DNA of 58,729 nt from a virus. This document shows positions 1 through 58,729 of this stretch, in pieces. Below the pieces are notes generated by a model. That model was given only the letters and a program-made list of their open reading frames with translations. It was not told the DNA's origin and did not search any database. A program made the translations under genes and the position numbers. The stretch covers positions 1 through 58,729 of IMG/VR virus record IMGVR_UViG_3300045912_000522. One strand, 5' to 3'. Within the stretch, counting starts at the first letter, position 1; each line of letters opens with the position of its first letter.

Positions 1-174
1 CGAGGCATTCACCGTGAGCAGCGTGCCGCCAGCGTTGAAATCGTCAATGCGGAACGGCACCTGGGTTTGGCCATTCGCCATTTTGATGAGAAGGCCGAGG
101 TTGCCAGCGTTCAGTGTGTTGAGAGTGAGGGCCACCGTGGATATCACGGCACCATTCAGAGCATGGTATCCGTT
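1..174. repeat. Terminal direct repeat (contig overlap), copy 1
   Basis: Bases 1-174 match 58556-58729 with a single difference, A at 47 against G at 58602. This means the window closes into a circle of about 58,555 bp or comes from a terminally redundant genome. The repeat lies inside one open reading frame that continues without a break across the join, which supports real circular continuity. The single mismatch could be a sequencing error or strain variation. Confidence 0.95.
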
Positions 175-966
175 TGCCGTGTCGTGCTCCACGCGAACGC
201 TGTTCGATGTGTTCCGCAGCCGGAAGAGTGCTGCATTCGTGAGTTGCAAGATCTGTGTGCCACCCGAGGTCTGAAACCGAGCGAAGTCCTGGTTCTGGAT
301 GCTGTTTCCCTGAACCAGGAACTGCACCTCGTCCCCTACCCCCACTATCGACAACCTCGCCAGGTTTGCAGTGGAGGTCCCGATATTGACCTGCCTACCG
401 GAGAGAATCGTGATGGCGCGGGTGCCCTGCACGGCGAAGATCATGTCTTGGCTGGCACCGTTGGCGTTGAAGATCAGGCCGGTGCTGTCGCTGCCGCTCT
501 GCAGACCGAAACGGTCTTGTAATATGCTGGAACTGTGATTAGGGGTAAACGCAGCCAGATCGCCGCTGTTCGTGTTGCCTCCCCCGTTACAGCTCAACGT
601 GATACGGGCCAGGGCACCGTTGCTGTTCGCGCTGTTGGCCTCGTGGCACCTGATCAATCCCGAGGACCCATCCGCGCCGATCTCCACATGGCGGCCATTA
701 AGCGCATTGCTGCCGATGGTCACCCTGCTGGTTGAATCAACCTTGAATGCCGTGACGCCGTTCACCTGGAGATTGACCAACTCGCCGGGGAACCCGCTTG
801 GCGCACCGATGGCCAGGTAGGTGCCATCAACATCGCCGCCGACAAGGGCGTTTCCGAGTCGCAGAAGCGCCTTCGTTGCCGACGCCTGCGGCGTGCCCGC
901 GAGGATGTGCTCTCCGGCGGTGCGCTGGAGGTGCTGCGCCTGGCTGATTGCGTTCCAGAGGCCCAT
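1..966 (-). CDS. Tail appendage/fibre-like structural protein, N-terminal 322 residues
   Basis: This is the first part of a 424-residue protein that runs off the window start and continues in the same frame at 58555-58247. It starts with ATG at 966, five bases after the stop of the upstream gene. Translation through 1-966 has no stop. The protein is rich in Gly, Asn, Ser and Thr, with recurring short beta-strand-like stretches such as NLQVNGVTAFKVDS and HVEIGADGSS, typical of phage fibre or appendage proteins. It lies between head genes and connector genes, so a virion component is likely. No enzymatic motif is visible. The exact role, fibre or head decoration, is inference. Confidence 0.7.
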   Translation of the reverse strand, partial: MGLWNAISQAQHLQRTAGEHILAGTPQASATKALLRLGNALVGGDVDGTYLAIGAPSGFPGELVNLQVNGVTAFKVDSTSRVTIGSNALNGRHVEIGADGSSGLIRCHEANSANSNGALARITLSCNGGGNTNSGDLAAFTPNHSSSILQDRFGLQSGSDSTGLIFNANGASQDMIFAVQGTRAITILSGRQVNIGTSTANLARLSIVGVGDEVQFLVQGNSIQNQDFARFQTSGGTQILQLTNAALFRLRNTSNSVRVEHDTANGYHALNGAVISTVALTLNTLNAGNLGLLIKMANGQTQVPFRIDDFNAGGTLLTVNAS

Positions 967-971
967 CCGGC

Positions 972-1244
972 CTACTCCTTGACGCCGGGAGGCGTCTCCT
1001 CCTCGGGGAGCGTCGCTAGCCACTCCTCGTGCGCGCGTCGGAGATTCGCCTGCGCCTTAACTCGGAGTTCGTAGCGCCGCCGCTCGACCTCGCTCTCGGG
1101 TTCCATCACACGATTGATATAGCTCTCCAGCGTCAACGCGTCAATGTTCTTGAGCGCCTGATGCCAGTAGGCGCGCTGCTCGTCCAGCGTCAGGTGTTCG
1201 AGGTTCGGGTAGTCCGCCGCCACGATCAAGCCTCCCCTTCCCAC
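972..1244 (-). CDS. Hypothetical protein (90 aa), coiled-coil-like
   Basis: A small charged protein rich in Glu and Arg, with a helical central stretch around the MEPESEVERRRYELR segment. Its start overlaps the end of the preceding gene by 19 bases, a sign of translational coupling in the leftward virion operon. The N-terminal Met-Gly-Arg-Gly stretch may be untranslated; a TTG a few codons later is an alternative start. No family is recognised. Its place just before the appendage gene suggests an assembly or virion-associated helper, but that is inference only. Confidence 0.6.
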   Translation of the reverse strand: MGRGGLIVAADYPNLEHLTLDEQRAYWHQALKNIDALTLESYINRVMEPESEVERRRYELRVKAQANLRRAHEEWLATLPEEETPPGVKE

Positions 1245-1633
1245 GCCACGAACTCCTTTCCCGCCGTGGCACCGACGATGTTAACGGCCGCGGTGGGAAT
1301 CACGCCGGACGCGTCGGGGAACTCGATCTTCCCGAGGCCGCCTGGCAAGAGCAGCGCCGACGGCGGGCCTTGTTCGGCGTCTGCTCCAAATCGCACCCAC
1401 AGATTTTCATCCGAGACATTCTGAACCAGCAGGTAGAGGCGGTCAGGATTCGCATTGAAAACTGGCTGCGAGACGCCGCCGGTAGTGATGGACAACGCGT
1501 CGGCCGGTGTGATATCGATAGGCGTGATACCGCTGCCGGTCGTCATAACGACCTCTGGGCGATGGCCGCCTGGAAGGATCGGATCCTTCTGGACTATCGG
1601 TCTCGTCGTTCCGTCGTGAACCGTGCTTGCCAC
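1226..1633 (-). CDS. Putative virion protein (135 aa)
   Basis: The central part contains the pattern NPDRLYLLVQNVSDENLWVRFG. This resembles the 'R-x-x-(L/I)-x-(L/V)-Q-N-x-S ... (V/I)-x-x-G' beta-rich stretch seen in small phage structural proteins that follow the capsid gene. The C-terminal part is Gly/Ala-rich with beta-strand-like segments. It lies between the 209-residue virion protein and the 90-residue gene, all read leftward. A capsid-decoration or head-fibre base role is plausible. No catalytic motif or membrane segment is visible. Confidence 0.6.
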   Translation of the reverse strand: MASTVHDGTTRPIVQKDPILPGGHRPEVVMTTGSGITPIDITPADALSITTGGVSQPVFNANPDRLYLLVQNVSDENLWVRFGADAEQGPPSALLLPGGLGKIEFPDASGVIPTAAVNIVGATAGKEFVAWEGEA

Positions 1634-1698
1634 GCGTCACCTCGCAAGGGGCCGGGCCGGCGAGGAAGGAGGGAACCCGCCGGCCCGGCAGCAGTCAA

Positions 1699-2328
1699 CT
1701 AGACGAACAGGTAGATATCGACGGCCGTCCCGTTCAGCGCGCTGTTCAGGTCCACGGTGTTGCTCTCCAGCGCCGAGATGGAGACCGCGACCGTGGGCGG
1801 CGTGCCCTCGCGCGTGTTGTTCAGGTAGGCGTCCTGAACCGTGTTGTGCGCGAGCTTGTAGGGCAGGCCAATCTTGTCACCGAATCCGATGGCCGTCGTG
1901 GCACCCGTGCCGTCGTGGGCGGGGATGGTGACCTTCGTCACCGTCTTGAACGCCTTGTTGCCGACGACCGTGCCCGGCGTGTCTACGGTGAACGCCGGCA
2001 GCGTCTCCGTGATGGTCTCGCCCGCGTCGTTCGTGCCCTCGACCGTCACCTGGATGGCCTTGATGTCGCCCGCCGTGCCGCCCGCCGTGGCCGTGATGTT
2101 GCGCGGGTAGGGCGGATTGGTGAAGCCGGTCGTGATGACCTGCTGCGCGCCGTTGTCCTGAACCGCCGCGTGAACGGCGTCCGTGTCGGCAGCGGCGGCT
2201 TCGGCTGCGGTCAGCTTGACGTGGGCGACAAAGCCGAGGTCCACCGTGCGGGCGCCCTCGACGCCCTGCAGCTCCTGACCGAGGAGCGGGTTCTTGGGAT
2301 ACCAGCCTCCGGGGCTTGCGCTGCTCAT
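1699..2328 (-). CDS. Putative head decoration/minor capsid protein (209 aa)
   Basis: A beta-rich protein directly downstream of the major capsid gene, the position usually held by a decoration or head-stabilising protein. Residues in the middle alternate Thr/Val/Ile with Gly (AIQVTVEGTNDAGETITE, FKTVTKVTIPAHDGTG), suggesting beta-sandwich strands. The N-terminus carries a WYPKNPLLGQ stretch. Proteins of this general layout are commonly found after HK97-type capsids in siphoviruses. The structural role is inferred from position and composition; no domain is named with certainty. Confidence 0.65.
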   Translation of the reverse strand: MSSASPGGWYPKNPLLGQELQGVEGARTVDLGFVAHVKLTAAEAAAADTDAVHAAVQDNGAQQVITTGFTNPPYPRNITATAGGTAGDIKAIQVTVEGTNDAGETITETLPAFTVDTPGTVVGNKAFKTVTKVTIPAHDGTGATTAIGFGDKIGLPYKLAHNTVQDAYLNNTREGTPPTVAVSISALESNTVDLNSALNGTAVDIYLFV

Positions 2329-2438
2329 TTCGCACTCCTGGCGGGGGCCGTGAGGAAGCGCCCGCCGTCGCTCTTCATCATCGCCTCACCTCCTATGGAG
2401 AGGAGGGGGCCAGCCGGAGCCGGCCCCCTCGGCGGGCA

Positions 2439-3398
2439 CTAGGCTGCCGGCAGCAGGACCGAGAACGGGTAGCGCGTGGCGTCGTTCTCGTTCATCCGGT
2501 TTACCGGGTTCGGGATCTGCCAGGCGATCCGCATTACGAACCGCATGGCGACCATATCCTGCTGCGCTAGGTTGTGGGTGATGTCACCCGCCGCGTCCTG
2601 AAGGACGGCCTCGGTCAGGAGCTTGGTCGTCATATCCTTCCGCATAGCCCAGACGAGCTTCGACCAGTCGCCCGCGAACAGAAGCGCCTGCGAATCGTCC
2701 ATGCTCCCGTTCATCGGGTAGACGAGTGGCCGACCGCCGAGCGTGTCCGGCTGGTTCGCCTGCATAGACGCCTTGTAAATGGGCTGCCCGTTGGCGTCCC
2801 GCAGGCCCTCCAGCAGCGCCTCCACCTCGATGTCGCCGACGTAGCCGGTCACTCGGTAGCCGTCCTTGGCGAGCAGGTTCTTCAGGCCGCCGGGCTTGAA
2901 GATTTCGTCGTAGATGTCCGCCATCGCGCCGTGCGTGATGGTGTGGCCCGCCGCCGTGGCGCCGGTCAGGATGTCGTCGGGCCAGCTCGCCGGCGCTTCC
3001 TCGCCGAAGAGAACCGCGCGGTCGAACTTTTTCCCGAATGCCTCGGAAATCTTCGGCCGCACCTGCTCCCAGATGGGCGTGTCCACGTCGTCGAGGACCG
3101 CCTCGGGGATGGGCACGATGACAGCGATCTCCTCGACGTTGAGGAACTTGTTCTTCCACTCCATCGAGGTCGTCTTCTTCAGGCCGCCGGTGGGCGCCTC
3201 GCCGTCGACAAAGTAGGCTGTCGGCAGGACCGACTGCACCTTGACGCGCGTCTGGTTGCGGGAGATGTCCGGCAGGCGCCGAGCCATCGACATAATGACC
3301 GACTGCTGCGGCATCTCCTGAAAGATTTCCGCGACAACCTCCTCGGGAATGAGGGGCTGCGCGTTTGCACGGCTAATCAGGTTGTCGTAGTCCGACAC
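2439..3398 (-). CDS. Major capsid protein, HK97 fold
   Basis: This 319-residue protein builds the icosahedral head. Recognisable HK97-type features are the N-terminal LIPEEVVAEIFQEM helix, a VKVQSVLPTAYFVDGE segment with the E-loop region after it, the WKNKFLNVEEIAVIVPIPEAVLDD strand-helix unit, and a C-terminal ending in a VMRIAWQIPNPVNRM stretch with a YPF...LLP tail. It lacks a protease-cleaved delta domain, because a separate scaffold gene lies immediately upstream. The length fits SPP1/T7-like scaffold-using HK97 capsids. Confidence 0.92.
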   Translation of the reverse strand: MSDYDNLISRANAQPLIPEEVVAEIFQEMPQQSVIMSMARRLPDISRNQTRVKVQSVLPTAYFVDGEAPTGGLKKTTSMEWKNKFLNVEEIAVIVPIPEAVLDDVDTPIWEQVRPKISEAFGKKFDRAVLFGEEAPASWPDDILTGATAAGHTITHGAMADIYDEIFKPGGLKNLLAKDGYRVTGYVGDIEVEALLEGLRDANGQPIYKASMQANQPDTLGGRPLVYPMNGSMDDSQALLFAGDWSKLVWAMRKDMTTKLLTEAVLQDAAGDITHNLAQQDMVAMRFVMRIAWQIPNPVNRMNENDATRYPFSVLLPAA

Positions 3399-3418
3399 TT
3401 ATGGCTCCCCCGCAGGAG

Positions 3419-4060
3419 CTAGACCATCCGGCCTGCGGCCCGGCGAATTCGCGTGTCCATGTCGACGGGCTCCTTGTTCTTGCCGTTGCCCGCGCCCGCG
3501 TCGGCGCTGCCGGCACTCGGCTTCACAAAGAGTTGCGGATACTCGCGCTTCACGGCGGCGACCCCGGCCTTCACATCCTCGGCGTCCGCCGGCACCAGTC
3601 CGACAATCGCCTCGGGCACGATGGCCCCGGCCGCTGCGGCCTGCGCGAGGATGGCCGCCCGGCGGCTCTCGCCCGCGAGCCGGGCGTTCTCCGCCTCCAG
3701 CTCCTTCAGCCGCTTCTCGCGCCTCTCGGTGTCGGAGAGCTTCTCGTCCTCCAGCGCCTTGAGCTTGGCCTCGATGGCCGCTTTCTCGCGCCGGTGCTTG
3801 GCCGCTTCCTCGCGGAGTTCGCGGACGTAGCTCTCGGGATACTGCTTGTCGTTCTTGGCGTCGCCGGCCCCGCCGGCACCCGCCTGCTGCTGCCCGCCTG
3901 GGGCACCGCCTTCGTTGCCGGACTGGCCGCCGCCCTCACCGGTCCCGCCGCTGCCGGCCGGGGAACCCGCCCCGTCGCCGCTGCTGGTTGAACCGCCCGA
4001 GCCTGCGCCGCTGTCCGCGCTGAAGACCGTAAAGGGCTCCTGGCCCAAAAGATGTCGCAT
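3419..4060 (-). CDS. Capsid scaffolding protein
   Basis: About 213 residues from the ATG at 4060, which has a GGGAG Shine-Dalgarno close upstream; the longer upstream reading frame has no such support. The layout is that of a scaffold: a Gly/Ser-rich, disordered N-terminal half, a strongly charged coiled coil in the middle (EEAAKHRREKAAIEAKLKAL and onward), and a short basic C-terminus with DTRIRRAAGR. Such proteins direct HK97-type capsid assembly and are then expelled or degraded. The gene directly precedes the major capsid gene in the leftward operon. Confidence 0.85.
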   Translation of the reverse strand: MRHLLGQEPFTVFSADSGAGSGGSTSSGDGAGSPAGSGGTGEGGGQSGNEGGAPGGQQQAGAGGAGDAKNDKQYPESYVRELREEAAKHRREKAAIEAKLKALEDEKLSDTERREKRLKELEAENARLAGESRRAAILAQAAAAGAIVPEAIVGLVPADAEDVKAGVAAVKREYPQLFVKPSAGSADAGAGNGKNKEPVDMDTRIRRAAGRMV

Positions 4061-4173
4061 ACACTCTCCCGGTGACGCTCTGCAGCGACTAAAGTCGCGC
4101 AGCTTCTTGGAGCACGCACGCCGCAACCGGCCACGTTATGCCCCAACGGGCGCGTCCCGCCCGGTCCAACAAG

Positions 4174-4202
4174 TTGAAGCGTCTCTCACTTTCCACTATA
4201 GC
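4174..4202 (+). promoter_or_regulatory. Candidate sigma70 promoter upstream of dpdA
   Basis: TTGAAG at 4174-4179 and TATAGC at 4197-4202 are separated by exactly 17 bases. It points toward the dpdA-queF pair and lies upstream of the two operator heptamers. Confidence 0.5.
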
Positions 4203-4245
4203 GGCAGCTACTCTCTAGGACGTCCACCTGTCGGTCAGGCTGTCA

Positions 4246-4282
4246 GTTGAACCATCATCGCAGCGCGCTTGCTCCGTTGAAC
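4246..4282 (+). promoter_or_regulatory. Paired operator-like heptamers GTTGAAC
   Basis: GTTGAAC occurs at 4246-4252 and 4276-4282, in the same orientation and exactly 30 bp apart. The second copy sits inside the -35/-10 spacer of the dpdA promoter. The same heptamer and spacing recur across the genome, suggesting a repressor binding site. Confidence 0.65.
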
Positions 4283-4297
4283 CGAAATCGGTAGACT
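4269..4297 (+). promoter_or_regulatory. dpdA-queF promoter with embedded operator
   Basis: TTGCTC at 4269-4274, a 17-base spacer that contains GTTGAAC, and TAGACT at 4292-4297. Transcription would begin about 15 bases before the dpdA start codon, with GGAGG at 4304-4308 as the ribosome-binding site. The layout matches the promoters at 6809 and 27758. Confidence 0.7.
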
Positions 4298-4317
4298 ATC
4301 AATGGAGGAACCGCCCG

Positions 4318-5070
4318 ATGCATTTCTGGCTCGGCACACATCAACCTGCCTGGTTGGAACGCCTGGATGTGCCGCTCTGCGTGTCGCGCCGCCGGCTGGC
4401 CGGTCGGAAGCGCCTGCCGCGTGCCCGCGTGCCGTGGGTGCTAGACAGCGGCGGATACTCGGAGCTGGATCTCTACGGCGAGTGGACTGTCGGGCCGGAG
4501 CAGTATGTCGCCGAGGCGCGCCGGTTCGCTGCCGAAATGGGGCAACTGGAGTGGGCCGCACCGCAGGACTGGATGTGCGAGGAGTGGATCCTGGAGAAAA
4601 CGGGCCTGCCCCTGCGAGAGCACCAGTGGCGCACACTGGCGAGCTACCTCACGCTGACGGATATGGCGCCCGACATACCCTGGATACCTGTGCTTCAGGG
4701 GGCCGCGACCGAGGACTACCTGCGCCACGCGGACGCCTACCTCGCGGCGGGCGTGGAGTTGGAGCGGCTGCCAATCGTCGGAGTGGGCAGCGTCTGTCGC
4801 CGTCAGGCGATGGATGAGGCAGAGGTCATCATCCGACAACTCCAGCCTCTGAACCTGCACGGCTTCGGGTTCAAGATGACTGGGCTTCGGCGCTGCTGGG
4901 ACGTGCTGGCCTCCGCCGACAGCATGGCCTGGTCATTCGCCGCGCGTCGGCAACCGCCACTGCCGGGCTGCACCCACAAGCACTGCAACAACTGCATCAT
5001 CTACGCGCTCCAGTGGCGCGACGAGGTGCTTCGGATACCGATTGGACAACAGAGGACGCTGCGACTATGA
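4318..5070 (+). CDS. dpdA: DpdA-like 7-deazaguanine DNA transglycosylase
   Basis: A 250-residue TGT-fold protein of the phage DpdA type, which swaps guanine in DNA for a 7-deazaguanine base such as preQ0. The start MHFWLGTHQPAW and the sequence PWVLDSGGYSEL place a catalytic-type Asp at residue 43. WAAPQDWMCE follows at 79-88, IPVLQG at 123-128, VGVGSVCRRQ at 154-163, and LHGFGFK at 180-186. A second Asp in SADSMAWS at residue 201 matches the nucleophile position of tRNA-guanine transglycosylases. C218, H220, H222, C223 and C226 form a likely zinc site. Its stop overlaps the start of the QueF-like gene. No preQ0 synthesis genes (FolE, QueD, QueE, QueC) were seen, so the base is probably taken from the host. 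Confidence 0.85.
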   Translation: MHFWLGTHQPAWLERLDVPLCVSRRRLAGRKRLPRARVPWVLDSGGYSELDLYGEWTVGPEQYVAEARRFAAEMGQLEWAAPQDWMCEEWILEKTGLPLREHQWRTLASYLTLTDMAPDIPWIPVLQGAATEDYLRHADAYLAAGVELERLPIVGVGSVCRRQAMDEAEVIIRQLQPLNLHGFGFKMTGLRRCWDVLASADSMAWSFAARRQPPLPGCTHKHCNNCIIYALQWRDEVLRIPIGQQRTLRL

Positions 5071-5417
5071 CCCTGAAGACGATGCCCAACGAGCTGCCCC
5101 GCGTGCCCCTCTGGGTGGAGAATACCATCGCCCTACCGAAGTGCTGCCCCGTCAGCGGGAACCCGCAGGCCGGCAGCCGCGTTCGTATCCGCTACCGGCC
5201 GGCCGAGGCCGTGCTAGAGGTCTACTCCCTCAAAGGCTACATCGCGGAGTATGTCGGCGGCCACGAGAACGGCATTCGGAGCATGGAGGCGATGATACAG
5301 CGGATCGCCCTCGACTGCGCCGAAGTCCTCGGCGTGCCGGTCGTCGTGCTGGCGGATCTCGTCCTGCACCCACACCAGGAGATGCGCGTCCGCGTCAAGG
5401 CTCTCCCGCCCGCGTAG
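5067..5417 (+). CDS. QueF/QueF-L-like preQ0-modifying protein
   Basis: About 116 residues from the ATG at 5067, which overlaps the dpdA stop (ATGA) and has AGAGGA upstream; an earlier start inside dpdA is possible. The sequence PKCCPVSGNPQAG resembles the QueF active-site loop (S-x-C-P-x-T-G-x-P-D), with C27 as the likely nucleophile. LEVYSLKGYI matches the QueF E-S-K-S-L-K motif, and the SMEAMIQRIALD helix holds a Glu at the position of the substrate-binding Glu. The Asp after the Cys loop that QueF needs for NADPH reduction is absent (NPQ rather than QPD). That points to a QueF-like enzyme such as an amidinotransferase rather than a nitrile reductase. It would act on preQ0, free or in DNA, together with DpdA. 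Confidence 0.72.
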   Translation: MTLKTMPNELPRVPLWVENTIALPKCCPVSGNPQAGSRVRIRYRPAEAVLEVYSLKGYIAEYVGGHENGIRSMEAMIQRIALDCAEVLGVPVVVLADLVLHPHQEMRVRVKALPPA

Positions 5418-5453
5418 CGGAGGAACAACTTCCGCCCGCACCCTCTAGATGCA

Positions 5454-5460
5454 GTTGAAC
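5454..5460 (+). promoter_or_regulatory. Operator-like heptamer GTTGAAC
   Basis: A single GTTGAAC in the short gap after the QueF-like gene, with a degenerate GGTGAAC about 31 bp downstream. No promoter hexamers fit around it, so it could act as a transcription-blocking (stoperator) site. Confidence 0.4.
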
Positions 5461-5512
5461 CTGCCGATAACTCTCCTGTCGGAAGGTGAACCGGCAAGCG
5501 ACGGAGGGAGCG

Positions 5513-5651
5513 ATGGCGACGAGCGTGGTGTTCTACGGAGTGCGGTGGGGAAGCGAGCCCGAGCAGCAGGTCGAGGGGCCGCACCTGACCGCGCCGAGCG
5601 TGTGGGCCGCCGACGAAGGCCACCGTGCTGGAGGAGGCCGTCCCCGCCTAG
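5513..5651 (+). pseudogene. Small unknown gene (about 45 aa) with probable frameshift
   Basis: ATG at 5513 has a strong GGAGG about six bases upstream. The frame gives MATSVVFYGVRWGSEPE and continues to VWAADE, then runs deep into the opposing minor-head gene without a stop. Removing one A from the GAAGG at about 5615-5619 makes the frame read on to ATVLEEAVPA and stop at 5649-5651. That stop lies exactly in the hairpin where the opposing gene also ends. I infer a one-base insertion or sequencing error in a real 45-residue gene. The function is unknown. It may belong to the dpdA-queF unit. Confidence 0.4.
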
Positions 5652-5656
5652 CGGGG
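5642..5656. terminator. Bidirectional hairpin between convergent genes
   Basis: CCCCGC and GCGGGG form a perfect 6-bp stem around a CTA loop. The loop carries the minus-strand stop of the minor head gene and overlaps the plus-strand stop at 5649-5651. No T-run follows, so termination activity is uncertain. Confidence 0.45.
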
Positions 5657-6742
5657 CGGCCCCGGCACCGCCGCCGCCCCGACGACCTCGCCTCCTCTGC
5701 CGTCCCGCACCGCCCGCAGGCTCCTCGCGTAGTGCATATCCCCCCACTCGGGATTGCCTCGACGGGCTACGAAGTCGGCCAACGACACCTCGCCGCGACG
5801 ATACGCCTCGTAGCCGGCTGGCCCGAGCACCGCGCGCTGCGTCTCCTCTGGCTGCCGGGCGAACACATCGCTGCCGGCTTCGATTTCCGGTCGCGTTTCC
5901 GGTATCCCGTGGAAGCCCAGCTCTGCCCAGGAGCGCGTTCTGGGGCTCATACTGCAGCGACACGCAGGGTGAGACGCAAGCGGCTCGTCAAGCGGCCAGA
6001 ATGACCCGTGGAGCGCCCAGCAGCTAGGACAGGTGCGAGGCCCCAACTCTGCCGTCCACACCCACCCCTCGACGACATCCGCGTTCGCCTGGTAGGTCGC
6101 CCGCGTCGCCTCACGGTGCGCGCGTAGCACCTCCGTCCTGGCGATCAGCAACGCGCGGTTCAAGCCCAGGCTCTCCGCCTCCCGCACCTGCCGCGCTATC
6201 TCGCGCGGGCCGAGGCCGGCCGCGACACCCGCGAGAAGCCCCTGCTCGAGTCGCTCCGACACGAGGGCCGGCAGCGCGTCGAACAGCCGGCGGAGGGGGC
6301 TCCCGTCGCCCAGGACGCCGACCAGCTCCTCCAGCGCACCCGCGGGCAGCCGCAGAAACGACACCTCCACCGCCGCGACCGCCGGCGCCGGCCCGTCGCC
6401 GAGGGCTGCCAGCGTGAGCTGCCGCGCCTGCTCCCCAGCTGCCGCCACCGTCTGCGCCTGCCGCGCCTCCGTCTCCTGCGCCGCCTGGCGCGCGAACGTG
6501 GCGAGCGCCGCCTCTGCCTGCGCCTTGAGGTTCGCCAGCCGCTCCTGCTGGAACAGCCACGACACGCCGACCGGCTGCCCGCGCTCCTCCGCCTGCGCTA
6601 TCTGGCGCGTGACGCGGTCGAGCTGCTGCGAGAGGCGGGCCGTAGCGACGGCGTAGGCGCGGACCATGCGCGCGGCGGCGCGGCTCTCCTGCGCGAGGAG
6701 GTCGCGGCGGAACTCGGCTGCGAGGGCTTGCAGGGTAGCCAT
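5648..6742 (-). CDS. Minor head/head morphogenesis protein, SPP1 gp7 (Mu gpF) family
   Basis: 364 residues. The N-terminal half is a long Ala/Gln/Arg-rich helical region. The C-terminal half has the family signature: an IARTEVLRAHREATRATY helix, then WVWTAELGPRTCPSCWALHG, and ASHPACRC with its Cys/His residues. Members bind the portal and are packaged inside the head, sometimes helping DNA ejection. The gene lies downstream of the portal on the same strand, with a plus-strand island of three small genes between them. The start ATG at 6742 follows a leader that contains a 20-base sequence repeated at 26657-26676. Confidence 0.88.
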   Translation of the reverse strand: MATLQALAAEFRRDLLAQESRAAARMVRAYAVATARLSQQLDRVTRQIAQAEERGQPVGVSWLFQQERLANLKAQAEAALATFARQAAQETEARQAQTVAAAGEQARQLTLAALGDGPAPAVAAVEVSFLRLPAGALEELVGVLGDGSPLRRLFDALPALVSERLEQGLLAGVAAGLGPREIARQVREAESLGLNRALLIARTEVLRAHREATRATYQANADVVEGWVWTAELGPRTCPSCWALHGSFWPLDEPLASHPACRCSMSPRTRSWAELGFHGIPETRPEIEAGSDVFARQPEETQRAVLGPAGYEAYRRGEVSLADFVARRGNPEWGDMHYARSLRAVRDGRGGEVVGAAAVPGPPR

Positions 6743-6747
6743 TGATT

Positions 6748-6767
6748 GCTTGCGGCGGGTTCTATTC
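6748..6767 (-). repeat. 20-base repeat shared with 26657-26676
   Basis: On the minus strand the leader of the minor head gene contains a 20-base stretch starting GAATAGAACCCG. The identical stretch is present on the plus strand at 26657-26676, at the left edge of a structured non-coding region. Confidence 0.8.
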
Positions 6768-6789
6768 GGTCAGATTAGAGATTACTTCA

Positions 6790-6795
6790 ATTATA
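6790..6795 (-). promoter_or_regulatory. Candidate minus-strand -10 element for the minor head gene
   Basis: A perfect TATAAT reads leftward at 6795-6790, about 50 bases before the minor head start codon. The matching -35 region is weak and overlaps the GTTGAAC heptamer at 6816-6822, so the two divergent promoters may share a regulator. Confidence 0.45.
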
Positions 6796-6808
6796 CCCGA
6801 CTAACCCG

Positions 6809-6837
6809 TTGCACAGTTGAACTTCTCCCGGTAGAGT
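6809..6837 (+). promoter_or_regulatory. Promoter with embedded operator for the 6.8-7.7 kb island
   Basis: TTGCAC at 6809-6814, a 17-base spacer holding GTTGAAC at 6816-6822, and TAGAGT at 6832-6837. A second, inverted heptamer GTTCAAC at 6847-6853 lies 31 bp downstream, between the Shine-Dalgarno GGAGG and the start codon at 6856. Confidence 0.7.
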
Positions 6838-6855
6838 AGGTCGGAGGTTCAACCT

Positions 6856-7095
6856 ATGAGATACCTACCCATCCCTACCCTACTCTCCTTTCAACTGGAC
6901 CACGACCAAGACGATGCTGCCGTCGCCCGCGATGAGGCCCGCGCGCTGGTTGACCTCGCCATCGCGCTGCTGGAGGCAGCTGACCGGCCCGAGAGCGCCG
7001 CCCAGTTGCGGCGTCGTGCGCACTGGCTGCCATCTTCGCCCTCCAGTTGGCCGATGGCATACGCGTTAGCGCCGTGCGGCGCACCGATCCGATGA
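6856..7095 (+). CDS. Hypothetical protein (79 aa)
   Basis: A small protein with an ordered, acidic/Ala-rich helical middle (DEARALVDLAIALLEAAD) and a Pro/Trp-rich tail. GGAGG lies eight bases before the ATG, with an operator heptamer in between. It is first in a rightward three-gene island inserted between the minor head and portal genes. Control by the shared operator suggests expression when repression is lifted, or an accessory function. The family is not recognised. Confidence 0.5.
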   Translation: MRYLPIPTLLSFQLDHDQDDAAVARDEARALVDLAIALLEAADRPESAAQLRRRAHWLPSSPSSWPMAYALAPCGAPIR

Positions 7096-7121
7096 GCGTC
7101 TTCGCTCTGTAGGAGGCCACA

Positions 7122-7406
7122 ATGAGCAACAACCTACCGCCCGGCCTTACCGGCCTGGAGCCGGAAATCGTCGGCTACGACGAAGCCGAGTATCCCTTCC
7201 ACGTGTGGGCGATGGAGCACCGCGAGGACGGCTGGGAAGACGAGGTCGTCTGTCGAACGCGCGAGGAGGCGGTCAACGTCTACGGCGGGATGGTCGACAC
7301 GCTGGTCTACGCGAACGGCCCCGTCGTGGAGTGGCGGCCCGGCAGGACGAAGGGCACGCGCTACACGGTGGGCATTACCGACCTAACGGGAGATGAGGGG
7401 CGATGA
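7122..7406 (+). CDS. Hypothetical protein (94 aa)
   Basis: An acidic protein of 94 residues with AGGAGG before the ATG. The middle (HVWAMEHREDGWEDEVVCRTREEAVNVYGGM) has the look of a small alpha/beta domain. Its stop overlaps the next start (ATGA), so the two are probably co-translated. No family is recognised. It is read opposite to the surrounding head genes. Confidence 0.6.
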   Translation: MSNNLPPGLTGLEPEIVGYDEAEYPFHVWAMEHREDGWEDEVVCRTREEAVNVYGGMVDTLVYANGPVVEWRPGRTKGTRYTVGITDLTGDEGR

Positions 7407-7687
7407 AGACCCAGAGGTGGCCGCTCCTGCCGCCTGACGAAGCCAAGCGCAGGGCCGCCCTAGCAGCGCGCGACTGCCGCTCCAACAGCAAGCGCGTGGG
7501 CGGCCTCCTCGCCCGCGTCTGGGAGGGATACGAGAGCGAGACGGGGAAGCCTGACCCGGAGGAAGCGGAGAACCTGCTCGCCTCCGTGGACGCGGCAGCA
7601 GCCGCGGCACGGGAGCTTCTCGCAGCAATGGGCTACCGCCGTACGGTCGAGAAGTGGGAGCGAAAGGCGGCCGACTATGTCGAGTGA
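7403..7687 (+). CDS. Hypothetical protein (94 aa), helical
   Basis: A mainly helical, charged protein (LAARDCRSNSKRVGGLLARV, then an Ala-rich helix ending in RELLAAMGY). It starts with an ATG that overlaps the previous stop, and it ends a few bases before a hairpin that separates it from the oppositely read portal gene. No recognised domain. A DNA-binding or regulatory role is possible from size and charge but cannot be shown. Confidence 0.6.
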   Translation: MKTQRWPLLPPDEAKRRAALAARDCRSNSKRVGGLLARVWEGYESETGKPDPEEAENLLASVDAAAAAARELLAAMGYRRTVEKWERKAADYVE

Positions 7688-7698
7688 CTGCTCCACGG

Positions 7699-7724
7699 CC
7701 GGTAAAGCGGCGTGGCTTTATCGG
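7699..7724. terminator. Hairpin between convergent genes
   Basis: CCGGTAAAGC and GCTTTATCGG pair over 10 bp with one G-T pair around a 6-base loop. It lies between the plus-strand stop at 7687 and the minus-strand portal stop at 7733, the expected place for a bidirectional terminator. No U-tract is obvious. Confidence 0.5.
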
Positions 7725-7732
7725 ACGCCCCC

Positions 7733-9265
7733 CTAGGCCGCCCCGTTCGCCCCGCCGTCCCCCTGCACGCCGCGCGCCGCCATCTCACCCCGATCGAGCT
7801 GGCCGAGGACGGTGGCGGCAACGTCGGCCCCCTCCTCCTCGCGCTCGATGTCGAACTCGTCGATCTGCTCCTCGCTGTAGCCCAACTCGCGCTGGAGCTG
7901 ACGCAACGGCACCCCGAGCTGCCTCTTGAGGAGCAGCGTCTCCGCGTGCTCCTTCTCGCTCCGAGGCGCGGGGTCTTCCCAGACGGCGCGGAACTGCACC
8001 TCCTCCGGGTGGCCCTGGATGACGTGGCAGAACCGCACGAGGTCGGCCCACACCGCGCCAAACGCGAGCTGCCGGTCCCTGCACTTCCGCACGAGCCGCG
8101 CCTCCAGCGCCTTCAGCGCCTCACCGCTCGGCGGGTCCGTCATCAGCGCGAAGTAGTGTAGGGGCGTGCCGGATATGCGCGCGATGTCCATGCGGAAGTC
8201 GTTGATGACATCGGAGAACTGGCGGAGGTCGGACTGCGCGAACTCGCCGAACTTGACCTCGGTGCTGCCCGTCGTCCAGAGCCGGTCTACCCCTGGCGTG
8301 AACGGCGGGATGGGCTTGCCGTCGTCGTCGTATTGGATCTCCAGCCCCGTGGCCCACCGCTGCGGCAGCGCCACGAACTCCATCGCGGCCATCATATCCA
8401 TCAGCGCCTTGTTGAGCGCATCTTGCAGCGGGATGACATCACGCAACTCGGAGGCGCCGCTCTCGCCCGTGCTGGCGTTGTTCGCGAAGTGGAACACGGG
8501 CACGCGGCCGTAGGGGTTCGGCAGCGGCCACGGCTCGCCGGGCACCTCCAGCGGCTCGAACGCGGACACCCGCTCGGGGAGCTGCTGGTGCTTGGTCTTC
8601 GTCACGTATTTCTCGATCCGGTCGGCGTAGTAGAGCGTGAGCCGGTAGCGCGCGGAGGCGCGGACGCCGCAGGCGATGTCCTTCGGGTCGATACTGTCTA
8701 CGTCCCGCCACGCCTTCACCGCCCACACGATACGGCCCGGCCGGTCGGGGTCATACCAGACGCGGATCCGCTTGCAGTCCTGATGGTAGATGAGGGGCCG
8801 CTTCGGGTCGTCGGGGTCGGGCCACACGATGACGTAGGCGTCGCCGTCGCGGAGGGCCTGGAGGTGGACGCGGCCGGCGTTGTAGTCCATCCGGTTGTGC
8901 TTCCACACCTGCCGGATGTGCTGCTCGTGGACATCGGCCTGCGCGGCCAGGCGCGCCTCCTGCCGGTGGCGCCGCTGCTCGGCGGGCCGGGCTTCCGCCA
9001 CCCGCGCCGCGGCCTCCTGGTCCTCCACGTCCACCTCGAAGCCCGTGATGACGAGCCGGTCGGCCACGGCGTCCACGACGGGCGGGCACACGTTCGCCCG
9101 GAAGCAGCGGAAGAGGCGGCCGAACGCGTTGCGGAACTTCTCCGACGCGAACGCGAGCCGGTGGCGGCCCTCGTAGTAGTCCTCGTAGAGGGCGTAGTCG
9201 CACTCGGCGCGCAGGAGCGCCAGCGCCTTCGGGAAGACTTCCTCGGTGATGTAGGGCTCCGCCAC
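7733..9265 (-). CDS. Portal protein, SPP1 gp6-like
   Basis: 510 residues, close to the family norm. It forms the dodecameric ring at the capsid vertex through which DNA is packaged. Recognisable segments are the N-terminal YYEGRHRLAFASEKFRNAFG, the NVCPPVVDAVADRLVITGF stretch, DAYVIVWPDP, an IPLQDALNKALMDMMAAMEF helix, and DIARISGTPLHYFALM with the acidic tail EEQIDEFDIEREEEGAD. The start is GTG at 9265 after a GGAGG-rich leader. It lies downstream of the terminase genes but is separated from them by a tnpB element. Confidence 0.9.
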   Translation of the reverse strand: MAEPYITEEVFPKALALLRAECDYALYEDYYEGRHRLAFASEKFRNAFGRLFRCFRANVCPPVVDAVADRLVITGFEVDVEDQEAAARVAEARPAEQRRHRQEARLAAQADVHEQHIRQVWKHNRMDYNAGRVHLQALRDGDAYVIVWPDPDDPKRPLIYHQDCKRIRVWYDPDRPGRIVWAVKAWRDVDSIDPKDIACGVRASARYRLTLYYADRIEKYVTKTKHQQLPERVSAFEPLEVPGEPWPLPNPYGRVPVFHFANNASTGESGASELRDVIPLQDALNKALMDMMAAMEFVALPQRWATGLEIQYDDDGKPIPPFTPGVDRLWTTGSTEVKFGEFAQSDLRQFSDVINDFRMDIARISGTPLHYFALMTDPPSGEALKALEARLVRKCRDRQLAFGAVWADLVRFCHVIQGHPEEVQFRAVWEDPAPRSEKEHAETLLLKRQLGVPLRQLQRELGYSEEQIDEFDIEREEEGADVAATVLGQLDRGEMAARGVQGDGGANGAA

Positions 9266-9275
9266 CTCGCGCCTC

Positions 9276-9438
9276 CTATCCGCCTTCGCGCCGCACCTTC
9301 ACGCGCTCGTCAACCTTCCGCCGAAGCTCCGATGAGGACAGAACGGCCATCATCGCCCTGAATAGGCCGTGTGGCTCCTTGTCGATGTCGAAGCCGCTCT
9401 CGGCAGCGTGCTCGCGAGCAACGGCCTCTATCTCCTCT
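9276..9438 (-). pseudogene. 5'-truncated small gene next to TE1
   Basis: From the edge of the tnpB element (base 9438) to a stop at 9276 the minus strand reads EEIEAVAREHAAESG, then DIDKEPHGLF, and ends VKVRREGG. It looks like a genuine small helical protein but has no start codon: the in-frame codon just inside the element is TAG. Joining the element's flanks does not restore a start either. The gene was therefore damaged before or during insertion. It precedes the portal gene by ten bases. Confidence 0.5.
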
Positions 9439-9443
9439 GTAAG

Positions 9444-10592
9444 CTACCTCCCCGCTAAAGCGGGAGGCATTGCGCCTGGACGACGGCAGGCTCCTCCGAT
9501 GGGAGCCACGTCCGACACCATAGGCCGGCTTACGGCGGCCCGTGCTTCCCGGCCACGCCGGCAGACGTTGGTTGCCCCAACGAAGTCGGCGTTGGCCGAG
9601 AAGCCACACTTTTCACAGAGGAATTCGCTTTGGCTTCGACGGTTCTCTTTGGCACAATGCCCACATTGCGGACAGGTGCGCGAGGTGTTCCGGGGCTCCA
9701 CCAGGATCAGCGGGATGCCCGCTGCTGCCGCCTTGTAGGCGATAAACTGCCGGAGCTGGTGGAACGCCCAGGAGTTCCGTTCGTAGCGCTGGCTCTTTCG
9801 CACCGTTACTCGCTGGCGGATACCCTTGAGGTCTTCGAGAGCGAGTGCCCTTTGGCCGGAGCACGCTTTTTGAACGAGGTGTTTGGAGATGCAGTGGTTG
9901 ACGTGCTTGACGAAGCGGCTCTCCTTCCGCTTCACCTTCTTGAGGTGGCGTTTCGCTGACTTCGAGCCGCACTTCTGCAAACCTTGCCGCAGTCTCAGGT
10001 AGCGGCAGCGAACGGCGCGGATCGCCTCTCCCGTGTGCTCTTCGCCGTCGCTATCGACGGCAACGTTGACGATCCCCAGATCGACGCCCAGCACGTCGCC
10101 GGTTTCGGTAGGCGGCGGCGCCGGCAGATCGATCGTCACGTAGAGGTAGAAGGCGCCGTCCCGGTAGACGAGATCGGCCTGCCCCTGCCGGCGGTCCAGC
10201 CGGGCGGCCTGATAGGCGCCGTAGCGCAGGGGGATCACCTGCCGGCCGGCAAGGGTCAGGAGCGAGACGTGGGTCAGTCCTTTGAAGGACATGATCCGCT
10301 CGTCGTAGACCATCGCTCCGTGGGGCTTGAACCGGACGTGGACACGCTTGTCCCGTTTGTAGGCTTCGACGGCTTTGGAGATCGCCCGCACGGCCATCTG
10401 CGAGGAGAGGCCAAACCGTTCCCGAAGCGTGCCGTAGACGAGCGGCTGCAGGGCGATCTTGTTGGCAAGCCGCTTCTCATAGGCCACGTCCGCCACGTGC
10501 TGGCAGCCGGCGTTGAACGCTTCCAGAGTGGAGAGCAGTGCCGCGTGCTGTTCTGGCGACGGCTCAAGCTTCAGGACGATTGTCTGTTTCAT
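9444..10592 (-). CDS. tnpB: TnpB RNA-guided nuclease-like protein (copy 1)
   Basis: 382 residues from the ATG at 10592, with a consensus promoter so close that the message is nearly leaderless. TnpB proteins are RuvC-like nucleases guided by an omega RNA made from the element's right end, and they help keep the element in its site. RuvC-I Asp is in LGVDLGIVNVAVDSDG, the RuvC-II Glu in LALEDLKGIR, and the RuvC-III Asp in ADFVGATNV. The C-terminal zinc ribbon has CPQCG and CEKCG. All catalytic residues are present, so activity is plausible. It is more divergent than copies 2 and 3. Confidence 0.88.
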   Translation of the reverse strand: MKQTIVLKLEPSPEQHAALLSTLEAFNAGCQHVADVAYEKRLANKIALQPLVYGTLRERFGLSSQMAVRAISKAVEAYKRDKRVHVRFKPHGAMVYDERIMSFKGLTHVSLLTLAGRQVIPLRYGAYQAARLDRRQGQADLVYRDGAFYLYVTIDLPAPPPTETGDVLGVDLGIVNVAVDSDGEEHTGEAIRAVRCRYLRLRQGLQKCGSKSAKRHLKKVKRKESRFVKHVNHCISKHLVQKACSGQRALALEDLKGIRQRVTVRKSQRYERNSWAFHQLRQFIAYKAAAAGIPLILVEPRNTSRTCPQCGHCAKENRRSQSEFLCEKCGFSANADFVGATNVCRRGREARAAVSRPMVSDVAPIGGACRRPGAMPPALAGR

Positions 10593-10598
10593 ACCTAT

Positions 10599-10627
10599 AG
10601 TATAGCACAATCCGTGCCGCAAATCAA
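10599..10627 (-). promoter_or_regulatory. tnpB copy 1 promoter
   Basis: The minus strand reads TTGATT, 17 bases, TATACT, then ATAGGTATG, so the start codon lies only about six bases after the -10 hexamer. This implies a leaderless or near-leaderless transcript. Confidence 0.7.
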
Positions 10628-10723
10628 TCTATGCGGAGCGGACTTCGGACACGCGGTGGGCGAATTCCTCCCCACGGCTGAAGCCGGAGGCTTCCTTCGC
10701 TCTCCGCTGCGGAAGGTTTTTCG

Positions 10724-10912
10724 GTGATGGATGACGTGGCCCTCCGGTATTGGGCCGTGCGCCGCCTTCCATATCTCACAATGCAATGCCCCGAGCCCGT
10801 GCTTCTTGCGATCGTGACGGGTCGGCCAGTAGTAGACGCGCTTCGACCTGTCCGGATGGTCCGGCCATCGCTGGAAGCGGAAGCCGTTGAATACGATAAC
10901 TTCCTTTCGCAT
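10724..10912 (-). pseudogene. HNH endonuclease, N-terminal fragment cut by TE1
   Basis: ATG at 10912 begins a 63-codon stretch, VYYWPTRHDRKKHGLGAL then EIWKAAHGPIPEGHVIHH, typical of the first half of phage HNH homing nucleases (P-E-G-x-V-x-H-H). The coding sequence ends at the CATCAC that forms the TE1 target. Beyond the element there is no matching DPLNN-type second half in any frame, so the C-terminal half is lost. It sits between terminase and portal, a common place for HNH genes. It is probably non-functional as a nuclease. Confidence 0.75.
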
Positions 10913-10943
10913 AATTGCTATTATACCATCCAGACAAGAGAAT

Positions 10944-12236
10944 TCAAAATGCGTGGGCCTCTCCGCCTCTTCCAGCCAGCATTAGCTCATGGATGGCCCA
11001 GCAGAGGGCGTCCATGCGGTCTGGGCTCGGCATCCCCGGCACCCAGTCCGTCATCTGGCTCTCCAGCTGCGCGAAGTAGCCGCAGTGGTGGACGTGCCCC
11101 TTTTCGTAGAGGCTGGAGACCGGCTCCGCCCGCGTCACCTTGCCCCGCGCTGCCCTCACGCCCTTATAGCTGACGCGCGGGGCCACCGTCCTCACGACGG
11201 CCTCGACCAACTCGCCGCCATTGTTCACCTCGGCCACGACCCTATCCGCCTTCCAGTCGTGATACGCCATCGCCACGGCTGCCGCCCACTCGGCCGGCTT
11301 CGCGCGCCGCGTCCGGTCGTCCAGCACGTAGCCGTGCCCGTCCACGCCCAGGCCGGCGACGATGATACCCGTCTCATTGCTATCCTCGCCGCTCGTTACC
11401 GCCGGGTCCACGCCGACGACGATACGCTTCAGCGCGGGCGCCTTCTTGACGCGCAGGTCGTCAATGAGCGTCTGGCTCCACAGCGCGTCCGGGTTGTCGA
11501 GGAGCAGTTCGGCGTTCAGCTCCTGCCGGCCAAGCCGCGTGCCCTCGTAGCGCTTGATGATGGCGTCGTAGAACGCCGGTGCCAGGTTCGCCCGGTTCTC
11601 GTAGGTGCTGCCGCGCGTCGGGACCGTATGCGGGTCCGCCAGCAGCTCGCGCAGCGCCTTGATGGGGCGCGGCGTCGTCGTGATGACGGCTCGCGGGTCG
11701 TCACCAAGCCGGAGGCCGAACATCGCCTGCGCCCACGCCTCGTCTACGTAGCGCCACGCCGCCAGCTCGTCGCCCCATAGGGCCTCGTGCTGCTTGCCAC
11801 GGAGCCGGTCAGGCTCGTCCGCGGTGAAGATAAGCGACACAGCGCCGTTCGGCCAGAGGAGCTTCCGCTCACTCTTCCTGAACTCCGGCCGCTCCTCGTC
11901 GCGGCAGATGGCGAGGATACCGCTCTCGCCCTCTACAAGGATGTCCCGAGCGTCGTCGGCCGTCGCCCCGATGAGGTTGACGAACCTGTGGCGCTTGACG
12001 CGCTCCCGAACCCACTCCGCACCCGACCTCGTTTTGCCGAAACCCCGCCCAGCCAGAATGACCCAATAGCGCCAGTCGCCCTCCGGCTCAATCTGCTCCG
12101 GTCGGGCGACAGAGAGCCAATCACGAGCGAGCCACCGCCTTATCTCCGGCGTCTGGTCCCGAAGAAACCTCGCGTGCGCTTCGGGCGTCATAGGCTCGGC
12201 GATATGAGGATTCCAGGGCCTCAAGCGGGTCGTCAT
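10944..12236 (-). CDS. terL: Terminase large subunit
   Basis: The ATPase/nuclease motor that packages DNA. From the ATG at 12236 it is about 430 residues; an ATG at 12191 is also possible, and the exact start is uncertain because both overlap the small-subunit gene. Walker A is VILAGRGFGKTRSGAEW, Walker B is around LRGKQHEALWGDELAAW, and the coupling motif is ITTTPRPIKALREL. The RuvC-like nuclease domain shows IVVGVDPAVTSGEDSNETGI, VVAEVNNGG and SPDRMDALCWAIHEL with its acidic residues. It follows terS and precedes the broken HNH gene. Confidence 0.92.
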   Translation of the reverse strand: MTTRLRPWNPHIAEPMTPEAHARFLRDQTPEIRRWLARDWLSVARPEQIEPEGDWRYWVILAGRGFGKTRSGAEWVRERVKRHRFVNLIGATADDARDILVEGESGILAICRDEERPEFRKSERKLLWPNGAVSLIFTADEPDRLRGKQHEALWGDELAAWRYVDEAWAQAMFGLRLGDDPRAVITTTPRPIKALRELLADPHTVPTRGSTYENRANLAPAFYDAIIKRYEGTRLGRQELNAELLLDNPDALWSQTLIDDLRVKKAPALKRIVVGVDPAVTSGEDSNETGIIVAGLGVDGHGYVLDDRTRRAKPAEWAAAVAMAYHDWKADRVVAEVNNGGELVEAVVRTVAPRVSYKGVRAARGKVTRAEPVSSLYEKGHVHHCGYFAQLESQMTDWVPGMPSPDRMDALCWAIHELMLAGRGGEAHAF

Positions 12237-12618
12237 TCTCGACCTTGACCTTCTGCTCGACACGGGCCGGTGCGTCGAGGCCGAGGAGTTCCCGCCGCGC
12301 CTTCGACAGCTTGACGTAGAGGTGTCCGGCCGCCACGTCTCCCGCCTCGACCTGCGGCCACACCGCCCCCGTCGCCACGTCGAGCCGCGCCAACTCCTCC
12401 GCAATGTGCCCGTCGAAGTCGAGGGACGCCCGACTGCGCCACTCCTCGCGGACGGCCTTCACGTCCCGGCAGACCGTCGTCAGCCCAATACCGAGGTCGG
12501 CAGCGATCCGGCGCTCGGTCCACCCCTGGCGGAGGCGAAACGCGACGGCGGCCCTCCGCTCGTCACGGAGGGCGTCGTCCGCTACCCGCTTCGTGTTCCG
12601 CTTTCCGCTGTCCGCCAT
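12121..12618 (-). CDS. terS: Terminase small subunit
   Basis: About 165 residues from the ATG at 12618. The N-terminal half contains a helix-turn-helix, WTERRIAADLGIGLTTVCRDVKAVREEW, which would bind the packaging site. The middle is a helical oligomerisation region (IAEELARLDVATGAVWPQVE). The C-terminus, which overlaps the terL start, is flexible and charged. Small-subunit HTH plus position directly before terL make the call firm, although length and sequence are variable in this family. The longer frame upstream lacks a good ribosome-binding site. Confidence 0.82.
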   Translation of the reverse strand: MADSGKRNTKRVADDALRDERRAAVAFRLRQGWTERRIAADLGIGLTTVCRDVKAVREEWRSRASLDFDGHIAEELARLDVATGAVWPQVEAGDVAAGHLYVKLSKARRELLGLDAPARVEQKVKVENDDPLEALESSYRRAYDARSAREVSSGPDAGDKAVARS

Positions 12619-12646
12619 AGTGTGTTCCGAGACATGTGTTCCTGCG

Positions 12647-12871
12647 TCACCCGCGCAGCACCCGCAGCCGCTCCAGCACGTCCATCGCCGCCAACTCCGG
12701 CACGACCGTCGAGCTATACGGCCCCGACGTGCTTCGTGCGATCGCGTCCACGCACACCCAGTAGCGCAGCCAGTGCGGCACCCGGCGCGCACACCAGAGG
12801 CACAGCCGCTCGCGGCGATCGCGCAGCCACGGGCCGACGCGCCACTCAATTTCTGCCAGTAGTCGCTTCAC
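12647..12871 (-). CDS. Hypothetical basic protein (74 aa)
   Basis: Starts with GTG at 12871 after GGAAGGTGG. The protein is Trp/Arg-rich with a CLWC pair and a RVPHWLRYWVC hydrophobic stretch, possibly membrane-associated. Its start overlaps the stop of the preceding 58-residue gene. It lies between lysis and packaging genes. No family is recognised. Confidence 0.55.
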   Translation of the reverse strand: MKRLLAEIEWRVGPWLRDRRERLCLWCARRVPHWLRYWVCVDAIARSTSGPYSSTVVPELAAMDVLERLRVLRG

Positions 12872-13044
12872 GCTACCACCTTCCTTCGCTGCGGGCGCAC
12901 CAGATAGAACCGCCACCAGAGCGGCTTCGCCATCCACTCCCCCGCCTTACCACCGATCCCGAGCACTCGGCAGGGCTTCGGCGGCAATGGCCGCGTCGAG
13001 AATACGATCCGGCCCACCTTCCAGAAGCGCGAGAGGCGCTTCAC
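12868..13044 (-). CDS. Hypothetical basic protein (58 aa)
   Basis: GTG start at 13044 overlaps the end of the amidase gene. A Trp- and Arg/Lys-rich protein (KVGRIVFSTRPLPPKPCRV, then AGEWMAKPLWWRFYLV). It is coupled to the next gene through an overlapping stop/start. It may be a small lysis-associated factor because of position, but no motif proves this. Confidence 0.55.
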   Translation of the reverse strand: MKRLSRFWKVGRIVFSTRPLPPKPCRVLGIGGKAGEWMAKPLWWRFYLVRPQRRKVVA

Positions 13045-13760
13045 CTGTCGGCCCTCACCAGCACGTCCGCGCCGTCCGCCTCGACCGTCAGCCCCGCCGC
13101 GTTGCAGAGTGCCCGCAGGCGCACCCACGTCTGCCCCTGGCGAATCTCCCAGTCGTCGCACGGCACCTCCGTCACGAAGTCGGGACCGATGACCTTCAGG
13201 CGCCTCGGCTGCTCCGTCAGCCGCGTCACCTCGTCGAGCAAGGCAAAGGTGCCCCCGCGCTCAACGAACTCGCCGAGCGAGACGGTAGGCGTCTCGCCGG
13301 GTCGCCACACCATTGCGTAGTGCTCGAACCAGCGGCGCACATCGGCCAGCGGGAACTCGGAGCCAGGGCACACCGTCGGGTGCGTCGGCAGCGCCTTCTC
13401 GCGATGACCCGCCACCTCCAGCGCCGGTCGGGCGAACCGGCCGGCATACTTCCAGTTGCGATCGAGCAGCCAGCCGCCGAGCGTCGCGAGTTGCGCCTTC
13501 GTCGGCCGCCCGGTGAAGCCCGGCGAGTGTTTGTCGAACTGGCCGATCAGGGCAACGTGCAGAAGGCCCGTGTTCGCACCGTAGACGCCGGCACCGACCT
13601 GCTCATCCGGCCGGCCCTGCTGGAACACGCCGTCGGGGAGGATGAGCCCGTGATAGCCGATGTCAGACCAGCCCTTCGCGCGGTGCTCCCGGCGGAACCG
13701 CTCGACGTCGCCGGTCGCCGTCGCCGTATGGTGGAGGCAGAGGCAGGAGAGCTTCCTCAC
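13041..13760 (-). CDS. Endolysin: N-acetylmuramoyl-L-alanine amidase
   Basis: 239 residues. The N-terminal about 150 residues are an Amidase_2/PGRP domain: LCLHHTATATGDVERFRREH (zinc His), GWSDIGYHGLILPDG, an HVALIGQFD strand, and VAGHREKALPTHPTVCPGSEF with a further zinc His and Cys. It cleaves the bond between N-acetylmuramic acid and L-Ala in peptidoglycan at lysis. The C-terminal about 80 residues end in a TWVRLRALCNAAGLTVEADG stretch, like the copper-amine-oxidase N-terminal-like repeat used as a wall-binding or stalk domain. GTG start overlaps the upstream stop. Part of the leftward lysis cassette. Confidence 0.9.
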   Translation of the reverse strand: MRKLSCLCLHHTATATGDVERFRREHRAKGWSDIGYHGLILPDGVFQQGRPDEQVGAGVYGANTGLLHVALIGQFDKHSPGFTGRPTKAQLATLGGWLLDRNWKYAGRFARPALEVAGHREKALPTHPTVCPGSEFPLADVRRWFEHYAMVWRPGETPTVSLGEFVERGGTFALLDEVTRLTEQPRRLKVIGPDFVTEVPCDDWEIRQGQTWVRLRALCNAAGLTVEADGADVLVRADR

Positions 13761-14122
13761 AAGGTCACCTCGGAAGACGCCGTCATCTCCGAACCCGAGC
13801 GCGCCGAGTCCACAGCCGATCGGGGGACGAAGCGCACATTGAGACCGCTCACGCCCTCCAGTTCCCGAACTCGCCCCTCCAGCCGTGCCAATGCCGTCTC
13901 CAGCCGTTCGGCCCGCGAGTTCGCCGCAGCAGCGCTGTTCTCCACAGCAGTCAGCCGGGCGACGAAAGAAGCCCGCTCATCGGCGAGGGCCTGGCGCAAG
14001 GTCTCCGTCCGTGCCTGCTCGCGCTTCAGGTCATCGAGACGCCCGTCGAGCTTGCAGAACTCGTCCTGAAGCTCCTCGACAGCACCCCACCCGAGCCACC
14101 GCCGGATCCAAGCTCGTATCAC
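13757..14122 (-). CDS. Coiled-coil protein of the lysis cassette (121 aa)
   Basis: Starts at GTG 14122, overlapping the end of the 80-residue gene; the longer frame upstream runs through that gene in another phase. After a short amphipathic, Trp-rich N-terminus (IRAWIRRWLGWGAVEEL), residues 20-95 form a long coiled coil with heptad Leu/Ala spacing. It lies between holin and endolysin genes. A role in lysis control or as a peripheral membrane scaffold is possible but not shown. Confidence 0.6.
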   Translation of the reverse strand: MIRAWIRRWLGWGAVEELQDEFCKLDGRLDDLKREQARTETLRQALADERASFVARLTAVENSAAAANSRAERLETALARLEGRVRELEGVSGLNVRFVPRSAVDSARSGSEMTASSEVTL

Positions 14123-14361
14123 CGCGCCTTCTCTCCCAGCGCGAACACAGGGCATGACTGCAGCGAGGTGAGCGCGAACTGCCCCGCCTCGCGGGCGAAC
14201 GCCTCCGGGTCCTGTTCGCGCCAATAGCGCTTGTCCTGCCACTCGAAGCGGAACACGCGGGCCGCGACCGGATCAATGCGCCACAGCCGGCCGGTGAACG
14301 TCTGCACGGCCCAGATGTAGCGCGGCTCGCCCTTCGCTTTCGGGGGTGCCGCCGCGCTCAT
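14119..14361 (-). CDS. Hypothetical protein (80 aa)
   Basis: A small soluble protein with an aromatic-rich middle (PRYIWAVQTFTGRLWRIDPV, then RFEWQDKRYWR). Both ends overlap neighbours by 4 bases, so it is co-translated within the lysis cassette. No recognised family. Confidence 0.6.
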   Translation of the reverse strand: MSAAAPPKAKGEPRYIWAVQTFTGRLWRIDPVAARVFRFEWQDKRYWREQDPEAFAREAGQFALTSLQSCPVFALGEKAR

Positions 14362-14843
14362 TGGCCGTCCGCTCCCGACAGGGCGCGGTGCGCGAGAAGG
14401 AGCGCCCTGTCGAGCCGCTGCTCGACAGCGAGCCGCTCCCGCCGGGCGGCCACGACCGCGCCCGCGTCTCGCGCCTCCTTGGCCGCCACGACATCGGCCG
14501 CCTTGTCTGGATAGGCCGCGAGGGCGGCGGCTGCCTCCAGCAGGTGCGCTGCGGCCGCCTCCGCGAGCGGGCGGATGAGGGCGCGCCGCTGCTCCAGTGT
14601 GACGCCCCGCATTTCATGCTCCATCAGGCCGTCGATCTGCTTCGTCATCGCGCGGGAGAGCGACTGCGAGGCGGCGCGGCCCTGCTCGGCCGTGAGGCGC
14701 TTCTGGAGGATCCGCTCGACGCCGCGGCCGATGTTGCCGCCGGCCAGTGCGGCGCCCAGCACTTCCTGCACGAGCGCCGGCACATCGACGGCTTCTCGGG
14801 CGTGCTCCAGTGCCAGTTGCTCCAGCGTCTCCGCGAGCTTCAC
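14358..14843 (-). CDS. Hypothetical helical protein (161 aa)
   Basis: GTG start at 14843 overlaps the holin stop. Almost wholly helical and Ala/Glu/Arg-rich, with no membrane segment. The N-terminal part (LAETLEQLALEHAREAVDVP) and an ERILQKRLTAEQGRAASQSL stretch may form a helical bundle. Its position directly after the holin suggests an antiholin-like or lysis-regulating role, but this is inference. Confidence 0.6.
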   Translation of the reverse strand: MKLAETLEQLALEHAREAVDVPALVQEVLGAALAGGNIGRGVERILQKRLTAEQGRAASQSLSRAMTKQIDGLMEHEMRGVTLEQRRALIRPLAEAAAAHLLEAAAALAAYPDKAADVVAAKEARDAGAVVAARRERLAVEQRLDRALLLAHRALSGADGQ

Positions 14844-15214
14844 GGCGACACCTCGTCCCGATCGGCCTCCCCGTCCGGCTCCGTCGCCGCTGTGGCCTGG
14901 CTGAAGTGGCGCACCCTCGGCTCTGGCTGCGGCGCCGTCGTCGCCAACATCGCCTCGGCCAGCTTCTGCGTCGTCACGCTCGCCCCGGCTGCCGCTTGAA
15001 GCGTCCGCGCCGCCAGGTCCAGATCCAGGCTCGCGGTCTCCGACTGCCGGGCGATCGTGTCCCGAATGGTCGCCGCCAACGCTCCGATGAGTGCGACGAG
15101 TGCGCTCTGCCACGTCAGTTCCCCCTTCGCGGCCACGTCCGCCAGCGCATAGCAGACCGCGCCGAGTGCCAGCCACGTCGTCTTCGAACGCCAGAAATCT
15201 GTTGCGAAACGCAC
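14840..15214 (-). CDS. Holin-like membrane protein
   Basis: 124 residues from GTG at 15214. It begins with FWRSKTTWLALGAVCYALAD, followed by a second hydrophobic segment (TWQSALVALIGALAATIRD). This is the 'F-x-x-S-x-T ... R-D' layout of two-segment phage holins that open the inner membrane. The C-terminal half is soluble and Ala/Glu-rich. It sits second in the leftward lysis cassette, upstream of the amidase. Confidence 0.78.
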   Translation of the reverse strand: MRFATDFWRSKTTWLALGAVCYALADVAAKGELTWQSALVALIGALAATIRDTIARQSETASLDLDLAARTLQAAAGASVTTQKLAEAMLATTAPQPEPRVRHFSQATAATEPDGEADRDEVSP

Positions 15215-15222
15215 GGTGTCTC

Positions 15223-15456
15223 CTATTGGCCGCCGTTGCCGATACGGCCGGAGAGGCGATACAGCACCTTCCCCAGTTCTTCGAACCGCCGAGCGTCATC
15301 TTGGGCGTGGGCTTTCATCTCGTCCCCCAGGTCCCTCACGTCGGTTCGGAGGTCGTCGAGCTTCTGGCTCAATCGACCCATCGTCAGCAGTACGCCGACG
15401 AGTGCCGAGACTGCTGTCAGCAGGTGCCCAGCGTTCAGGTTCCAGTCAATCTGCAC
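15223..15456 (-). CDS. TM plus coiled-coil protein, XhlA-like (77 aa)
   Basis: The first gene of the leftward lysis/packaging operon, starting with GTG at 15456 after GGAGG. One N-terminal membrane segment (LLTAVSALVGVLLTMG) is followed by a coiled coil (RLSQKLDDLRTDVRDLGDEM). This layout resembles haemolysin XhlA or spanin-like accessory proteins that work with holins, although in XhlA the membrane segment is usually C-terminal. A strong leftward promoter lies just upstream. Confidence 0.6.
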   Translation of the reverse strand: MQIDWNLNAGHLLTAVSALVGVLLTMGRLSQKLDDLRTDVRDLGDEMKAHAQDDARRFEELGKVLYRLSGRIGNGGQ

Positions 15457-15475
15457 GCTCCCGCCTCCCCCTCAA

Positions 15476-15606
15476 GTTCAACCTACCTCCATTGTATTCG
15501 TTGGCGGAATTCCTGGCAAGCTTTAGGTGTTACGTCTGTTCAACTTATTGCTTGCCGAGTGCCTGCCGTTGGACTTAACATGGAGGTGTCGTCGCGTCGG
15601 TTGAAC
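15476..15606. promoter_or_regulatory. Operator cluster between lysis operon and sigma factor gene
   Basis: GTTCAAC at 15476-15482 and 15537-15543, GTTGAAC at 15600-15606, and a one-mismatch GTTGGAC at 15568-15574. The four sites are spaced about 31-32 or 61 bp apart. They surround the leftward lysis promoter and the original control region of the sigma factor gene. Confidence 0.6.
15491..15519 (-). promoter_or_regulatory. Leftward promoter of the lysis/packaging operon
   Basis: The minus strand reads TTGCCA, 17 bases, TACAAT, a near-consensus sigma70 promoter about 35 bases before the first lysis gene. An operator heptamer lies between the -10 and the start codon. Confidence 0.75.
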
Positions 15607-15626
15607 CAGAGGAGGCATTCCGTAAG

Positions 15627-16757
15627 CTACCTCCCCGCTAAAGCGAGAGGCATTTCGCTCCCGGCGGGGTGGCTTGCCGAACCCACTGCGTCGGCGTGCG
15701 GCCGGCTTACAGCGGCCCAGCCCCGAACACGGATGTTCAGGGCTGCGATCAGATCGGCCAGCCCAGCGAGGCCGCACCGCTGACATGTGAACGTGGCTTG
15801 ATCGGGCCGGTTCTCCTTGGCGCAATGGCCGCACGAAGGACACGTCCGACTGGTGTTCTTGGGGTCTACGTAGACCACGCGCACCCCGGCGAGCTTCGCC
15901 TTGTAGGCGATGAAGGAGCGGAGTTGATGGAACGACCAGCAATGCAGCGCGGCCCGCTGGGGCTTCCGAGCCCGAACCCGCGTGCGAATACCCTTCAAGT
16001 CTTCCAGGGCGATCGCCCGCTTCGCGCGTTGGGCCTCGGCCACGATGCGCTTGGCTATCGTATGGTTCGTGTGGGTGGCGAAGCGCCGCTCCTTGCGGCG
16101 GCGCTTCTGGAGCAGACGACGCGAGGAGCGGGTCCACCTGGCGGAGAGCTTCGCCCGCAGGCGGCGATGTCGCTTGCGAAGCCGGTTGACGTGGCTACCG
16201 GAGTAGCGGTTCCCGTCGCTATCGACGGCGATGTTGACGACGCCCAGATCGACGCCGAGCACGTCGCAGGCAACGCCTTCCGGCGGCTCCTCGACGTTGA
16301 CGGTGGCGAAGAGATACCAAACGCCGTCGCGCAAGACGAGATCGCTCTCTCCCAGCCGGCAGGCCAGCAGGCGACGAGCCCGCTCGTCGCAGACGAAGGG
16401 GATAGAGCGACGGCCTTCGACCGTCCAGATGGACACGCGATCCTCACCGTAGCGGAGGATACGGTCGTCGTAGGCGATGGAGCCGTGGCGGCGGAAGAGA
16501 CGGAGGCGCTTGCGGTCCAGCTTGTAGGCGTCCACGACCTTGGAGGTCACGCGCACGACGAGCTGGGCCGTCAGGCCGAAGCGGGCCTTGATGTCGTAGT
16601 AGGTGGCCTTCTGAAGCGCAAACTGCCCGAAGGTGCGCGTCTCCCAGGCCACCTGGCTGATGGCGTTGGCGGCGTCGTTGGCGCGTTCCAGTGTTGCCAG
16701 GAGGGCAGCATGGTCCTCGGGAGTTGTTACGAGCTTCAGTTGGACGATCAGCTTCAC
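15627..16757 (-). CDS. tnpB: TnpB RNA-guided nuclease-like protein (copy 2)
   Basis: 376 residues from GTG at 16757; the frame is open farther upstream, but the promoter at 16764-16792 places the start here. RuvC-I Asp in LGVDLGVVNIAVDSDG, Glu in IALEDLKGIRTR, zinc ribbon CPSCG and CQRCG, and RuvC-III Asp in LADLIAALNI are all present. It is very similar to copy 3. Product and function are as for other TnpB proteins: cleavage of DNA carrying a TCAC-type motif next to a guide match. The stop lies inside the right-end hairpin, so the omega RNA and the gene's 3' end overlap. Confidence 0.88.
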   Translation of the reverse strand: MKLIVQLKLVTTPEDHAALLATLERANDAANAISQVAWETRTFGQFALQKATYYDIKARFGLTAQLVVRVTSKVVDAYKLDRKRLRLFRRHGSIAYDDRILRYGEDRVSIWTVEGRRSIPFVCDERARRLLACRLGESDLVLRDGVWYLFATVNVEEPPEGVACDVLGVDLGVVNIAVDSDGNRYSGSHVNRLRKRHRRLRAKLSARWTRSSRRLLQKRRRKERRFATHTNHTIAKRIVAEAQRAKRAIALEDLKGIRTRVRARKPQRAALHCWSFHQLRSFIAYKAKLAGVRVVYVDPKNTSRTCPSCGHCAKENRPDQATFTCQRCGLAGLADLIAALNIRVRGWAAVSRPHADAVGSASHPAGSEMPLALAGR

Positions 16758-16763
16758 GTATCT

Positions 16764-16792
16764 ATTATAGACGGCTGGCGACAATCCGTCAA
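16764..16792 (-). promoter_or_regulatory. tnpB copy 2 promoter
   Basis: The minus strand reads TTGACG, 17 bases, TATAAT, and the GTG start codon follows six bases later. A near-consensus, leaderless arrangement. Confidence 0.75.
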
Positions 16793-16867
16793 GCACGCGA
16801 GGGGCGAATTCCTCCCCATCCCTGAAGGGAGGGGCTTCCTTCGCTATGGAGTTCGGAGGGTTTTTCC

Positions 16868-17677
16868 GTGAGGGGAAACAGGCTCTCGACCCAGGAACAG
16901 GCTGCACTCTGCGCCATCGCGCAGAGGCGCGCACCGGGAGACCCGGCCGCCGCCGAGGAGCGGCTCCTTCTGCAGTTCGACGGGCTCTGCAAGCGGCTGG
17001 CGGGTAAGCTCGCGTTCGTGATCGACTACGATGACGGACTGCAGGAGGCACGGTGCGCAGCCCTGCGCGCCTTCCGAACCTTCAATTCGGCCCGCGGCGT
17101 CCAGCTCTGCACGTATGTCCACAGTGCCATCGTCAACGCCCTACGGCGCCTCATGCAGCGAACGGCGACCACGATCACGTTCCCGGCCTACGTCTACAAC
17201 GAGCTGCGCGTGATTGATGCAGCCGAAGCCCAACTTCAAGAGAAGTCCGGCCGAAGCCCCTCCGACGAAGAGCTGGCGGACGTGATCGGCTTGCCTGCTG
17301 ATCGTGTGCGCGCCCGCCGGCTGGTGCTCCGGCACCGCCTCTCTCTCGACGCTGCCGCCACGAACTCCGATGGCAAGCCCGTAACCCTCGCCGACTTTAT
17401 TCCCGATGACGGCCCCCTGCTGGAAGACGCCGTGGCGGACGCCGACGAATTCGCCCGCGTCATAGGCCCCGCTCTCGACGCCCTCACGCCAAAGCAACGC
17501 GACGTCCTCCTCCGCCGCTTCGGCCTTCCGCCCTACGAGTGGCCGCACACGATGCGCGAGGTCGCGGAGGCGTGGAGGACGACCCCGCAATACGTCAACA
17601 ACATCGAGCAGAGCGCCCTCCGGCGTATGCGCGCCCTCCTGGGCCTGGGGAGCGAGGAGGACGCGCAGGCAGCGTGA
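16868..17677 (+). CDS. Phage-encoded sigma-70 family RNA polymerase sigma factor
   Basis: 269 residues from GTG at 16868. Region 2 includes LVFVIDYDDGLQEAR-like and FRTFNSARGVQLCTYVHSAI segments. Region 3 includes KSGRSPSDEELADVIGLPAD. Region 4 has LTPKQRDVLLRRFGLP and an HTH, TMREVAEAWRTTPQYVNNIE. It would redirect host RNA polymerase to phage promoters. TE2 sits between this start codon and the native AGAGGAGG. GGAGGG at the element's edge (16856-16861) now provides a substitute Shine-Dalgarno about seven bases upstream. The native promoter is on the far side of the element. Confidence 0.88.
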   Translation: MRGNRLSTQEQAALCAIAQRRAPGDPAAAEERLLLQFDGLCKRLAGKLAFVIDYDDGLQEARCAALRAFRTFNSARGVQLCTYVHSAIVNALRRLMQRTATTITFPAYVYNELRVIDAAEAQLQEKSGRSPSDEELADVIGLPADRVRARRLVLRHRLSLDAAATNSDGKPVTLADFIPDDGPLLEDAVADADEFARVIGPALDALTPKQRDVLLRRFGLPPYEWPHTMREVAEAWRTTPQYVNNIEQSALRRMRALLGLGSEEDAQAA

Positions 17678-17793
17678 GGTTTAACTTGTCGCTCTGCATC
17701 TGGACAGAGTTTCAACCGTTCTCCCAGTGGGTATAACTGCGGTGGGGTAAGTTCAACCGGCACTGCCGCCGACAATCCAGGGGGAGGACACCA
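17678..17793 (+). promoter_or_regulatory. Control region before the 117-residue protein
   Basis: A candidate promoter has TTTCAA at 17710-17715 and TATAAC at 17732-17737 with a 16-base spacer. An operator heptamer GTTCAAC lies at 17751-17757, downstream of the -10 and ahead of GGGGGAGG before the next start. Confidence 0.45.
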
Positions 17794-18147
17794 ATGCCAC
17801 GAGGTAAGCCGCGCGAGGTCACCATACGCGACGTAGACGGCCGGGAGGTCATCGGCGAGGCGGTTCACGCGCACGTCATCCTCCCGGCGGAGGATGTCTG
17901 GGAGCTTCGGGACTACGCCCGAACCAGTGGCGAAGGCTATGCGGCAATGCTGGAGCGCCTCCTACGCGAAGCACTGACGCCCTTGGTGCAAGAACTCCGC
18001 GAGGCCCGCCGCCAGTCAGAGGCCGAACGCAAGGCGAAGATGCAGCGGGCACAGACACTGCTCCAAGAGGTTCGCACACTCGCACAGGAGGGCGCGATCA
18101 GCCAGCGAGAACTCCGCGAGCTGGAGCGCAGCGTCGCCCGCAAATAG
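17794..18147 (+). CDS. Putative DNA-binding, coiled-coil protein (117 aa)
   Basis: The N-terminal third has a beta strand and the helix pair VILPAEDVWELRDYARTSGE / YAAMLERLLREALTPL. This loosely fits a ribbon-helix-helix-like unit. Residues 65-115 form a charged coiled coil. An operator heptamer lies in its own leader, as expected for an autoregulated repressor. It is one of three candidates here for the factor that reads the GTTGAAC sites. The assignment is weak. Confidence 0.5.
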   Translation: MPRGKPREVTIRDVDGREVIGEAVHAHVILPAEDVWELRDYARTSGEGYAAMLERLLREALTPLVQELREARRQSEAERKAKMQRAQTLLQEVRTLAQEGAISQRELRELERSVARK

Positions 18148-18350
18148 AGCGAGCCGGAGGTTGTCGTCCCCCGGCCCGCCAAAGGTGCCGCCCTTCCCCG
18201 GCTGGGAACTACTCTTCTCGTGTGCCTATCCCCCGCAGGGCTATCGCCTGAATGAGGGCGCGATACGGGCGGCTGCCCGGCCTGTATTCGGTTGACTTGG
18301 TGCGGCACCCCTCGCACATGGGCGGACCATTGATTGAAGCTGCCGACCAG
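18148..18350. other. Intergenic, no gene seen
   Basis: About 200 bases between the 117-residue gene and the tRNAs. Several GC-rich inverted repeats are present, but I see no open frame with a ribosome-binding site and no clear third tRNA. Confidence 0.5.
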
Positions 18351-18422
18351 AGCCGCCACCGGAAATCGAACCCAGATACTCCGCCTTACAAGGGCGGTGC
18401 TCAACCATTGAGCTGTAGCGGC
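18351..18422 (-). tRNA. tRNA-Thr (anticodon UGU)
   Basis: A full cloverleaf on the minus strand: acceptor GCCGCTA/TGGCGGC, D-arm with AGCTCAATGGTTGAGCA, anticodon stem CCGCC/GGCGG with loop CTTGTAA, and T-loop TTCGATT. The CCA end is not encoded. It is the second gene of a two-tRNA unit. Confidence 0.9.
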
Positions 18423-18445
18423 GTGCGCTGTCGTGTGCAATGAGA

Positions 18446-18519
18446 GGTCAGGGGCTGGATTCGGACCAGCGTTCTTCGGCTTATGAGGCCGACGAGATAG
18501 ACCACTTCTCCACCCTGAC
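18446..18519 (-). tRNA. tRNA with CAT anticodon (Met or lysidine-Ile)
   Basis: Minus-strand cloverleaf: acceptor GTCAGGG/CCCTGAC, D-stem GAGA/TCTC, anticodon stem TCGGC/GCCGA with loop CTCATAA, and T-stem GCTGG/CCAGC with loop TCCGAAT. The CAT anticodon could be elongator Met or AUA-reading Ile. No CCA end is encoded. It is transcribed first, from the promoter at 18583-18611. Confidence 0.88.
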
Positions 18520-18582
18520 GGACACGGCTTCGGGACCTGCCCCCTGCAAACTACGCCCGCTCTCCAGCGGAGCCGTATCTCC

Positions 18583-18625
18583 ATTCTAGCCATCAAGCTG
18601 CCGCCTGTCAAGCTTGGGGTTCAAC
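18583..18625 (-). promoter_or_regulatory. tRNA operon promoter with upstream operator
   Basis: The minus strand reads TTGACA, 17 bases, TAGAAT, one of the best sigma70 matches in the window. A GTTGAAC heptamer (18619-18625) sits directly upstream of the -35. A further GTTCAAC lies at 18731-18737. Confidence 0.8.
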
Positions 18626-18788
18626 CGATGGCAGTAGCCGCGAGCCGGTATCAACAAAGCCTCGTCCGCGCCTGCCCGACCAGGGAACTCATCATCCAAT
18701 ATGGCGTCCAATATACGCGGCGACATTTCAGTTCAACCGGAAGCAAGCAGACCTCCTTCAGGTTGTCCTGCTTCACCCACCAGACGCA

Positions 18789-18820
18789 ACAAAAAAGCCT
18801 GGTAGGTTACCTACCAGGCT
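18789..18820 (-). terminator. Rho-independent terminator of the integrase gene
   Basis: AGCCTGGTAGG and CCTACCAGGCT form a perfect 11-bp stem with a 3-base loop. On the minus strand it is followed by a run of six Ts. It lies 40 bases after the integrase stop. Confidence 0.9.
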
Positions 18821-18859
18821 AATTCCGTGTTAACACGCTGCGGCAGAATTCGTGCCTAA

Positions 18860-20050
18860 TCAGGCCGATTTCTGGTCCTCATCCAATATCCGTCCATTAT
18901 TGGGGTCGGTCCCCGACAGCGCCGCATCCAATCGCGCCGCCGCCGCCGCGAAGTGCTCCGGTAGCGCGTGGCCGTAGCGCTGCAGCGTGAATGCTGGCGA
19001 GTGGTGTCCCAAAATCTCCTGCACGACCTTCGGGTTCTCCCCCCGGCCAAACAGGCTCGTGGCACAGGAGTGACGCAGACAGTGGAAGCGCCGCGTCGGT
19101 AACTGGAGCCGATCCGCCAGCGCCGCGAAGGCGTCGGAGAGGTTGCCCGGTCGCCAGAGGCTGCCATCATCCCTCGGGCACACCAGCCCATTGTCGGCAA
19201 ACGTCGGGCCGTTCAAGAGGCGGAGCTGCGCCAGTTCTCCGCGCCACCGCCGCAGCTCGGTGGCAACGAACGCCGGCAGGGGCACTTTCCTCGACTTGCC
19301 CGATTTCGGGGGTTTCAGCCGCAATCCGCTCGCCTTTGTCTCTTCCACGGCCCACCGTATCGTGACTGTGCCTGCGGCCTCGTCCACATCGGCCCAGTGG
19401 AGGCCGCATACCTCGCCACACCGAAGGCCCAGGCCCGCTCCAAGGACGCAGGCCATTCGCAACCGGCCCGACGTCGCGTGCAGTATCCGCCGCAGCTCCG
19501 CCTCCGAGAACGCCTCCACGTTGGGCAGCGGGGCCTTCGGTAGCGCGACGAGCACCGCCGGGTTGCGCTGGAGCCGACCGCGCCTGACGCCATCATTCAA
19601 TGCTGTCCGCAAGAGCACGAGATAGTGTCGCGCGCTCGTGGCGGAGAGCGGCCCGGCCTTTCCGTCCTTCCGCCCGCCGGGGCTCATCAGCCCGACGAGC
19701 CACCGCTCCACGTCCTCCGGCCGCAGTTTGTCCAGTGCCACCTCCCCTATCGTCGGTATCACCTGGCGCTCGAACGCGCACCGATACACCTGCAGCGCCT
19801 TCGGGGACAGCCGCAGCGCCCCCGTCGTCTCCAGCCAGGTCGTCAGGTAGTCGCGCAGCGTCTCGCCGGACGCCGGCCGCGCGGTGCCGGCGGCGAGATC
19901 GGCCAACATCTGGTTCAACAGCCGTTGCGCCGCCCGCTTGCCCTCTCTGGTTGTCTTCGACCGATACCGGGGCTTGCCCCGTTCATCCTTGCCCAGGTAG
20001 ACAATCACCTCCAGGACGCCGGGGCTCTTCTCTCTGATGTGCCCTCTCAT
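18860..20050 (-). CDS. int: Tyrosine site-specific integrase
   Basis: 396 residues. An N-terminal arm-binding region and SAM-like core-binding domain (residues 60-150) precede the catalytic domain. The catalytic set is present: Arg in GAGLGLRCGEVCGLHW, Lys in the beta-hairpin region near PPKSGKSRKVPLP, HCLRHSCATSL (His-x-x-Arg), LGHHS, and the Tyr nucleophile in TLQRYGH. It integrates and, with an excisionase, excises the prophage. The gene is read leftward between a promoter at 20116-20145 and a clear terminator. The attachment site is probably in the gap 18626-18790 or 20051-20391, but I cannot locate the core. Confidence 0.93.
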   Translation of the reverse strand: MRGHIREKSPGVLEVIVYLGKDERGKPRYRSKTTREGKRAAQRLLNQMLADLAAGTARPASGETLRDYLTTWLETTGALRLSPKALQVYRCAFERQVIPTIGEVALDKLRPEDVERWLVGLMSPGGRKDGKAGPLSATSARHYLVLLRTALNDGVRRGRLQRNPAVLVALPKAPLPNVEAFSEAELRRILHATSGRLRMACVLGAGLGLRCGEVCGLHWADVDEAAGTVTIRWAVEETKASGLRLKPPKSGKSRKVPLPAFVATELRRWRGELAQLRLLNGPTFADNGLVCPRDDGSLWRPGNLSDAFAALADRLQLPTRRFHCLRHSCATSLFGRGENPKVVQEILGHHSPAFTLQRYGHALPEHFAAAAARLDAALSGTDPNNGRILDEDQKSA

Positions 20051-20115
20051 TCGAATCTGCTCCTCTCGTTCATCTCGCGGCCCTCCTTTCGCCGCTACTT
20101 GAACTATACGCTGCT

Positions 20116-20145
20116 AGTCTACTGGTTTGGCGAGCGTCAGTGCAA
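20116..20145 (-). promoter_or_regulatory. Integrase promoter
   Basis: The minus strand reads TTGCAC, 18 bases, TAGACT, about 65 bases before the integrase start. The same -10 hexamer is used by the operator-containing promoters, but no exact heptamer lies in this spacer. Confidence 0.6.
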
Positions 20146-20206
20146 GTCCTTCCGGCCGGGAGTTCGCCTGTTTGCTTGGATTTCAAAAAAAAGTTGATCC
20201 GACTCG

Positions 20207-20242
20207 TTGCTACTACGGTCGTCACATCGGTAGAACTTGAAC
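20207..20242 (+). promoter_or_regulatory. Candidate rightward promoter for the ParB-like gene
   Basis: TTGCTA at 20207-20212, an 18-base spacer and TAGAAC at 20231-20236, directly followed by CTTGAAC, a one-mismatch operator heptamer. Confidence 0.4.
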
Positions 20243-20391
20243 TGTCCGGTGGATAGTGGCCAGAAGTCCAACTATGGCCCGCGAGTTGCAGAGGGCAGAG
20301 ATCAGAAGCGGCATGAACAAGTGGGCAGGCCCGCCCTGCTCTCCTGTCTCATCGATGCCGATAAGACGGAGAGCAAAGGAAGGAGGAAGAT

Positions 20392-21181
20392 ATGGCGAGT
20401 GCAGAAAGCAAGCGACCTGACGTGGATACGCGCGAGTTCCCAGTGGCCCAGATTACCATCCCCGAGGGGCGGCGCTCGGTCTACGGTATCGAGGCTCTTG
20501 CGGACAGCATGGAGCGCCACGGGCTGCTTCAACCGATTGGCCTTCGGAGCGACGGCAAGTTGATCTATGGTCACCGCCGCTACCTGGGAGCCCTCCGAAA
20601 GGGATGGAAGACTATCTCGGCTCGGATCTACCCGGAGACCGTTAGCGACACTGCGGCACGGGTGATGGAGATCATCGAGAACCTGCAGCGACAGGACCTG
20701 ACCGCACTACAGAAGGCGGAGCAGACTGCCGAGCTACAGCGGATCTATGAGAAGGAGTATCCAGAGACGAAGCACGGGGCAACGGGCTCGGCCAAGGTCA
20801 ACGCCCAAAGATGGGGGATCGAAGATGGTGGAACACCATCTTCGATCGAGGCTCCGGTCCCACCCTTCCGCGAGGTAGCTACTTCCATCCTCGGCGTGAA
20901 GGACCCTGGCACCGTCAATCGCTACATCCGAGCGGCAGAAAGGCTGAAACCGGAGACCAAGGCGTTCGCCGAGGGGACCAAACTGGAAGATCAGATCGAG
21001 GCCCTTCACGAGATCAGCTTCCGTGAGACCGCCGAAGAGCAGATTGCGGCGGCGCAGACTTTGCTTGATGGCAAGGACACGATCACCGGGCTTGCCGAGA
21101 GACGGCGGGACCAACAGGGAGCGCGGCGGGCGCAGTCTCGCCATGCTGCTGACGGCGTGACGAGCCAGGAACAACCATCCT
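20392..21181 (+). pseudogene. ParB/Spo0J-like nuclease-domain protein, 5' part (split by TE3)
   Basis: Good Shine-Dalgarno (GGAAGGAGG) and ATG at 20392. The N-terminal ParB domain is clear: VAQITIPEGRRSVYGIEALADSM, LLQPIGLRSDGKLIYGHRRYLGAL, and MEIIENLQRQDLTALQKAEQ. In phages such proteins act in partition, transcription or DNA nicking. The frame runs 6 codons into TE3 and stops at 21201. Joining 21181 directly to 22431 keeps the frame perfectly and gives a 365-residue protein, so the gene was intact before TE3 arrived. The truncated product still has the whole ParB domain. Confidence 0.82.
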
Positions 21182-21186
21182 GTAAG

Positions 21187-22320
21187 CTACCCCGCCGCTA
21201 AAGCGGGGGGCATTTGCAGCTCCCCAGCGGCGTGGCTTGCCGATCGAACCGCGTCGGCGTGCGGCCGGCTTACGACGGCCCAGCCCCGAACGCGAATGTT
21301 CAGGGCTGCGATCAGATCGGCGAGCCCAGCGAAGCCGCACGACTGACACTGGAAGGTGGCCTGGTTCGGCCGGTTCTCTTTGGCGCAGTGTCCGCAGGAA
21401 GGACACGTCCGCGAGGTGTTGCGGGGATCAACGAAGACGACGCGGACGCCCGCGAGCTTCGCCTTGTACTCGAGGAAGGAGCGGAGTTGAAAGAACGACC
21501 AGGAATGGAGCGTGGCCCGCTGGGGCTTCCGAGCCCGAACCCGCGAACGGATGCCGTGGAGGTCTTCCAGGGCAATCGCTCGCTTCGTGCGTTGAGCCTC
21601 GGCCACGATCCGTTTCGAGAGGTTATGGTTCACCCAGGTCGCGAAGCGGCGCTCTTTCCGCCGTCGCTTCTTGAGGAGCCGGAGTTTCGACCAGGTGCGC
21701 TTCGTCTGCAGACGGCGTCTGATGCGACGATGGCGGGCACGCAGAGAGTTCACGTGCGAGCCGGAGTGGCGGTTCCCGTCGCTATCGACGGCGATGTTCA
21801 CGACACCGAGATCAACGCCGATCACGTCCTCGATCGCGCCCTCGGGCGGTTCCTCGACGTTGACGGTGGCGAAGAGGTAGAACGCGCCGCCCCGGTAGAC
21901 GAGATCGCTCTCGCCCTGGCGGAAGGCCAGCAGCCGGCGCGTTCGGTCGTCGCAAACGAAGGCGATGGAGCGCCGGCCCCCGAGGGTCCAGATGGAAACG
22001 CGGTCGCTCCCGTAGCGGAGGATACGGTCGTCGTAGGCGATGGCGCCGTGACGGCGAAAGACACGGAGGCGCGTGCGGTCGAGCTTGTAGGCGTCTACAA
22101 CCTTGGAGGTGACGCGGACGACAAGTTGCGCCGTCAGGCCGAAGCGAGCCTTGATCTCGTAGTAGGTGGCCTTCTGAAGCGCGAATTGTCCGAAGGTGCG
22201 CGTTTCCCAGGCCGTCTCGCTGATGGCGTTGGCGGCGTCGTTGGCACGCTCCAGGGTCGCCAGGAGAGCGGCGTGATCTTCGGGCGTGGTCACGAGCTTC
22301 AGTTGGACGGTCAGCTTCAC
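21187..22320 (-). CDS. tnpB: TnpB RNA-guided nuclease-like protein (copy 3)
   Basis: 377 residues from GTG at 22320, placed six bases after a perfect consensus promoter. It has the RuvC-I Asp in IGVDLGVVNIAVDSDG, Glu in IALEDLHGIRSR, zinc ribbon CPSCG and CQSCG, and RuvC-III Asp in LADLIAALNI, so it looks intact. The protein is clearly a close relative of copy 2 (same KLVTTPEDHAALLATLERAN start). The stop is inside the right-end hairpin. Confidence 0.88.
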   Translation of the reverse strand: MKLTVQLKLVTTPEDHAALLATLERANDAANAISETAWETRTFGQFALQKATYYEIKARFGLTAQLVVRVTSKVVDAYKLDRTRLRVFRRHGAIAYDDRILRYGSDRVSIWTLGGRRSIAFVCDDRTRRLLAFRQGESDLVYRGGAFYLFATVNVEEPPEGAIEDVIGVDLGVVNIAVDSDGNRHSGSHVNSLRARHRRIRRRLQTKRTWSKLRLLKKRRRKERRFATWVNHNLSKRIVAEAQRTKRAIALEDLHGIRSRVRARKPQRATLHSWSFFQLRSFLEYKAKLAGVRVVFVDPRNTSRTCPSCGHCAKENRPNQATFQCQSCGFAGLADLIAALNIRVRGWAVVSRPHADAVRSASHAAGELQMPPALAAG

Positions 22321-22326
22321 ACGTCT

Positions 22327-22355
22327 ATTATAGACGAGCGGCGCGTTGCTGTCAA
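22327..22355 (-). promoter_or_regulatory. tnpB copy 3 promoter (full consensus)
   Basis: The minus strand reads TTGACA, exactly 17 bases, TATAAT, followed six bases later by the GTG start. This is a perfect sigma70 consensus driving a leaderless message. Confidence 0.85.
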
Positions 22356-22430
22356 GCACGCGGCGGGCGCATTCCTCCCCATCCCTGAAGGGAGGGGCTT
22401 CCTGCGCTCTCGATTTCGGAGGGTTTTTCG

Positions 22431-22738
22431 GTGAAAATGCCGAGCAGAAAGAGGAACGCCTCCCGAACTGGCTCGCGAAGCCCGCCCGGAACTACGTTGC
22501 GCTCTGCCGCACGGATACGCCTACCGATAGAGACCGAGAGAAGCTTCGGGACCCCAACCGGACAGTGGTCGTTCATTGCCGCGAGGCGATGGATGGCGCG
22601 CGTGCGCTCTCCGACCTCTGGCTGAAGCGAGGATGGGAAATCTTCATCTTTGCCTGCCTGGAAGAGTCGGCCGACGACAGCCTTGATCGATTTGCCCAGA
22701 AGATCACCGAGATCAAGGACCGAAGAGGAAAGAGATGA
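22431..22738 (+). pseudogene. ParB-like protein, 3' part after TE3
   Basis: This continues the split gene: ENAEQKEERLPNWLAKPARN, then VALCRTDTPTDRDREKL and a C-terminal FIFACLEESADDSLDRF stretch. It may still be translated from within the element's edge (GGAGGG at 22419-22424), but no proper start exists in this frame. Its stop overlaps the ATG of the next gene, so the insertion may also reduce coupling to that gene. Confidence 0.75.
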
Positions 22739-23637
22739 GACGAACGGTGAAGCACCAGAGCCCCAGACGCATCATCATCACGACGGATGGTGGCGACACG
22801 CACACTTTCGACGCCGACAAGACGACATGCGTCTTTCAGATGGATCACGATGGCCAGACACTCAACTTCGAGTATGGCTTCATCGACCTGGAGCTGATTG
22901 ACGAGATCCCGCCGGAGTTGCAGCGCCGCTTCAGGCCCAGATTCGCGGAGAAGATCCGAGCCACATTCGACTGGCGCAAGGTTCGCCTGGCTGCTTGTCG
23001 GCGACAGGACGGCACCAAGGGCCTCGTGAGTGGGCAGCACTGCGGGACAGAGACCAGGGGCAAAGGATACACGCACTGGCCGGGGCAGATCGTTCCCGTC
23101 AGCGACGCCAAGGATGAGGCCTGGCTCTATGATGGCTACAACGATGCCGGCCACAAGAAGCCGTCGGACACGACACGCGTCAAGGTCTGGACCGGTGATC
23201 CGCAACTGAAGGCCGCCGTGGAGCTGGCTCGTTCGGAGTGTTTCGTCTACCAGACCGCTCGCGCGTGGAATAACATCACGGACCCCACCATACTTGCCAA
23301 ACTCATCAGCGCTCACGGCGAGCAGCACGTCCGCGATGTGCTGCGCTATATTGCGGGTGCCTGGGAGGGCAAGTCGGGAGCGTGCTATCTTCAGAATCTC
23401 TACGCTATCAGCTACCTCCTTCGGAATTGGAGAACTCCGGCCGGAAAGTTCCCTCATTCGGAAGTGCTCAAGGCGCTCCGATCGCTGAATCCACGAACTC
23501 TGGCAGCAGCGACGGCGGACGCGAAATACGGAACCGACAGTAACGTGGAGAAGATGGGCGAGAAGATCGCGCGATACATCGCCGAGGGCGTCTTCAATCC
23601 ACGGAAGAAGGAAGAGAACAAGCTCCGCCACACGTAG
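22735..23637 (+). CDS. Hypothetical protein (300 aa), ParB-operon partner
   Basis: The start overlaps the stop of the split ParB-like gene, so the two form one operon. The N-terminal 60 residues look beta-rich (RRIIITTDGGDTHTFDADKTT). The rest includes RGKGYTHWPGQIVPV and a helical C-terminal domain (FVYQTARAWNNITDPTILAK, VRDVLRYIAGAWEGKSGACY). No family is recognised. A role in replication, partition or phage DNA processing with the ParB-like protein is possible but only inferred from linkage. Confidence 0.55.
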   Translation: MRRTVKHQSPRRIIITTDGGDTHTFDADKTTCVFQMDHDGQTLNFEYGFIDLELIDEIPPELQRRFRPRFAEKIRATFDWRKVRLAACRRQDGTKGLVSGQHCGTETRGKGYTHWPGQIVPVSDAKDEAWLYDGYNDAGHKKPSDTTRVKVWTGDPQLKAAVELARSECFVYQTARAWNNITDPTILAKLISAHGEQHVRDVLRYIAGAWEGKSGACYLQNLYAISYLLRNWRTPAGKFPHSEVLKALRSLNPRTLAAATADAKYGTDSNVEKMGEKIARYIAEGVFNPRKKEENKLRHT

Positions 23638-23653
23638 GCTGAAGGACAAACCA

Positions 23654-24010
23654 ATGGCAACCCATGCCCCCACGGTGCGCGACCTCTCCGAACTCGCGCC
23701 CGTCTTGACCATCGAGCAAGTCGCCGATGTGCTCCAGCTCGGTCGCGCCAAGGTCTACGAACTGGTGCGCTCCGGCGAGCTGCCGGCGGCACGGCTCGGC
23801 TCACACTACAGGGTGCTGCGCCGCTCCCTCGCCGCCTACCTGGGCTGCGACGACACCGACCTCACCGATGCCCGCGAGAAGCGGCGCGAGGAGGTTGACG
23901 CCCTCCTCGCGAGATACCGCCTCGCGCAGGATGAGGTATCGCGCGTCACCGCACGCCTCCTCGAACTCGGCGTGGCGGTCGCCGAGCCCGCCCCGCACGC
24001 CTCCCGCTAG
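23654..24010 (+). CDS. HTH DNA-binding protein, excisionase/MerR-like
   Basis: 118 residues. The LTIEQVADVLQLGRAKVYELVR stretch followed by SGELPAARLGSHYRVLRRSL is the classic winged helix of the excisionase (Xis)/helix-turn-helix_17 family. The C-terminal half is a coiled coil. It could be the recombination directionality factor for the integrase or a transcription regulator that reads the GTTGAAC sites. It lies 16 bases after the 300-residue gene and is followed by a GC-rich hairpin. Confidence 0.75.
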   Translation: MATHAPTVRDLSELAPVLTIEQVADVLQLGRAKVYELVRSGELPAARLGSHYRVLRRSLAAYLGCDDTDLTDAREKRREEVDALLARYRLAQDEVSRVTARLLELGVAVAEPAPHASR

Positions 24011-24017
24011 CCCCTCT

Positions 24018-24044
24018 GCCGGCGGCACCCTTCCCGCCGCCGGC
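24018..24044. terminator. GC-rich hairpin after the HTH gene
   Basis: GCCGGCGGC and GCCGCCGGC form a perfect 9-bp stem around a 9-base loop, directly after the stop codon. No T-run follows. Confidence 0.5.
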
Positions 24045-24161
24045 TCCCCTCGCCCCAGCCTACTCTCGCCGCGCGTCTGCTGCGCACCAGTTCACTCGCT
24101 TGCTATCTTTCCAACAAAAAGTTCAAACGACCCCTTGCACTTACAGATGTCGCTCCGGTAA

Positions 24162-24198
24162 GTTGAACTATACCTTCTCTCCACGAGAGGAGTTGAAG
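24162..24198 (+). promoter_or_regulatory. Operator-like pair in the leader of the 75-residue gene
   Basis: GTTGAAC at 24162-24168 and GTTGAAG at 24192-24198, 30 bp apart, with GTTCAAA at 24121. TTGCAC at 24135 may serve as a -35, but no well-spaced -10 is evident. TATACC at 24170 is a possible -10. Confidence 0.5.
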
Positions 24199-24232
24199 CA
24201 GCCGGAACGCACTACCGACACAGGAGAAAGCA

Positions 24233-24460
24233 ATGAGACCGAAACTCGACCGGTTCAAGCCCGGAGCGCAGGTGCGCGTGTATGTGCAGTCCTTACCGCC
24301 TGTTGAAGGCACCGTGACCGGGATCTGCGAGCGCGGGTTCTATATGGACGCACCGCGCGCGTTGTTCAGTTGCGGGATGGAAGAGACCGCCCCGCCGCAC
24401 GAGAGGTTCTTCGGGTGGGGCCTCTTCCAGAGTGCGACCTTGCTGAAGGAAGCGCCGTAG
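24233..24460 (+). CDS. Hypothetical protein (75 aa)
   Basis: A small protein with CAGGAG before the ATG. The sequence FKPGAQVRVYVQSLPPVEGTVTG suggests a small beta-barrel (SH3/OB-like). A GFYMDAPRALFSCGMEETAP stretch follows. It is alone under the operator pair at 24162-24198 and is followed by an operator heptamer and a hairpin, so it looks like a single-gene cassette. The function is unknown. Confidence 0.6.
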   Translation: MRPKLDRFKPGAQVRVYVQSLPPVEGTVTGICERGFYMDAPRALFSCGMEETAPPHERFFGWGLFQSATLLKEAP

Positions 24461-24490
24461 TTCAACAAGCGGCTCCGCGACCGGAGCCGC
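24460..24490 (+). terminator. Operator heptamer plus hairpin terminator
   Basis: GTTCAAC at 24460-24466 overlaps the stop codon of the 75-residue gene. It is followed by GCGGCTCCG-CGAC-CGGAGCCGC, a perfect 9-bp stem. The heptamer next to a terminator is compatible with a transcription-blocking site. Confidence 0.5.
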
Positions 24491-24539
24491 CGCATACTCA
24501 CTCACTCGCAAAACACGCGACGACCAAGGGGACACGCAC

Positions 24540-25127
24540 TTGAAGACGCGACTTTCACTTCGCACACTGGCCCTGGCCGCCGTTCTGGCTCTGACCGGAG
24601 CGCCTCACGTGCAGGCCACGAGCCCTTCGTTCCCGCCGGACATCAGCACGACGAAGGTGGGGACACCGACGCAGGACGGCCTCTTCCAGTGGGAGTGGGA
24701 CGTGTTCGCCGGACAGAAGCCGGCCCTCTCTCACTGGGTGCTGATGGACTTGTGCGCCGACGTCTACGCCGACATCGTGCCGGGCTCCCTCTACGGCGGC
24801 ACGAACTACGAGTTCGGCCCTGACCCGACGACCGCCACGACGGGCCTGAAGTTCGAGGTGAACCTCAACGACCTCGGCCACGGCCTGTTCGGGTTCAAGA
24901 CCGAGAAGCAGTGGGAGCCGGGGCTCTACGACGTGGCGTTCAAGTCCGGCCAGAACGTGACCTTCCAGTCCAACGTCGTCGGTCCATCCTGCGAGGAGGT
25001 GCCGTGCGAGCCTCCGGCACACGCCCCCGAGCCCGCCACGGCGGGGCTCCTCGGCCTCGGGCTGTTCGGACTCTGCCGACGCCGGCTGCCGGCGCGGTTC
25101 CCGGTGCTGCGAGGACGGCGAGCCTAG
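24540..25127 (+). CDS. Secreted PEP-CTERM sorting-signal protein
   Basis: 195 residues from a TTG at 24540 with AAGGGG upstream. A clear signal peptide (RLSLRTLALAAVLALTG) is followed by a beta-rich secreted body with two Cys near the end. The C-terminus is a textbook PEP-CTERM tripartite tail: PEPA, a TAGLLGLGLFGL hydrophobic stretch, then a CRRR basic cluster. In hosts with exosortase such proteins are cleaved and displayed at the surface, often in EPS/biofilm contexts. Finding one in a phage is unusual. It suggests prophage-driven surface change in an exosortase-bearing host. Confidence 0.82.
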   Translation: MKTRLSLRTLALAAVLALTGAPHVQATSPSFPPDISTTKVGTPTQDGLFQWEWDVFAGQKPALSHWVLMDLCADVYADIVPGSLYGGTNYEFGPDPTTATTGLKFEVNLNDLGHGLFGFKTEKQWEPGLYDVAFKSGQNVTFQSNVVGPSCEEVPCEPPAHAPEPATAGLLGLGLFGLCRRRLPARFPVLRGRRA

Positions 25128-25177
25128 GTGCCACGGCAGCGCCCTGCCCGGCGCTGCTCGCAGAGAGGGAGGCGACG

Positions 25178-25477
25178 ATGGAACAGACGAACGGCAGACT
25201 CGAACCGACCTATCGCGTAATCGCCAGCAATACGCACAAGGAAGTCGTCTGGCGGAAGGGACTGACGCTGGAGCAGGCGCAGTCGGTGAGGGAATCGCTG
25301 GCCTGGGATCCGCGCACCTGGTTCCTGCTCACGCGGATCGAGGAGGAGGAGCCGGTCGTCGAGCCCACTCCGTGCCCCCAGGCGGGAGACCCCTCCCACA
25401 TCGGCTGGTATTGTCCGGCGTGCGTCCACGCCGAGCCGACGCCGATACCGGTGGACGCCGATGACCCGCGGCGATGA
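25178..25477 (+). CDS. Hypothetical protein (99 aa)
   Basis: ATG at 25178 after GAGGGAGG. The sequence YRVIASNTHKEVVWRKGLTL then EQAQSVRESLAWDPRTWFLL resembles the small 'K-x-L-(S/T)-x-x-x-A' phage proteins of unknown function. The C-terminus has a CPQAGDPSHIGWYCPACVH stretch that could bind zinc. Its end overlaps the next gene. No function is known. Confidence 0.6.
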   Translation: MEQTNGRLEPTYRVIASNTHKEVVWRKGLTLEQAQSVRESLAWDPRTWFLLTRIEEEEPVVEPTPCPQAGDPSHIGWYCPACVHAEPTPIPVDADDPRR

Positions 25478-25751
25478 CATCCCGGAGACGGGGGACTTCG
25501 TGACCGGGTGGCTGATGGTAATGCGGGCGCGCGCCGTGACGCAGCGGTGGAATGACCGCTATCCGAAACGGCAGGTGCCCGTGGAGTGGGCCGAGGAGGC
25601 GGCGCGAGCGTGGGCGGTGGCGGAGGCGCTCGGCGCGACGGCAGCCGGTCTCGATGCCCAACGCTACATGCTGGAGTTCACCGTCAAACTGCCCATCGAG
25701 CTGATTGAGATGATCTGGAACGGGAGGGACTTCCCCGATGAACTGGATTGA
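25461..25751 (+). CDS. Small helical protein (96 aa), paralogue of 26373-26654
   Basis: It contains RARAVTQRWNDRYPKRQVPV, EWAEEAARAWAV and a KLPIELIEMIW end. The gene at 26373 repeats this pattern (RARVATEQWNEEHLERVVPW, EWVEEA, KLPAGLRAEIW), so the two are clearly related. They flank the GGDEF gene, overlapping it at both ends. This suggests they work with, or regulate, the cyclase. No outside family is recognised. Confidence 0.65.
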   Translation: MTRGDDIPETGDFVTGWLMVMRARAVTQRWNDRYPKRQVPVEWAEEAARAWAVAEALGATAAGLDAQRYMLEFTVKLPIELIEMIWNGRDFPDELD

Positions 25752-26376
25752 TGTTGCGGGCTACACCGGCCCTGATCGGCGCCGTGACCTGGAGACGCGA
25801 AAGCGCCTCGACGCGATGAGCCGCGAGGAGCTGCTGCAACTCTTGCTCACCGACCCGCTCACGGGATGTCTCTCCGCCCGCGCCTTCGAGGAGGCGGAGC
25901 GGTTCAACCCAGCGCGCTGCTATTGCGTGTGGGACGTGGACAGCCTCAAGTGGCTGAACGACACCTATGGCCACGAAGCCGGTGACGCGCTCCTGCAGGC
26001 CTTCGCCCGCGCGGCCTTCGAAGAGGGGCTCCTCCTCTACCGCACCGGCGGCGACGAGTTCGTCCTGCGCGTCGAGACGGACTGGAGCCGAAACGAGACC
26101 TGGCGGCGGCTGGTCGGGCTCCAGGCCCGGTTCCGCCACGCCGTGTTCGCCTGGCGAGACGAGCGCGGCGAGCTGCACGCCGCGACGGGCGCGGGCGCGT
26201 CGTTCGGCTTTGCCGCCGAGCGGGCCGAGGCGGAGGCCCACCTGCGGCGGATGAAGGCCCTGCGGACGATGGCCGGTTCGCGGGCGGAGCGCGGCGAGCG
26301 GCCCCGAACGCTGCGGGTGCTGTCGGAGGCCGCCACGGTGGCGCACCTCCTGGGCGCGACGTGCGAGGCCGCATGA
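25738..26376 (+). CDS. GGDEF-domain diguanylate cyclase
   Basis: 212 residues. It starts with a YTGPDRRR motif seen in front of many signalling domains, then TDPLTGCLSARAFEEAERF. CVWDVDSLKWLNDTYGHEAGDALL supplies the metal-binding Asp and substrate Asn/Asp residues, and YRTGGDEFVL has an intact GGDEF at residues 104-108. No RxxD inhibitory site lies five residues before it. An intact active site predicts synthesis of cyclic-di-GMP from GTP in the cytoplasm. The cyclase has no sensor domain of its own. It overlaps both paralogous neighbours, so all three are co-translated. Confidence 0.85.
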   Translation: MNWIDVAGYTGPDRRRDLETRKRLDAMSREELLQLLLTDPLTGCLSARAFEEAERFNPARCYCVWDVDSLKWLNDTYGHEAGDALLQAFARAAFEEGLLLYRTGGDEFVLRVETDWSRNETWRRLVGLQARFRHAVFAWRDERGELHAATGAGASFGFAAERAEAEAHLRRMKALRTMAGSRAERGERPRTLRVLSEAATVAHLLGATCEAA

Positions 26377-26654
26377 TGGGGAGCTTCCAGCCCGCCGCGT
26401 GGCAGGTGCGTCGGGCTCGAGTCGCGACCGAACAGTGGAACGAGGAGCACCTCGAGCGCGTCGTTCCGTGGGAATGGGTGGAAGAGGCACTGCTCGCGGG
26501 GCGCTGCTGGAAGGAGTTCGCGGGCCACGACCCGGAGCAATCCGAGCGGGCGCGCCTGCGATACAACGAGTTTGCCCGTAAGCTGCCGGCCGGCCTGCGC
26601 GCCGAGATATGGCCGCAGGAATGGCGCAGCGCGGCCGACGATTTCACGGGCTGA
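26373..26654 (+). CDS. Small helical protein (93 aa), paralogue of 25461-25751
   Basis: ATG at 26373 overlaps the GGDEF stop (ATGA). It shares the 'RAR-x-x-T-x-x-WN ... R-x-VP-x-EW-x-EEA ... KLP-x-x-L-x-x-x-IW' pattern with the gene on the other side of the cyclase. This indicates duplication around the cyclase gene. It is last in the cargo operon. The function is unknown. Confidence 0.62.
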   Translation: MMGSFQPAAWQVRRARVATEQWNEEHLERVVPWEWVEEALLAGRCWKEFAGHDPEQSERARLRYNEFARKLPAGLRAEIWPQEWRSAADDFTG

Positions 26655-27063
26655 CAGAATAGAACCCGCCGCAAGCCACGGGGCTTCCAGCCCCAGTGGT
26701 CAGGCGGGGTGAGGGACGCTGCGCGTCCCACGTCCGCCTCCGGCGGCTCGCCCGGCTTCAGCAGCGGTGAGGAATTTGCCGGCCGGGCGAGGAACCTACT
26801 CCCGTTCGGCAGATGAACCGTGTCCAAGGAGCCGCGTCGTGAGCCACGCCGTTCTTCCGTTTGAAACGCGGGGCGTGCCGCGCTGCGAGGGCGGCAGACG
26901 CTACTGGTCGCGCCGAGCGGAAAGTCCGCACAACAAAAACAGCTTGTCGGACCTCGTGTCCGGCAGGTCGGCTGGGACGCAGCCGTTGGGCGTTAACGTG
27001 GGCGCTGTTAGGCCGTGCGTAGCCCAAGAAGCCACGCCGCTTTAGCGGCAGTGGAGCGTCACA
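26655..27063 (+). ncRNA. Structured non-coding region, possible remnant of an IS605/IscB-type element
   Basis: No credible gene lies here. The left edge holds the 20-base repeat also found at 6748-6767 and a CCAC-GGGGCT-TCC-AGCCCC-A-GTGG hairpin. The right edge reads AAGAAGCCACGCCGCTTTAGC and ends GCAGTGGAGCGTCAC, the kind of 'GAAGCC...CTTTAGC' end seen in IS200/IS605-family elements. In between are GCGGAAAGTCCGCACAACAA and several GC-rich stems. I infer a nuclease-less omega-RNA/HEARO-like remnant; this is tentative. Confidence 0.35.
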
Positions 27064-27170
27064 CCCGGAACCGATGTCCTGCCCAACGGGCAGGGCGGAT
27101 CCCTCCTCTCTGCGATCGGCCGGCCCCGAGAGGGGCCGGCACTTTCTTTCGGTGACGACCAGATTTCCTC

Positions 27171-27199
27171 TTGACTGTTCGTGTGACAGGCGGTATACT
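27171..27199 (+). promoter_or_regulatory. Strong promoter of the 27.2-27.7 kb transcript
   Basis: TTGACT at 27171-27176, exactly 17 bases, TATACT at 27194-27199. Transcription would start near 27206, just before an inverted pair of operator heptamers. Confidence 0.82.
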
Positions 27200-27207
27200 G
27201 CCATTCG

Positions 27208-27244
27208 GTTGAACTCTTGGAACGCCGACGGCGTCCAGTTCAAC
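27208..27244. promoter_or_regulatory. Inverted operator pair
   Basis: GGTTGAAC at 27207-27214 faces GTTCAACC at 27238-27245; the heptamer starts are 30 bp apart. The pair lies in the initial transcribed region of the promoter at 27171-27199. Confidence 0.7.
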
Positions 27245-27656
27245 CGTCAATCCCGCAGGCTCCGCTCTGAACCCATCTCGCGACCTGCGGACTCACCCCC
27301 GACCGCACAGGCAGGGGCGTGCCAGGCCAACCGGACACGACCAGTCGCCGTCAGGGTGGACCGTCGCGAGAGCGCACCGGCACCCAAGACCGTGGGAACC
27401 GCAGGCCGACGCCGACCGCCCGTGTGGGCCGCGTGTCAGCGGTGGCCGGGCGGCTTGAAGGCCGCCCACCGGACCCCACCCGACGAACGCCCTGGGCGGC
27501 ACTCGCAATGCCACGGGGCGTTACGAGCGGCCAGCGACCCGCAGCGTCCGTCCTGCGTGCCCTGAAGAGACAGGGAAGTCGGGACCGACTGCGAACACCC
27601 GCAGCGGTTCCCCCGACCGGCAGGGAGGTGAGTAAGGGAGAGAGGGGTGCTATGTA

Positions 27657-27701
27657 GTCGAAACGCAATCGATGCCAAGGTGGCATCGATTGCGTTTCGA
27701 C
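27657..27701. terminator. Perfect 20-bp inverted repeat (terminator or processing hairpin)
   Basis: GTCGAAACGCAATCGATGCC and its exact reverse complement are separated by the 5-base loop AAGGT. No T-run follows, so it may be a transcript-end stabiliser, an RNase III-type site or a replication structure rather than a simple terminator. Confidence 0.7.
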
Positions 27702-27757
27702 CGAGACAGACACAGTCCCTGCGCTAGCAACTATGCCTGCCTGCGATAGATTGAGGG

Positions 27758-27832
27758 TTGACGGTTCAACAACTCGTCGGTAGACTATCACATAGTCGAA
27801 CTATCGGAACGCCATCGGCGTGTTAGTTGAAC
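27758..27832 (+). promoter_or_regulatory. Replication operon promoter with operator sites
   Basis: TTGACG at 27758-27763, a 17-base spacer that begins with GTTCAAC (27764-27770), and TAGACT at 27781-27786. Downstream, GTCGAAC at about 27795 and GTTGAAC at 27826-27832 are 31 bp apart. Between them is GGAACGCCATCGGCGT, a near copy of the stem in the 27208 operator region. Confidence 0.75.
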
Positions 27833-27842
27833 GGAGGCCCCA

Positions 27843-29534
27843 CTGGTCGCTACACTCCCACTCCTCGACGATAGGCCCCAGGCGCCGACCCGAAACGCCC
27901 TGCGACCGTATCAGGAGGCGGCTATCGAGGCCGTGCTCACCGCCCGAGCCGAGGGTCTGCAGCGCGTCCTGATGACGCTCCCTACGGGCACGGGCAAGAC
28001 GACGACGTTCACCGAGCTGATTGACCGAATGCACCTCCGCCGGCCGGCGTTGGTCATCGCACACCGCGACGAGCTCATCCGGCAGGCGGCTGACCGTGTT
28101 CAGGCCCAGCTCCCACACCTCCGCGTTGCCATCGAGAAGGCCGCCGAGTGCGCGCCCAGAAGCGCGCAAGTCGTCGTGGCGTCGGTGCAGTCCATCGGCG
28201 GCCGGGAGAACCGGCGGCTCGCGTGGCTAGAGACGGACGGCCCCGAACTCATCATCGTGGACGAGGCGCACCACTCCAGCGCACCGAGCTACGTGAGCAC
28301 GTTCGAACGCTTCGGTGCGTATGACGGCCGTGCCTTCCTCTTGGGCGTGACCGCCACACCCCACCGGACGGACGCGAAGTCGTTGCAGAAGGTGTTCCAA
28401 GCCGAGGTCTACCGCTACGGCCTGCGGGACGCGCTGAAGGACGGCTGGCTCTGCCCCATCCGCTGCTTCCGCGTGACAACGGACGTGGACCTTTCCGGCG
28501 TCAGGACCAGCAACGGAGACTTCGAGGCGGGCGCGCTCTCGCGCGCCGTCAACAACGTGGCGCGAACCCAGAGCGCTATTCAGCACTGGCGAGAGGTGGC
28601 CGGCGACCGCAAGACATTGGTGTTCTGCGTGGACGTGCAGCACAGCTACGATGCGGCGGAGGCGTGGCGGCAGGCGGGCTTCGTCGCCGAGGCCATCGAC
28701 GGCGGAATGCACATCGACGAGCGGCGCGCGGTGCTGCGACGGTTCCACGCGGGTGAGACGCAGGTGTTGGCGAATTGCGCCATCCTCACAGAAGGCTTCG
28801 ACGAGCCCAGCGTAGCGGCCGTCGTTATGCTCCGTCCCACGAAGAGCCAGTCCCTCTACACCCAGATGACCGGCCGCGGCACCCGGCTCGCTCCTGGCAA
28901 GCGCGACCTCATCCTGATCGACGTCGTGGATAACTGCACGCGCCACACGCTCGTTCAGGCCCCCGCGCTCCTCGGGCTGCCGCCCACGATCGACTTCGAG
29001 GGCGCAAGCCTGCTCGACGGTGCAGAGCTGCTGGAGAAGAAGGGTGCGGCACGCGTCATCGCCAAGAAGCCGCAGGTGTCCCTCTCGGAGGTGAAGACCC
29101 GGCTCGAAGAGGTGGACGTGTTCGCCGCGAGCCTGGAGTTGCCGGCAGAGATTGCGGCCGCCACCAGGCTCGCCTGGACGGCGACACCGGACGGCTTCTA
29201 CCTCGACTGCCGGGAGAAGCGGACGGCGCGCCTCACGCGCGACATGCTCGGCCGCGTGCTCCTCACCCTCGCGGACGGCGGCGAGCGCAACGTGCAGATC
29301 CACTTGCCCTCTGACATGGGAGAGGCCATCCGCCTCGCTGACGCCCGTATCCTGGCGAAGTGGCCAGACTGCGGCGGGATGGTTCGCACGGACGTGGCGT
29401 GGCGTAAGGGGGCCTTCACGGACAAGCAGCGTGCCCTTCTGCAGCGGAAGAAGGTGCCGGACGAGATCATTGACGGCCTCACCAAGGGTGACGCGAGCCG
29501 TCTGATTTCGCAGCTTCTGGCCAGGAAGAGATAG
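27843..29534 (+). CDS. SF2 DEAD/DEAH-box helicase
   Basis: About 563 residues when started at the CTG at 27843, five bases after GGAGG. The first canonical start in frame (GTG at 27933) would cut off the Q-motif-like LRPYQEAAIEAV, so the CTG start is favoured. Motif I is TLPTGTGKTTT, motif II DEAH in LIIVDEAHHSS, motif III TATPHRTDA, and motif VI QMTGRGTRLAPGKRDLILID. A C-terminal domain of about 170 residues is unassigned. It unwinds or remodels DNA, probably in replication or recombination, and is first in the replication operon under operator control. Confidence 0.88.
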   Translation: MVATLPLLDDRPQAPTRNALRPYQEAAIEAVLTARAEGLQRVLMTLPTGTGKTTTFTELIDRMHLRRPALVIAHRDELIRQAADRVQAQLPHLRVAIEKAAECAPRSAQVVVASVQSIGGRENRRLAWLETDGPELIIVDEAHHSSAPSYVSTFERFGAYDGRAFLLGVTATPHRTDAKSLQKVFQAEVYRYGLRDALKDGWLCPIRCFRVTTDVDLSGVRTSNGDFEAGALSRAVNNVARTQSAIQHWREVAGDRKTLVFCVDVQHSYDAAEAWRQAGFVAEAIDGGMHIDERRAVLRRFHAGETQVLANCAILTEGFDEPSVAAVVMLRPTKSQSLYTQMTGRGTRLAPGKRDLILIDVVDNCTRHTLVQAPALLGLPPTIDFEGASLLDGAELLEKKGAARVIAKKPQVSLSEVKTRLEEVDVFAASLELPAEIAAATRLAWTATPDGFYLDCREKRTARLTRDMLGRVLLTLADGGERNVQIHLPSDMGEAIRLADARILAKWPDCGGMVRTDVAWRKGAFTDKQRALLQRKKVPDEIIDGLTKGDASRLISQLLARKR

Positions 29535-29543
29535 GAGCCGCGT

Positions 29544-30446
29544 GTGTCGATCACGGTCTCCACTCCCGATCCCGACCCCAACGGCCCGAAGTTCGCCCGG
29601 CCTCACATGCTCGCCGACCTCGTCGGCGAGCTGGTCGCGGATGCCGAGGCGCAGGCGGAGGCTGTCGCCGCCGGCCGTGCGCGTGGCCCTGTGAGCCGCA
29701 TAGAGCCGCTCGACACGACCCTCGGCGGCTACTTCCGGCCGGGGCTCCACGGCTTCACCGGCGACCCCGGCAGCGGCAAGACCGCGCTCGCGCTTCAGGT
29801 GGCCGCCAACTGCGGCACGCCCGCCGTTTACGTGACTGCCGAACAAGCCCCGGTGGAGTTGCTGCGAAAGGTGATTGCGCGCGTGACACAGACGCGACTG
29901 GAGGACGTGCGCGCGGCCACGCCCGCGAAGGTGCGCGAGCTGGCTGCCATCGCGGCACGGAGTGCGCCGGCGCTCATGCTCCTCGACGCCACCATCGGGC
30001 CGGCCCCGGCGAACCTCGTTGAGGGCTTCGCGGGCGAGTTACGGCAGCGGTGCAAGACGCGCGACGTTCTGCTCATCATCGACGCGCTGCAGCCCTGGGC
30101 GCGCGGCCTCGGCGACGGGCAGGAGTATGACCTCCTGCAGGCCGGTCTCACCGACCTCGTGCGCCTCACGAGCAAGCTGCGTGCCCCTGTCCTTGTCCTG
30201 TCGCACCGGAACCGCGCATCCACTGGAAGCCACGCCTCCGCGCTCACAGCCGCCAAGGGCAGCGCAGACTTCGAGCACATGGTTGAGAGCGCTCTCCATC
30301 TGGCCGTGGAGAAGGACGAGAAAGCGGCCAAGTTCCACCCCGGCACGCGCCGCGTGAACGTCGTCGTCGGGAAGAACCGCCACGGCCCGACGGACGTCAC
30401 CATCCCGCTTCACTTCGACGGCGACCGCCAGACGTTTCGGACTTGA
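29544..30446 (+). CDS. DnaB/RecA-like replicative helicase ATPase
   Basis: 300 residues from GTG at 29544. The core is a RecA-fold: LDTTLGGYFRPGLHGFTGDPGSGKT (Walker A), YVTAEQAPVELLRKVIARVT, LLIIDALQPWA (Walker B), and VLVLSHRNR, the sensor strand. It lacks the DnaB N-terminal domain, so it may be a DnaB C-terminal-only helicase or a RepA/RadA-like ATPase. It is ten bases downstream of the SF2 helicase and ten bases upstream of the primase, which supports a replisome role. Confidence 0.82.
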   Translation: MSITVSTPDPDPNGPKFARPHMLADLVGELVADAEAQAEAVAAGRARGPVSRIEPLDTTLGGYFRPGLHGFTGDPGSGKTALALQVAANCGTPAVYVTAEQAPVELLRKVIARVTQTRLEDVRAATPAKVRELAAIAARSAPALMLLDATIGPAPANLVEGFAGELRQRCKTRDVLLIIDALQPWARGLGDGQEYDLLQAGLTDLVRLTSKLRAPVLVLSHRNRASTGSHASALTAAKGSADFEHMVESALHLAVEKDEKAAKFHPGTRRVNVVVGKNRHGPTDVTIPLHFDGDRQTFRT

Positions 30447-30455
30447 GAATAGCGA

Positions 30456-31619
30456 ATGGCACTCACCCTGGCCGAGCTGGAGAGTTTCGACCCACAGGCG
30501 CCCCCGTCGCGCGGCAACGAGCGCCGGTTCTGCTGCCCCCTGCCCGAGTGCGCTGGGAAGCCACGGGACACCGCGCACCGCTCGCTCTGCGTGAACGTCT
30601 CCACAGGGCAATGGTTGTGTAACAGGTGTCACAATGTCGGTATCCTGGGCGAGTTCAAGGAGACGCGAGAGCCGGAGCCCCGGCTCTACGCACCGTCAAC
30701 GCGCCGCGTCCAGTTCCCCGCCCCCGAGAAGCCGCCGGTCCTGACGAGGGAGTGGATGGCCGAGCTGCGCGACCTGAAGCCTCTCGCGGGCACTCCAGGT
30801 GAGGGATACCTCTCGGGTCGCGCTATCCCGACCGACCTGGCCCACAGCGCGGGAGTCCGGTTCGCGCCGGGCTGGTATGGCCGCCCTGCCGTCGTCTTCC
30901 CTGTCCGCAGCCGTGACGGCGCCCTCGTGGCCACCGCCGGGCGCTACATCGATGACAAGGCTCCGAAGACGCGAGACGCCGGCCACAAGACCGCCGGCTG
31001 CTTCGCCACACCCGGCGCATGGGCCGCCGACCCACTCATCCTGTGCGAGGGACCGGCGGACGCACTGTCCCTCCACCTCGCCGGCTATCCGGCCGTTGCT
31101 CTCCTCGGCTGCAATCTCTCCGACGTCGTGGCGTGGAGCTGCGCGCTCCGGCGCGTGGCCGTCGCCCTCGACGCCGACGCCGCCGGGGACGCGGCGTCGG
31201 CCAAGCTGTTGGCCGCGCTCGACGTGCGCGGCGCGCGAGCCTTTCGGGTTCGTCCGCCCGACGGCAGGGACTGGAATGACCTGCTGCGAGAATGGGGCTC
31301 GGAGACGCTCGCGAGCATGCTCGCCATCACCCTCAAGGCAGCGGCTCCTCCGTCGCCACCGATCGCCGCCCCCACCCCACCCGAGGCCGGATGGACTCCC
31401 GAGGACCAGGCCGCCCACGACGCAACCCTCGGCGAAGTGGCCGCGGCGTTACCGGACGGCGACCTCATTCCCTGGCTGCGAGAGCGGTTCGGCTGCGTGC
31501 TGACGCTGGACGATCGCGGAGGGCTGAAGGCGGAGAATGCGGCCGCGGTGCCCGCCCCGGTTCGCGACGAGGTGCGCCGCCGAGCGCGTGCGCTCACCCA
31601 GCAGTTGAAGCAGCGGTAA
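30456..31619 (+). CDS. DNA primase with zinc finger and Toprim domain
   Basis: 387 residues. The N-terminal zinc-finger region has CCPLPECAGK and WLCNRCHNVG. The Toprim core shows LILCEGPADALSLHLAGYPA (Glu) and VAVALDADAAGDAA (Asp-x-Asp), the metal-binding site for primer synthesis. The C-terminal about 100 residues are a helical tail that might touch the helicase. It is the last gene of the operon; a promoter and operator pair for the next unit follow. Confidence 0.87.
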   Translation: MALTLAELESFDPQAPPSRGNERRFCCPLPECAGKPRDTAHRSLCVNVSTGQWLCNRCHNVGILGEFKETREPEPRLYAPSTRRVQFPAPEKPPVLTREWMAELRDLKPLAGTPGEGYLSGRAIPTDLAHSAGVRFAPGWYGRPAVVFPVRSRDGALVATAGRYIDDKAPKTRDAGHKTAGCFATPGAWAADPLILCEGPADALSLHLAGYPAVALLGCNLSDVVAWSCALRRVAVALDADAAGDAASAKLLAALDVRGARAFRVRPPDGRDWNDLLREWGSETLASMLAITLKAAAPPSPPIAAPTPPEAGWTPEDQAAHDATLGEVAAALPDGDLIPWLRERFGCVLTLDDRGGLKAENAAAVPAPVRDEVRRRARALTQQLKQR

Positions 31620-31658
31620 CTGACCCAAGCGTTCCTGAACTTTCTGCGCGCGCCCCAC

Positions 31659-31734
31659 TTGACGAACCAGACGACTGCCTGTATTCTGAACTATCAGTTG
31701 AACTGACGGCGTCACGAAAATTCAGAAGTTCAAC
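31659..31734 (+). promoter_or_regulatory. Promoter and inverted operator pair
   Basis: TTGACG at 31659-31664, exactly 17 bases, TATTCT at 31682-31687. Then GTTGAAC at 31697-31703 and GTTCAAC at 31728-31734, 31 bp apart and inverted, as at 27208-27244. Confidence 0.78.
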
Positions 31735-32133
31735 TGACTTGCGGGAGGGGACGGGCAAGCGGGTCTTGCAGCCCGGCGTGCCGTGCCGGTTCAATTCCGG
31801 CGTCCCGCGCTCGGGGAGGTATGACAGCGAGAGGCGGGAGCACTCGCGTTCCCAGAGGACGCGAGAGACGTGTCTGCCCGATATCAAGGTCGGCCTCCCC
31901 GTCCGAAGTGGGCGACACCGGGGTAGCCTCCCGGTAGGGTGTCCCATCACCCGAGCAAGGCAGGGATGAGTTCGGCTCGCCGGGCGGTCCTTCACTCCTT
32001 TCGCCGCCAGCGTGGCAAATGGAACCGCGACCCCCTGACGTAGGAAAGACGCTGACCAAACCCGTTGCCGGTTCCCGTCAAACCGGCTGCACCCCGCCGA
32101 TCGTGGCGGGCATGTCCCTAAAGGGAGGTCTGC
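31694..32133 (+). ncRNA. Long structured leader with a tRNA-like element
   Basis: About 440 bases separate the promoter from the lipoprotein gene, with no gene in them. At 31741-31808 the RNA could form GCGGGA/TCCCGC ends, a GGAC/GTCT stem, and a T-arm GCCGG-TTCAATT-CCGGC, but the anticodon arm is too short for a normal tRNA. Near the 3' end, CCCGCC-GATCGT-GGCGGG is followed by TCCCTAAAGGGA, a small hairpin that would hide the ribosome-binding site AAAGGGAGG. A regulatory leader or independent small RNA is likely. Confidence 0.45.
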
Positions 32134-32574
32134 GTGAAGCAGAAGCGACCTGGCCCTGCGTGGCTGGCAGTGGCGGTGATTGCGCTCCTGATGTTGGCCT
32201 TCACGGGTTGCGGTCGATCGGATGCCGCGACGATGGTCTCGGGCGAGTTCGGTGCGGCTCTCCAGGTCGGCGACCTGTCGCGCGGCCATTTCGGCAGCGA
32301 GTGGGGCTTTCGTTCCGAGAGCCGTCCCACGGAACTGTTCGGCAGTCTCCGCTTGGACGGCGGCCCCGGCTCCGCCGCGCTCTGCGTGGCCGGCCGGCAC
32401 ACCCTCGACCGCGGCGACTGGCTCGCGTGGGAGGACTGCCTGACCGTCCGTGCGGAGGTCCCTCTCTCCCCTCACCTACTGGCATACGGAGGCTGGGAGC
32501 GGCGGCACCGGATCGGCGACAGCAGGTTCGTGGCAGGCGCCAAGTTCGTCTTCGGCCGTAGTCCGAACGACTGA
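32134..32574 (+). CDS. Lipoprotein, possibly a small outer-membrane beta-barrel
   Basis: 146 residues from GTG at 32134. The signal sequence ends in a lipobox, LLMLAFTGC, so the mature N-terminus would be a lipidated Cys. The rest alternates hydrophobic and polar residues (GEFGAALQVGDLSRGHFGSEWGF, VAGRHTLDRGDWLAWEDCLTV), like beta-barrel strands, and ends GAKFVFGR. Phage lipoproteins often block superinfection by binding receptors. Such a role is inference. Expression is controlled through the long leader and operators upstream. Confidence 0.65.
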   Translation: MKQKRPGPAWLAVAVIALLMLAFTGCGRSDAATMVSGEFGAALQVGDLSRGHFGSEWGFRSESRPTELFGSLRLDGGPGSAALCVAGRHTLDRGDWLAWEDCLTVRAEVPLSPHLLAYGGWERRHRIGDSRFVAGAKFVFGRSPND

Positions 32575-32659
32575 CTGACCCCCGAGACACGCGGCCGTGG
32601 GCCGCCGCCAGAGGGTTCCGTAGAGTCGAAAGAGACTGGGCAAGGAAGGACCTCAAGCT

Positions 32660-32688
32660 GGGGCCGGGGTTTCTCGCTCGCCGGCCCC
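32660..32688 (+). terminator. GC hairpin between lipoprotein and KGG genes
   Basis: GGGGCCGG and CCGGCCCC pair over 8 bp around a 13-base loop. No T-run follows; it may attenuate rather than terminate. Confidence 0.4.
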
Positions 32689-32707
32689 GGCATTCAAGGG
32701 GAAAAAC

Positions 32708-33004
32708 GTGAGCGCAAACGAGCAACCGAAGCAGGAGCTGACCGTCTCGCAGGCGGGTTCAAGAGGCGGCCAGGAGTGTGCTCGGCGATACGGCCGGGAG
32801 TTCTTCAAAGAGATCGGCAAGCTCGGCGGCGCGCGGACGCGCGACAAGCATGGCCGCCAGTTCTACTCGGAGCTGGGCAAGCAGGGCGGTCGGACGACCT
32901 CCGAGAAGCACGGCCCCGAATTCTACGAGAGAATCGGAAAGAAGGGCGGACAGCGGGTCCGCGAGCTGATCGCCCGAGCGAAGGCAGCGGAGGCCGGTGA
33001 GTGA
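32708..33004 (+). CDS. KGG-repeat (Em/GsiB-like) protein
   Basis: 98 residues with three tandem units built as 'G-x-E-F-Y-x-x-(I/L)-G-K-x-GG': REFFKEIGKLGGARTRDKHG, QFYSELGKQGGRTTSEKHG and EFYERIGKKGGQRV. These are the repeats of stress-induced hydrophilin-type KGG proteins (GsiB, plant Em). They are intrinsically disordered and basic and are sometimes encoded by phages. Protection of proteins or DNA during stress, or nucleic-acid binding, is possible. GTG start at 32708. The end overlaps the next gene. Confidence 0.75.
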   Translation: MSANEQPKQELTVSQAGSRGGQECARRYGREFFKEIGKLGGARTRDKHGRQFYSELGKQGGRTTSEKHGPEFYERIGKKGGQRVRELIARAKAAEAGE

Positions 33005-33216
33005 TACCGGCTCTCATCTCCGAATGGCGCGTTCTGGGTTTCCTGGTGCTGCTGGCGCTCTTCTTCGTCGCCCTGGGGTTCACCGCCGGCCAGCAGTGGC
33101 CGGGGCCGGAGTGGCAGCGGAACCCCGCCGCAGCGTGCCGGGAGTATCTCAACCGGTGCCCGACATTCCACTTCTGCTCGATGTGCGGGCAGCACAAGGA
33201 CTGGAGCGCGCGATGA
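33001..33216 (+). CDS. Small membrane protein (71 aa)
   Basis: GTG start overlaps the KGG gene's stop. One strong membrane segment (VLGFLVLLALFFVALGFTAG) is followed by a short Cys-rich tail with CSMCGQHK, which could bind a metal. Its stop overlaps the next start. The function is unknown. Confidence 0.55.
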   Translation: MIPALISEWRVLGFLVLLALFFVALGFTAGQQWPGPEWQRNPAAACREYLNRCPTFHFCSMCGQHKDWSAR

Positions 33217-33917
33217 GCAATAGCTGGCCGACGAACCCGGAGGTGGAGAGCGTTCAGCGGATCCTGCACCGCATTCAGGGGGAGCTGAACGTCGTCGTCG
33301 AATGCCTGCGCGACCTCGCCGCGTGTGTCGAGTGGGAGGATGACACCCGGCCGCTCCTAGACAGAGACCGCCTGCTGCCCATGTGGGATCGCGTCGAGCG
33401 TATCCTCGCACGCTACGCCGATGGCGTGAACGGAATACCGCCGGGCCTCTCCCCGCGACAGCAGGGGCAGAACGGGAACGGCGGCCTGCCCGTGGATCAA
33501 CTGGCGGTCCTGCTCGATGGTGTGCAGCGCCGCCTGCGCCAGGTCCGGGGTCTGGATGTCGCCTCCGAACGAACCGAAGTCGAGTGCACCGCCTGGACGC
33601 GGGAGCTTGGGCTCGACGTGATGACCGCCGTGTCGCAGATGTTCGACCCGACCGCCGGCTGCTTGCACCCGGATCAGGTGGCGCAGTTCCGGCAGGGGCG
33701 CGCAAAGCGCGTGCTCCTTCACGCGCTGGAGCTTGCGGTGCTACACGGCGTGACGACGGACGCCATCCTCCGCGCGCTGGGCGCCGAGGGCCAGGCGGCC
33801 GCGTGCCCCGAGTGCAAGGGGACCGGCTCGCGCCGGATCGTGCCCCGGTGGCTGGGAGCGCCGGTGGGGCACATTCAGTGCGAGGCCTGCAGCGGAACCG
33901 GCGCTCTGCGGTGTTAG
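33213..33917 (+). CDS. Hypothetical protein with DnaJ-type zinc motifs (234 aa)
   Basis: ATG at 33213 overlaps the preceding stop. Residues 1-180 are helical and charged. The C-terminus carries two CxxCxGxG motifs, CPECKGTG and CEACSGTG, the zinc-binding repeats of DnaJ central domains, without a J domain. Such motifs in small phage proteins may mediate protein or nucleic-acid contacts. It lies upstream of the SNF2-like helicase. The function is unknown. Confidence 0.62.
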   Translation: MSNSWPTNPEVESVQRILHRIQGELNVVVECLRDLAACVEWEDDTRPLLDRDRLLPMWDRVERILARYADGVNGIPPGLSPRQQGQNGNGGLPVDQLAVLLDGVQRRLRQVRGLDVASERTEVECTAWTRELGLDVMTAVSQMFDPTAGCLHPDQVAQFRQGRAKRVLLHALELAVLHGVTTDAILRALGAEGQAAACPECKGTGSRRIVPRWLGAPVGHIQCEACSGTGALRC

Positions 33918-33934
33918 CCGACTTTAAAAGGCCT

Positions 33935-36358
33935 ATGCAGACCGATTACCAGGCATTTCTGGCGTCGAAGCGGCTCGTCGCGCCGACGGTCGGCGTGGAC
34001 GTCCAGCCGGAGAAGTTGCACCCGGCGCTGTTCCCGTTCCAGCGCGACCTCGTGCGGTGGGCGCTCCGAAAGGGGCGCGCCGCCATCTTCGCCGACACCG
34101 GGCTAGGGAAGACGTTGATGAGCCTCTCCTACGCCCAGCACGCTGCTGAACGAGTGCTCATCCTGGCCCCGCTGGCGGTGGCGCAGCAGACGGTGCGCGA
34201 GGGGGCCAGGTGGGGCATTGAGGTGACGTATGCCCGGTCAATGGAGGCGGCACCCGAGCGCGGTATCACCATCACGAACTATGAGATGTTGTCGCACTTC
34301 GACCCGGCCGCGTTCGGTGCTGTTGTGCTTGATGAGTCGGCCATCCTGAAGTGCTTCAACGGAAAGACGCGAACTGCACTCATCGAGGCGTTCAGGCGAA
34401 CTCCCATGCGCCTCTGCTGCACAGCAACGCCGGCCCCGAACGACATACAGGAGATTGCCAATCACGCGGAGTTCCTGGGCGTGATGAGCCGCGTGGAGAT
34501 GTTGGCCCACTTCTTCGTTCACGATAGCGAAGGGTGGCGATTGAAGGGCCACGCGCGGAGGGGATTCTTCCGCTGGCTGGCCAGTTGGGGGATGGCCGTC
34601 AAGAGGCCTTCGGATCTGGGCTATGGCGATGATGGCTACGAGCTGCCGGCGCTGACCGTCACGCCCCACTTCATCGAGACAGACTACAGGCCGTCGGATC
34701 GCCTGTTCGACGTGGGGCTGAAGGGTATCACTGATCGCGCCCAGGTCCGACGCGGCACCCTGAACGCCCGCGTGGAGCTCGCCGCCGCGCTGGTCCGCGC
34801 GGAGCCGTGGGAGGCGTGGCTCTGCTGGGTGGGACTGAACGACGAGGGCCAGGAACTCGCCCGTCTCCTGACCGACGCGACGCTCGTGGAGGGTAGCCAG
34901 TCGCCCGACGAGAAGGCGGCGGCGCTGCTCGGGTTCGCGGACGGCACCGTGCCGACGCTCATCACGAAGAGCGGGATTTCCGGCCACGGGATGAACTGGC
35001 AGCACTGCGCACGGATGGTGTTCGTCGGCCTGTCGGATTGTTACGATGAGAAGACAGAAGTCCTCACGCGGCGGGGCTGGCAGAGCTTCGGGGACATCAG
35101 CACCGAAGACGAGCTAGCAACCGTCAACCCCAACAGCTTGGGGCTTGAGTGGCAAACCCCATCTCGGATTGTCTGGGAGCCCTACAGTGGCCCTATGCTG
35201 CACTTCTCCGGGCAGCGCAACTTTGACCTGATGGTGACGCCCAACCATAAGCTGTTCGTTCAGCGGTGCCCCATCAGGTTCCCGAACGGCTGTTCCGACT
35301 GGCAGCTTCGCTATGCCGAGGAGATAGCCGCTCGATACCGGCGGAGCGAATACCGGATGATGAGCGCGCCGCGCTCTGCAGAGGGGAGCCGACCGGCGGA
35401 CATTGAGATACCGGCTCACGGTCGGATCAACAGCCGCTCGCGGACAGTGGAGAGGATCCCTGCCGACGACTTCATGCGCCTGGCTGGCTGGTATCTGTCG
35501 GAGGGACACTGTCGTCCAATCGGAAGCCTTGAGGCGGGGCGAATAGTGATTTGCCAGTCCGAGCAGAATGCGGCGCACCGCGAAGAAATCATCGCCCTCC
35601 TGAAGCAAATCGGGCTCAACGTGAACAGCAATACCAAGGATATTACTGCCTACAGTATCAATCTGGCGGTCTTCCTGATCGAACAGTTCGGATCCGGTGC
35701 CAACGGGAAGCGGATTCCGCGATGGGTCAAGGATCTCCACCCAAGCCTTCTCGCTACCCTCCGAGACACGATGCTCAAGGGCGATGGGTGCCATCGTAAG
35801 GGAGTGCCCCACTCCTACCGAACGACGAGCGCAGAGCTTGCGGACGACTTTCAGGAGATATGCCTGCTTACCGGCATTCGAGGCTCGGTTCACTACAGAA
35901 GCAGCGTCGGGAGTATTCGACACTCTGACAAGGGCATATATGACATTCAACTCTCCTGGGAGCGGCTTACGCCCTCGATCCACCGTCCGCCGGAACGCGT
36001 GAAGTATGAGGGGATGATTGGGTGCGCAACCGTTCCGAACCATACGCTCATCGTCCGCCGGAACGGCATTCCCGTCGTTAGCGGCAATAGCTGGGAGGCC
36101 TACTACCAGTCCATCCGGCGCTGCTGGCGCTTCGGGCAGACACGGCCGGTCCACGTCCACGTTATCCTCTCAGACCGCGAAAGAGACATCTGGAACAACG
36201 TCCAGCGCAAGGAGGCGGAGGCAGAGTGGCTGTCGCGCGAGCTGATCGCCAACGCGGCCGAGTTCGCGAAGTCGGAGCTGGCTGCAATCACGGCGGCGGA
36301 AGAGTACCGGGCGGCGGTCCAGATGAGCGTGCCAGAGTGGCTGAAGGGAGGGTGCTGA
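33935..36358 (+). CDS. SNF2-family DNA helicase/ATPase interrupted by an intein
   Basis: 807 residues as translated. The extein is about 457 residues, usual for phage SNF2-like helicases. Motif I is IFADTGLGKTLMSLSYA, the DEAH-like box is VVLDESAILKCFNGKTR, motif III LCCTATPAPND, and the C-terminal RecA lobe ends in YYQSIRRCWRFGQTRPVHVH (motif VI). A 350-residue intein separates FVGLSD from SWEAYYQ just before motif VI. Splicing is required to complete the helicase. The protein would remodel DNA, probably in replication or recombination. Its stop overlaps the methyltransferase start. Confidence 0.87.
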   Translation: MQTDYQAFLASKRLVAPTVGVDVQPEKLHPALFPFQRDLVRWALRKGRAAIFADTGLGKTLMSLSYAQHAAERVLILAPLAVAQQTVREGARWGIEVTYARSMEAAPERGITITNYEMLSHFDPAAFGAVVLDESAILKCFNGKTRTALIEAFRRTPMRLCCTATPAPNDIQEIANHAEFLGVMSRVEMLAHFFVHDSEGWRLKGHARRGFFRWLASWGMAVKRPSDLGYGDDGYELPALTVTPHFIETDYRPSDRLFDVGLKGITDRAQVRRGTLNARVELAAALVRAEPWEAWLCWVGLNDEGQELARLLTDATLVEGSQSPDEKAAALLGFADGTVPTLITKSGISGHGMNWQHCARMVFVGLSDCYDEKTEVLTRRGWQSFGDISTEDELATVNPNSLGLEWQTPSRIVWEPYSGPMLHFSGQRNFDLMVTPNHKLFVQRCPIRFPNGCSDWQLRYAEEIAARYRRSEYRMMSAPRSAEGSRPADIEIPAHGRINSRSRTVERIPADDFMRLAGWYLSEGHCRPIGSLEAGRIVICQSEQNAAHREEIIALLKQIGLNVNSNTKDITAYSINLAVFLIEQFGSGANGKRIPRWVKDLHPSLLATLRDTMLKGDGCHRKGVPHSYRTTSAELADDFQEICLLTGIRGSVHYRSSVGSIRHSDKGIYDIQLSWERLTPSIHRPPERVKYEGMIGCATVPNHTLIVRRNGIPVVSGNSWEAYYQSIRRCWRFGQTRPVHVHVILSDRERDIWNNVQRKEAEAEWLSRELIANAAEFAKSELAAITAAEEYRAAVQMSVPEWLKGGC
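35039..36088 (+). other. Intein with LAGLIDADG homing-endonuclease domain (helicase gene)
   Basis: The 350-residue intein starts at Cys (CYDEKTEVLTRRGWQSF) and ends VVSGN before Ser of the extein. Splicing blocks: A at the N-terminus, B as MVTPNHKLFV (T-x-x-H), F as VPNHTLIVRR, G as SGN|S. The penultimate residue before Asn is Gly rather than the usual His. The endonuclease has LAGWYLSEGH and MLKGDGCH as the two LAGLIDADG-type motifs, the first with Glu in place of Asp. Confidence 0.88.
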
Positions 36359-38262
36359 TGACCGTTCACGTCTGCGAGCAGTGGCAGGGAGATGGGTGGG
36401 CGCTCTACTGCGGCGACAGCGCCGAGGTGCTCCAGGGCCTTCCGTCGTCGTCGGTGGGGCTGACGGTGACGAGTATACCATTCAGCTCGCTGTTCACATA
36501 CTCGGCGAGCGACCGCGACCTCGGCAACTGCGCCGACGATGCCGAGTTCTTCGCGCACCTGGGCCACATCACGCGGGAACTGCTGCGGGTGACCATGCCT
36601 GGCCGGCTGGCGTGCGTCCACGTTATGAACCTCGTCACGACGAAGGCGCGCGACGGCGTCGAGGGCCTGCGCGACTTCCGGGGCCACACCGTCCGCCACT
36701 TTGTCGAGCACGGCTGGATATTCCACGGCGAGGTGTGCATTGATAAGGACCCCCAAGCCGCTGCCATCCGCACGAAGGCGAAAGGCCTCCTCTTCGTGCA
36801 GCTCCACAAGGATAGTTCGTGGATGAGGCCGGCCCTCGCCGACTACGTCCTGCTCTTCAGGGCGCCCGGCGAGAACCCGGTGGCCGTGAAGCCGGACTGC
36901 GACAACGAGGACTGGATCCGCTGGGCGCGGCCCATCTGGTATGGCATCGAGGAGACGAAGGTGCTGAACGTCGCCGTGGCCCGCGAGAACGATGACGAGC
37001 GTCACATCTGCCTGGCTCGTGGCTCGTTGGTTCTCACCCGTGAGCACGGCTACATTCCCATCGAAGAGGTGCAGCCCGGCAACCTGGTGCTCACCCACAC
37101 CGGGCGATGGATGCCCGTAACCGGAAAGCGCTGCAACGGGACGAAGCCCGTCGTTCGGCTGTGCGCGCAGGGAGTGGCCGATCTTCGGCTGACGCCGGAT
37201 CACCAGCTCTGGGTTCGGGATGGCTCCGGGTATCACTCCAAGTCTAAGGCGCGCCGAACTGCTCCCGACTGGGTGCCTGCAGAGAACTCGCTCGGGTCTT
37301 ACGTCAACCTCAAGCTCCCGCCAGTCGAGGAAGACGCTCTGACCGAGCACGAGTGGTGGATCGTTGGCCGATGGCTCGCCTGCGGACATCGCGGAGGCCA
37401 CCGTCGAAGCGGCAAGCGTGGCGGCCTGGGGCAATTCTACATCTCGTGTGGAGACGACAAGTTGCGAGAGCTTCTCCAGCACCTCGGGGAACACGCCGGG
37501 CACGCGTCGCGCGTTACGGCTACCCAGATTGCGCTGCGGAACCTAAGGCCCGAGGTTAGGGATGTTCTGGATCGGTGCGGCAACGGGGCTTCGGGAAAGC
37601 GGCTACCCGGCGAAGCGGTTACCCTGTGCCATGAGAAGGCGGAGGCGCTTCTGTCGGGATATCTGTCCGGTGACGGTCACTTCGTCGAGCGGTATGACCG
37701 CTGGTGCGCCTCCTCCATCTCTCGCGCGCTTCTGCTGGGAATGGCGCTGGTAGCGCAGAGGGCGCGGGGTGTAGTTCCGAGCATCTACGCTGGTCGGCCC
37801 GCGCGCAACGGCCAGATCGAGGGTCGCGACGTTCAGATGAGTCAGGATTGGGTCTTCGCCTTCCGATCCTCGGCCGGATACCGCCAATCGGGCTGGATAC
37901 AAGACGACGGGGCCTGGAAGAAGGTTCGGAAGATTGACGACGTGGGCGATACCGAGGTCTGGGACATTAGCGTGGCGGAGGACGCCTCATTCACGGCCGA
38001 GGGGTGCGTCGTAAAGAACTGCCCGCTTCAGCTCGACACCATTGAGCGATGCGTCCGACTCTGGTCAAACAAAGGCGATGTCGTTTTGGACCCGTTCAAC
38101 GGTATCGGGTCGAGTGGCGTAGTGGCGCTAAAGCACGGACGCCGTTACGTCGGTGTCGAGCTGAAGCGGAGCTACGCCGAGGTGGCCGCGCGCAACTTGG
38201 CCGATGCCGAGCGACAAGCGAACGCGCTACGGCTGCCCTTATTCGAGCCGCCGGAACCGTGA
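36358..38262 (+). CDS. DNA (N4/N6-type) methyltransferase interrupted by an intein
   Basis: 634 residues as translated; the extein is about 297. Motif I (AdoMet binding) is VLDPFNGIGSSGVVALKHGRRYVGVEL near the C-terminus. The catalytic region near the N-terminus reads LTVTSIPFSSLFTYS. There the usual S/D-P-P-(Y/F) motif IV is SIPF, an odd replacement of the first Pro. This order (motif IV before I) fits beta-class enzymes. It would methylate cytosine N4 or adenine N6 in phage DNA, giving protection from restriction. The ATG overlaps the helicase stop. Confidence 0.83.
   Translation: MTVHVCEQWQGDGWALYCGDSAEVLQGLPSSSVGLTVTSIPFSSLFTYSASDRDLGNCADDAEFFAHLGHITRELLRVTMPGRLACVHVMNLVTTKARDGVEGLRDFRGHTVRHFVEHGWIFHGEVCIDKDPQAAAIRTKAKGLLFVQLHKDSSWMRPALADYVLLFRAPGENPVAVKPDCDNEDWIRWARPIWYGIEETKVLNVAVARENDDERHICLARGSLVLTREHGYIPIEEVQPGNLVLTHTGRWMPVTGKRCNGTKPVVRLCAQGVADLRLTPDHQLWVRDGSGYHSKSKARRTAPDWVPAENSLGSYVNLKLPPVEEDALTEHEWWIVGRWLACGHRGGHRRSGKRGGLGQFYISCGDDKLRELLQHLGEHAGHASRVTATQIALRNLRPEVRDVLDRCGNGASGKRLPGEAVTLCHEKAEALLSGYLSGDGHFVERYDRWCASSISRALLLGMALVAQRARGVVPSIYAGRPARNGQIEGRDVQMSQDWVFAFRSSAGYRQSGWIQDDGAWKKVRKIDDVGDTEVWDISVAEDASFTAEGCVVKNCPLQLDTIERCVRLWSNKGDVVLDPFNGIGSSGVVALKHGRRYVGVELKRSYAEVAARNLADAERQANALRLPLFEPPEP
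37009..38019 (+). other. Intein with degenerate LAGLIDADG endonuclease (methyltransferase gene)
   Basis: The 337-residue intein starts with Cys (CLARGSLVLTREHGYIP) and ends VVKN before Cys of the extein. Block B is LTPDHQLWV (T-x-x-H) and block F is DISVAEDASFTAEGC. The endonuclease region keeps a good second motif, LLSGYLSGDGHF, but the first (WWIVGRWLACGH) is degenerate. Homing may be weakened while splicing is likely intact. Confidence 0.87.
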
Positions 38263-38354
38263 CGTGCGTCGATTGCGTCCGCAGATACAGGTGGCCGATA
38301 CGAAAGGAGGACACGTTTCCATCTTCCGATGGAGAGACCTGGAAGGGTGGCTAG
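38259..38354 (+). CDS. Small protein (31 aa), CxxC-type
   Basis: GTG overlaps the methyltransferase stop (GTGA). The frame gives MTCVDCVRRYRWPIRKEDTF and ends with TWKGG. It is too short for a confident call, but the overlap and the CVDC pair, typical of small zinc-binding phage peptides, favour a gene. Confidence 0.4.
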   Translation: MTCVDCVRRYRWPIRKEDTFPSSDGETWKGG

Positions 38355-38483
38355 CCAAGAATGTAGGGCACAGGGTTGAGGGAGGCGCCCCGCCGGCAAG
38401 CTAGACGCCTCCCCTTGACCTGCGGGACAGAGACCGCAGTCGGGCCATTGTAGCAGGCTGCGGCCGGAAGGACAAACAGAAGT

Positions 38484-38783
38484 ATGGCAGCAGCAAGTAC
38501 TGGCATCCATAGCGAACAGACGTTTTCTCACTCGCCCGAGCAGACCTCCCTCGTGGAGGAGATTCGCACCCTCCACACCCTCGCCGATGTCGCGTTGGCT
38601 GCAGCCGCGGACCTTGCGGCCGCGTCACTGGACGCATTCGCGCAGGCCAAGCCGGGGCTGCCCGCCTGGCGCGAGGCCAACGCTCTCGGCACCGCGCTTC
38701 TGGACGCGGCCGAGCAGATGTTCGCGCAGGCGAAGCCGCTTCGCGCCGAGGCCGAGTGCCTCTACCGCCAGTTGGAGCGTTGA
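38484..38783 (+). CDS. Hypothetical protein (99 aa)
   Basis: ATG at 38484 after GGAAGGA-type sequence. A helical, Ala-rich protein (LADVALAAAADLAAASLDAFAQ). Its stop overlaps the start of the next small gene. No recognised family. Confidence 0.55.
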   Translation: MAAASTGIHSEQTFSHSPEQTSLVEEIRTLHTLADVALAAAADLAAASLDAFAQAKPGLPAWREANALGTALLDAAEQMFAQAKPLRAEAECLYRQLER

Positions 38784-38977
38784 GCCCCGAGGAAGAGGCC
38801 GCCGTGTGCCGGGCGAAGGTCCATTACGCCACGGCGGCCGAGGCCCACGACGTGCGCCGTCGCCTGGCCCGACAGAAGTCCAGGCGACGGCGCGGAATCT
38901 ACGTCTACCGTTGCAGGTGCTGCCATGGCTATCACCTGGCGAGACTGCACCGCCCCTATCCCAGGAAGGACGAATGA
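38780..38977 (+). CDS. Small zinc-ribbon protein (65 aa)
   Basis: TTG start at 38780 overlaps the preceding stop. The N-terminal helix (EEEAAVCRAKVHYAT) is followed by a basic region and YVYRCRCCHGYHLAR, a C-x-C-C ... H pattern like small phage 'Y-x-C-x-x-C-x-x-W/YHL' proteins. Nucleic-acid binding is plausible. Its stop overlaps the next gene. Confidence 0.6.
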   Translation: MSPEEEAAVCRAKVHYATAAEAHDVRRRLARQKSRRRRGIYVYRCRCCHGYHLARLHRPYPRKDE

Positions 38978-39210
38978 CCGCAAAACTAACCCTGATCGAC
39001 AGGCTGCTGCGTGTCCTCATTCTCGCGAACGGCATTTGGTTCGCCTTCTGGCTGCTCTCTTACTACGCGCGCGAGGGTGCTCACCTCATCGGCGTGGCTC
39101 TGGCTATCGGTGACCCCTTCGTCTGGTGGGCCACCCTCCACATCTGGCTCGCGGTCGGATACGCGGGCTTGTGCGGTCTGCGCCGCTGGCGCACGAGCAG
39201 CGATCTCTGA
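38974..39210 (+). CDS. Small membrane protein (78 aa), two TM segments
   Basis: ATG at 38974 overlaps the previous stop. Two hydrophobic segments (VLILANGIWFAFWLLSYYA and IGDPFVWWATLHIWLAVGY) predict an inner-membrane hairpin with a basic C-terminus. Function unknown; candidates include superinfection exclusion or an early membrane factor. Confidence 0.55.
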   Translation: MTAKLTLIDRLLRVLILANGIWFAFWLLSYYAREGAHLIGVALAIGDPFVWWATLHIWLAVGYAGLCGLRRWRTSSDL

Positions 39211-39233
39211 AATGGCGGCGGCTGCCCCGCCGC

Positions 39234-39407
39234 CTACCCCTTCTCCCTCTGGCGCTCCTTCGCCACCTCCGCGCGCATACGCCTCACCGCGTAGTCCACT
39301 GCCTCCGCGTTCGTGACCATCAACTCCGCCGCCAGCAGCCGTATCTCCTGGTGCGTGCTGGGCCTCACCTTGATGGTCACGGTGGCGATTTCCTTCTCCT
39401 CGGGCAT
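39234..39407 (-). CDS. Ribbon-helix-helix (Arc/CopG-like) regulator, 57 aa
   Basis: Read leftward from ATG at 39407 with AGGAGGG upstream. The sequence ATVTIKVRPSTHQEIRLLAA, then a NAEAVDYAVRRMRAEV helix, matches the strand-helix-helix layout of Arc-type repressors. These bind paired operators as dimers. It is the only minus-strand gene between 20.1 and 39.9 kb apart from tnpB copy 3. It is therefore a good candidate for a control protein, possibly the reader of the spaced GTTGAAC sites; that link is inference. Confidence 0.72.
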   Translation of the reverse strand: MPEEKEIATVTIKVRPSTHQEIRLLAAELMVTNAEAVDYAVRRMRAEVAKERQREKG

Positions 39408-39534
39408 ACATCCCTCCTGCGTCAGTTGAGGCAGATTCGTCAGCCGAGATGCAGTTTCCTTGCCAGAGAGCCTGGCTAACCTACCTCTGCTGGTGCGTCT
39501 GGCGCATGGGAAGAAAGCGAGGAGGAATCATCAG

Positions 39535-39633
39535 ATGAATTTGATGAGTAAGGAGAGGCGGCTTTCGACCTGCCGACCGGGGAGGCACGTCAGGCGGCAG
39601 TCCTGGGGCTGCCAGGGCGATCCGGGCGCCTGA
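39535..39633 (+). CDS. Possible 32-aa peptide overlapping a large inverted repeat
   Basis: ATG at 39535 follows a strong GAGGAGGA nine bases upstream. The frame gives MNLMSKERRLSTCRPGRHVR and ends DPGA. Half of it lies in the 22-bp inverted repeat, so a structural or leader-peptide role is as likely as a functional peptide. Confidence 0.3.
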   Translation: MNLMSKERRLSTCRPGRHVRRQSWGCQGDPGA

Positions 39634-39648
39634 CGTGCCTCCCCGGTC
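39575..39648. repeat. Perfect 22-bp inverted repeat
   Basis: Bases 39575-39596 and 39627-39648 are exact reverse complements (arm starts GACCGGGGAGGCACG). The 30-base loop contains a further GGCAG...CTGCC hairpin. It could be an attenuator, a protein-binding cruciform or a replication origin element. Confidence 0.8.
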
Positions 39649-39683
39649 CCTATCTCCCGAGGGGGAGTAGCAAGGAGTGAGAC

Positions 39684-39875
39684 ATGCCGATGCCCAGAGA
39701 CAAATCCACCGTGGACCCCGACGGACCCCTGGCCGGAGCAATCCACACCCTGGAGCACCTCGGCTGCCGAGAAGAGGCAGCCGAGGTGAAGCGGCTACTC
39801 GTCGAGTGGCTGCAAATGCGCGAGCAGCTCGCGAGCGTGCAGGAAGCGCTCGCGAAGCGGCAGACGTCAGGCTGA
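39684..39875 (+). CDS. Hypothetical protein (63 aa)
   Basis: ATG after AAGGAGTGAGAC. A short helical protein (LAGAIHTLEHLGCREEAAEV). It is the last rightward gene, followed by a terminator, and faces the leftward tail operon. No recognised family. Confidence 0.6.
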   Translation: MPMPRDKSTVDPDGPLAGAIHTLEHLGCREEAAEVKRLLVEWLQMREQLASVQEALAKRQTSG

Positions 39876-39903
39876 ACGTCTCCTCTCCTGCTGCAGTCGT
39901 GTC

Positions 39904-39930
39904 GGCCCCCGTCAGGTGGCGGGGGCCTTT
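39904..39930 (+). terminator. Terminator between convergent operons
   Basis: GGCCCCC and GGGGGCC pair around a 10-base loop and are followed by TTT. It lies at the meeting point of the rightward middle region and the leftward tail operon. Confidence 0.7.
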
Positions 39931-39933
39931 CCG

Positions 39934-40773
39934 CTACTGGAGCTGCAACTCAACGGCCCCAACGACGGGGTCCGCCGCGCCGTCGCCGCCTATGGTCACC
40001 AGACGCAAGAAGACATCCGCCTTCGCGTTGGCGTGGAGGTTCACGTACCCATCGGTCTCGACGCCCGTGTTGTCCAGACCGGCCGACGGCCCTGCCGCAT
40101 GGTCGAGGTAGTCCCACGCCATCTCATCCGTCGAGTATTGGATCCGAACGTCGCTGCCGGCTGCGCCTGCCGTCTCGACCTGGGCCACGACCCGCGCACG
40201 AGTGACACGGGTCATATCGTGCCGGCGCCGCCGGTGCGTCTGGCCGTTGAACTCGGTGAGCGCGGCCGGCAGATCCGTGAGCGTCACGGGCTCCAGATTG
40301 AACAGAATGGGCGTGAACGGCGCCGGGTGGATATGGTCCTCGCGGGCGAGTTGCTGGCTCGTGCCGATGGCGGCTGCCGTGCCCAGCGGCTGCGGCGCGG
40401 TGTCCGCGTGGAGGGTGAGCGCTTGCGTGGACGAGAGCAGGACGACGACGCCCTCCGCCGGCACGGGGAAGAAGGTGCCGCTCCCGATCCGCACCCGGAT
40501 GACCTGCCCCGAGGTCGTCAGATTGCGAAAGAACGTCCGCTTGTTGACGCTCGCGTGGAGGCTGATGTCGGAGGCCCCGGCCGGCGTGCCCGTCAGGTCA
40601 ATCCAGTCGTTCTGGCTCTCATCGAGCGACAGAGTGACCGTGCCCGTGATGGCCTTCGAGAGGTAGCCGGCCGCCGCCTGCGCGAGGTCGGCCATCGCGC
40701 TGTTCGCCTGCGCGGCATGGTTGGCGACCGCCTGCTCTATCTGGGTGAAAGCGACGATTGGATCGAGAGCCAT
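39934..40773 (-). CDS. Tail fibre/receptor-binding-like protein
   Basis: 279 residues at the end of the leftward tail operon, where receptor-binding proteins often sit. The middle has LGTAAAIGTSQQLAREDHIHP, the widespread 'G-T-A ... A-R-x-D-H-x-H-P' fibre motif. The N-terminal helix (FTQIEQAVANHAAQANSAMA) may trimerise. GAGGAG and an operator heptamer directly precede the ATG. Confidence 0.75.
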   Translation of the reverse strand: MALDPIVAFTQIEQAVANHAAQANSAMADLAQAAAGYLSKAITGTVTLSLDESQNDWIDLTGTPAGASDISLHASVNKRTFFRNLTTSGQVIRVRIGSGTFFPVPAEGVVVLLSSTQALTLHADTAPQPLGTAAAIGTSQQLAREDHIHPAPFTPILFNLEPVTLTDLPAALTEFNGQTHRRRRHDMTRVTRARVVAQVETAGAAGSDVRIQYSTDEMAWDYLDHAAGPSAGLDNTGVETDGYVNLHANAKADVFLRLVTIGGDGAADPVVGAVELQLQ

Positions 40774-40774
40774 T

Positions 40775-40781
40775 GTTCAAC
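40775..40781 (-). promoter_or_regulatory. Operator-like heptamer before the last tail gene
   Basis: GTTGAAC on the minus strand between the Shine-Dalgarno and the ATG of the 279-residue gene. No promoter hexamers fit, so it may block translation or transcription locally, or be chance. Confidence 0.35.
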
Positions 40782-40876
40782 TCCTCTTGATACTCCGACT
40801 GCAAAGTTGTAGAACAGGGTATGAACCGCGTGTATGCCTTGATTGACCCGCGCACCGAGAGAATCCGCGGCGACGA

Positions 40877-43126
40877 TCACAGAACAGCTTCCAGCTTAAA
40901 TCCGCGCCCCATTGCGCCCAACTGATAGACGCGGATCCCGATGGCCGCCTGCGGGGAACCGAAGTCCGTCGTCTGGTCAGCGGCGGTATACGTGAATGCC
41001 TCGTCGGTCAGCCCGGTGAAGGTGCGCTTCAGCGTCGTGAACCCCACGTCCCACGCTTCGGCCTCATAGGCTTCCGTGGCTTCGCCGAGGTCGCTCTCCT
41101 TGAAGTCGGCCCATTCGCCGCCGTAGCGCGTCCGCCTCATCCACGTCACGTCAAGGTTGTTGGACCCGTCGCGCTCACCGCGCAGGTCCGCACCGGAATA
41201 GGGCCGCAGCTCGTCGCCCGTGATTTCGAGGTCCACGGCGGGCGCGGAGGCCAAGTCGTTCCCGAAGGTCACTGCCTTGAGCTTCACGGTCGCGTTGATG
41301 AGGCCTTCCCCCACCTCGACGCGGATCGCCGCACCTCCGAGCTCCACGAGCACGAACCGCTCGCCGTTCGCGTGCGTGTCCCAGTAGATGTCGGTGCCGC
41401 GCTGGCCGCGCAGCAGGCGCGACAGACGGTAGGTGTCGCCTCCCAGTGGGGTCACGTTTACAAAGCCGATCAGCTCGTCGCCCACCATCGCCCGGTTCGC
41501 GCCGTTCAAGACCTCGATATCTGTGGCGGCCACTGGCGCGCCGTTGGTCATGGTGACATCTACCGTCGAGACGGTGTCCCATATTGCCGTGCCAACCGTG
41601 TCAGGTGGCGCAGGCAGCGTCGTCGCGGTGATGCCGAAGTCGGAAGGGTCTTCAATCGTGTCCAGGATCTCATACGTCGCGCCTCCGTCCCTCGACCAGT
41701 AAAGCTGGCACCCCGGCCAGACGCCCTCACCGTCCGGGCCGGCGGCCGCGTAGAACCCGACCGTGTTTGCCTTCGCATCCTGGTCGCGCAGCGCCGGACT
41801 GCTCCACGCGTGGAGCACCGTCACCTCGGCCGTCCCGATGTCCGGCGTCGAGGGGCTCGTCGCTCCTGCAGCCTCCTGCGTCAGCACGTCGGCGTCGTCG
41901 AGGGCCGCCTCGATGGAGAGGGGACCGAAGAGCGCGATGTCCATACCGACGAACCGGACGCGCGCCGTCGTGCCGAGCACAGGGATGTCCCACACATCTC
42001 CGGGCGTCGAGATGAGGTATTTCGGCCCCAGCCGGAAGACGAACTGCTCCCGCTCAACCCACTGCTTGTAGACGAGCTTCTCGATGATCCGGCGCGCCTC
42101 GGTCCCCGTGAGCACGAGCGGCGGTGAGAAGGTGACGCGCTCCTGCAGGTGCGTCTTCGTGAAGCGCTCGCTGCCCTGCTCCGCCTGCTCGTAGTCGTTG
42201 TCCAGGTCGAAGTAAGTGATGTCGCCGCCGGAGGGCAGCTCCAGGTCGTCGAGCCGCTTCACCTCCACGGAAGGCCCCACCTGCTCTCCGAAGAAGCGCG
42301 CGCCGAGCTCGCCCTCGGGGATGGTGCCCAGCGAGGCGCCGCCGTAGACGCCGGCCTTGAGCTTCCCATCCGCCTCGTAGAGGAACACGTCATAGGCCCG
42401 CAGGAGGTCGGCCACCGCCGACGCACCGGAGAGCCGCTGCGCGATGACGAAGCCGGTAATCACCTTCACCTCGGCGGCCGAGAAGTCGTAACGGTCGGGC
42501 GTCAGCCCAGACCGGCGGGCGACGTGCTCCAGGATGCAGCCGACGGTGATGGGGGCCGTCGTCAGGTCGCATGAGGGCGCGAACGCCTGCAAGGTGGCCG
42601 GGAGAACCGCCCAGACGGCGTCGATGGCCTCTCCGGGCAGAATGATGGCTTCACCCGCGAGCAGCGTTGCCGGCAGCACACTCCAGCCGGCAGAGACGGC
42701 GTTCGCCGCCACCTCTGCCTCGCCGGGGTCGAGACTGGCGGTCAGCACTGCCCAGCCGGCGGAGACGGTGCTCGCGTTCAGATCCTGCTCGGTGTTCGGT
42801 GCCAGCAGGGTCGCCGGAAGCACCGCCCAACCGGCCGCGATGGCGTCTGCCTGGACATCGGCCTCGCCCGCGTCCAGAGTGGCGGCCAGCACGGCCCAGC
42901 CCGCGGAGACGGTGCTCGCGTTCAGCGTGAGGACGAGCGTGGCGGCCAGCACGGCCCAGCCAGCGTCGATGGGGGAGGCGTCGAGTGTCGCCTCCCCTGC
43001 CTCCAGGGTGGCGGCCAGCACGGCCCAGCCCGCGGAGACGGTGCTCGCGTTCAGATTGCCGTCAGGCTCTTGCTCGAACCCGCCGAGGGCGAACCCACCG
43101 GGAGGTGCTGTGCCGAGGTTCCCCAC
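40877..43126 (-). CDS. Tail tip/baseplate protein, gene-transfer-agent gp15-like C-terminal type
   Basis: 749 residues. Residues 25-180 are seven tandem copies of a 20-25-residue unit centred on SAGWAVLxATL. Residues 190-480 resemble tail-hub domains (TVGCILEHVARRSGL, FVIAQRLSGASAVADLLRAY, VYKQWVEREQFVFRLGPKY). Later LSRLLRGQRGTDIYWDTHA matches the conserved 'L-L-R-G-x-x-G-T' stretch of GTA gp15/phage tail tip proteins. It would form the tip and contact the host surface. The upstream tip gene (44703-45440) probably gives the N-terminal half of the same machine. Confidence 0.78.
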   Translation of the reverse strand: MGNLGTAPPGGFALGGFEQEPDGNLNASTVSAGWAVLAATLEAGEATLDASPIDAGWAVLAATLVLTLNASTVSAGWAVLAATLDAGEADVQADAIAAGWAVLPATLLAPNTEQDLNASTVSAGWAVLTASLDPGEAEVAANAVSAGWSVLPATLLAGEAIILPGEAIDAVWAVLPATLQAFAPSCDLTTAPITVGCILEHVARRSGLTPDRYDFSAAEVKVITGFVIAQRLSGASAVADLLRAYDVFLYEADGKLKAGVYGGASLGTIPEGELGARFFGEQVGPSVEVKRLDDLELPSGGDITYFDLDNDYEQAEQGSERFTKTHLQERVTFSPPLVLTGTEARRIIEKLVYKQWVEREQFVFRLGPKYLISTPGDVWDIPVLGTTARVRFVGMDIALFGPLSIEAALDDADVLTQEAAGATSPSTPDIGTAEVTVLHAWSSPALRDQDAKANTVGFYAAAGPDGEGVWPGCQLYWSRDGGATYEILDTIEDPSDFGITATTLPAPPDTVGTAIWDTVSTVDVTMTNGAPVAATDIEVLNGANRAMVGDELIGFVNVTPLGGDTYRLSRLLRGQRGTDIYWDTHANGERFVLVELGGAAIRVEVGEGLINATVKLKAVTFGNDLASAPAVDLEITGDELRPYSGADLRGERDGSNNLDVTWMRRTRYGGEWADFKESDLGEATEAYEAEAWDVGFTTLKRTFTGLTDEAFTYTAADQTTDFGSPQAAIGIRVYQLGAMGRGFKLEAVL
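42595..43054 (-). repeat. Seven tandem coding repeats in the tail tip gene
   Basis: The DNA repeats GGCCAGCACGGCCCAGCC-type blocks and encodes seven units with conserved Gly-Trp at residues 33, 56, 76, 99, 124 and 147 (Val-Trp in the last). Near-identical copies at the DNA level suggest recent expansion. Confidence 0.85.
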
Positions 43127-43127
43127 A

Positions 43128-44120
43128 CTAGGTCACGCTCCAGTGATACACCGTCAGCGCGATGTCACGGTTTGGTGTGTTGGAATTCGTAGACCGCAGG
43201 GAGAAGCCAAACTGGTTTGCTGCTCCCGCCATATGGGCCGTGCGCCCCTGCGAACGTATGGTGAACCATCGCTGCCCATCGGGCGAGACCTGGAACAGAT
43301 GGTTGGTGTTGTCGTCTGTTATCCTCCACCATTTGGGCAGATCGTAAATGGAATAATTCTGGTCCCCGCTGGTGCTGGGACTTGAAGTGTTAGCGGCGAG
43401 ATTCGCTACGATGACTGGGAAACTGGTGCTGCCTGCACCGTGGAAGCCGAAAAACACGAGCTTGCCCGTTGAACTCTCCCTCAAAACCAGCCCTGCGTTC
43501 AGATTGTTCTTGAGCACCGCCAGAATATCCATGTAGACCGTGAGAGTCCAGGGTGCAGAGGGCACGCTCTTGATGAAGCTCCTCCAGTTACTGGCGGTCC
43601 CATCGCCGGACTTCTCCAGGGTCAAGGCCCAGCCGTGATTGGTGGCAACGGCGTCCCCCTGGTTGTCCCACGAGAAATCGGCGAACGGGGGCGCCGTGAA
43701 CCGTTGGAGCGGCCCCCAGTTGCTCCACGCGCTGCCGTCGTCGAGCGAAATGACACCGGCGTCGGTGGGGAGAAAGAGCCGGTTGTGGACACCTGCTGCC
43801 GGACGGCTCCCATACGAGGAAGTGCGGAGGATGTGTGAGCCAACGGCGATGAGGCCCGATTTCGTGACGACGTGGCGCACGTCGGCGCCGTTGCTGTGGG
43901 AAGCGGCTGTCGAGCCGTCGTCTCCGCGCACGACGGTCAGCGTGTTGCCGCTGCGCGCCGTGACCTTGAGATACTCGTCGTCGATACGGATACGAAACGG
44001 CCCGTCCGTCGTCGCCGGCAGCGCGCCCCCGTTGGCCACGTCGAAGGATGTCTGCGCGTTGTTGATGTTCTCGGTCAGCGTCGTGGCCGCTGGGTCGTTC
44101 TGGTAGCCTTCCAGTGGCAT
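43128..44120 (-). CDS. Tail-associated lectin-like protein (330 aa)
   Basis: The N-terminal about 100 residues (GPFRIRIDDEYLKVTARSGN, then TVVRGDDGSTAASHSNGA) match a domain common in phage tail appendages. The rest looks like a concanavalin A-type beta-sandwich (WTLTVYMDILAVLKNNLNAG, GLVLRESSTGKLVFFGFHG, SPDGQRWFTIRSQG). It probably binds surface sugars. It lies three bases from the next tail gene. Confidence 0.65.
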   Translation of the reverse strand: MPLEGYQNDPAATTLTENINNAQTSFDVANGGALPATTDGPFRIRIDDEYLKVTARSGNTLTVVRGDDGSTAASHSNGADVRHVVTKSGLIAVGSHILRTSSYGSRPAAGVHNRLFLPTDAGVISLDDGSAWSNWGPLQRFTAPPFADFSWDNQGDAVATNHGWALTLEKSGDGTASNWRSFIKSVPSAPWTLTVYMDILAVLKNNLNAGLVLRESSTGKLVFFGFHGAGSTSFPVIVANLAANTSSPSTSGDQNYSIYDLPKWWRITDDNTNHLFQVSPDGQRWFTIRSQGRTAHMAGAANQFGFSLRSTNSNTPNRDIALTVYHWSVT

Positions 44121-44123
44121 GGG

Positions 44124-44693
44124 TCATACTCCATTCGTGTGGATGTCCAGGATACGCGCCGCGTCGAGCACCTCGTTAGCGAACCAGACCTCATCGACAT
44201 CAAAGCCGGTGCTGGGCAGGTTGGTGCCCGAGATACGGAATACGTCGCCCGGTGCGGCGGGCGTCGAAAGGTCCACGCTCGGAGACGGCAGCATCTCGAC
44301 GGCCACGCCGTCGAAGTAGACAATCGAGCTGCCATCGCCGTCGAACGTCCAGGCGATACTGTGCTCGACGCCGTCCTCGGGTATGCCGTTCAGCTCGCCG
44401 AAGACCGAATGGACGGTGACGGAGCCGGACGTCGGGTGCAGAATACCCCAGATGTCGAACCAGGGGCTTCCCGTAAAGCGGTCCACGAAGAACTCATGAC
44501 GGGGCGTGTTGATGGTGGCCCGCCGAGGGAACCCCTGCGCCACAATGCGGAACCGGAACCCCATCGAGAAGTCCGGCCCTCGGAACCGCATATCGGTGCC
44601 GATCGTCGTCACGGCATTCGACCAGCAGTCAGGCAGGATTGCGCTGCAACGAAGCCCATCGCCAAAGGTCATCGCTACCGGCTCAAGTGGCAT
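44124..44693 (-). CDS. LamG/ConA-like tail appendage protein (189 aa)
   Basis: The sequence HSIAWTFDGDGSSIVYFDGV followed by FDVDEVWFANEVLDAARI is the LamG-type concanavalin A fold signature. Proteins of this type in tail operons bind glycans. It precedes the 330-residue lectin-like gene and follows the tip gene. Confidence 0.7.
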   Translation of the reverse strand: MPLEPVAMTFGDGLRCSAILPDCWSNAVTTIGTDMRFRGPDFSMGFRFRIVAQGFPRRATINTPRHEFFVDRFTGSPWFDIWGILHPTSGSVTVHSVFGELNGIPEDGVEHSIAWTFDGDGSSIVYFDGVAVEMLPSPSVDLSTPAAPGDVFRISGTNLPSTGFDVDEVWFANEVLDAARILDIHTNGV

Positions 44694-44702
44694 CGGCTCC
44701 CT

Positions 44703-45440
44703 CTACATTTCGCACTGGATCTCCTCTTCGAGGTCGAAGCCCTCGGCCGTGCCCGCGTTCTGCAGGAAGGCACCCTGCTCGAACTTGTAGGCCAGGAGCA
44801 TATCGCCTCCCGCCGGCTCTACCGGGCAGACCTCGAACTCCAGACTAGGGAGCCGATTGCCATAGGGCGCGAGCGGCATATCCTCAAAGGTGACGTAGCA
44901 CCAGCCGCGGTAGGCCGGCACGTTGCCCACCCCCTTGAAGCTCTCGATGAGGGGGGAGGGGTTCTGCGTCTCCGTGCCGGTGTAAATCTCAATCCAGTCC
45001 GGTTGCGGGATAGGAGTCCCCGAGAGCCCCTCCGGGTCCATCAGGAGCCGGTCCTCCGCCCAGATGCGCCGCACCTTGCCCACCGGCCCCTCGCACACCA
45101 GCACGGCCAGGTTGGCGAAGTAAGTGTAGTTCTTCTGGGTCTGCTTGGGACCGCCCTTGCCGCCGACTTTCTTCTTCGTGATGCGCTCTTCGAGGTCGGT
45201 CGCCCAGATGACGACACCCCCGACGCGAGCGCACCCAAAGACGATGGGAATGATGGCCCCGTAGGCGGAGGAGGTGAGCCGCAGGTCGTCGAGCTTGCCG
45301 CGCTCCTGGGGCTTCAGCTTCGGCGGGAAGAGCACGCCCGCGAGCGTTGCGCCGACGGAGAAGCCGAACTTCGCGCCGCTCCCGCCACCGACGACGGAAC
45401 CGGCGGCCGCGCCCAGTCCTCCCAGAACCAGGGTAGCTAT
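44703..45440 (-). CDS. Tail tip protein, N-terminal megatron-like part, with unusual start
   Basis: About 245 residues. It starts with a hydrophobic Gly/Ala-rich stretch (LVLGGLGAAAGSVVGG). KLDDLRLTSSAYGAIIPIVFG, then RVGGVVIWATDL and YFANLAVLVCEGPVGKVRRIWAE, are hallmark segments of GTA/phage tail tip proteins. No ATG, GTG or TTG exists near the start. ATA at 45440 overlaps the NlpC stop and has GGGAGG close upstream, so a non-canonical start is proposed. Alternatively the gene is fused by readthrough. Confidence 0.75.
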   Translation of the reverse strand: MATLVLGGLGAAAGSVVGGGSGAKFGFSVGATLAGVLFPPKLKPQERGKLDDLRLTSSAYGAIIPIVFGCARVGGVVIWATDLEERITKKKVGGKGGPKQTQKNYTYFANLAVLVCEGPVGKVRRIWAEDRLLMDPEGLSGTPIPQPDWIEIYTGTETQNPSPLIESFKGVGNVPAYRGWCYVTFEDMPLAPYGNRLPSLEFEVCPVEPAGGDMLLAYKFEQGAFLQNAGTAEGFDLEEEIQCEM

Positions 45441-45880
45441 GATGCACCTCCCAGCCCGCGCCAGCGATAGACGCCCCGAATGCGCCGACGCCACCTGGCG
45501 TCGAGCGAGTGCTCGACGACGCGTCCCGGCGTCTGGTATGCATGAAGTAGGCGGCCAGGTTTTTGCCCAACAGGCACTTCTGTGACGATCGCCAAGTGCT
45601 GCGTTCGGCCCCGTATCTCCATCAAGAGCACGTCCCCCGCCTGCACGCAATCGCCGCAGCAGACCGGCCGGCAGAACTGTTCCAGGCACGCCCGCAGGTG
45701 GGCTTCGTCCGGCTGCCGGGAATAGTGGGTGTCGTCCCAGTCCGTCAGCCCCAACTCGTGAGCCACACAGAGCACGAGGCCCGCGCAGTCCACCCCGTGT
45801 CGCGAGCGGCCCAGGTGGACGTAGGGAACTCCAAGGTAACTCCGCGCTTGGCGGGCGATGTCGGCGCCGGATACGCTCAC
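45437..45880 (-). CDS. NlpC/P60 tail peptidase
   Basis: 147 residues from GTG at 45880. YLGVPYVHLGRSRHGVDCAGLV has the catalytic Cys; GDVLLMEIRGRTQHLAIVTE has the His. These enzymes cut peptidoglycan stem peptides during DNA injection. It corresponds to GTA gp14 in the standard order gp12-gp13-gp14-gp15. The start overlaps the RusA gene's stop. Confidence 0.87.
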   Translation of the reverse strand: MSVSGADIARQARSYLGVPYVHLGRSRHGVDCAGLVLCVAHELGLTDWDDTHYSRQPDEAHLRACLEQFCRPVCCGDCVQAGDVLLMEIRGRTQHLAIVTEVPVGQKPGRLLHAYQTPGRVVEHSLDARWRRRIRGVYRWRGLGGAS

Positions 45881-46251
45881 GGCTCGGCCCTCGGCGTCAC
45901 GCGGACGACGACCTCCGGCCGGAGCGCCCACTCCCTCCCCGTCTCCTGGGTCCAGCTCACATAGCGAACCCACCTCTCGGTATCCACCGGCGTGATGGCG
46001 CCGTTGAAGAGGCCGTCTATCGCGCTCTTGCACGAGGCGAGAAGGTTGTCAGGGTCGAGCCGCCGCCCGCGCCGCACGAGAATGGACACGTCTACCGGCC
46101 CCGTCATCGTCGGGCACCCCGCCAGCCGCCAAGCGAGCGTTGCCGCCATGCGAGCTACCTTCGTCTCCCGCGCCTTCGCGGCCCAATGAAGCCGGCGGTA
46201 TCGGTTGGGCGAGCAGCGGCCCACGTCGAAGGGCACGACTATCTCAATCAC
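45877..46251 (-). CDS. rusA: RusA-like Holliday junction resolvase
   Basis: 124 residues. RusA features are PNRYRRLHWAAKARETKVAR, then GPVDVSILVRRGRRLDPDNL and LASCKSAIDGLFNGAIT. The acidic pair D-x-D and the downstream Lys/Asp are the metal-binding residues of the family. RusA proteins cut Holliday junctions in recombination and packaging. The unusual point is its location, overlapping tail genes on both sides rather than lying with replication genes. Confidence 0.83.
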   Translation of the reverse strand: MIEIVVPFDVGRCSPNRYRRLHWAAKARETKVARMAATLAWRLAGCPTMTGPVDVSILVRRGRRLDPDNLLASCKSAIDGLFNGAITPVDTERWVRYVSWTQETGREWALRPEVVVRVTPRAEP

Positions 46252-47102
46252 CGCCGGCCCCTCCGCGTAATCTGGTCTCGGCCCGGCGTGTCGGGGAACC
46301 CCCGGAAGTTCTCCGCGTTATCGAACTTCGCCACGCATTCCTCGAAGGTGCGATTGCACCCCGCCGTTAGCATGAAGATGTCCCCAGCCACGACGAGGAA
46401 CGGGAACAACTCCTGCAGTGTCACGACGGCGTTCCCGCCGCTGTGAATATGCGTCTTGATTTCCCGACGGTGTCCCTTGTTGGCTCCGCTCCTCGCTTCG
46501 CACTCGCCATAACTGTAGTAGCCCGTCGCCTGCAGATCGCCAGTGAACACGAGGGTCTTGCCCGAGACACTCTGCGCCGTCCGCTGGAACGTGTGTGCCG
46601 ACAGGTCCACACCGCAGCGCGTGTCGCCCAGCCGCCGCACCTGGCAGGTGCGGCTGACGAGGTTGCCGACGGACTGCTGGAGCCGCTGCAAGAGGCTCCG
46701 CACCTCCACGCGGAACTGGCCTTCGGAGAACGTGATTTCTCCCAGGCTACCGGAGACGAGGACGAGGCTACCCATCGTGAGGTCCGCCCAGTTCACGAGG
46801 AAGGCTTCCACCTCGGCGCCGTTATAGATGCCCGCCCGCAGGTCGAGCGCCGTCACCCGGTCGGATTGGATGAGCCCGAGCACCTCGAAGTTGTCCGCTC
46901 CCCCACCCTCGGCGGCGCGTAGCGCCGTGGCCTGAACGGCGCTTTCCGGCTCGTAGGTGAGGCCCTCCAACGTCAGCGGTCGGTCGAACGAGGTGAAGCC
47001 CATTGCCTGGCCGTCGAGCCGGGTTAGCTTCAGACAGAGTGCCAGCGTGAGCACCTCGCCGGCCAGGTGCGCTGCGAGTTCTGGGCTGATGTCACGCGGC
47101 AT
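46248..47102 (-). CDS. Tail hub protein, DUF2163/BR0599 family (GTA gp13-like)
   Basis: 284 residues. The N-terminus (AHLAGEVLTLALCLKLTRLD, GQAMGFTSFDRPL) and the C-terminal CNRTFEECVAKFDNAENFRG followed by GFPDTPGRD are diagnostic for this family, whose Cys residues can bind an iron-sulfur cluster in GTA. It is part of the tail tip hub. It is preceded by the DUF2460 gene and followed by RusA. Confidence 0.88.
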   Translation of the reverse strand: MPRDISPELAAHLAGEVLTLALCLKLTRLDGQAMGFTSFDRPLTLEGLTYEPESAVQATALRAAEGGGADNFEVLGLIQSDRVTALDLRAGIYNGAEVEAFLVNWADLTMGSLVLVSGSLGEITFSEGQFRVEVRSLLQRLQQSVGNLVSRTCQVRRLGDTRCGVDLSAHTFQRTAQSVSGKTLVFTGDLQATGYYSYGECEARSGANKGHRREIKTHIHSGGNAVVTLQELFPFLVVAGDIFMLTAGCNRTFEECVAKFDNAENFRGFPDTPGRDQITRRGRR

Positions 47103-47105
47103 GGG

Positions 47106-47954
47106 CTACCCCGGATTGTGCCGCACCTCGATGAGCGGCACGTCTTCCCAGTCACGGACGAAGCTATCCGTCTCCATCATCAACTGCCGGTCGGTGTCGA
47201 AGCGCATCGGGACGTGGAATCGGCAGGTGACGGTCAGCTCCTCGTCGGGCTGTACGTATTTCGCTGCGGTGCCGCCCGACGTATAAGCGCTGAACCCCGA
47301 CGTGTCGAGATCGATGGTGAACGTCGTCCCGGTCGGCGTGGAGAGCACCTCGGCCACCTGGAAGTTGATCTGCGTCATCCCGCCGACCCCGGAGAAGTAG
47401 ACAATATCGCCGACCGAGAGCCCGTGCGCGGCGGCAGTCGTCACCGTCGGCGTCGCCGCCTGCGTGATGTTGGTGATAGAGGCCGTGCTGTCCGGTGAGA
47501 GGGTAAAGATCCCCGTATTGGCGTTGTAGGTGAACGCCAGGAACGGAGAGCCGTTGCGCTCCAGCGTCGGCAGCGCTTCAGTCTCGTCGATCTTGTAGAT
47601 GTCGCGCCGGTAGATGACCGGCGACACGCCATACGCCTTTGTGAGCTGGAACGTCGGCGCGCCGGTGAGCACCTGGGGCTCCTCGTCGAGCCGGTAGTCG
47701 TGCCAGTGCTTCACCCGGAACCCGCGCGTCGGGCCGCGCCGCGCTAGCCAGAACGCCGTCAGCTCGGCGGCCTGCTCGGGTGTGCGGCTTCCGTGGGTGA
47801 CGTTCAGGCGCAGGCGGCCGTCCTGGTTCAGGAGGATGCGCTGCTCGGCCCCGTTCTCCGTCTCCACGATGATGACGGAGAACTGATGGCCCCCGACCGC
47901 ACCGCGCGATATCTCCGGCGGCAGCAGCACCTCGTCGATGACGGGAGCTGCCAT
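47106..47954 (-). CDS. Distal tail protein, DUF2460 (GTA gp12-like)
   Basis: 282 residues. PPEISRGAVGGHQFSVIIVE and EQAAELTAFWLARRGPTRGF followed by RVKHWHDYRL are typical of TIGR02217/DUF2460, which forms the distal tail ring. The C-terminal half has FHVPMRFDTDRQLM. It heads the tip gene set after the tape measure. Confidence 0.88.
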   Translation of the reverse strand: MAAPVIDEVLLPPEISRGAVGGHQFSVIIVETENGAEQRILLNQDGRLRLNVTHGSRTPEQAAELTAFWLARRGPTRGFRVKHWHDYRLDEEPQVLTGAPTFQLTKAYGVSPVIYRRDIYKIDETEALPTLERNGSPFLAFTYNANTGIFTLSPDSTASITNITQAATPTVTTAAAHGLSVGDIVYFSGVGGMTQINFQVAEVLSTPTGTTFTIDLDTSGFSAYTSGGTAAKYVQPDEELTVTCRFHVPMRFDTDRQLMMETDSFVRDWEDVPLIEVRHNPG

Positions 47955-47957
47955 GCC

Positions 47958-48008
47958 CTAGTAGCCCTTGCCCTTCCGCTTGCCGCCCCTGCTGCCCTTC
48001 TTCCTCAC
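47958..48008 (-). CDS. Possible 16-residue basic microprotein
   Basis: GTG at 48008 has an excellent AGGAGGTG seven bases upstream and encodes MRKKGSRGGKRKGKGY, very basic. It lies right before the DUF2460 gene. It may be a genuine tiny protein or a leader peptide that couples translation. Confidence 0.4.
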   Translation of the reverse strand: MRKKGSRGGKRKGKGY

Positions 48009-48140
48009 GGTGCCACCTCCTCAAGCGATCCACTGCCCCCTTCTTTCATTGTAGCCGCGAGCCCGTCTGCGCCCGATCTGCAACTCACCCTCTCGCGATG
48101 GTCGCGACCGGCCATAATGGAGCGCAGGAGGTATGCCTAT

Positions 48141-48881
48141 ATGAAAAGCTGGAGTGTTCTGCTCGTCTCTGCCCTGGCTGTCCTGCCCGCCACACTCTCG
48201 CCCTCGCCTGCCACCGCGGTGACCCTCGCCGAGGGGACTCCTGTGCAGGTGAGACTTCTCCAGGATCTTAAGTCCGGCCACGCGCGTAAGGGCGAGCAGG
48301 TCCGCTTCGAGGTCGTCTCCGATGTCGTCGGCCCCGACCGCAGCATACTCGTCCCCAAGGGGACGCCCGCAGTAGGTACCGTTACACGCTCCACGGGCCG
48401 GAAGATGTTCGGCAAGCCCGGCAAGCTGGAGTTCACCATCGAATACATCCGCCTGCCGGATGACACGCGGATCCCGCTGCGAAGCACCCCCACCGCAGCC
48501 CAGGGGCGCAACAACAGTGGGGTCGCCATCGCCACCGCCGTTCTCCTGGCACCGATTGCCCTGCTGGTAAAGGGACGTGAGGTCACGGTCAGGACGGGGC
48601 GTGAGTTCGGCGTCTTCGTGGATAAGTCACTGGATCTGGCTCGCTCGAATGCGAGTGGGCGGCCCGAGGTGGAGACAGTGGCCCTGCACGTTCCCAAGAA
48701 CGCATCCGCGCAGTTGTCCGAGGTCAAGCTAAAGAGCGGGCTCATCCTGACCGGGACCATCATCGGGTTCAAAGATGGGGCCTACATTCTCCAGACGGAG
48801 GCGGGACAGATGACCATTCCGCAGGAGCGCGTGGAGAGTATCACGCAGCCGAAGGTGCCAACGGCGAACGCCCAGGAGTAG
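48141..48881 (+). CDS. Secreted host-like protein (246 aa), probable moron
   Basis: Rightward gene inside the leftward tail operon. A signal peptide (SVLLVSALAVLPATLSPSPA) is followed by a domain with ILVPKGTPAVGTVTRSTGRK, then FGKPGKLEFTIEYIRLPDDT and LLVKGREVTVRTGREFGVFV, like proteins with unknown function in several environmental phyla. The C-terminal about 60 residues (VKLKSGLILTGTIIGFKDGA) form a small beta domain. The opposite direction and secretion suggest lysogen expression for host benefit. GGAGG lies ten bases before the ATG. A CATAAT at about 48112 is a possible -10. Confidence 0.68.
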   Translation: MKSWSVLLVSALAVLPATLSPSPATAVTLAEGTPVQVRLLQDLKSGHARKGEQVRFEVVSDVVGPDRSILVPKGTPAVGTVTRSTGRKMFGKPGKLEFTIEYIRLPDDTRIPLRSTPTAAQGRNNSGVAIATAVLLAPIALLVKGREVTVRTGREFGVFVDKSLDLARSNASGRPEVETVALHVPKNASAQLSEVKLKSGLILTGTIIGFKDGAYILQTEAGQMTIPQERVESITQPKVPTANAQE

Positions 48882-48890
48882 TCCGACCGG

Positions 48891-48942
48891 CCTGCCGTGT
48901 GAGCGAATTCACACGGCAGGCAAGCAAGCGACCGGATATAAT
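48891..48942 (+). promoter_or_regulatory. Hairpin and -10 element between the two moron genes
   Basis: CCTGCCGTGTG and CACACGGCAGG form a perfect 11-bp stem with an 8-base loop (48891-48920). A perfect TATAAT follows at 48937-48942 without a good -35. It may end the first gene and start the second. Confidence 0.45.
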
Positions 48943-48962
48943 CCTGCTTGGAGGTCGAAGTC

Positions 48963-49457
48963 ATGAGCAAGACAGCGCTCGTCTGGTTTGGTTGTATTGC
49001 AGTGTTGACGGTCGTCTTCTTCGCCGTCGGTCCTGCCGAGAGAACCGCGCCCCCGGCAGGCACACACAGTTCCAGCCAAGAGGATGCGCCAACTGTCACC
49101 GGGGAAGCCCTGATGACGCCGGCCCTACGGAGGCAGTTCTCGGCCCCCGCCCCGACCCCGCGACCGAAGCCTACGCCAAGGCCCGAGCTTGTGCTGAAGC
49201 CGGACTGGGAGATCGTCGTGGAGGAGTTCGCGGTCAAAATCCGAGGCCGGGTCGTGAACCGCACCGGACAGAACCTCCGTTATGCCGAGATCCGCTTCCA
49301 TGTCTACGACAAGAGCGGCGCCCTCCTCAAGACGGCGATGACCAACGTCACCGACCTGGAGGCTGGCAGTGTGTAGCGGTTCGAAGCGATCGGCCCGATT
49401 GGCGACGAGGCGAAGCAGGTGGCGACGGCGAAGCTGGCCGCTCTGGAGTGGCGATAG
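48963..49457 (+). pseudogene. Membrane-anchored FxLYD-domain protein with internal amber codon
   Basis: ATG at 48963. One N-terminal membrane segment, a Pro-rich linker (SAPAPTPRPKPTPRPEL), then an FxLYD domain: WEIVVEEFAVKIRGRVVNRT, LRYAEIRFHVYDKSG. The frame meets TAG at 49374-49376 after LEAGSV. It then continues RFEAIGPIGDEAKQ to a second stop at 49455-49457, three bases from the tape measure's stop. A Trp codon (TGG) is expected at the TAG by family pattern, so a nonsense change or readthrough is likely. The product is 137 residues if truncated and about 164 if read through. Confidence 0.65.
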
Positions 49458-49459
49458 CG

Positions 49460-52400
49460 TCAGAACTCCCCGCCCGCACGACGCTCTGCTCGACGCAACG
49501 CCAGTGCCGCTGCTGCCTCGACCTGGCTTCCGCTCCGGCGGAAGCTGTTCGCGTCCTGGGTGACGACAGTCATGTTGACCACGATCGGTCGAGTGCCTCC
49601 GGTCGGCAAAGGCTCCACGCGGCCGGAGCGGTTGGGGATGAAGATTTCCGGTCCAGGCTCACCGACGAGGTAGGCCCGCCCCGCGTCAACCGGCCCTCCG
49701 TGCGCGCGCCGTCCTCCGAAGAGGCTTCCCACTGGCCCCGCAATCCCCGGTGTCCCGCCACCCAGCGCACCGAAGATGAGGTTGGTCAACTGGCTCGCGA
49801 GGAACTGCGCCGCCATCTGCTGCAACATCCGCTCGAAACCGTCGATGACGCCCTGGAAGAAGCCGCCGAAGCCGTCCTCGCGCAGGCGGTCGAACGCGTC
49901 CATGAACACGTCCTGCGTGCCCTGGGCCAGGTCGCGGAGCGCCTCCTTCTTCGCCGCTGTGGCGTCGATCTCCCGCTGCAAGTCGCCCAACTCGAAGATA
50001 GCGATGCTGATGTCGTCGCCGAGGGTCTCCAGGGACGTGCCGAAGAGTTCCCATGCCAGTCTGCCTTCGACGCTGCCGTCCCGCAGAATGTCGAGTTCAC
50101 GGCGCAGCTCCTGGCCCTTCTCACCTACCGTCACCATCGCCTCGGCCCACGCCTTTAGGGCTTCTTTGTTCTGCTCCCAGGGAGCCTGCGGGGCCATCTG
50201 GATAAGCCTTTCAACGAAGTCTAGGAAGTTGCCGAGCGGAACGGTCGCCGCCTTGGCCTGGTTCGCCATCTCCTCGAAGCGCATTGCTTGCGCCTGGGCG
50301 ATAATGGCGTGCCGGTTCAGTCCGTCTGTGACGTCTCGAATGGACTTGCCATATTCCTCCCAGGCGATCTTGTTCTCCAGACTGCTGTCTCGCATGAGGT
50401 CGAGAATGCGAGACGTCTTCCTGAACAGTCCGTTCGTGATGGCCTGGATCCGGTTCCGCTCCGCCTCCGCATCCCTCTGCTTGCGCTGGCGCTCTTCTTC
50501 CTTGGCGATAGCGTCCGTCAACTGGGCGGCCGTCCTGACCAGTTCCTGCTGCTTCTTGTTGAGGTCAGCCATCGATCGGCCGAACAGTTCGAAGGCGAGC
50601 CGGGCCGTCGTTGTCGTCTGCCGCATGGCCGACCAGCGCTTGTTCAGGTCGTCAATGCGGTCATCGGCGGCTTTCATCTCGGCTCGCTGCTTCCGCAGTC
50701 CCTCGTTGTACTCCAGAATGCCCGCGAGTTCCTTGCGCCGCTTCTCGTCCACCAGGTTGAAGCTATTGGCAAGCCGGATAGCGGTGTCGCTGGCCCCTGC
50801 CTGAAGCATTGCCTGCTCGGTCAGCGCCTCCCGCATGGCGGCCTGGAAGCTCTTCACCTGCTGCTCGGCGTCCGTGAGCTGCTTCTTCGTCTTCTTGCCA
50901 AGGTCGTCGAAGAGCCCTGGAACGTGCGGCGCGCTGGTCATCACCTTGCTCGCCGCCGTCTTGGCCGCCGCTGCGGTGGCCGCGGCACGCTGTGCCGCCT
51001 GCTGCTTGGCCTTCTGGAATGCCGCGTCGTTCGCTCCGGCCGCCGCCGCCACGTCGGGCAACTGCGTGCGCCCCTGCTGGAGGAGTGTCGAGGCGTTCGC
51101 CGCGCGCTCGGCTTCGGAGACGGCGGCTCGAATACCCGCGACAAACCTCTGCGCCAGCCGGGCGGGGTTCATAATCGTCGCCAGGAAGTCCATCGTGCGG
51201 CCGGCGTTGGCCTTGATGGTCTCCAGCGCATTTCCCCACTCGCCCTGAAGCACGCTCGTCAGGCTCGACCAGACGCTCTTGACGACGCCGGCACCCTCTT
51301 CGAAGATGGCCTTGATGCCGTTCCAGACACCCGCCGTCGCTTCTCGGATATGGCCGAAGTTGGTAGCCCAGGCGGCCGCCAGAGCGGCAGCAGCGGCGGT
51401 GACGGCGAGCACGAGAGGCCCCAGAGGCCCTGTGATGACCGCCCACGTCGCGAGCGCCGCCACGCGCAGGGCAGCAAGCGCAGGCAAAAGGCCGCGGATG
51501 GCATTCGCGAGTGTGCCGAGAGCGACGAGGGCCGGGCCCGCCAGCGCTGCGCCGGCCACCCCGAGCACGATAGACTTCTGCGTCGACTGGTCAAGTTTGC
51601 CGAACTCTCCCGCGAGGTCCGCCGCTCGCTTCGCCAGTGCCTCCAGGTCGCCGAGGAACGGCTTCACGGCAGCGTTTAAGGTCGTATCAATGGAGGACTG
51701 CAGCGCGTCCAGGGCACCCTTCAGCCCCTTGTTCTGCGCTGCGGCGAGGTCGGCGGCACTGCCCGCCTTGCTCACCTGGTCGCGCATACGGCCGAACTCT
51801 TCGCTGCCGGCGCGGGCGATGATACTCGCCGCCCGCATCGCGTCCGAGCCGAAGATGATCGAGAGCGCGGCATTCCGGTTCTCCTGCGACAGCCCGTCGA
51901 GCGCCGTCTTCAGGATCTGCGCCGACCGCTGCATTCCGACGAACTGGCCGTTGGCGTCGAAGAAGCTGATCTTCAGCTTTTCCATCGCCGCCTTCGCCTC
52001 TTTGGTCGTCGGGTTCAGGCGGGAGAGCATGGTCTTTAGCGAGGTGCCGGCGTCGCTCCCCTTGATCCCCGATTGCGCGAGGAGGCTGATGGCGGTCGTC
52101 GCGTCGGCGATGCCCACGCCCATCTCGCGGAAGGAGGCTCCCGACTGCGCGAGGGCCTGCGCCATCTCGTCGATGGAGCCGGTGGAGGCGTTGGCCGCAC
52201 CGGCGAGCAAGTCGGCCACCCGGATGGCCTCGGAGCCGGCAAGGCCGAACGTGGCAAGGCTGTCAGCGGTGATTTCGGCGGCGCGGGCATTGTCGATCTG
52301 GGCGGCGGCGGAGAGCTGGAGGACGGCGCGCGCCGAGGACATCGTGTCCGCCACGGAGAGGCCGCCCTTGGAGAGTTCCAACATCGCTTGCGCGGCATCG

Positions 52401-52717
52401 GCGGCCGAGGTGCCCGGCAGCGCGAGGTCCGCACCAAGATCCTCGGCGAGCTTGCCGAGCTGGGCCATCTGCTCGCCCGTCGCACCGGAGGTGGCCCGAA
52501 GGACGTTCAGGGACTGCTCCAGGTCCATCGCCACCTTGACGCCACGGGCGGCGAGCCCGGCCAGCGGTGCGGTTAGCGCGGCCGAGAGGCCGACGCCGAT
52601 CCGCTGCAGCTTTGGACCAAGCTTCTCGAGTCGCCCCTCGATGGCCTCCACGCCCCGGTCAAAGGCGGACGCCTCCACGCCGATCGCGGCACGCAACTGG
52701 GTCACGGTGATGGCCAC
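49460..52717 (-). CDS. Tail tape measure protein
   Basis: 1085 residues from GTG at 52717 after AGGAGG. The N-terminal region has a TP901-type tape measure domain (ALTAPLAGLAARGVKVAMDL, ATSGATGEQMAQLGKLAEDL, LLAQSGIKGSDAGTSLKTML). It is followed by two hydrophobic stretches (LPALAALRVAALATWAVITG and LAVTAAAAALAAAWATNFG) that may enter the host membrane. A long coiled coil follows. The C-terminus has FGGRRAHGGPVDAGRAYLV and GEPGPEIFIPN, common in tape measures. Tail length scales with this protein, giving a moderately long siphovirus tail. Confidence 0.92.
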   Translation of the reverse strand: MAITVTQLRAAIGVEASAFDRGVEAIEGRLEKLGPKLQRIGVGLSAALTAPLAGLAARGVKVAMDLEQSLNVLRATSGATGEQMAQLGKLAEDLGADLALPGTSAADAAQAMLELSKGGLSVADTMSSARAVLQLSAAAQIDNARAAEITADSLATFGLAGSEAIRVADLLAGAANASTGSIDEMAQALAQSGASFREMGVGIADATTAISLLAQSGIKGSDAGTSLKTMLSRLNPTTKEAKAAMEKLKISFFDANGQFVGMQRSAQILKTALDGLSQENRNAALSIIFGSDAMRAASIIARAGSEEFGRMRDQVSKAGSAADLAAAQNKGLKGALDALQSSIDTTLNAAVKPFLGDLEALAKRAADLAGEFGKLDQSTQKSIVLGVAGAALAGPALVALGTLANAIRGLLPALAALRVAALATWAVITGPLGPLVLAVTAAAAALAAAWATNFGHIREATAGVWNGIKAIFEEGAGVVKSVWSSLTSVLQGEWGNALETIKANAGRTMDFLATIMNPARLAQRFVAGIRAAVSEAERAANASTLLQQGRTQLPDVAAAAGANDAAFQKAKQQAAQRAAATAAAAKTAASKVMTSAPHVPGLFDDLGKKTKKQLTDAEQQVKSFQAAMREALTEQAMLQAGASDTAIRLANSFNLVDEKRRKELAGILEYNEGLRKQRAEMKAADDRIDDLNKRWSAMRQTTTTARLAFELFGRSMADLNKKQQELVRTAAQLTDAIAKEEERQRKQRDAEAERNRIQAITNGLFRKTSRILDLMRDSSLENKIAWEEYGKSIRDVTDGLNRHAIIAQAQAMRFEEMANQAKAATVPLGNFLDFVERLIQMAPQAPWEQNKEALKAWAEAMVTVGEKGQELRRELDILRDGSVEGRLAWELFGTSLETLGDDISIAIFELGDLQREIDATAAKKEALRDLAQGTQDVFMDAFDRLREDGFGGFFQGVIDGFERMLQQMAAQFLASQLTNLIFGALGGGTPGIAGPVGSLFGGRRAHGGPVDAGRAYLVGEPGPEIFIPNRSGRVEPLPTGGTRPIVVNMTVVTQDANSFRRSGSQVEAAAALALRRAERRAGGEF

Positions 52718-52762
52718 AGTCTACCTCCTGACGAAAGGGGCTGGCAAGACGTCAGCCCCTCC

Positions 52763-53361
52763 CTACCGATGCCTCCCCTTCTTCCGGTCCCGCTTGGCCC
52801 GCTCGGCGTCCGCCCATCCCTCCGCGCTGATGAGTTCCAGGGCGGCGTCACGGTAGAAGATGGGCGCGTCCTCCAGCTCCCACGGTGGGATGTGCAGCGC
52901 CTGCGCTGCCTTGAAGAGCGGATACCAGTCGGGGCACCAGCCCCGTTCCCCGCGCGAGACTAGCCAGACCCGAAACTGCCGGCGGGCTTCGGCGGGGTCG
53001 CCGCGTTTGGGCTCTGGTCTCCCTGCAGCGCCTCGACGACGGCAGTCAGAAACGCGATCGGCAGCGCCGAGACGTGCTCCTCGTCCAACGGCACCGGGCA
53101 CTCCTCGACGCCGATTTCGTTGCCGTCCGCATCGAGGATCGGGAACTCGTCCAGCACCTCCCACCGCTGAACGCAGTGCGTGATGGTCGTGACGAGGAAG
53201 CGCGTCTGCACGTCGCCCTTCAGGTCGTCCCGAAGGCGCTGCTCGAACTTCGGCGTGTAGAGCGACGGCGCATACCAGAACTTGAAGGTGGAGCCGCCGA
53301 AGTTGCACTCCACCTCGCGCTGCTCGGCGGTCTCCCGGTAGTGCTTGAGAGAGAACCCCAC
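52763..53361 (-). CDS. Tail assembly chaperone, -1 frameshift product (gpGT-like)
   Basis: The upstream frame 53361-52960 shifts -1 at the slippery heptamer CCCAAAC (53011-53005). It then reads PKRGDPAEARRQFRVWLVSR, and onward to FYRDAALELISAEGWADAERA and RDRKKGRHR, ending at 52763. The long protein is needed in small amounts for tail assembly around the tape measure. The order chaperone-chaperone-fusion-tape measure is conserved in siphoviruses. Confidence 0.83.
52960..53361 (-). CDS. Tail assembly chaperone, unshifted form (gpG-like)
   Basis: 133 residues from GTG at 53361. It has EVECNFGGSTFKFWYAPSLY, then EQRLRDDLKGDVQTRFLVTT, and ends PPKPAGSFGSG at a TAG just after the slip site. Family members fold the tape measure before tube assembly. 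It follows the tail tube gene directly. Confidence 0.83.
   Translation of the reverse strand: MGFSLKHYRETAEQREVECNFGGSTFKFWYAPSLYTPKFEQRLRDDLKGDVQTRFLVTTITHCVQRWEVLDEFPILDADGNEIGVEECPVPLDEEHVSALPIAFLTAVVEALQGDQSPNAATPPKPAGSFGSG
53005..53011 (-). promoter_or_regulatory. Programmed -1 frameshift site CCCAAAC
   Basis: On the minus strand, in frame as C-CCA-AAC, this is a perfect X-XXY-YYZ heptamer. GC-rich sequence downstream may form a stimulatory stem. The -1 frame opens directly into the C-terminal extension. Confidence 0.82.
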
Positions 53362-53364
53362 CTC

Positions 53365-54972
53365 TTATGCCTCCAGCCCAGTGAGCGGGACATCCAGCTC
53401 CCACTCGACGAATCCATTGAATGAGGACACCTCCGTGTAGATCCCGGTGGCGTCGAAAGTCTTGGTGTAGACGTCGTCGCTGTCGCCCTGGTCCTGTCCG
53501 GTCAGCTTCACAGGAACTGTGAGGCGCGCCCGATAGCGGAAATCGCCCTCGATGACCGGACCCCAGGCCTCCAGCCGCAGGAACTGCGTCGTCTTGTTCC
53601 GCAGCTTCGCCATCAGCGCGGCGGCGTCCCCGTCATACTGCATGACGAGCTGGCAGGTGTGCTCCGGCTCGCGCTCGACGTAGGCGCTGAAGCTCGGCTC
53701 GGCGTCGTCGAGCGTCATCTGCTCGGTGAACCGGTCGGTCAGGCTCCACTCGAACTCCGAGACGCGCAGGAGCTTCGACAGTCCGCCCGCCGTGCTCTGC
53801 GTCACCGCGATGGCAGGCGCCGTGATTCCCGTGAGGAGCGTCCCGTCACCGACGAAGAGCGGCTGGTTGTTGCCGGCGTAACGCCCGCCGAACGTGACCG
53901 TCCAGGGACCGCCCGCCGAGCCGGACACCGTCACGTCGCCGTCGACGAAGCACGGCAGCGCGAGCAGTGCCGTCTGCACGGTCGCCGCTGCCGCGTTCTC
54001 GGCGATGGGCGCCGTCGTGTGGACAGTGCCCGCCGGGTCGGTGAACGAGAGCGTGAACGTGCCGCCGGTCGCCTGCACGGTGACGACCTGCACCTCATTG
54101 GCCAGCGTGTCGCCCAGGTAGACGGAGACGATGTCGGGGTCGATGGGCACCTCGGGGACGTTGGCCAGCGCCTGGCCCTCCGTCACTGTCGTGACCGCGT
54201 GGCCGGCACCGCCCGTCAGGTTCGTGTCGTCAATCGTCATCTGCGTGCGGTTCGACGCGCCGAGGGCGCCCTGGAAGGTCACCGTCCACGGTCCCTGTTC
54301 GTTGCCCGTGACGGCCACGTCACCGGGCGCGATGTTGGAGAGCGCCTCCAGCGCCGACTGAACCTCGGCCGCCGACGCGTCCCAGTCGATAGCGGCGGTC
54401 GTCTGCCCTTCGAACGTGAGCGTGAACGTCCCGCCGGTATGCGTCCCCTTCGTGACCTGCTGCACCTCGTTTCGGCCGGCGCTGATGGTGACGCCCTCGG
54501 TCGTCTCCTGCCCGAGGAGCGAGCCCGAGACCGAAGCCTCCTCGCGCGTGAAGCGGAGCGTGAGGCCGTCAATCATCAGGTGCGTCACCTGTTCCGCGCG
54601 GACGGAGGAGCCCATCTGCGCCGTGTAGATGGCGGGGTCGTCCACGTCGTAATTGTTGGGCTTGAAGTTCCACCGTCGCGTGTTCGTGGCCCCCGCCGGC
54701 GTCGTCGGCGTGGGCTTCGTCAGCACGCCCGAAAGCAGGTAGATGAGGTCGTTGAACGCGCAGACGCCCTCGATACTGCCCTCGGTCCACTCCTTGTTGC
54801 GGATGGCCGTTGTGGCGGACTTGGAGCCCATCGGCGTAAACGGCTCGACGGGCACCTGTGGCGCGAACTGGAAGCCCGTCGCCTGGAGGCGCTTGACCGG
54901 CTGAACGGGCGTCCCCGGCGTCACCTCGACGCCGAGTAGGGTTGTCTGGAAAACGGATGCCCTCTCTGGCAC
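53365..54972 (-). CDS. Major tail (tube) protein with two inserted Ig-like/beta domains
   Basis: 535 residues, larger than a simple tube protein. Outer parts form the tube fold: QTTLLGVEVTPGTPVQPVKR, ATTAIRNKEWTEGSIEGVCA, and a C-terminal FDATGIYTEVSSFNGFVEWE. Between are two tandem repeats of a TGGTFTLTF ... AAEVQSALEAL ... GPWTVTFQG unit, a phage-borne beta domain that probably decorates the tail surface. The gene lies between tail terminator and chaperone genes, the standard place. Confidence 0.85.
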   Translation of the reverse strand: MPERASVFQTTLLGVEVTPGTPVQPVKRLQATGFQFAPQVPVEPFTPMGSKSATTAIRNKEWTEGSIEGVCAFNDLIYLLSGVLTKPTPTTPAGATNTRRWNFKPNNYDVDDPAIYTAQMGSSVRAEQVTHLMIDGLTLRFTREEASVSGSLLGQETTEGVTISAGRNEVQQVTKGTHTGGTFTLTFEGQTTAAIDWDASAAEVQSALEALSNIAPGDVAVTGNEQGPWTVTFQGALGASNRTQMTIDDTNLTGGAGHAVTTVTEGQALANVPEVPIDPDIVSVYLGDTLANEVQVVTVQATGGTFTLSFTDPAGTVHTTAPIAENAAAATVQTALLALPCFVDGDVTVSGSAGGPWTVTFGGRYAGNNQPLFVGDGTLLTGITAPAIAVTQSTAGGLSKLLRVSEFEWSLTDRFTEQMTLDDAEPSFSAYVEREPEHTCQLVMQYDGDAAALMAKLRNKTTQFLRLEAWGPVIEGDFRYRARLTVPVKLTGQDQGDSDDVYTKTFDATGIYTEVSSFNGFVEWELDVPLTGLEA

Positions 54973-54985
54973 GGCCTACCCCCTT

Positions 54986-55429
54986 TCAGGCTCGCAGAAT
55001 GTGACAGAAAACACGGTATGTCCCTCCTCGGTGGAGGTATTGCACATCGTCACGCAGCTCGGGGAACTCCAGCAGGCTCTCCCGCCGGACCCCAAGCACG
55101 ACCAACTCGCCATCAGCCACGTCCAGCCGCTGCTTGCCGTTCACGGCGCCGTGGACGGCGTCGGCGATGGCGTCAGCCGCGGCGCCGTCGGTGCCCTGGA
55201 CTATCGCCTTGATGTCCCAGATGGGACGGGTGAACATGATAGACCGGCTGCCGACGGCGTTCCGATCCACGCCCGCGACAAACGAGAAGACAACATACGG
55301 CAGCACTGCGCCCGGCGGCGCGAGGTCGCGGTAGACCCGGTCGCCGACGAGCGCGACGAGCGGCCCGTGCCCGGTGAGCTGCTCGAACAGGAACTCGGCG
55401 CAGAGGCCCAGCTCGTTGATGTCGCTCAC
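54986..55429 (-). CDS. Tail terminator, DUF3168 family
   Basis: 147 residues. FLFEQLTGHGPLVALVGDRV followed by YRDLAPPGAVLPYVVFSFVA is the family signature. It caps the tail tube and joins it to the head connector. It overlaps the HK97 gp10-like gene. Confidence 0.82.
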   Translation of the reverse strand: MSDINELGLCAEFLFEQLTGHGPLVALVGDRVYRDLAPPGAVLPYVVFSFVAGVDRNAVGSRSIMFTRPIWDIKAIVQGTDGAAADAIADAVHGAVNGKQRLDVADGELVVLGVRRESLLEFPELRDDVQYLHRGGTYRVFCHILRA

Positions 55430-55785
55430 GACCGGGCCGCCTCTTCGATGGCCTGCGTGACCGCGGCCTCGAACGCAGGAGCCACCTCCTCCACTGCCGG
55501 GCGCAGGAAGGGTCGCGCGGCCATTTTCACCGTGCCGAACTCCTGATAGAGCCCATACTCCTGGCCGACGACGACCTCCGATGTCAGCTCGTCCCGCGGG
55601 CGCGCCTGGATCGAGTTCTTGAGCGCGCCGGTGTCTACGGGTGCCCGCGTCTTCGCCCGCGCCTCCACGTCCTTCGCCGTCTTGCGGACGACGAGCGACA
55701 GGCGGCGGCGCACCTCGGCCGGCAGCGACGGCAGGCGGTCGAACTCCTTCGTCAGCTTGATCGTAACCGCCTCTTTCGCCATCAC
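55426..55785 (-). CDS. HK97 gp10-like neck/tail completion protein
   Basis: 119 residues from ATG at 55785 or 55782. RAKTRAPVDTGALKNSIQAR, QEYGLYQEFGT and KMAARPFLRPAVEEV are hallmark segments of this family. It lies in the connector region between head closure and tail terminator. Confidence 0.88.
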   Translation of the reverse strand: MMAKEAVTIKLTKEFDRLPSLPAEVRRRLSLVVRKTAKDVEARAKTRAPVDTGALKNSIQARPRDELTSEVVVGQEYGLYQEFGTVKMAARPFLRPAVEEVAPAFEAAVTQAIEEAARS

Positions 55786-56153
55786 TTCACCCGTCGCGCG
55801 GAGACCTTCATCACGAGCGACTGACTGCGCGCGTCGATATGGTCGATGACCTCATACGTCTGCCCATCAATCACGACGCGGTCGGTCGTCCGCACGTCGG
55901 AGCCCGCCGGGAAGAGGATCGTCCACCAGCTCGACGCCTTGTGCCCCGACGCCTCCTCGCGCCCCTGCGCCTCGCGGGCGCCCATCGGCAGCAACCGGCA
56001 CCTCACCGCCGTGCCGACATCGTAGCTCTCCGACTGGCCGCCCCGCCCGTCGCTCGTGCCCGTGCGGTGCTTCACGAGCCCGGTAGACGGCAGGTGCTCG
56101 TTGAAGCTCGCCCGCGCCTGGTCTATCTGCCACTGCGGGATCTCGGCGGACAC
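55782..56153 (-). CDS. Head closure/head-tail joining protein
   Basis: 123 residues. The C-terminal DRVVIDGQTYEVIDHIDARS and the pattern WWTILFPAGSDVRTTDRV resemble SPP1 gp16-type stopper proteins. Overlaps the gp10-like gene. Confidence 0.72.
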   Translation of the reverse strand: MSAEIPQWQIDQARASFNEHLPSTGLVKHRTGTSDGRGGQSESYDVGTAVRCRLLPMGAREAQGREEASGHKASSWWTILFPAGSDVRTTDRVVIDGQTYEVIDHIDARSQSLVMKVSARRVK

Positions 56154-56164
56154 GGGTGCCTCCG

Positions 56165-56629
56165 TCAGAACTGGAGCAGACCATCGGCGTGCCAGACGAG
56201 CGTCACATCGCCACCGTTGGTCGGCGTGTCCGTGACGTCGAATTTGGCGATGACCCTCGAGTCGGCGTCGTTCGTGCCCTCGCGGATGAGCAGCGCCGCC
56301 CCGATGGTCGCGCCGGCACCCAGCGCCGTCCAGGTCACGTCGTTGGCGTCGAAGTAGGCCACGTCGTCGGTGAAGTCGGGCGCGATGGACTTCCCCGCGA
56401 GCGTCTTGCGGCCCGCACCGCCGAAGCCGCCAGTGTAACCGCTGACACTGATTTCGTGCGAAGCCGGGTCGTTGGCGGTGCCGTCGTCCACGAACTGGTC
56501 ATCGGCGTTGCCGACATAGGTGTCATCGACGAGCATCACCTTCAGCGTGTCCGACAGCAGGTTGATGGTCCCTGCCGCGTTGTGATTGGCGATGAGCTCC
56601 CGCGCCTTGGTGAAGAGGATGTTTGCCAC
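56165..56629 (-). CDS. Virion structural protein (154 aa)
   Basis: It has the recurrent phage pattern TLKVMLVDDTYVGNADDQFV, then GRKTLAGKSIAPDF and a GDVTLVWHADGLLQF C-terminus. Related proteins are commonly found in connector clusters and are thought to be structural. The role is not known. Confidence 0.65.
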   Translation of the reverse strand: MANILFTKARELIANHNAAGTINLLSDTLKVMLVDDTYVGNADDQFVDDGTANDPASHEISVSGYTGGFGGAGRKTLAGKSIAPDFTDDVAYFDANDVTWTALGAGATIGAALLIREGTNDADSRVIAKFDVTDTPTNGGDVTLVWHADGLLQF

Positions 56630-56630
56630 G

Positions 56631-56777
56631 CTACTGCTCCTCTACCGGCTGCGGCTTCAGCAGTCGCTCCTGCGGCGGCGCAACCATGAGCGTTGCTGGG
56701 CGGACCTGCCACCCGCGCCGCAACTGCGACACCTCCGCCGGCTTCGTCTCCTTCGGCTGCTCGGGCTTCTGCTCCAC
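56631..56777 (-). CDS. Small protein (48 aa) in the connector cluster
   Basis: GTG at 56777 overlaps the region just after the previous stop. It is rich in Pro, Gln and Glu (MEQKPEQPKETKPAEVSQL) and ends QPVEEQ. Tight packing with neighbours favours a real gene. No family is recognised. Confidence 0.55.
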   Translation of the reverse strand: MEQKPEQPKETKPAEVSQLRRGWQVRPATLMVAPPQERLLKPQPVEEQ

Positions 56778-56778
56778 G

Positions 56779-57213
56779 TTACCAGTCTCTCCTGTCGTCA
56801 CAGCAACAGTCGGGCGCGAACTCCTCGTCGTTGGCGTTCGAGAACACCCCAGTCGGGAGGTCGCGCTTCAGACTGCCCGGAAGCTCGGGGCTTTCGGTCA
56901 CGCGCCGCTTCCAGCGGTCGGCCTGGCGCAGGCACATCTCATACGCCTGGCTGCGCTTCAAGTCCTGGTCGGCGCTACGGATATCGAAGTCGGTAGCCAG
57001 CCGCGCCGCCTTCTGCTCCCAGCCCAGGGCGACGGCCGCGTTGATGTTCCAGGTCGGCTCCCACGCGGGGTCGGTCGGGGGACGCTTCGAGCTGTCCTGC
57101 CGCTTCGACATCTGAACCAGTTCGTCGATCTCCGCGTCGGAGAGCGTCGGCTGCCGATCGGCCTGCGTGAACCGGACGATCAGTTCTCGGACCTGGGCCT
57201 CGGTTTTCGCCAT
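56779..57213 (-). CDS. Connector/adaptor-like protein (144 aa)
   Basis: Helical protein (QVRELIVRFTQADRQPTLSD, then DAEIDELVQMSKRQD and NINAAVALGWEQKAARLATD), with the shape of phage head-tail adaptors. A C-terminal CCCDDR stretch is odd. It follows the beta-domain protein and precedes small connector genes. Confidence 0.6.
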   Translation of the reverse strand: MAKTEAQVRELIVRFTQADRQPTLSDAEIDELVQMSKRQDSSKRPPTDPAWEPTWNINAAVALGWEQKAARLATDFDIRSADQDLKRSQAYEMCLRQADRWKRRVTESPELPGSLKRDLPTGVFSNANDEEFAPDCCCDDRRDW

Positions 57214-57223
57214 TCGGTTGCCC

Positions 57224-57931
57224 TTACTCGATCGCTCGCGTGATGTCGTCGCTCACAACGAGCAGCCCCTCCGCCAGGGTGAATACGCCGCTCGGCAGCA
57301 GCACCTGCACGTCGTAGCGCAGCCGCGAGATGGCCACCAGTTCTGTCGTGGCCTCGGCGGCTATCGTCACGGCGAGGTCGCCCGCTGCCGCGTCCGTCAC
57401 CGTGATGGCCGCGAGCGTCTCGTCCTCGGCCGGCGCGCTGTTCAGGACGAGGAGCCCGTCTGCTTCGGTCACCTGCAGGATGGCCTTCTCGTCGCCCACG
57501 AGGCTCGAACTCTTCGCCGTGAACCAGAGCTTCGTTCGCCCGGTCAGGTTGCCGAGCCCCGTGAACGCAACCGTGCCCGTATCACCCCGGCGGATAGTGC
57601 GATCGGTGTCCGGCGTGCTCTCCGCCTCAACGGTTACACTCGGAGCCACCTGACCCTGCAGGACGATCTCCGCGAGGCCGGCGGTGCCTTCCATCGTCCA
57701 CGTCGCGTCGAGCGCGTAATGGTCTCCGGGCAGCCAGCCCTGCCCCGCTGCCAGTGTGGCGGTGAGCAAATAGTGCCCGGTTCCGACATCCACTACTGTC
57801 ACTGTAGCGGCGGTCGCGATACCGTTCCGCCGGAGCGCGGCTGTGGGCAGCGCGTCGGCGTCTTTCGCTTCCTGGGTCGTGAGGGAGCGCGTCATGAGCA
57901 GCGCGCGGATGACTTCGCCGACAACGGGCAC
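57224..57931 (-). CDS. Virion beta-domain protein (235 aa)
   Basis: GTG start at 57931. The sequence IRRGDTGTVAFTGLGNLTGR and the 'W-F-T-A-K' stretch recall the N-terminal domain of baseplate proteins such as BppU, where a chain reads R-x-G-D-T ... W-x-T-x-K. This hints at an accessory head or tail component. Certainty is low. Confidence 0.55.
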   Translation of the reverse strand: MPVVGEVIRALLMTRSLTTQEAKDADALPTAALRRNGIATAATVTVVDVGTGHYLLTATLAAGQGWLPGDHYALDATWTMEGTAGLAEIVLQGQVAPSVTVEAESTPDTDRTIRRGDTGTVAFTGLGNLTGRTKLWFTAKSSSLVGDEKAILQVTEADGLLVLNSAPAEDETLAAITVTDAAAGDLAVTIAAEATTELVAISRLRYDVQVLLPSGVFTLAEGLLVVSDDITRAIE

Positions 57932-57935
57932 AGGC

Positions 57936-58250
57936 CTACTCCAGCGGCTTCGTCATCGCTAGCCGGAGATTGTTCCGCACGGTCGCGTCCATCGCCGCTG
58001 CCAGCAACTGCGCCGCAGTGACGACGAGTGCGATGAAATCCGGCGTGAGGTGCTGGTTTGCCGTGCCATCCAGATCCGCCTGGGTGAACGCATTGGCGGC
58101 ACCGATGCTCAGTCCGTTCGTGAAGTAGAACTGGCTGAATTCATCACAGTCTCGGGCGATGTTGAGTAAGCGTTCCGCAAGCACCCCGCTGGCGGACGCG
58201 AAGTTCTGTTTCGTTCTGGTCAGGTCTTGAGCCACTTCAGTACTCCTCAT
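57936..58250 (-). CDS. Hypothetical protein (104 aa)
   Basis: Its start overlaps the stop of the appendage gene (ATGA). Helical, with KQNFASASGVLAERLLNIAR and an ALVVTAAQLLAAAMD helix. A partner of the appendage is likely from coupling. No family is recognised. Confidence 0.6.
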   Translation of the reverse strand: MRSTEVAQDLTRTKQNFASASGVLAERLLNIARDCDEFSQFYFTNGLSIGAANAFTQADLDGTANQHLTPDFIALVVTAAQLLAAAMDATVRNNLRLAMTKPLE

Positions 58251-58729
58251 GCGGCGAGCCCGAGATTAATCAGAGCAGTGCGAATGCTGTTCGCGAGAGT
58301 GATGACCGTGGCTTGATCAGTGGCTGCTGCGGCGACGGCCTGCCGGACAACCGCTGCGGCGCCCAAAAAGCCGACCTTGGGGTTAGTGCCGTCAGCCTCA
58401 CCGCGCATGATCTCGCGGTCACCGTTCCAGTCCGTCGCGTGCAGTCTGATACGCCCCTGGCGGGTCGCATCCGTGCTCACCGCAAAATCTCCCGCGACGA
58501 AAGCGACCTGCCGCCCGAATGTCGTCGAGGATTGCCGGTTCAGTGTGAGTTCGCCCGAGGCATTCACCGTGAGCAGCGTGCCGCCAGCGTTGAAATCGTC
58601 AGTGCGGAACGGCACCTGGGTTTGGCCATTCGCCATTTTGATGAGAAGGCCGAGGTTGCCAGCGTTCAGTGTGTTGAGAGTGAGGGCCACCGTGGATATC
58701 ACGGCACCATTCAGAGCATGGTATCCGTT
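58247..58729 (-). CDS. Tail appendage/fibre-like protein, C-terminal part
   Basis: Continues the gene at 1-966 around the circle: 58555-58247 adds 102 codons plus stop, giving 424 residues in total. Bases 58556-58729 repeat bases 1-174. The tail holds RQVAFVAGDFAVSTDATRQG and TDQATVITLANSIRTALINL, ending GLAA. An ATG at 58702 is internal, not a real start. Confidence 0.7.
   Translation of the reverse strand, partial: NGYHALNGAVISTVALTLNTLNAGNLGLLIKMANGQTQVPFRTDDFNAGGTLLTVNASGELTLNRQSSTTFGRQVAFVAGDFAVSTDATRQGRIRLHATDWNGDREIMRGEADGTNPKVGFLGAAAVVRQAVAAAATDQATVITLANSIRTALINLGLAA
58556..58729. repeat. Terminal direct repeat (contig overlap), copy 2
   Basis: Repeats bases 1-174 with G at 58602 in place of A at 47. 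On the minus strand this turns the codon for Ile (ATT, GCGGATTGAC context, near the left copy) into Thr here: the left copy reads VPFRIDDFN and the right copy VPFRTDDFN. Confidence 0.95.

Follow-up and report, generated by a model that had tools for sequence, protein, structure and literature searches.

A phage dpdA gene coupled to an Asp-less branch of the QueF fold: a candidate two-gene cassette for 7-deazaguanine modification of phage DNA

The dpdA locus and its genome context

The window, by which we mean the whole 58,729-nucleotide stretch of viral DNA that was analysed, contains a pair of overlapping genes on the + strand, dpdA (4318-5070, 250 aa) and an open reading frame for a QueF-like protein (5067-5417, 116 aa). 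A preliminary description of this DNA had given the coordinates of both exactly, and the overlap that it noted between the stop of dpdA and the start of the QueF-like gene is present as ATGA at 5067-5070. The pair is flanked by two genes on the opposite (-) strand, one for a head scaffold (3419-4060) and one for head morphogenesis (5648-6742), and in this it resembles the B1-type mycobacteriophage Pops, where dpdA also forms an opposite-strand island in the structural module. The features of the locus are as follows.

4246-4253, + strand: GTTGAAC copy, operator candidate upstream of dpdA, 30 bp upstream of the next copy
4269-4297, + strand: promoter-like site TTGCTC-17-TAGACT with GTTGAACC in the spacer; a pattern match, with putative promoter function
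4276-4283, + strand: second GTTGAACC copy, between the -35-like and -10-like hexamers of dpdA
4318-5070, + strand: dpdA, predicted DNA 7-deazaguanine (preQ0) transglycosylase, from Pfam, phrog, AlphaFold2 fold, D43/D201 and the C218/H220/C223/C226 metal cluster
5067-5070, + strand: ATGA overlap of the dpdA stop and the queF-like start, suggestive of translational coupling; similar overlaps occur in relatives
5067-5417, + strand: QueF-fold protein of the CPVSGNP branch, 116 aa; C27 corresponds to Cys55 and E74 to Glu97 of B. subtilis QueF, Q34 stands at Asp62, and the QueF and RGG motifs are absent

The first and last 174 bp of the window (1-174 and 58556-58729) are the same sequence apart from one mismatch. 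Although the record is classed as linear, it is therefore probably a complete genome of 58.7 kb, and the phage is likely temperate since it encodes a tyrosine integrase. The matches to its TnpB and terminase proteins are of mixed taxonomy. Three TnpB-type genes occur in this one phage (9444-10592, 15627-16757, and 21187-22359, all on the - strand), one of them between terminase and portal, and a DNA methylase gene (36352-38262, +) carries an apparent intein/LAGLIDADG insertion. The phage also encodes a sigma-70-type factor with regions 2, 3, and 4 (16868-17677, +), a protein that matches part of the GGDEF (diguanylate cyclase) domain (25738-26376, +), and a protein with a C-terminal PEP-CTERM sorting motif (24609-25127, +), which may be a hint to the host. 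Two tRNA genes, Thr(TGT) and Met(CAT), are located at 18350-18519 (-), apparently downstream of a strong TTGACA-17-TAGAAT promoter that has a GTTGAAC site just upstream.

The DpdA protein

By its sequence, the product of 4318-5070 is unambiguously a phage DpdA. It scores 284.9 bits against the Pfam DpdA family PF23859, far above the cut-off of 27, and 297 bits against phrog_1279 (annotated as queuine tRNA-ribosyltransferase). The residues D43 and D201, whose presumed catalytic role is taken over by analogy from the TGT/DpdA superfamily, are invariant in 45 aligned relatives, and the C-terminal Cys/His cluster (C218, H220, C223, and C226) is invariant in a six-phage alignment but is missing from the more distant DpdA type of loci L109-L112, L120, and L121. 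The profile score and the invariant residues bear out the DpdA-type protein with D43, D201, and a Cys/His cluster of the preliminary description. The best relatives among phage records share about 50% identity and are mostly mycobacteriophage proteins. Alignments were needed to go further, as single-sequence searches of viral_contigs with either DpdA or the QueF-like protein gave no relatives and phmmer searches of the PDB with each gave no convincing match.

The AlphaFold2 model of DpdA has a pLDDT of 93.1, and its closest fold in the PDB is DpdA itself (7ui4, E=2.2e-7), followed by the tRNA-guanine transglycosylases (TGTs). That DpdA belongs to the TGT superfamily and that the phage carries two tRNA genes would fit a pair that modifies tRNA or some nucleic acid other than DNA, but both Pfam and the fold comparison rank DNA-acting DpdA above TGT, which makes such a target very improbable. 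The insertase activity of the DpdA family is established. We consider the predicted DpdA step to be as firm as sequence allows, and the phage very probably has a DpdA that would exchange guanines in DNA for a modified base from the host.

Source of preQ0

The window has no match at E≤1 to QueC, PTPS/QueD, GTP cyclohydrolase I (FolE), or the radical SAM enzyme (QueE), in agreement with the preliminary description, and neither a preQ1 riboswitch nor a match to the YhhQ-type preQ0 transporter was found in it. Matches to the preQ0 pathway within 10 kb are limited to three of the 80 closest DpdA loci, and in 21 of the 80 a homologue of the YhhQ/COG1738 queuosine-precursor transporter, a family that was identified on a gene of Sinorhizobium phage phiLM21, adjoins dpdA (21 IMG/VR loci, L009, L011, L013, L014, L017, and L018 among them, to which L128, 2577-3104, is added). 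With so few pathway genes and so many transporter homologues, this DpdA group generally seems to take its preQ0 from outside the phage.

The contrast drawn earlier with known systems holds in that this is a DpdA system without a preQ0 pathway of the phage, but that is not unusual: 76 phages with DpdA and without preQ0 genes made up one group in 2019, for which outside preQ0 was proposed (PMC6884629). The locus is thus like the DpdA phages that lack FolE, QueD, QueE, and QueC and require host preQ0, such as Salmonella phage 7-11, Pantoea phage MED16, and Mycobacterium phage Orion (PMC6884629, PMC8306585). Group 3 of that classification has DpdA without FolE/QueD/QueE/QueC and without an amidotransferase homologue (PMC6884629); the window lacks the preQ0 genes and has a QueF-fold protein, which places it between groups 1 and 3.

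Orion, with DpdA only, has unmodified DNA, its host being without preQ0 (PMC6884629). Given this precedent, and a window with neither preQ0 genes nor a YhhQ-type match, the cassette might likewise be idle in the host of this phage and the phage DNA unmodified. We regard this as decidedly unlikely, as both reading frames are intact and their active-site residues conserved, and QueC matches of 239 and 190 bits occur in a Rhizobium genome that hosts a relative.

The QueF-like protein

QueF is defined by Cys55, Asp62, and Glu97 together with the NADPH-binding motif E(S/L)K(S/A)hK(L/Y)(Y/F/W), and proteins without any one of these are excluded (PMC5372742). In our profile alignment C27 falls on Cys55, pinned by the Ala of the C55A chain 4fgc, and E74 falls on Glu97, pinned by the Gln of the E97Q chain 5udg. 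The catalytic Asp62 is replaced by Q34, NPQ standing at the position of QPD in QueF, and in place of the NADPH motif there is EVYSLKGY (PVEDLAAF and similar in relatives). The Cys loop with C27 and the loss of the reductase Asp that had been described are thereby confirmed, and with the catalytic Asp absent the protein is, as was suggested, unlikely to be a standard preQ0 reductase. As a single sequence it stays well under the cut-offs, with 28.1 bits against the TIGR03139 equivalog (cut-off 86.9) and 20 bits against a second QueF profile (cut-off 27.3), compared with 166.3 bits for the QueF of phage Dp-1 against TIGR03139.

Despite this weak single-sequence match, the model confirms a clear T-fold of the QueF/QueF-L kind. 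The AlphaFold2 model (pLDDT 92.9) aligns by VIA-align to QueF 4f8b/4fgc with Z 13.1 and rmsd 2.4 over 109 aligned residues and to QueF-L 5jyx with Z 12.9 and rmsd 1.9 over 99, so that the modelled structure leaves the two tied in Z. With bacterial QueF (B. subtilis 4f8b/4fgc/5udg) it shares the fold and the Cys55 and Glu97 columns, although the branch to which it belongs lacks Asp62, the QueF motif, and RGG. With archaeal QueF-L (Pyrobaculum calidifontis, 5jyx/5k0p) it shares a small single T-fold, the thioimide Cys column (C27), a similar Y-x-G segment, and the lack of the QueF NADPH motif, whereas QueF-L keeps the Asp (CPISKTVD, against CPVSGNPQ here) and HEE, where the branch has Q/L/R/A/V and (M/F)E. 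A QueF-fold protein in a virus with 7-deazaguanine in its DNA has its parallel in Streptococcus phage Dp-1 and halovirus HVTV-1, which have dPreQ1 in their DNA (PMC6884629), but the QueF of these viruses has kept its Cys-loop Asp, PRGG, and the motif (E)(S/L)KSLK, and the viruses, unlike the phage studied here, encode preQ0 synthesis.

An identity of the QueF-like protein with DpdL, reportedly a decarboxylase according to a 2023 paper, was considered and rejected; gp67, a small neighbour in the phiST cluster, scores just 3 bits against a QueF profile.

A branch of QueF-fold proteins linked to dpdA

Alignment-based searches recovered a branch of 11 distinct phage and prophage sequences with the motif CP(V/M)SGNP. 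Its members are the protein of the window and those of loci L031, L023, L107-L112, L120 (Aureimonas glaciei), and L121 (Rhizobium sp. Root483D2), with L031 counted once because L032 and L034 are identical to it over the gene pair. All 11 have retained the nucleophilic Cys and the substrate-anchoring Glu. Where the catalytic Asp would be, they carry Q, R, L, A, or V, and the NADPH and RGG motifs are likewise missing from every member. A maximum-likelihood tree with 30 rows has a single edge, of support 91/87, that parts the branch from 17 canonical QueFs, which include the chromosomal QueFs of the Rhizobium and Aureimonas hosts; the alignment is short and this support is moderate, and QueF-L enters as a short fragment on a long branch. 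A tblastn search of 50,697 phage records with two branch members found no member and only two weak matches, to canonical QueF. When the PDB is searched with a profile of the branch alone, archaeal QueF-L comes out on top (E=0.0016), with QueF behind it (E=0.009). The branch thus resembles QueF-L no less than QueF, and the preference is small. Pfam QueF misses most branch members; its search of 21 DpdA records is little informative on the branch, and the branch-specific profile on the 80 DpdA loci is the better test. In sequence terms, then, CPVSGNP is a previously unlabelled branch of the QueF fold and the gene in the window is no lone degenerate copy.

The branch is closely linked to dpdA, which lies at the QueF-like gene in 10 of the 11 members, mostly with overlaps of 4 or 16 nt and in both gene orders. 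The stop of dpdA overlaps the QueF-like start as ATGA in the window, L109, L110, L112, and L120 and as GTGA in L121, and the order is reversed in L111 (with an ATGA overlap) and in L031 and L023 (by 16 nt in L031). In L112 a complete dpdA is found about 0.6 kb upstream, and a C-terminal fragment of dpdA directly overlaps the QueF-like gene. The sole exception, L107, has no DpdA match on its 38-kb contig. Two DpdA types, with and without the C-terminal Cys/His cluster, are linked to the branch. We take this repeated coupling in both orders as strong evidence, at the level of gene arrangement, that the two proteins share a function. The dpdA neighbourhoods that were read in phages of Mycobacterium, Streptomyces, Rhizobium, and Sinorhizobium showed no QueF-like partner. 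A PAPS-reductase-like (PP-loop) protein is encoded near dpdA in several different phages (L004 2002-3093, L127 3097-3906, and L112 7608-8519) and is a possible further partner there; it was considered for the window, which has none.

The copies in Rhizobium sp. Root483D2 and Aureimonas glaciei have prophage-type surroundings, with phage-type replication genes adjoining, and both bacterial genomes have a separate canonical chromosomal QueF (114.4 and 111.6 bits). Hosts with an ordinary QueF of their own would gain little from a spare reductase, which the phage copy probably is not. That bears on the alternative that the QueF-like protein still reduces preQ0 despite its divergence, giving dPreQ1 in DNA as in phage Dp-1 and virus HVTV-1. 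Such a role would agree with the QueF fold, the weak QueF-II profile match, and the dPreQ1 of phages with canonical QueF (PMC6884629), but besides the QueF already present in the hosts, no member has Asp62 or the QueF motif, both of them defining features (PMC5372742), and the score falls well short of the QueF cut-off. We hold it to be improbable.

Regulation upstream of dpdA

The heptamer GTTGAAC occurs at 28 sites in the window against 4.45 expected, with 20 of them intergenic (p about 3e-10) and repeat spacings of 30-31 and 62 bp. Groups of sites are found, for example, at 6816/6847, 15476/15538/15600, 27208/27238, and 31697/31728. The promoter-like layout ahead of dpdA, TTGCWC-N-GTTGAAC-9-TAGAST, has two matches in the window with 0 mismatches against 0.00 expected, a zero expectation that is somewhat flattering because the site was first spotted by eye and then pattern-tested. 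The second match, at 6809-6837, lies ahead of a + strand gene pair (7122-7687). Scans for sigma-70 promoters and terminators found nothing. Because GTTGAAC copies and a recurring promoter-like layout precede dpdA, it is plausible that a phage-wide regulator acts on the cassette through GTTGAAC. The earlier claim that the pair is under the phage operator has sequence support, from the two copies upstream of dpdA and the genome-wide excess, and such control might, as was suggested, tie the cassette to lytic growth.

Proposed function of the gene pair

Based on the conserved columns, the fold, and the linkage described above, we put forward a hypothetical mechanism in which DpdA and its QueF-like partner form a cassette for DNA modification, inserted among the head genes of an integrase phage on the strand opposite to theirs. 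In our proposal, DpdA replaces guanines of DNA by a 7-deazaguanine, which is most likely preQ0 taken from the host; its partner would hold this base by E74 and attack the nitrile group with C27. Binding of 7-cyano-7-deazaguanine and attack on the nitrile are suggested because the Cys and the Glu are kept, and no reduction would follow because the NADPH motif is lost, so that the partner could not use NADPH as QueF does. The nitrile would most likely be converted to an amidine (dG+) or an amide (dADG), and the partner would probably act on DNA after insertion, as archaeal QueF-L acts on tRNA. The outcome would be phage DNA that resists restriction by the host. To this reading, in which DpdA inserts host preQ0 and the partner converts the nitrile non-reductively via C27, we give a probability of about one half.

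The main rival gives the QueF-like protein no catalytic role: as a preQ0 carrier or a subunit of DpdA, it would shield preQ0, perhaps as a C27 thioimide, from the QueF of the host and pass it to DpdA, with dPreQ0 as the final base. This would explain why members retain the Cys and the base-anchoring Glu although they have lost the Asp and the NADPH motif, and the QueF of the hosts of two members would indeed compete for preQ0. The neighbour slot of DpdA relatives is, moreover, often taken by the preQ0-transporter homologue, another supply function, and no locus has both a YhhQ-like and a QueF-like gene, an exclusion that is suggestive but not significant (Fisher p=0.10). A pure binder, however, would not need the nucleophilic Cys that every member has, and we think a carrier role unlikely.

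Any mechanism of non-reductive nitrile conversion has to deal with the missing Asp. QueF-L converts preQ0 in tRNA to G+ with ammonia and uses its conserved Asp as general acid/base (PMC5485725). The suggestion in the preliminary description that loss of the Asp points to a G+-like base is not borne out, as archaeal QueF-L uses the same Asp, and QueF-L chemistry is not simply transferable to a partner in which that residue is missing (PMC5485725). A QueF-L-like non-reductive role has its better argument in the branch profile, which matches QueF-L, and in the lost NADPH motif. We regard a QueF-L-like non-reductive product as the most likely and most economical reading of the sequences, with the amide (dADG) equally open. 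More tentatively, and with slightly less confidence than in the reading above, we suggest that the CPVSGNP branch may be a new enzyme type that performs non-reductive, Asp-free nitrile chemistry on preQ0 in the DNA of temperate phages supplied with preQ0 by the host, the product being dG+, dADG, or some new base.

The dependence of DpdA on outside preQ0 is already known; the unexpected part is the coupled, Asp-less branch of the QueF fold. Phages 7-11 and MED16 have dADG in their DNA with no known enzyme for the dADG step (PMC6884629, PMC8306585), and, if the product is the amide, the Asp-less branch may explain dADG in DpdA-only phages. The cassette bears on how DpdA phages that lack a pathway of their own come to have bases other than dPreQ0. 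With its ten relatives, which include prophages in Rhizobium and Aureimonas, it is a candidate for a new last step in the 7-deazaguanine modification of phage DNA, and CPVSGNP provides a sequence signature by which more members can be found.
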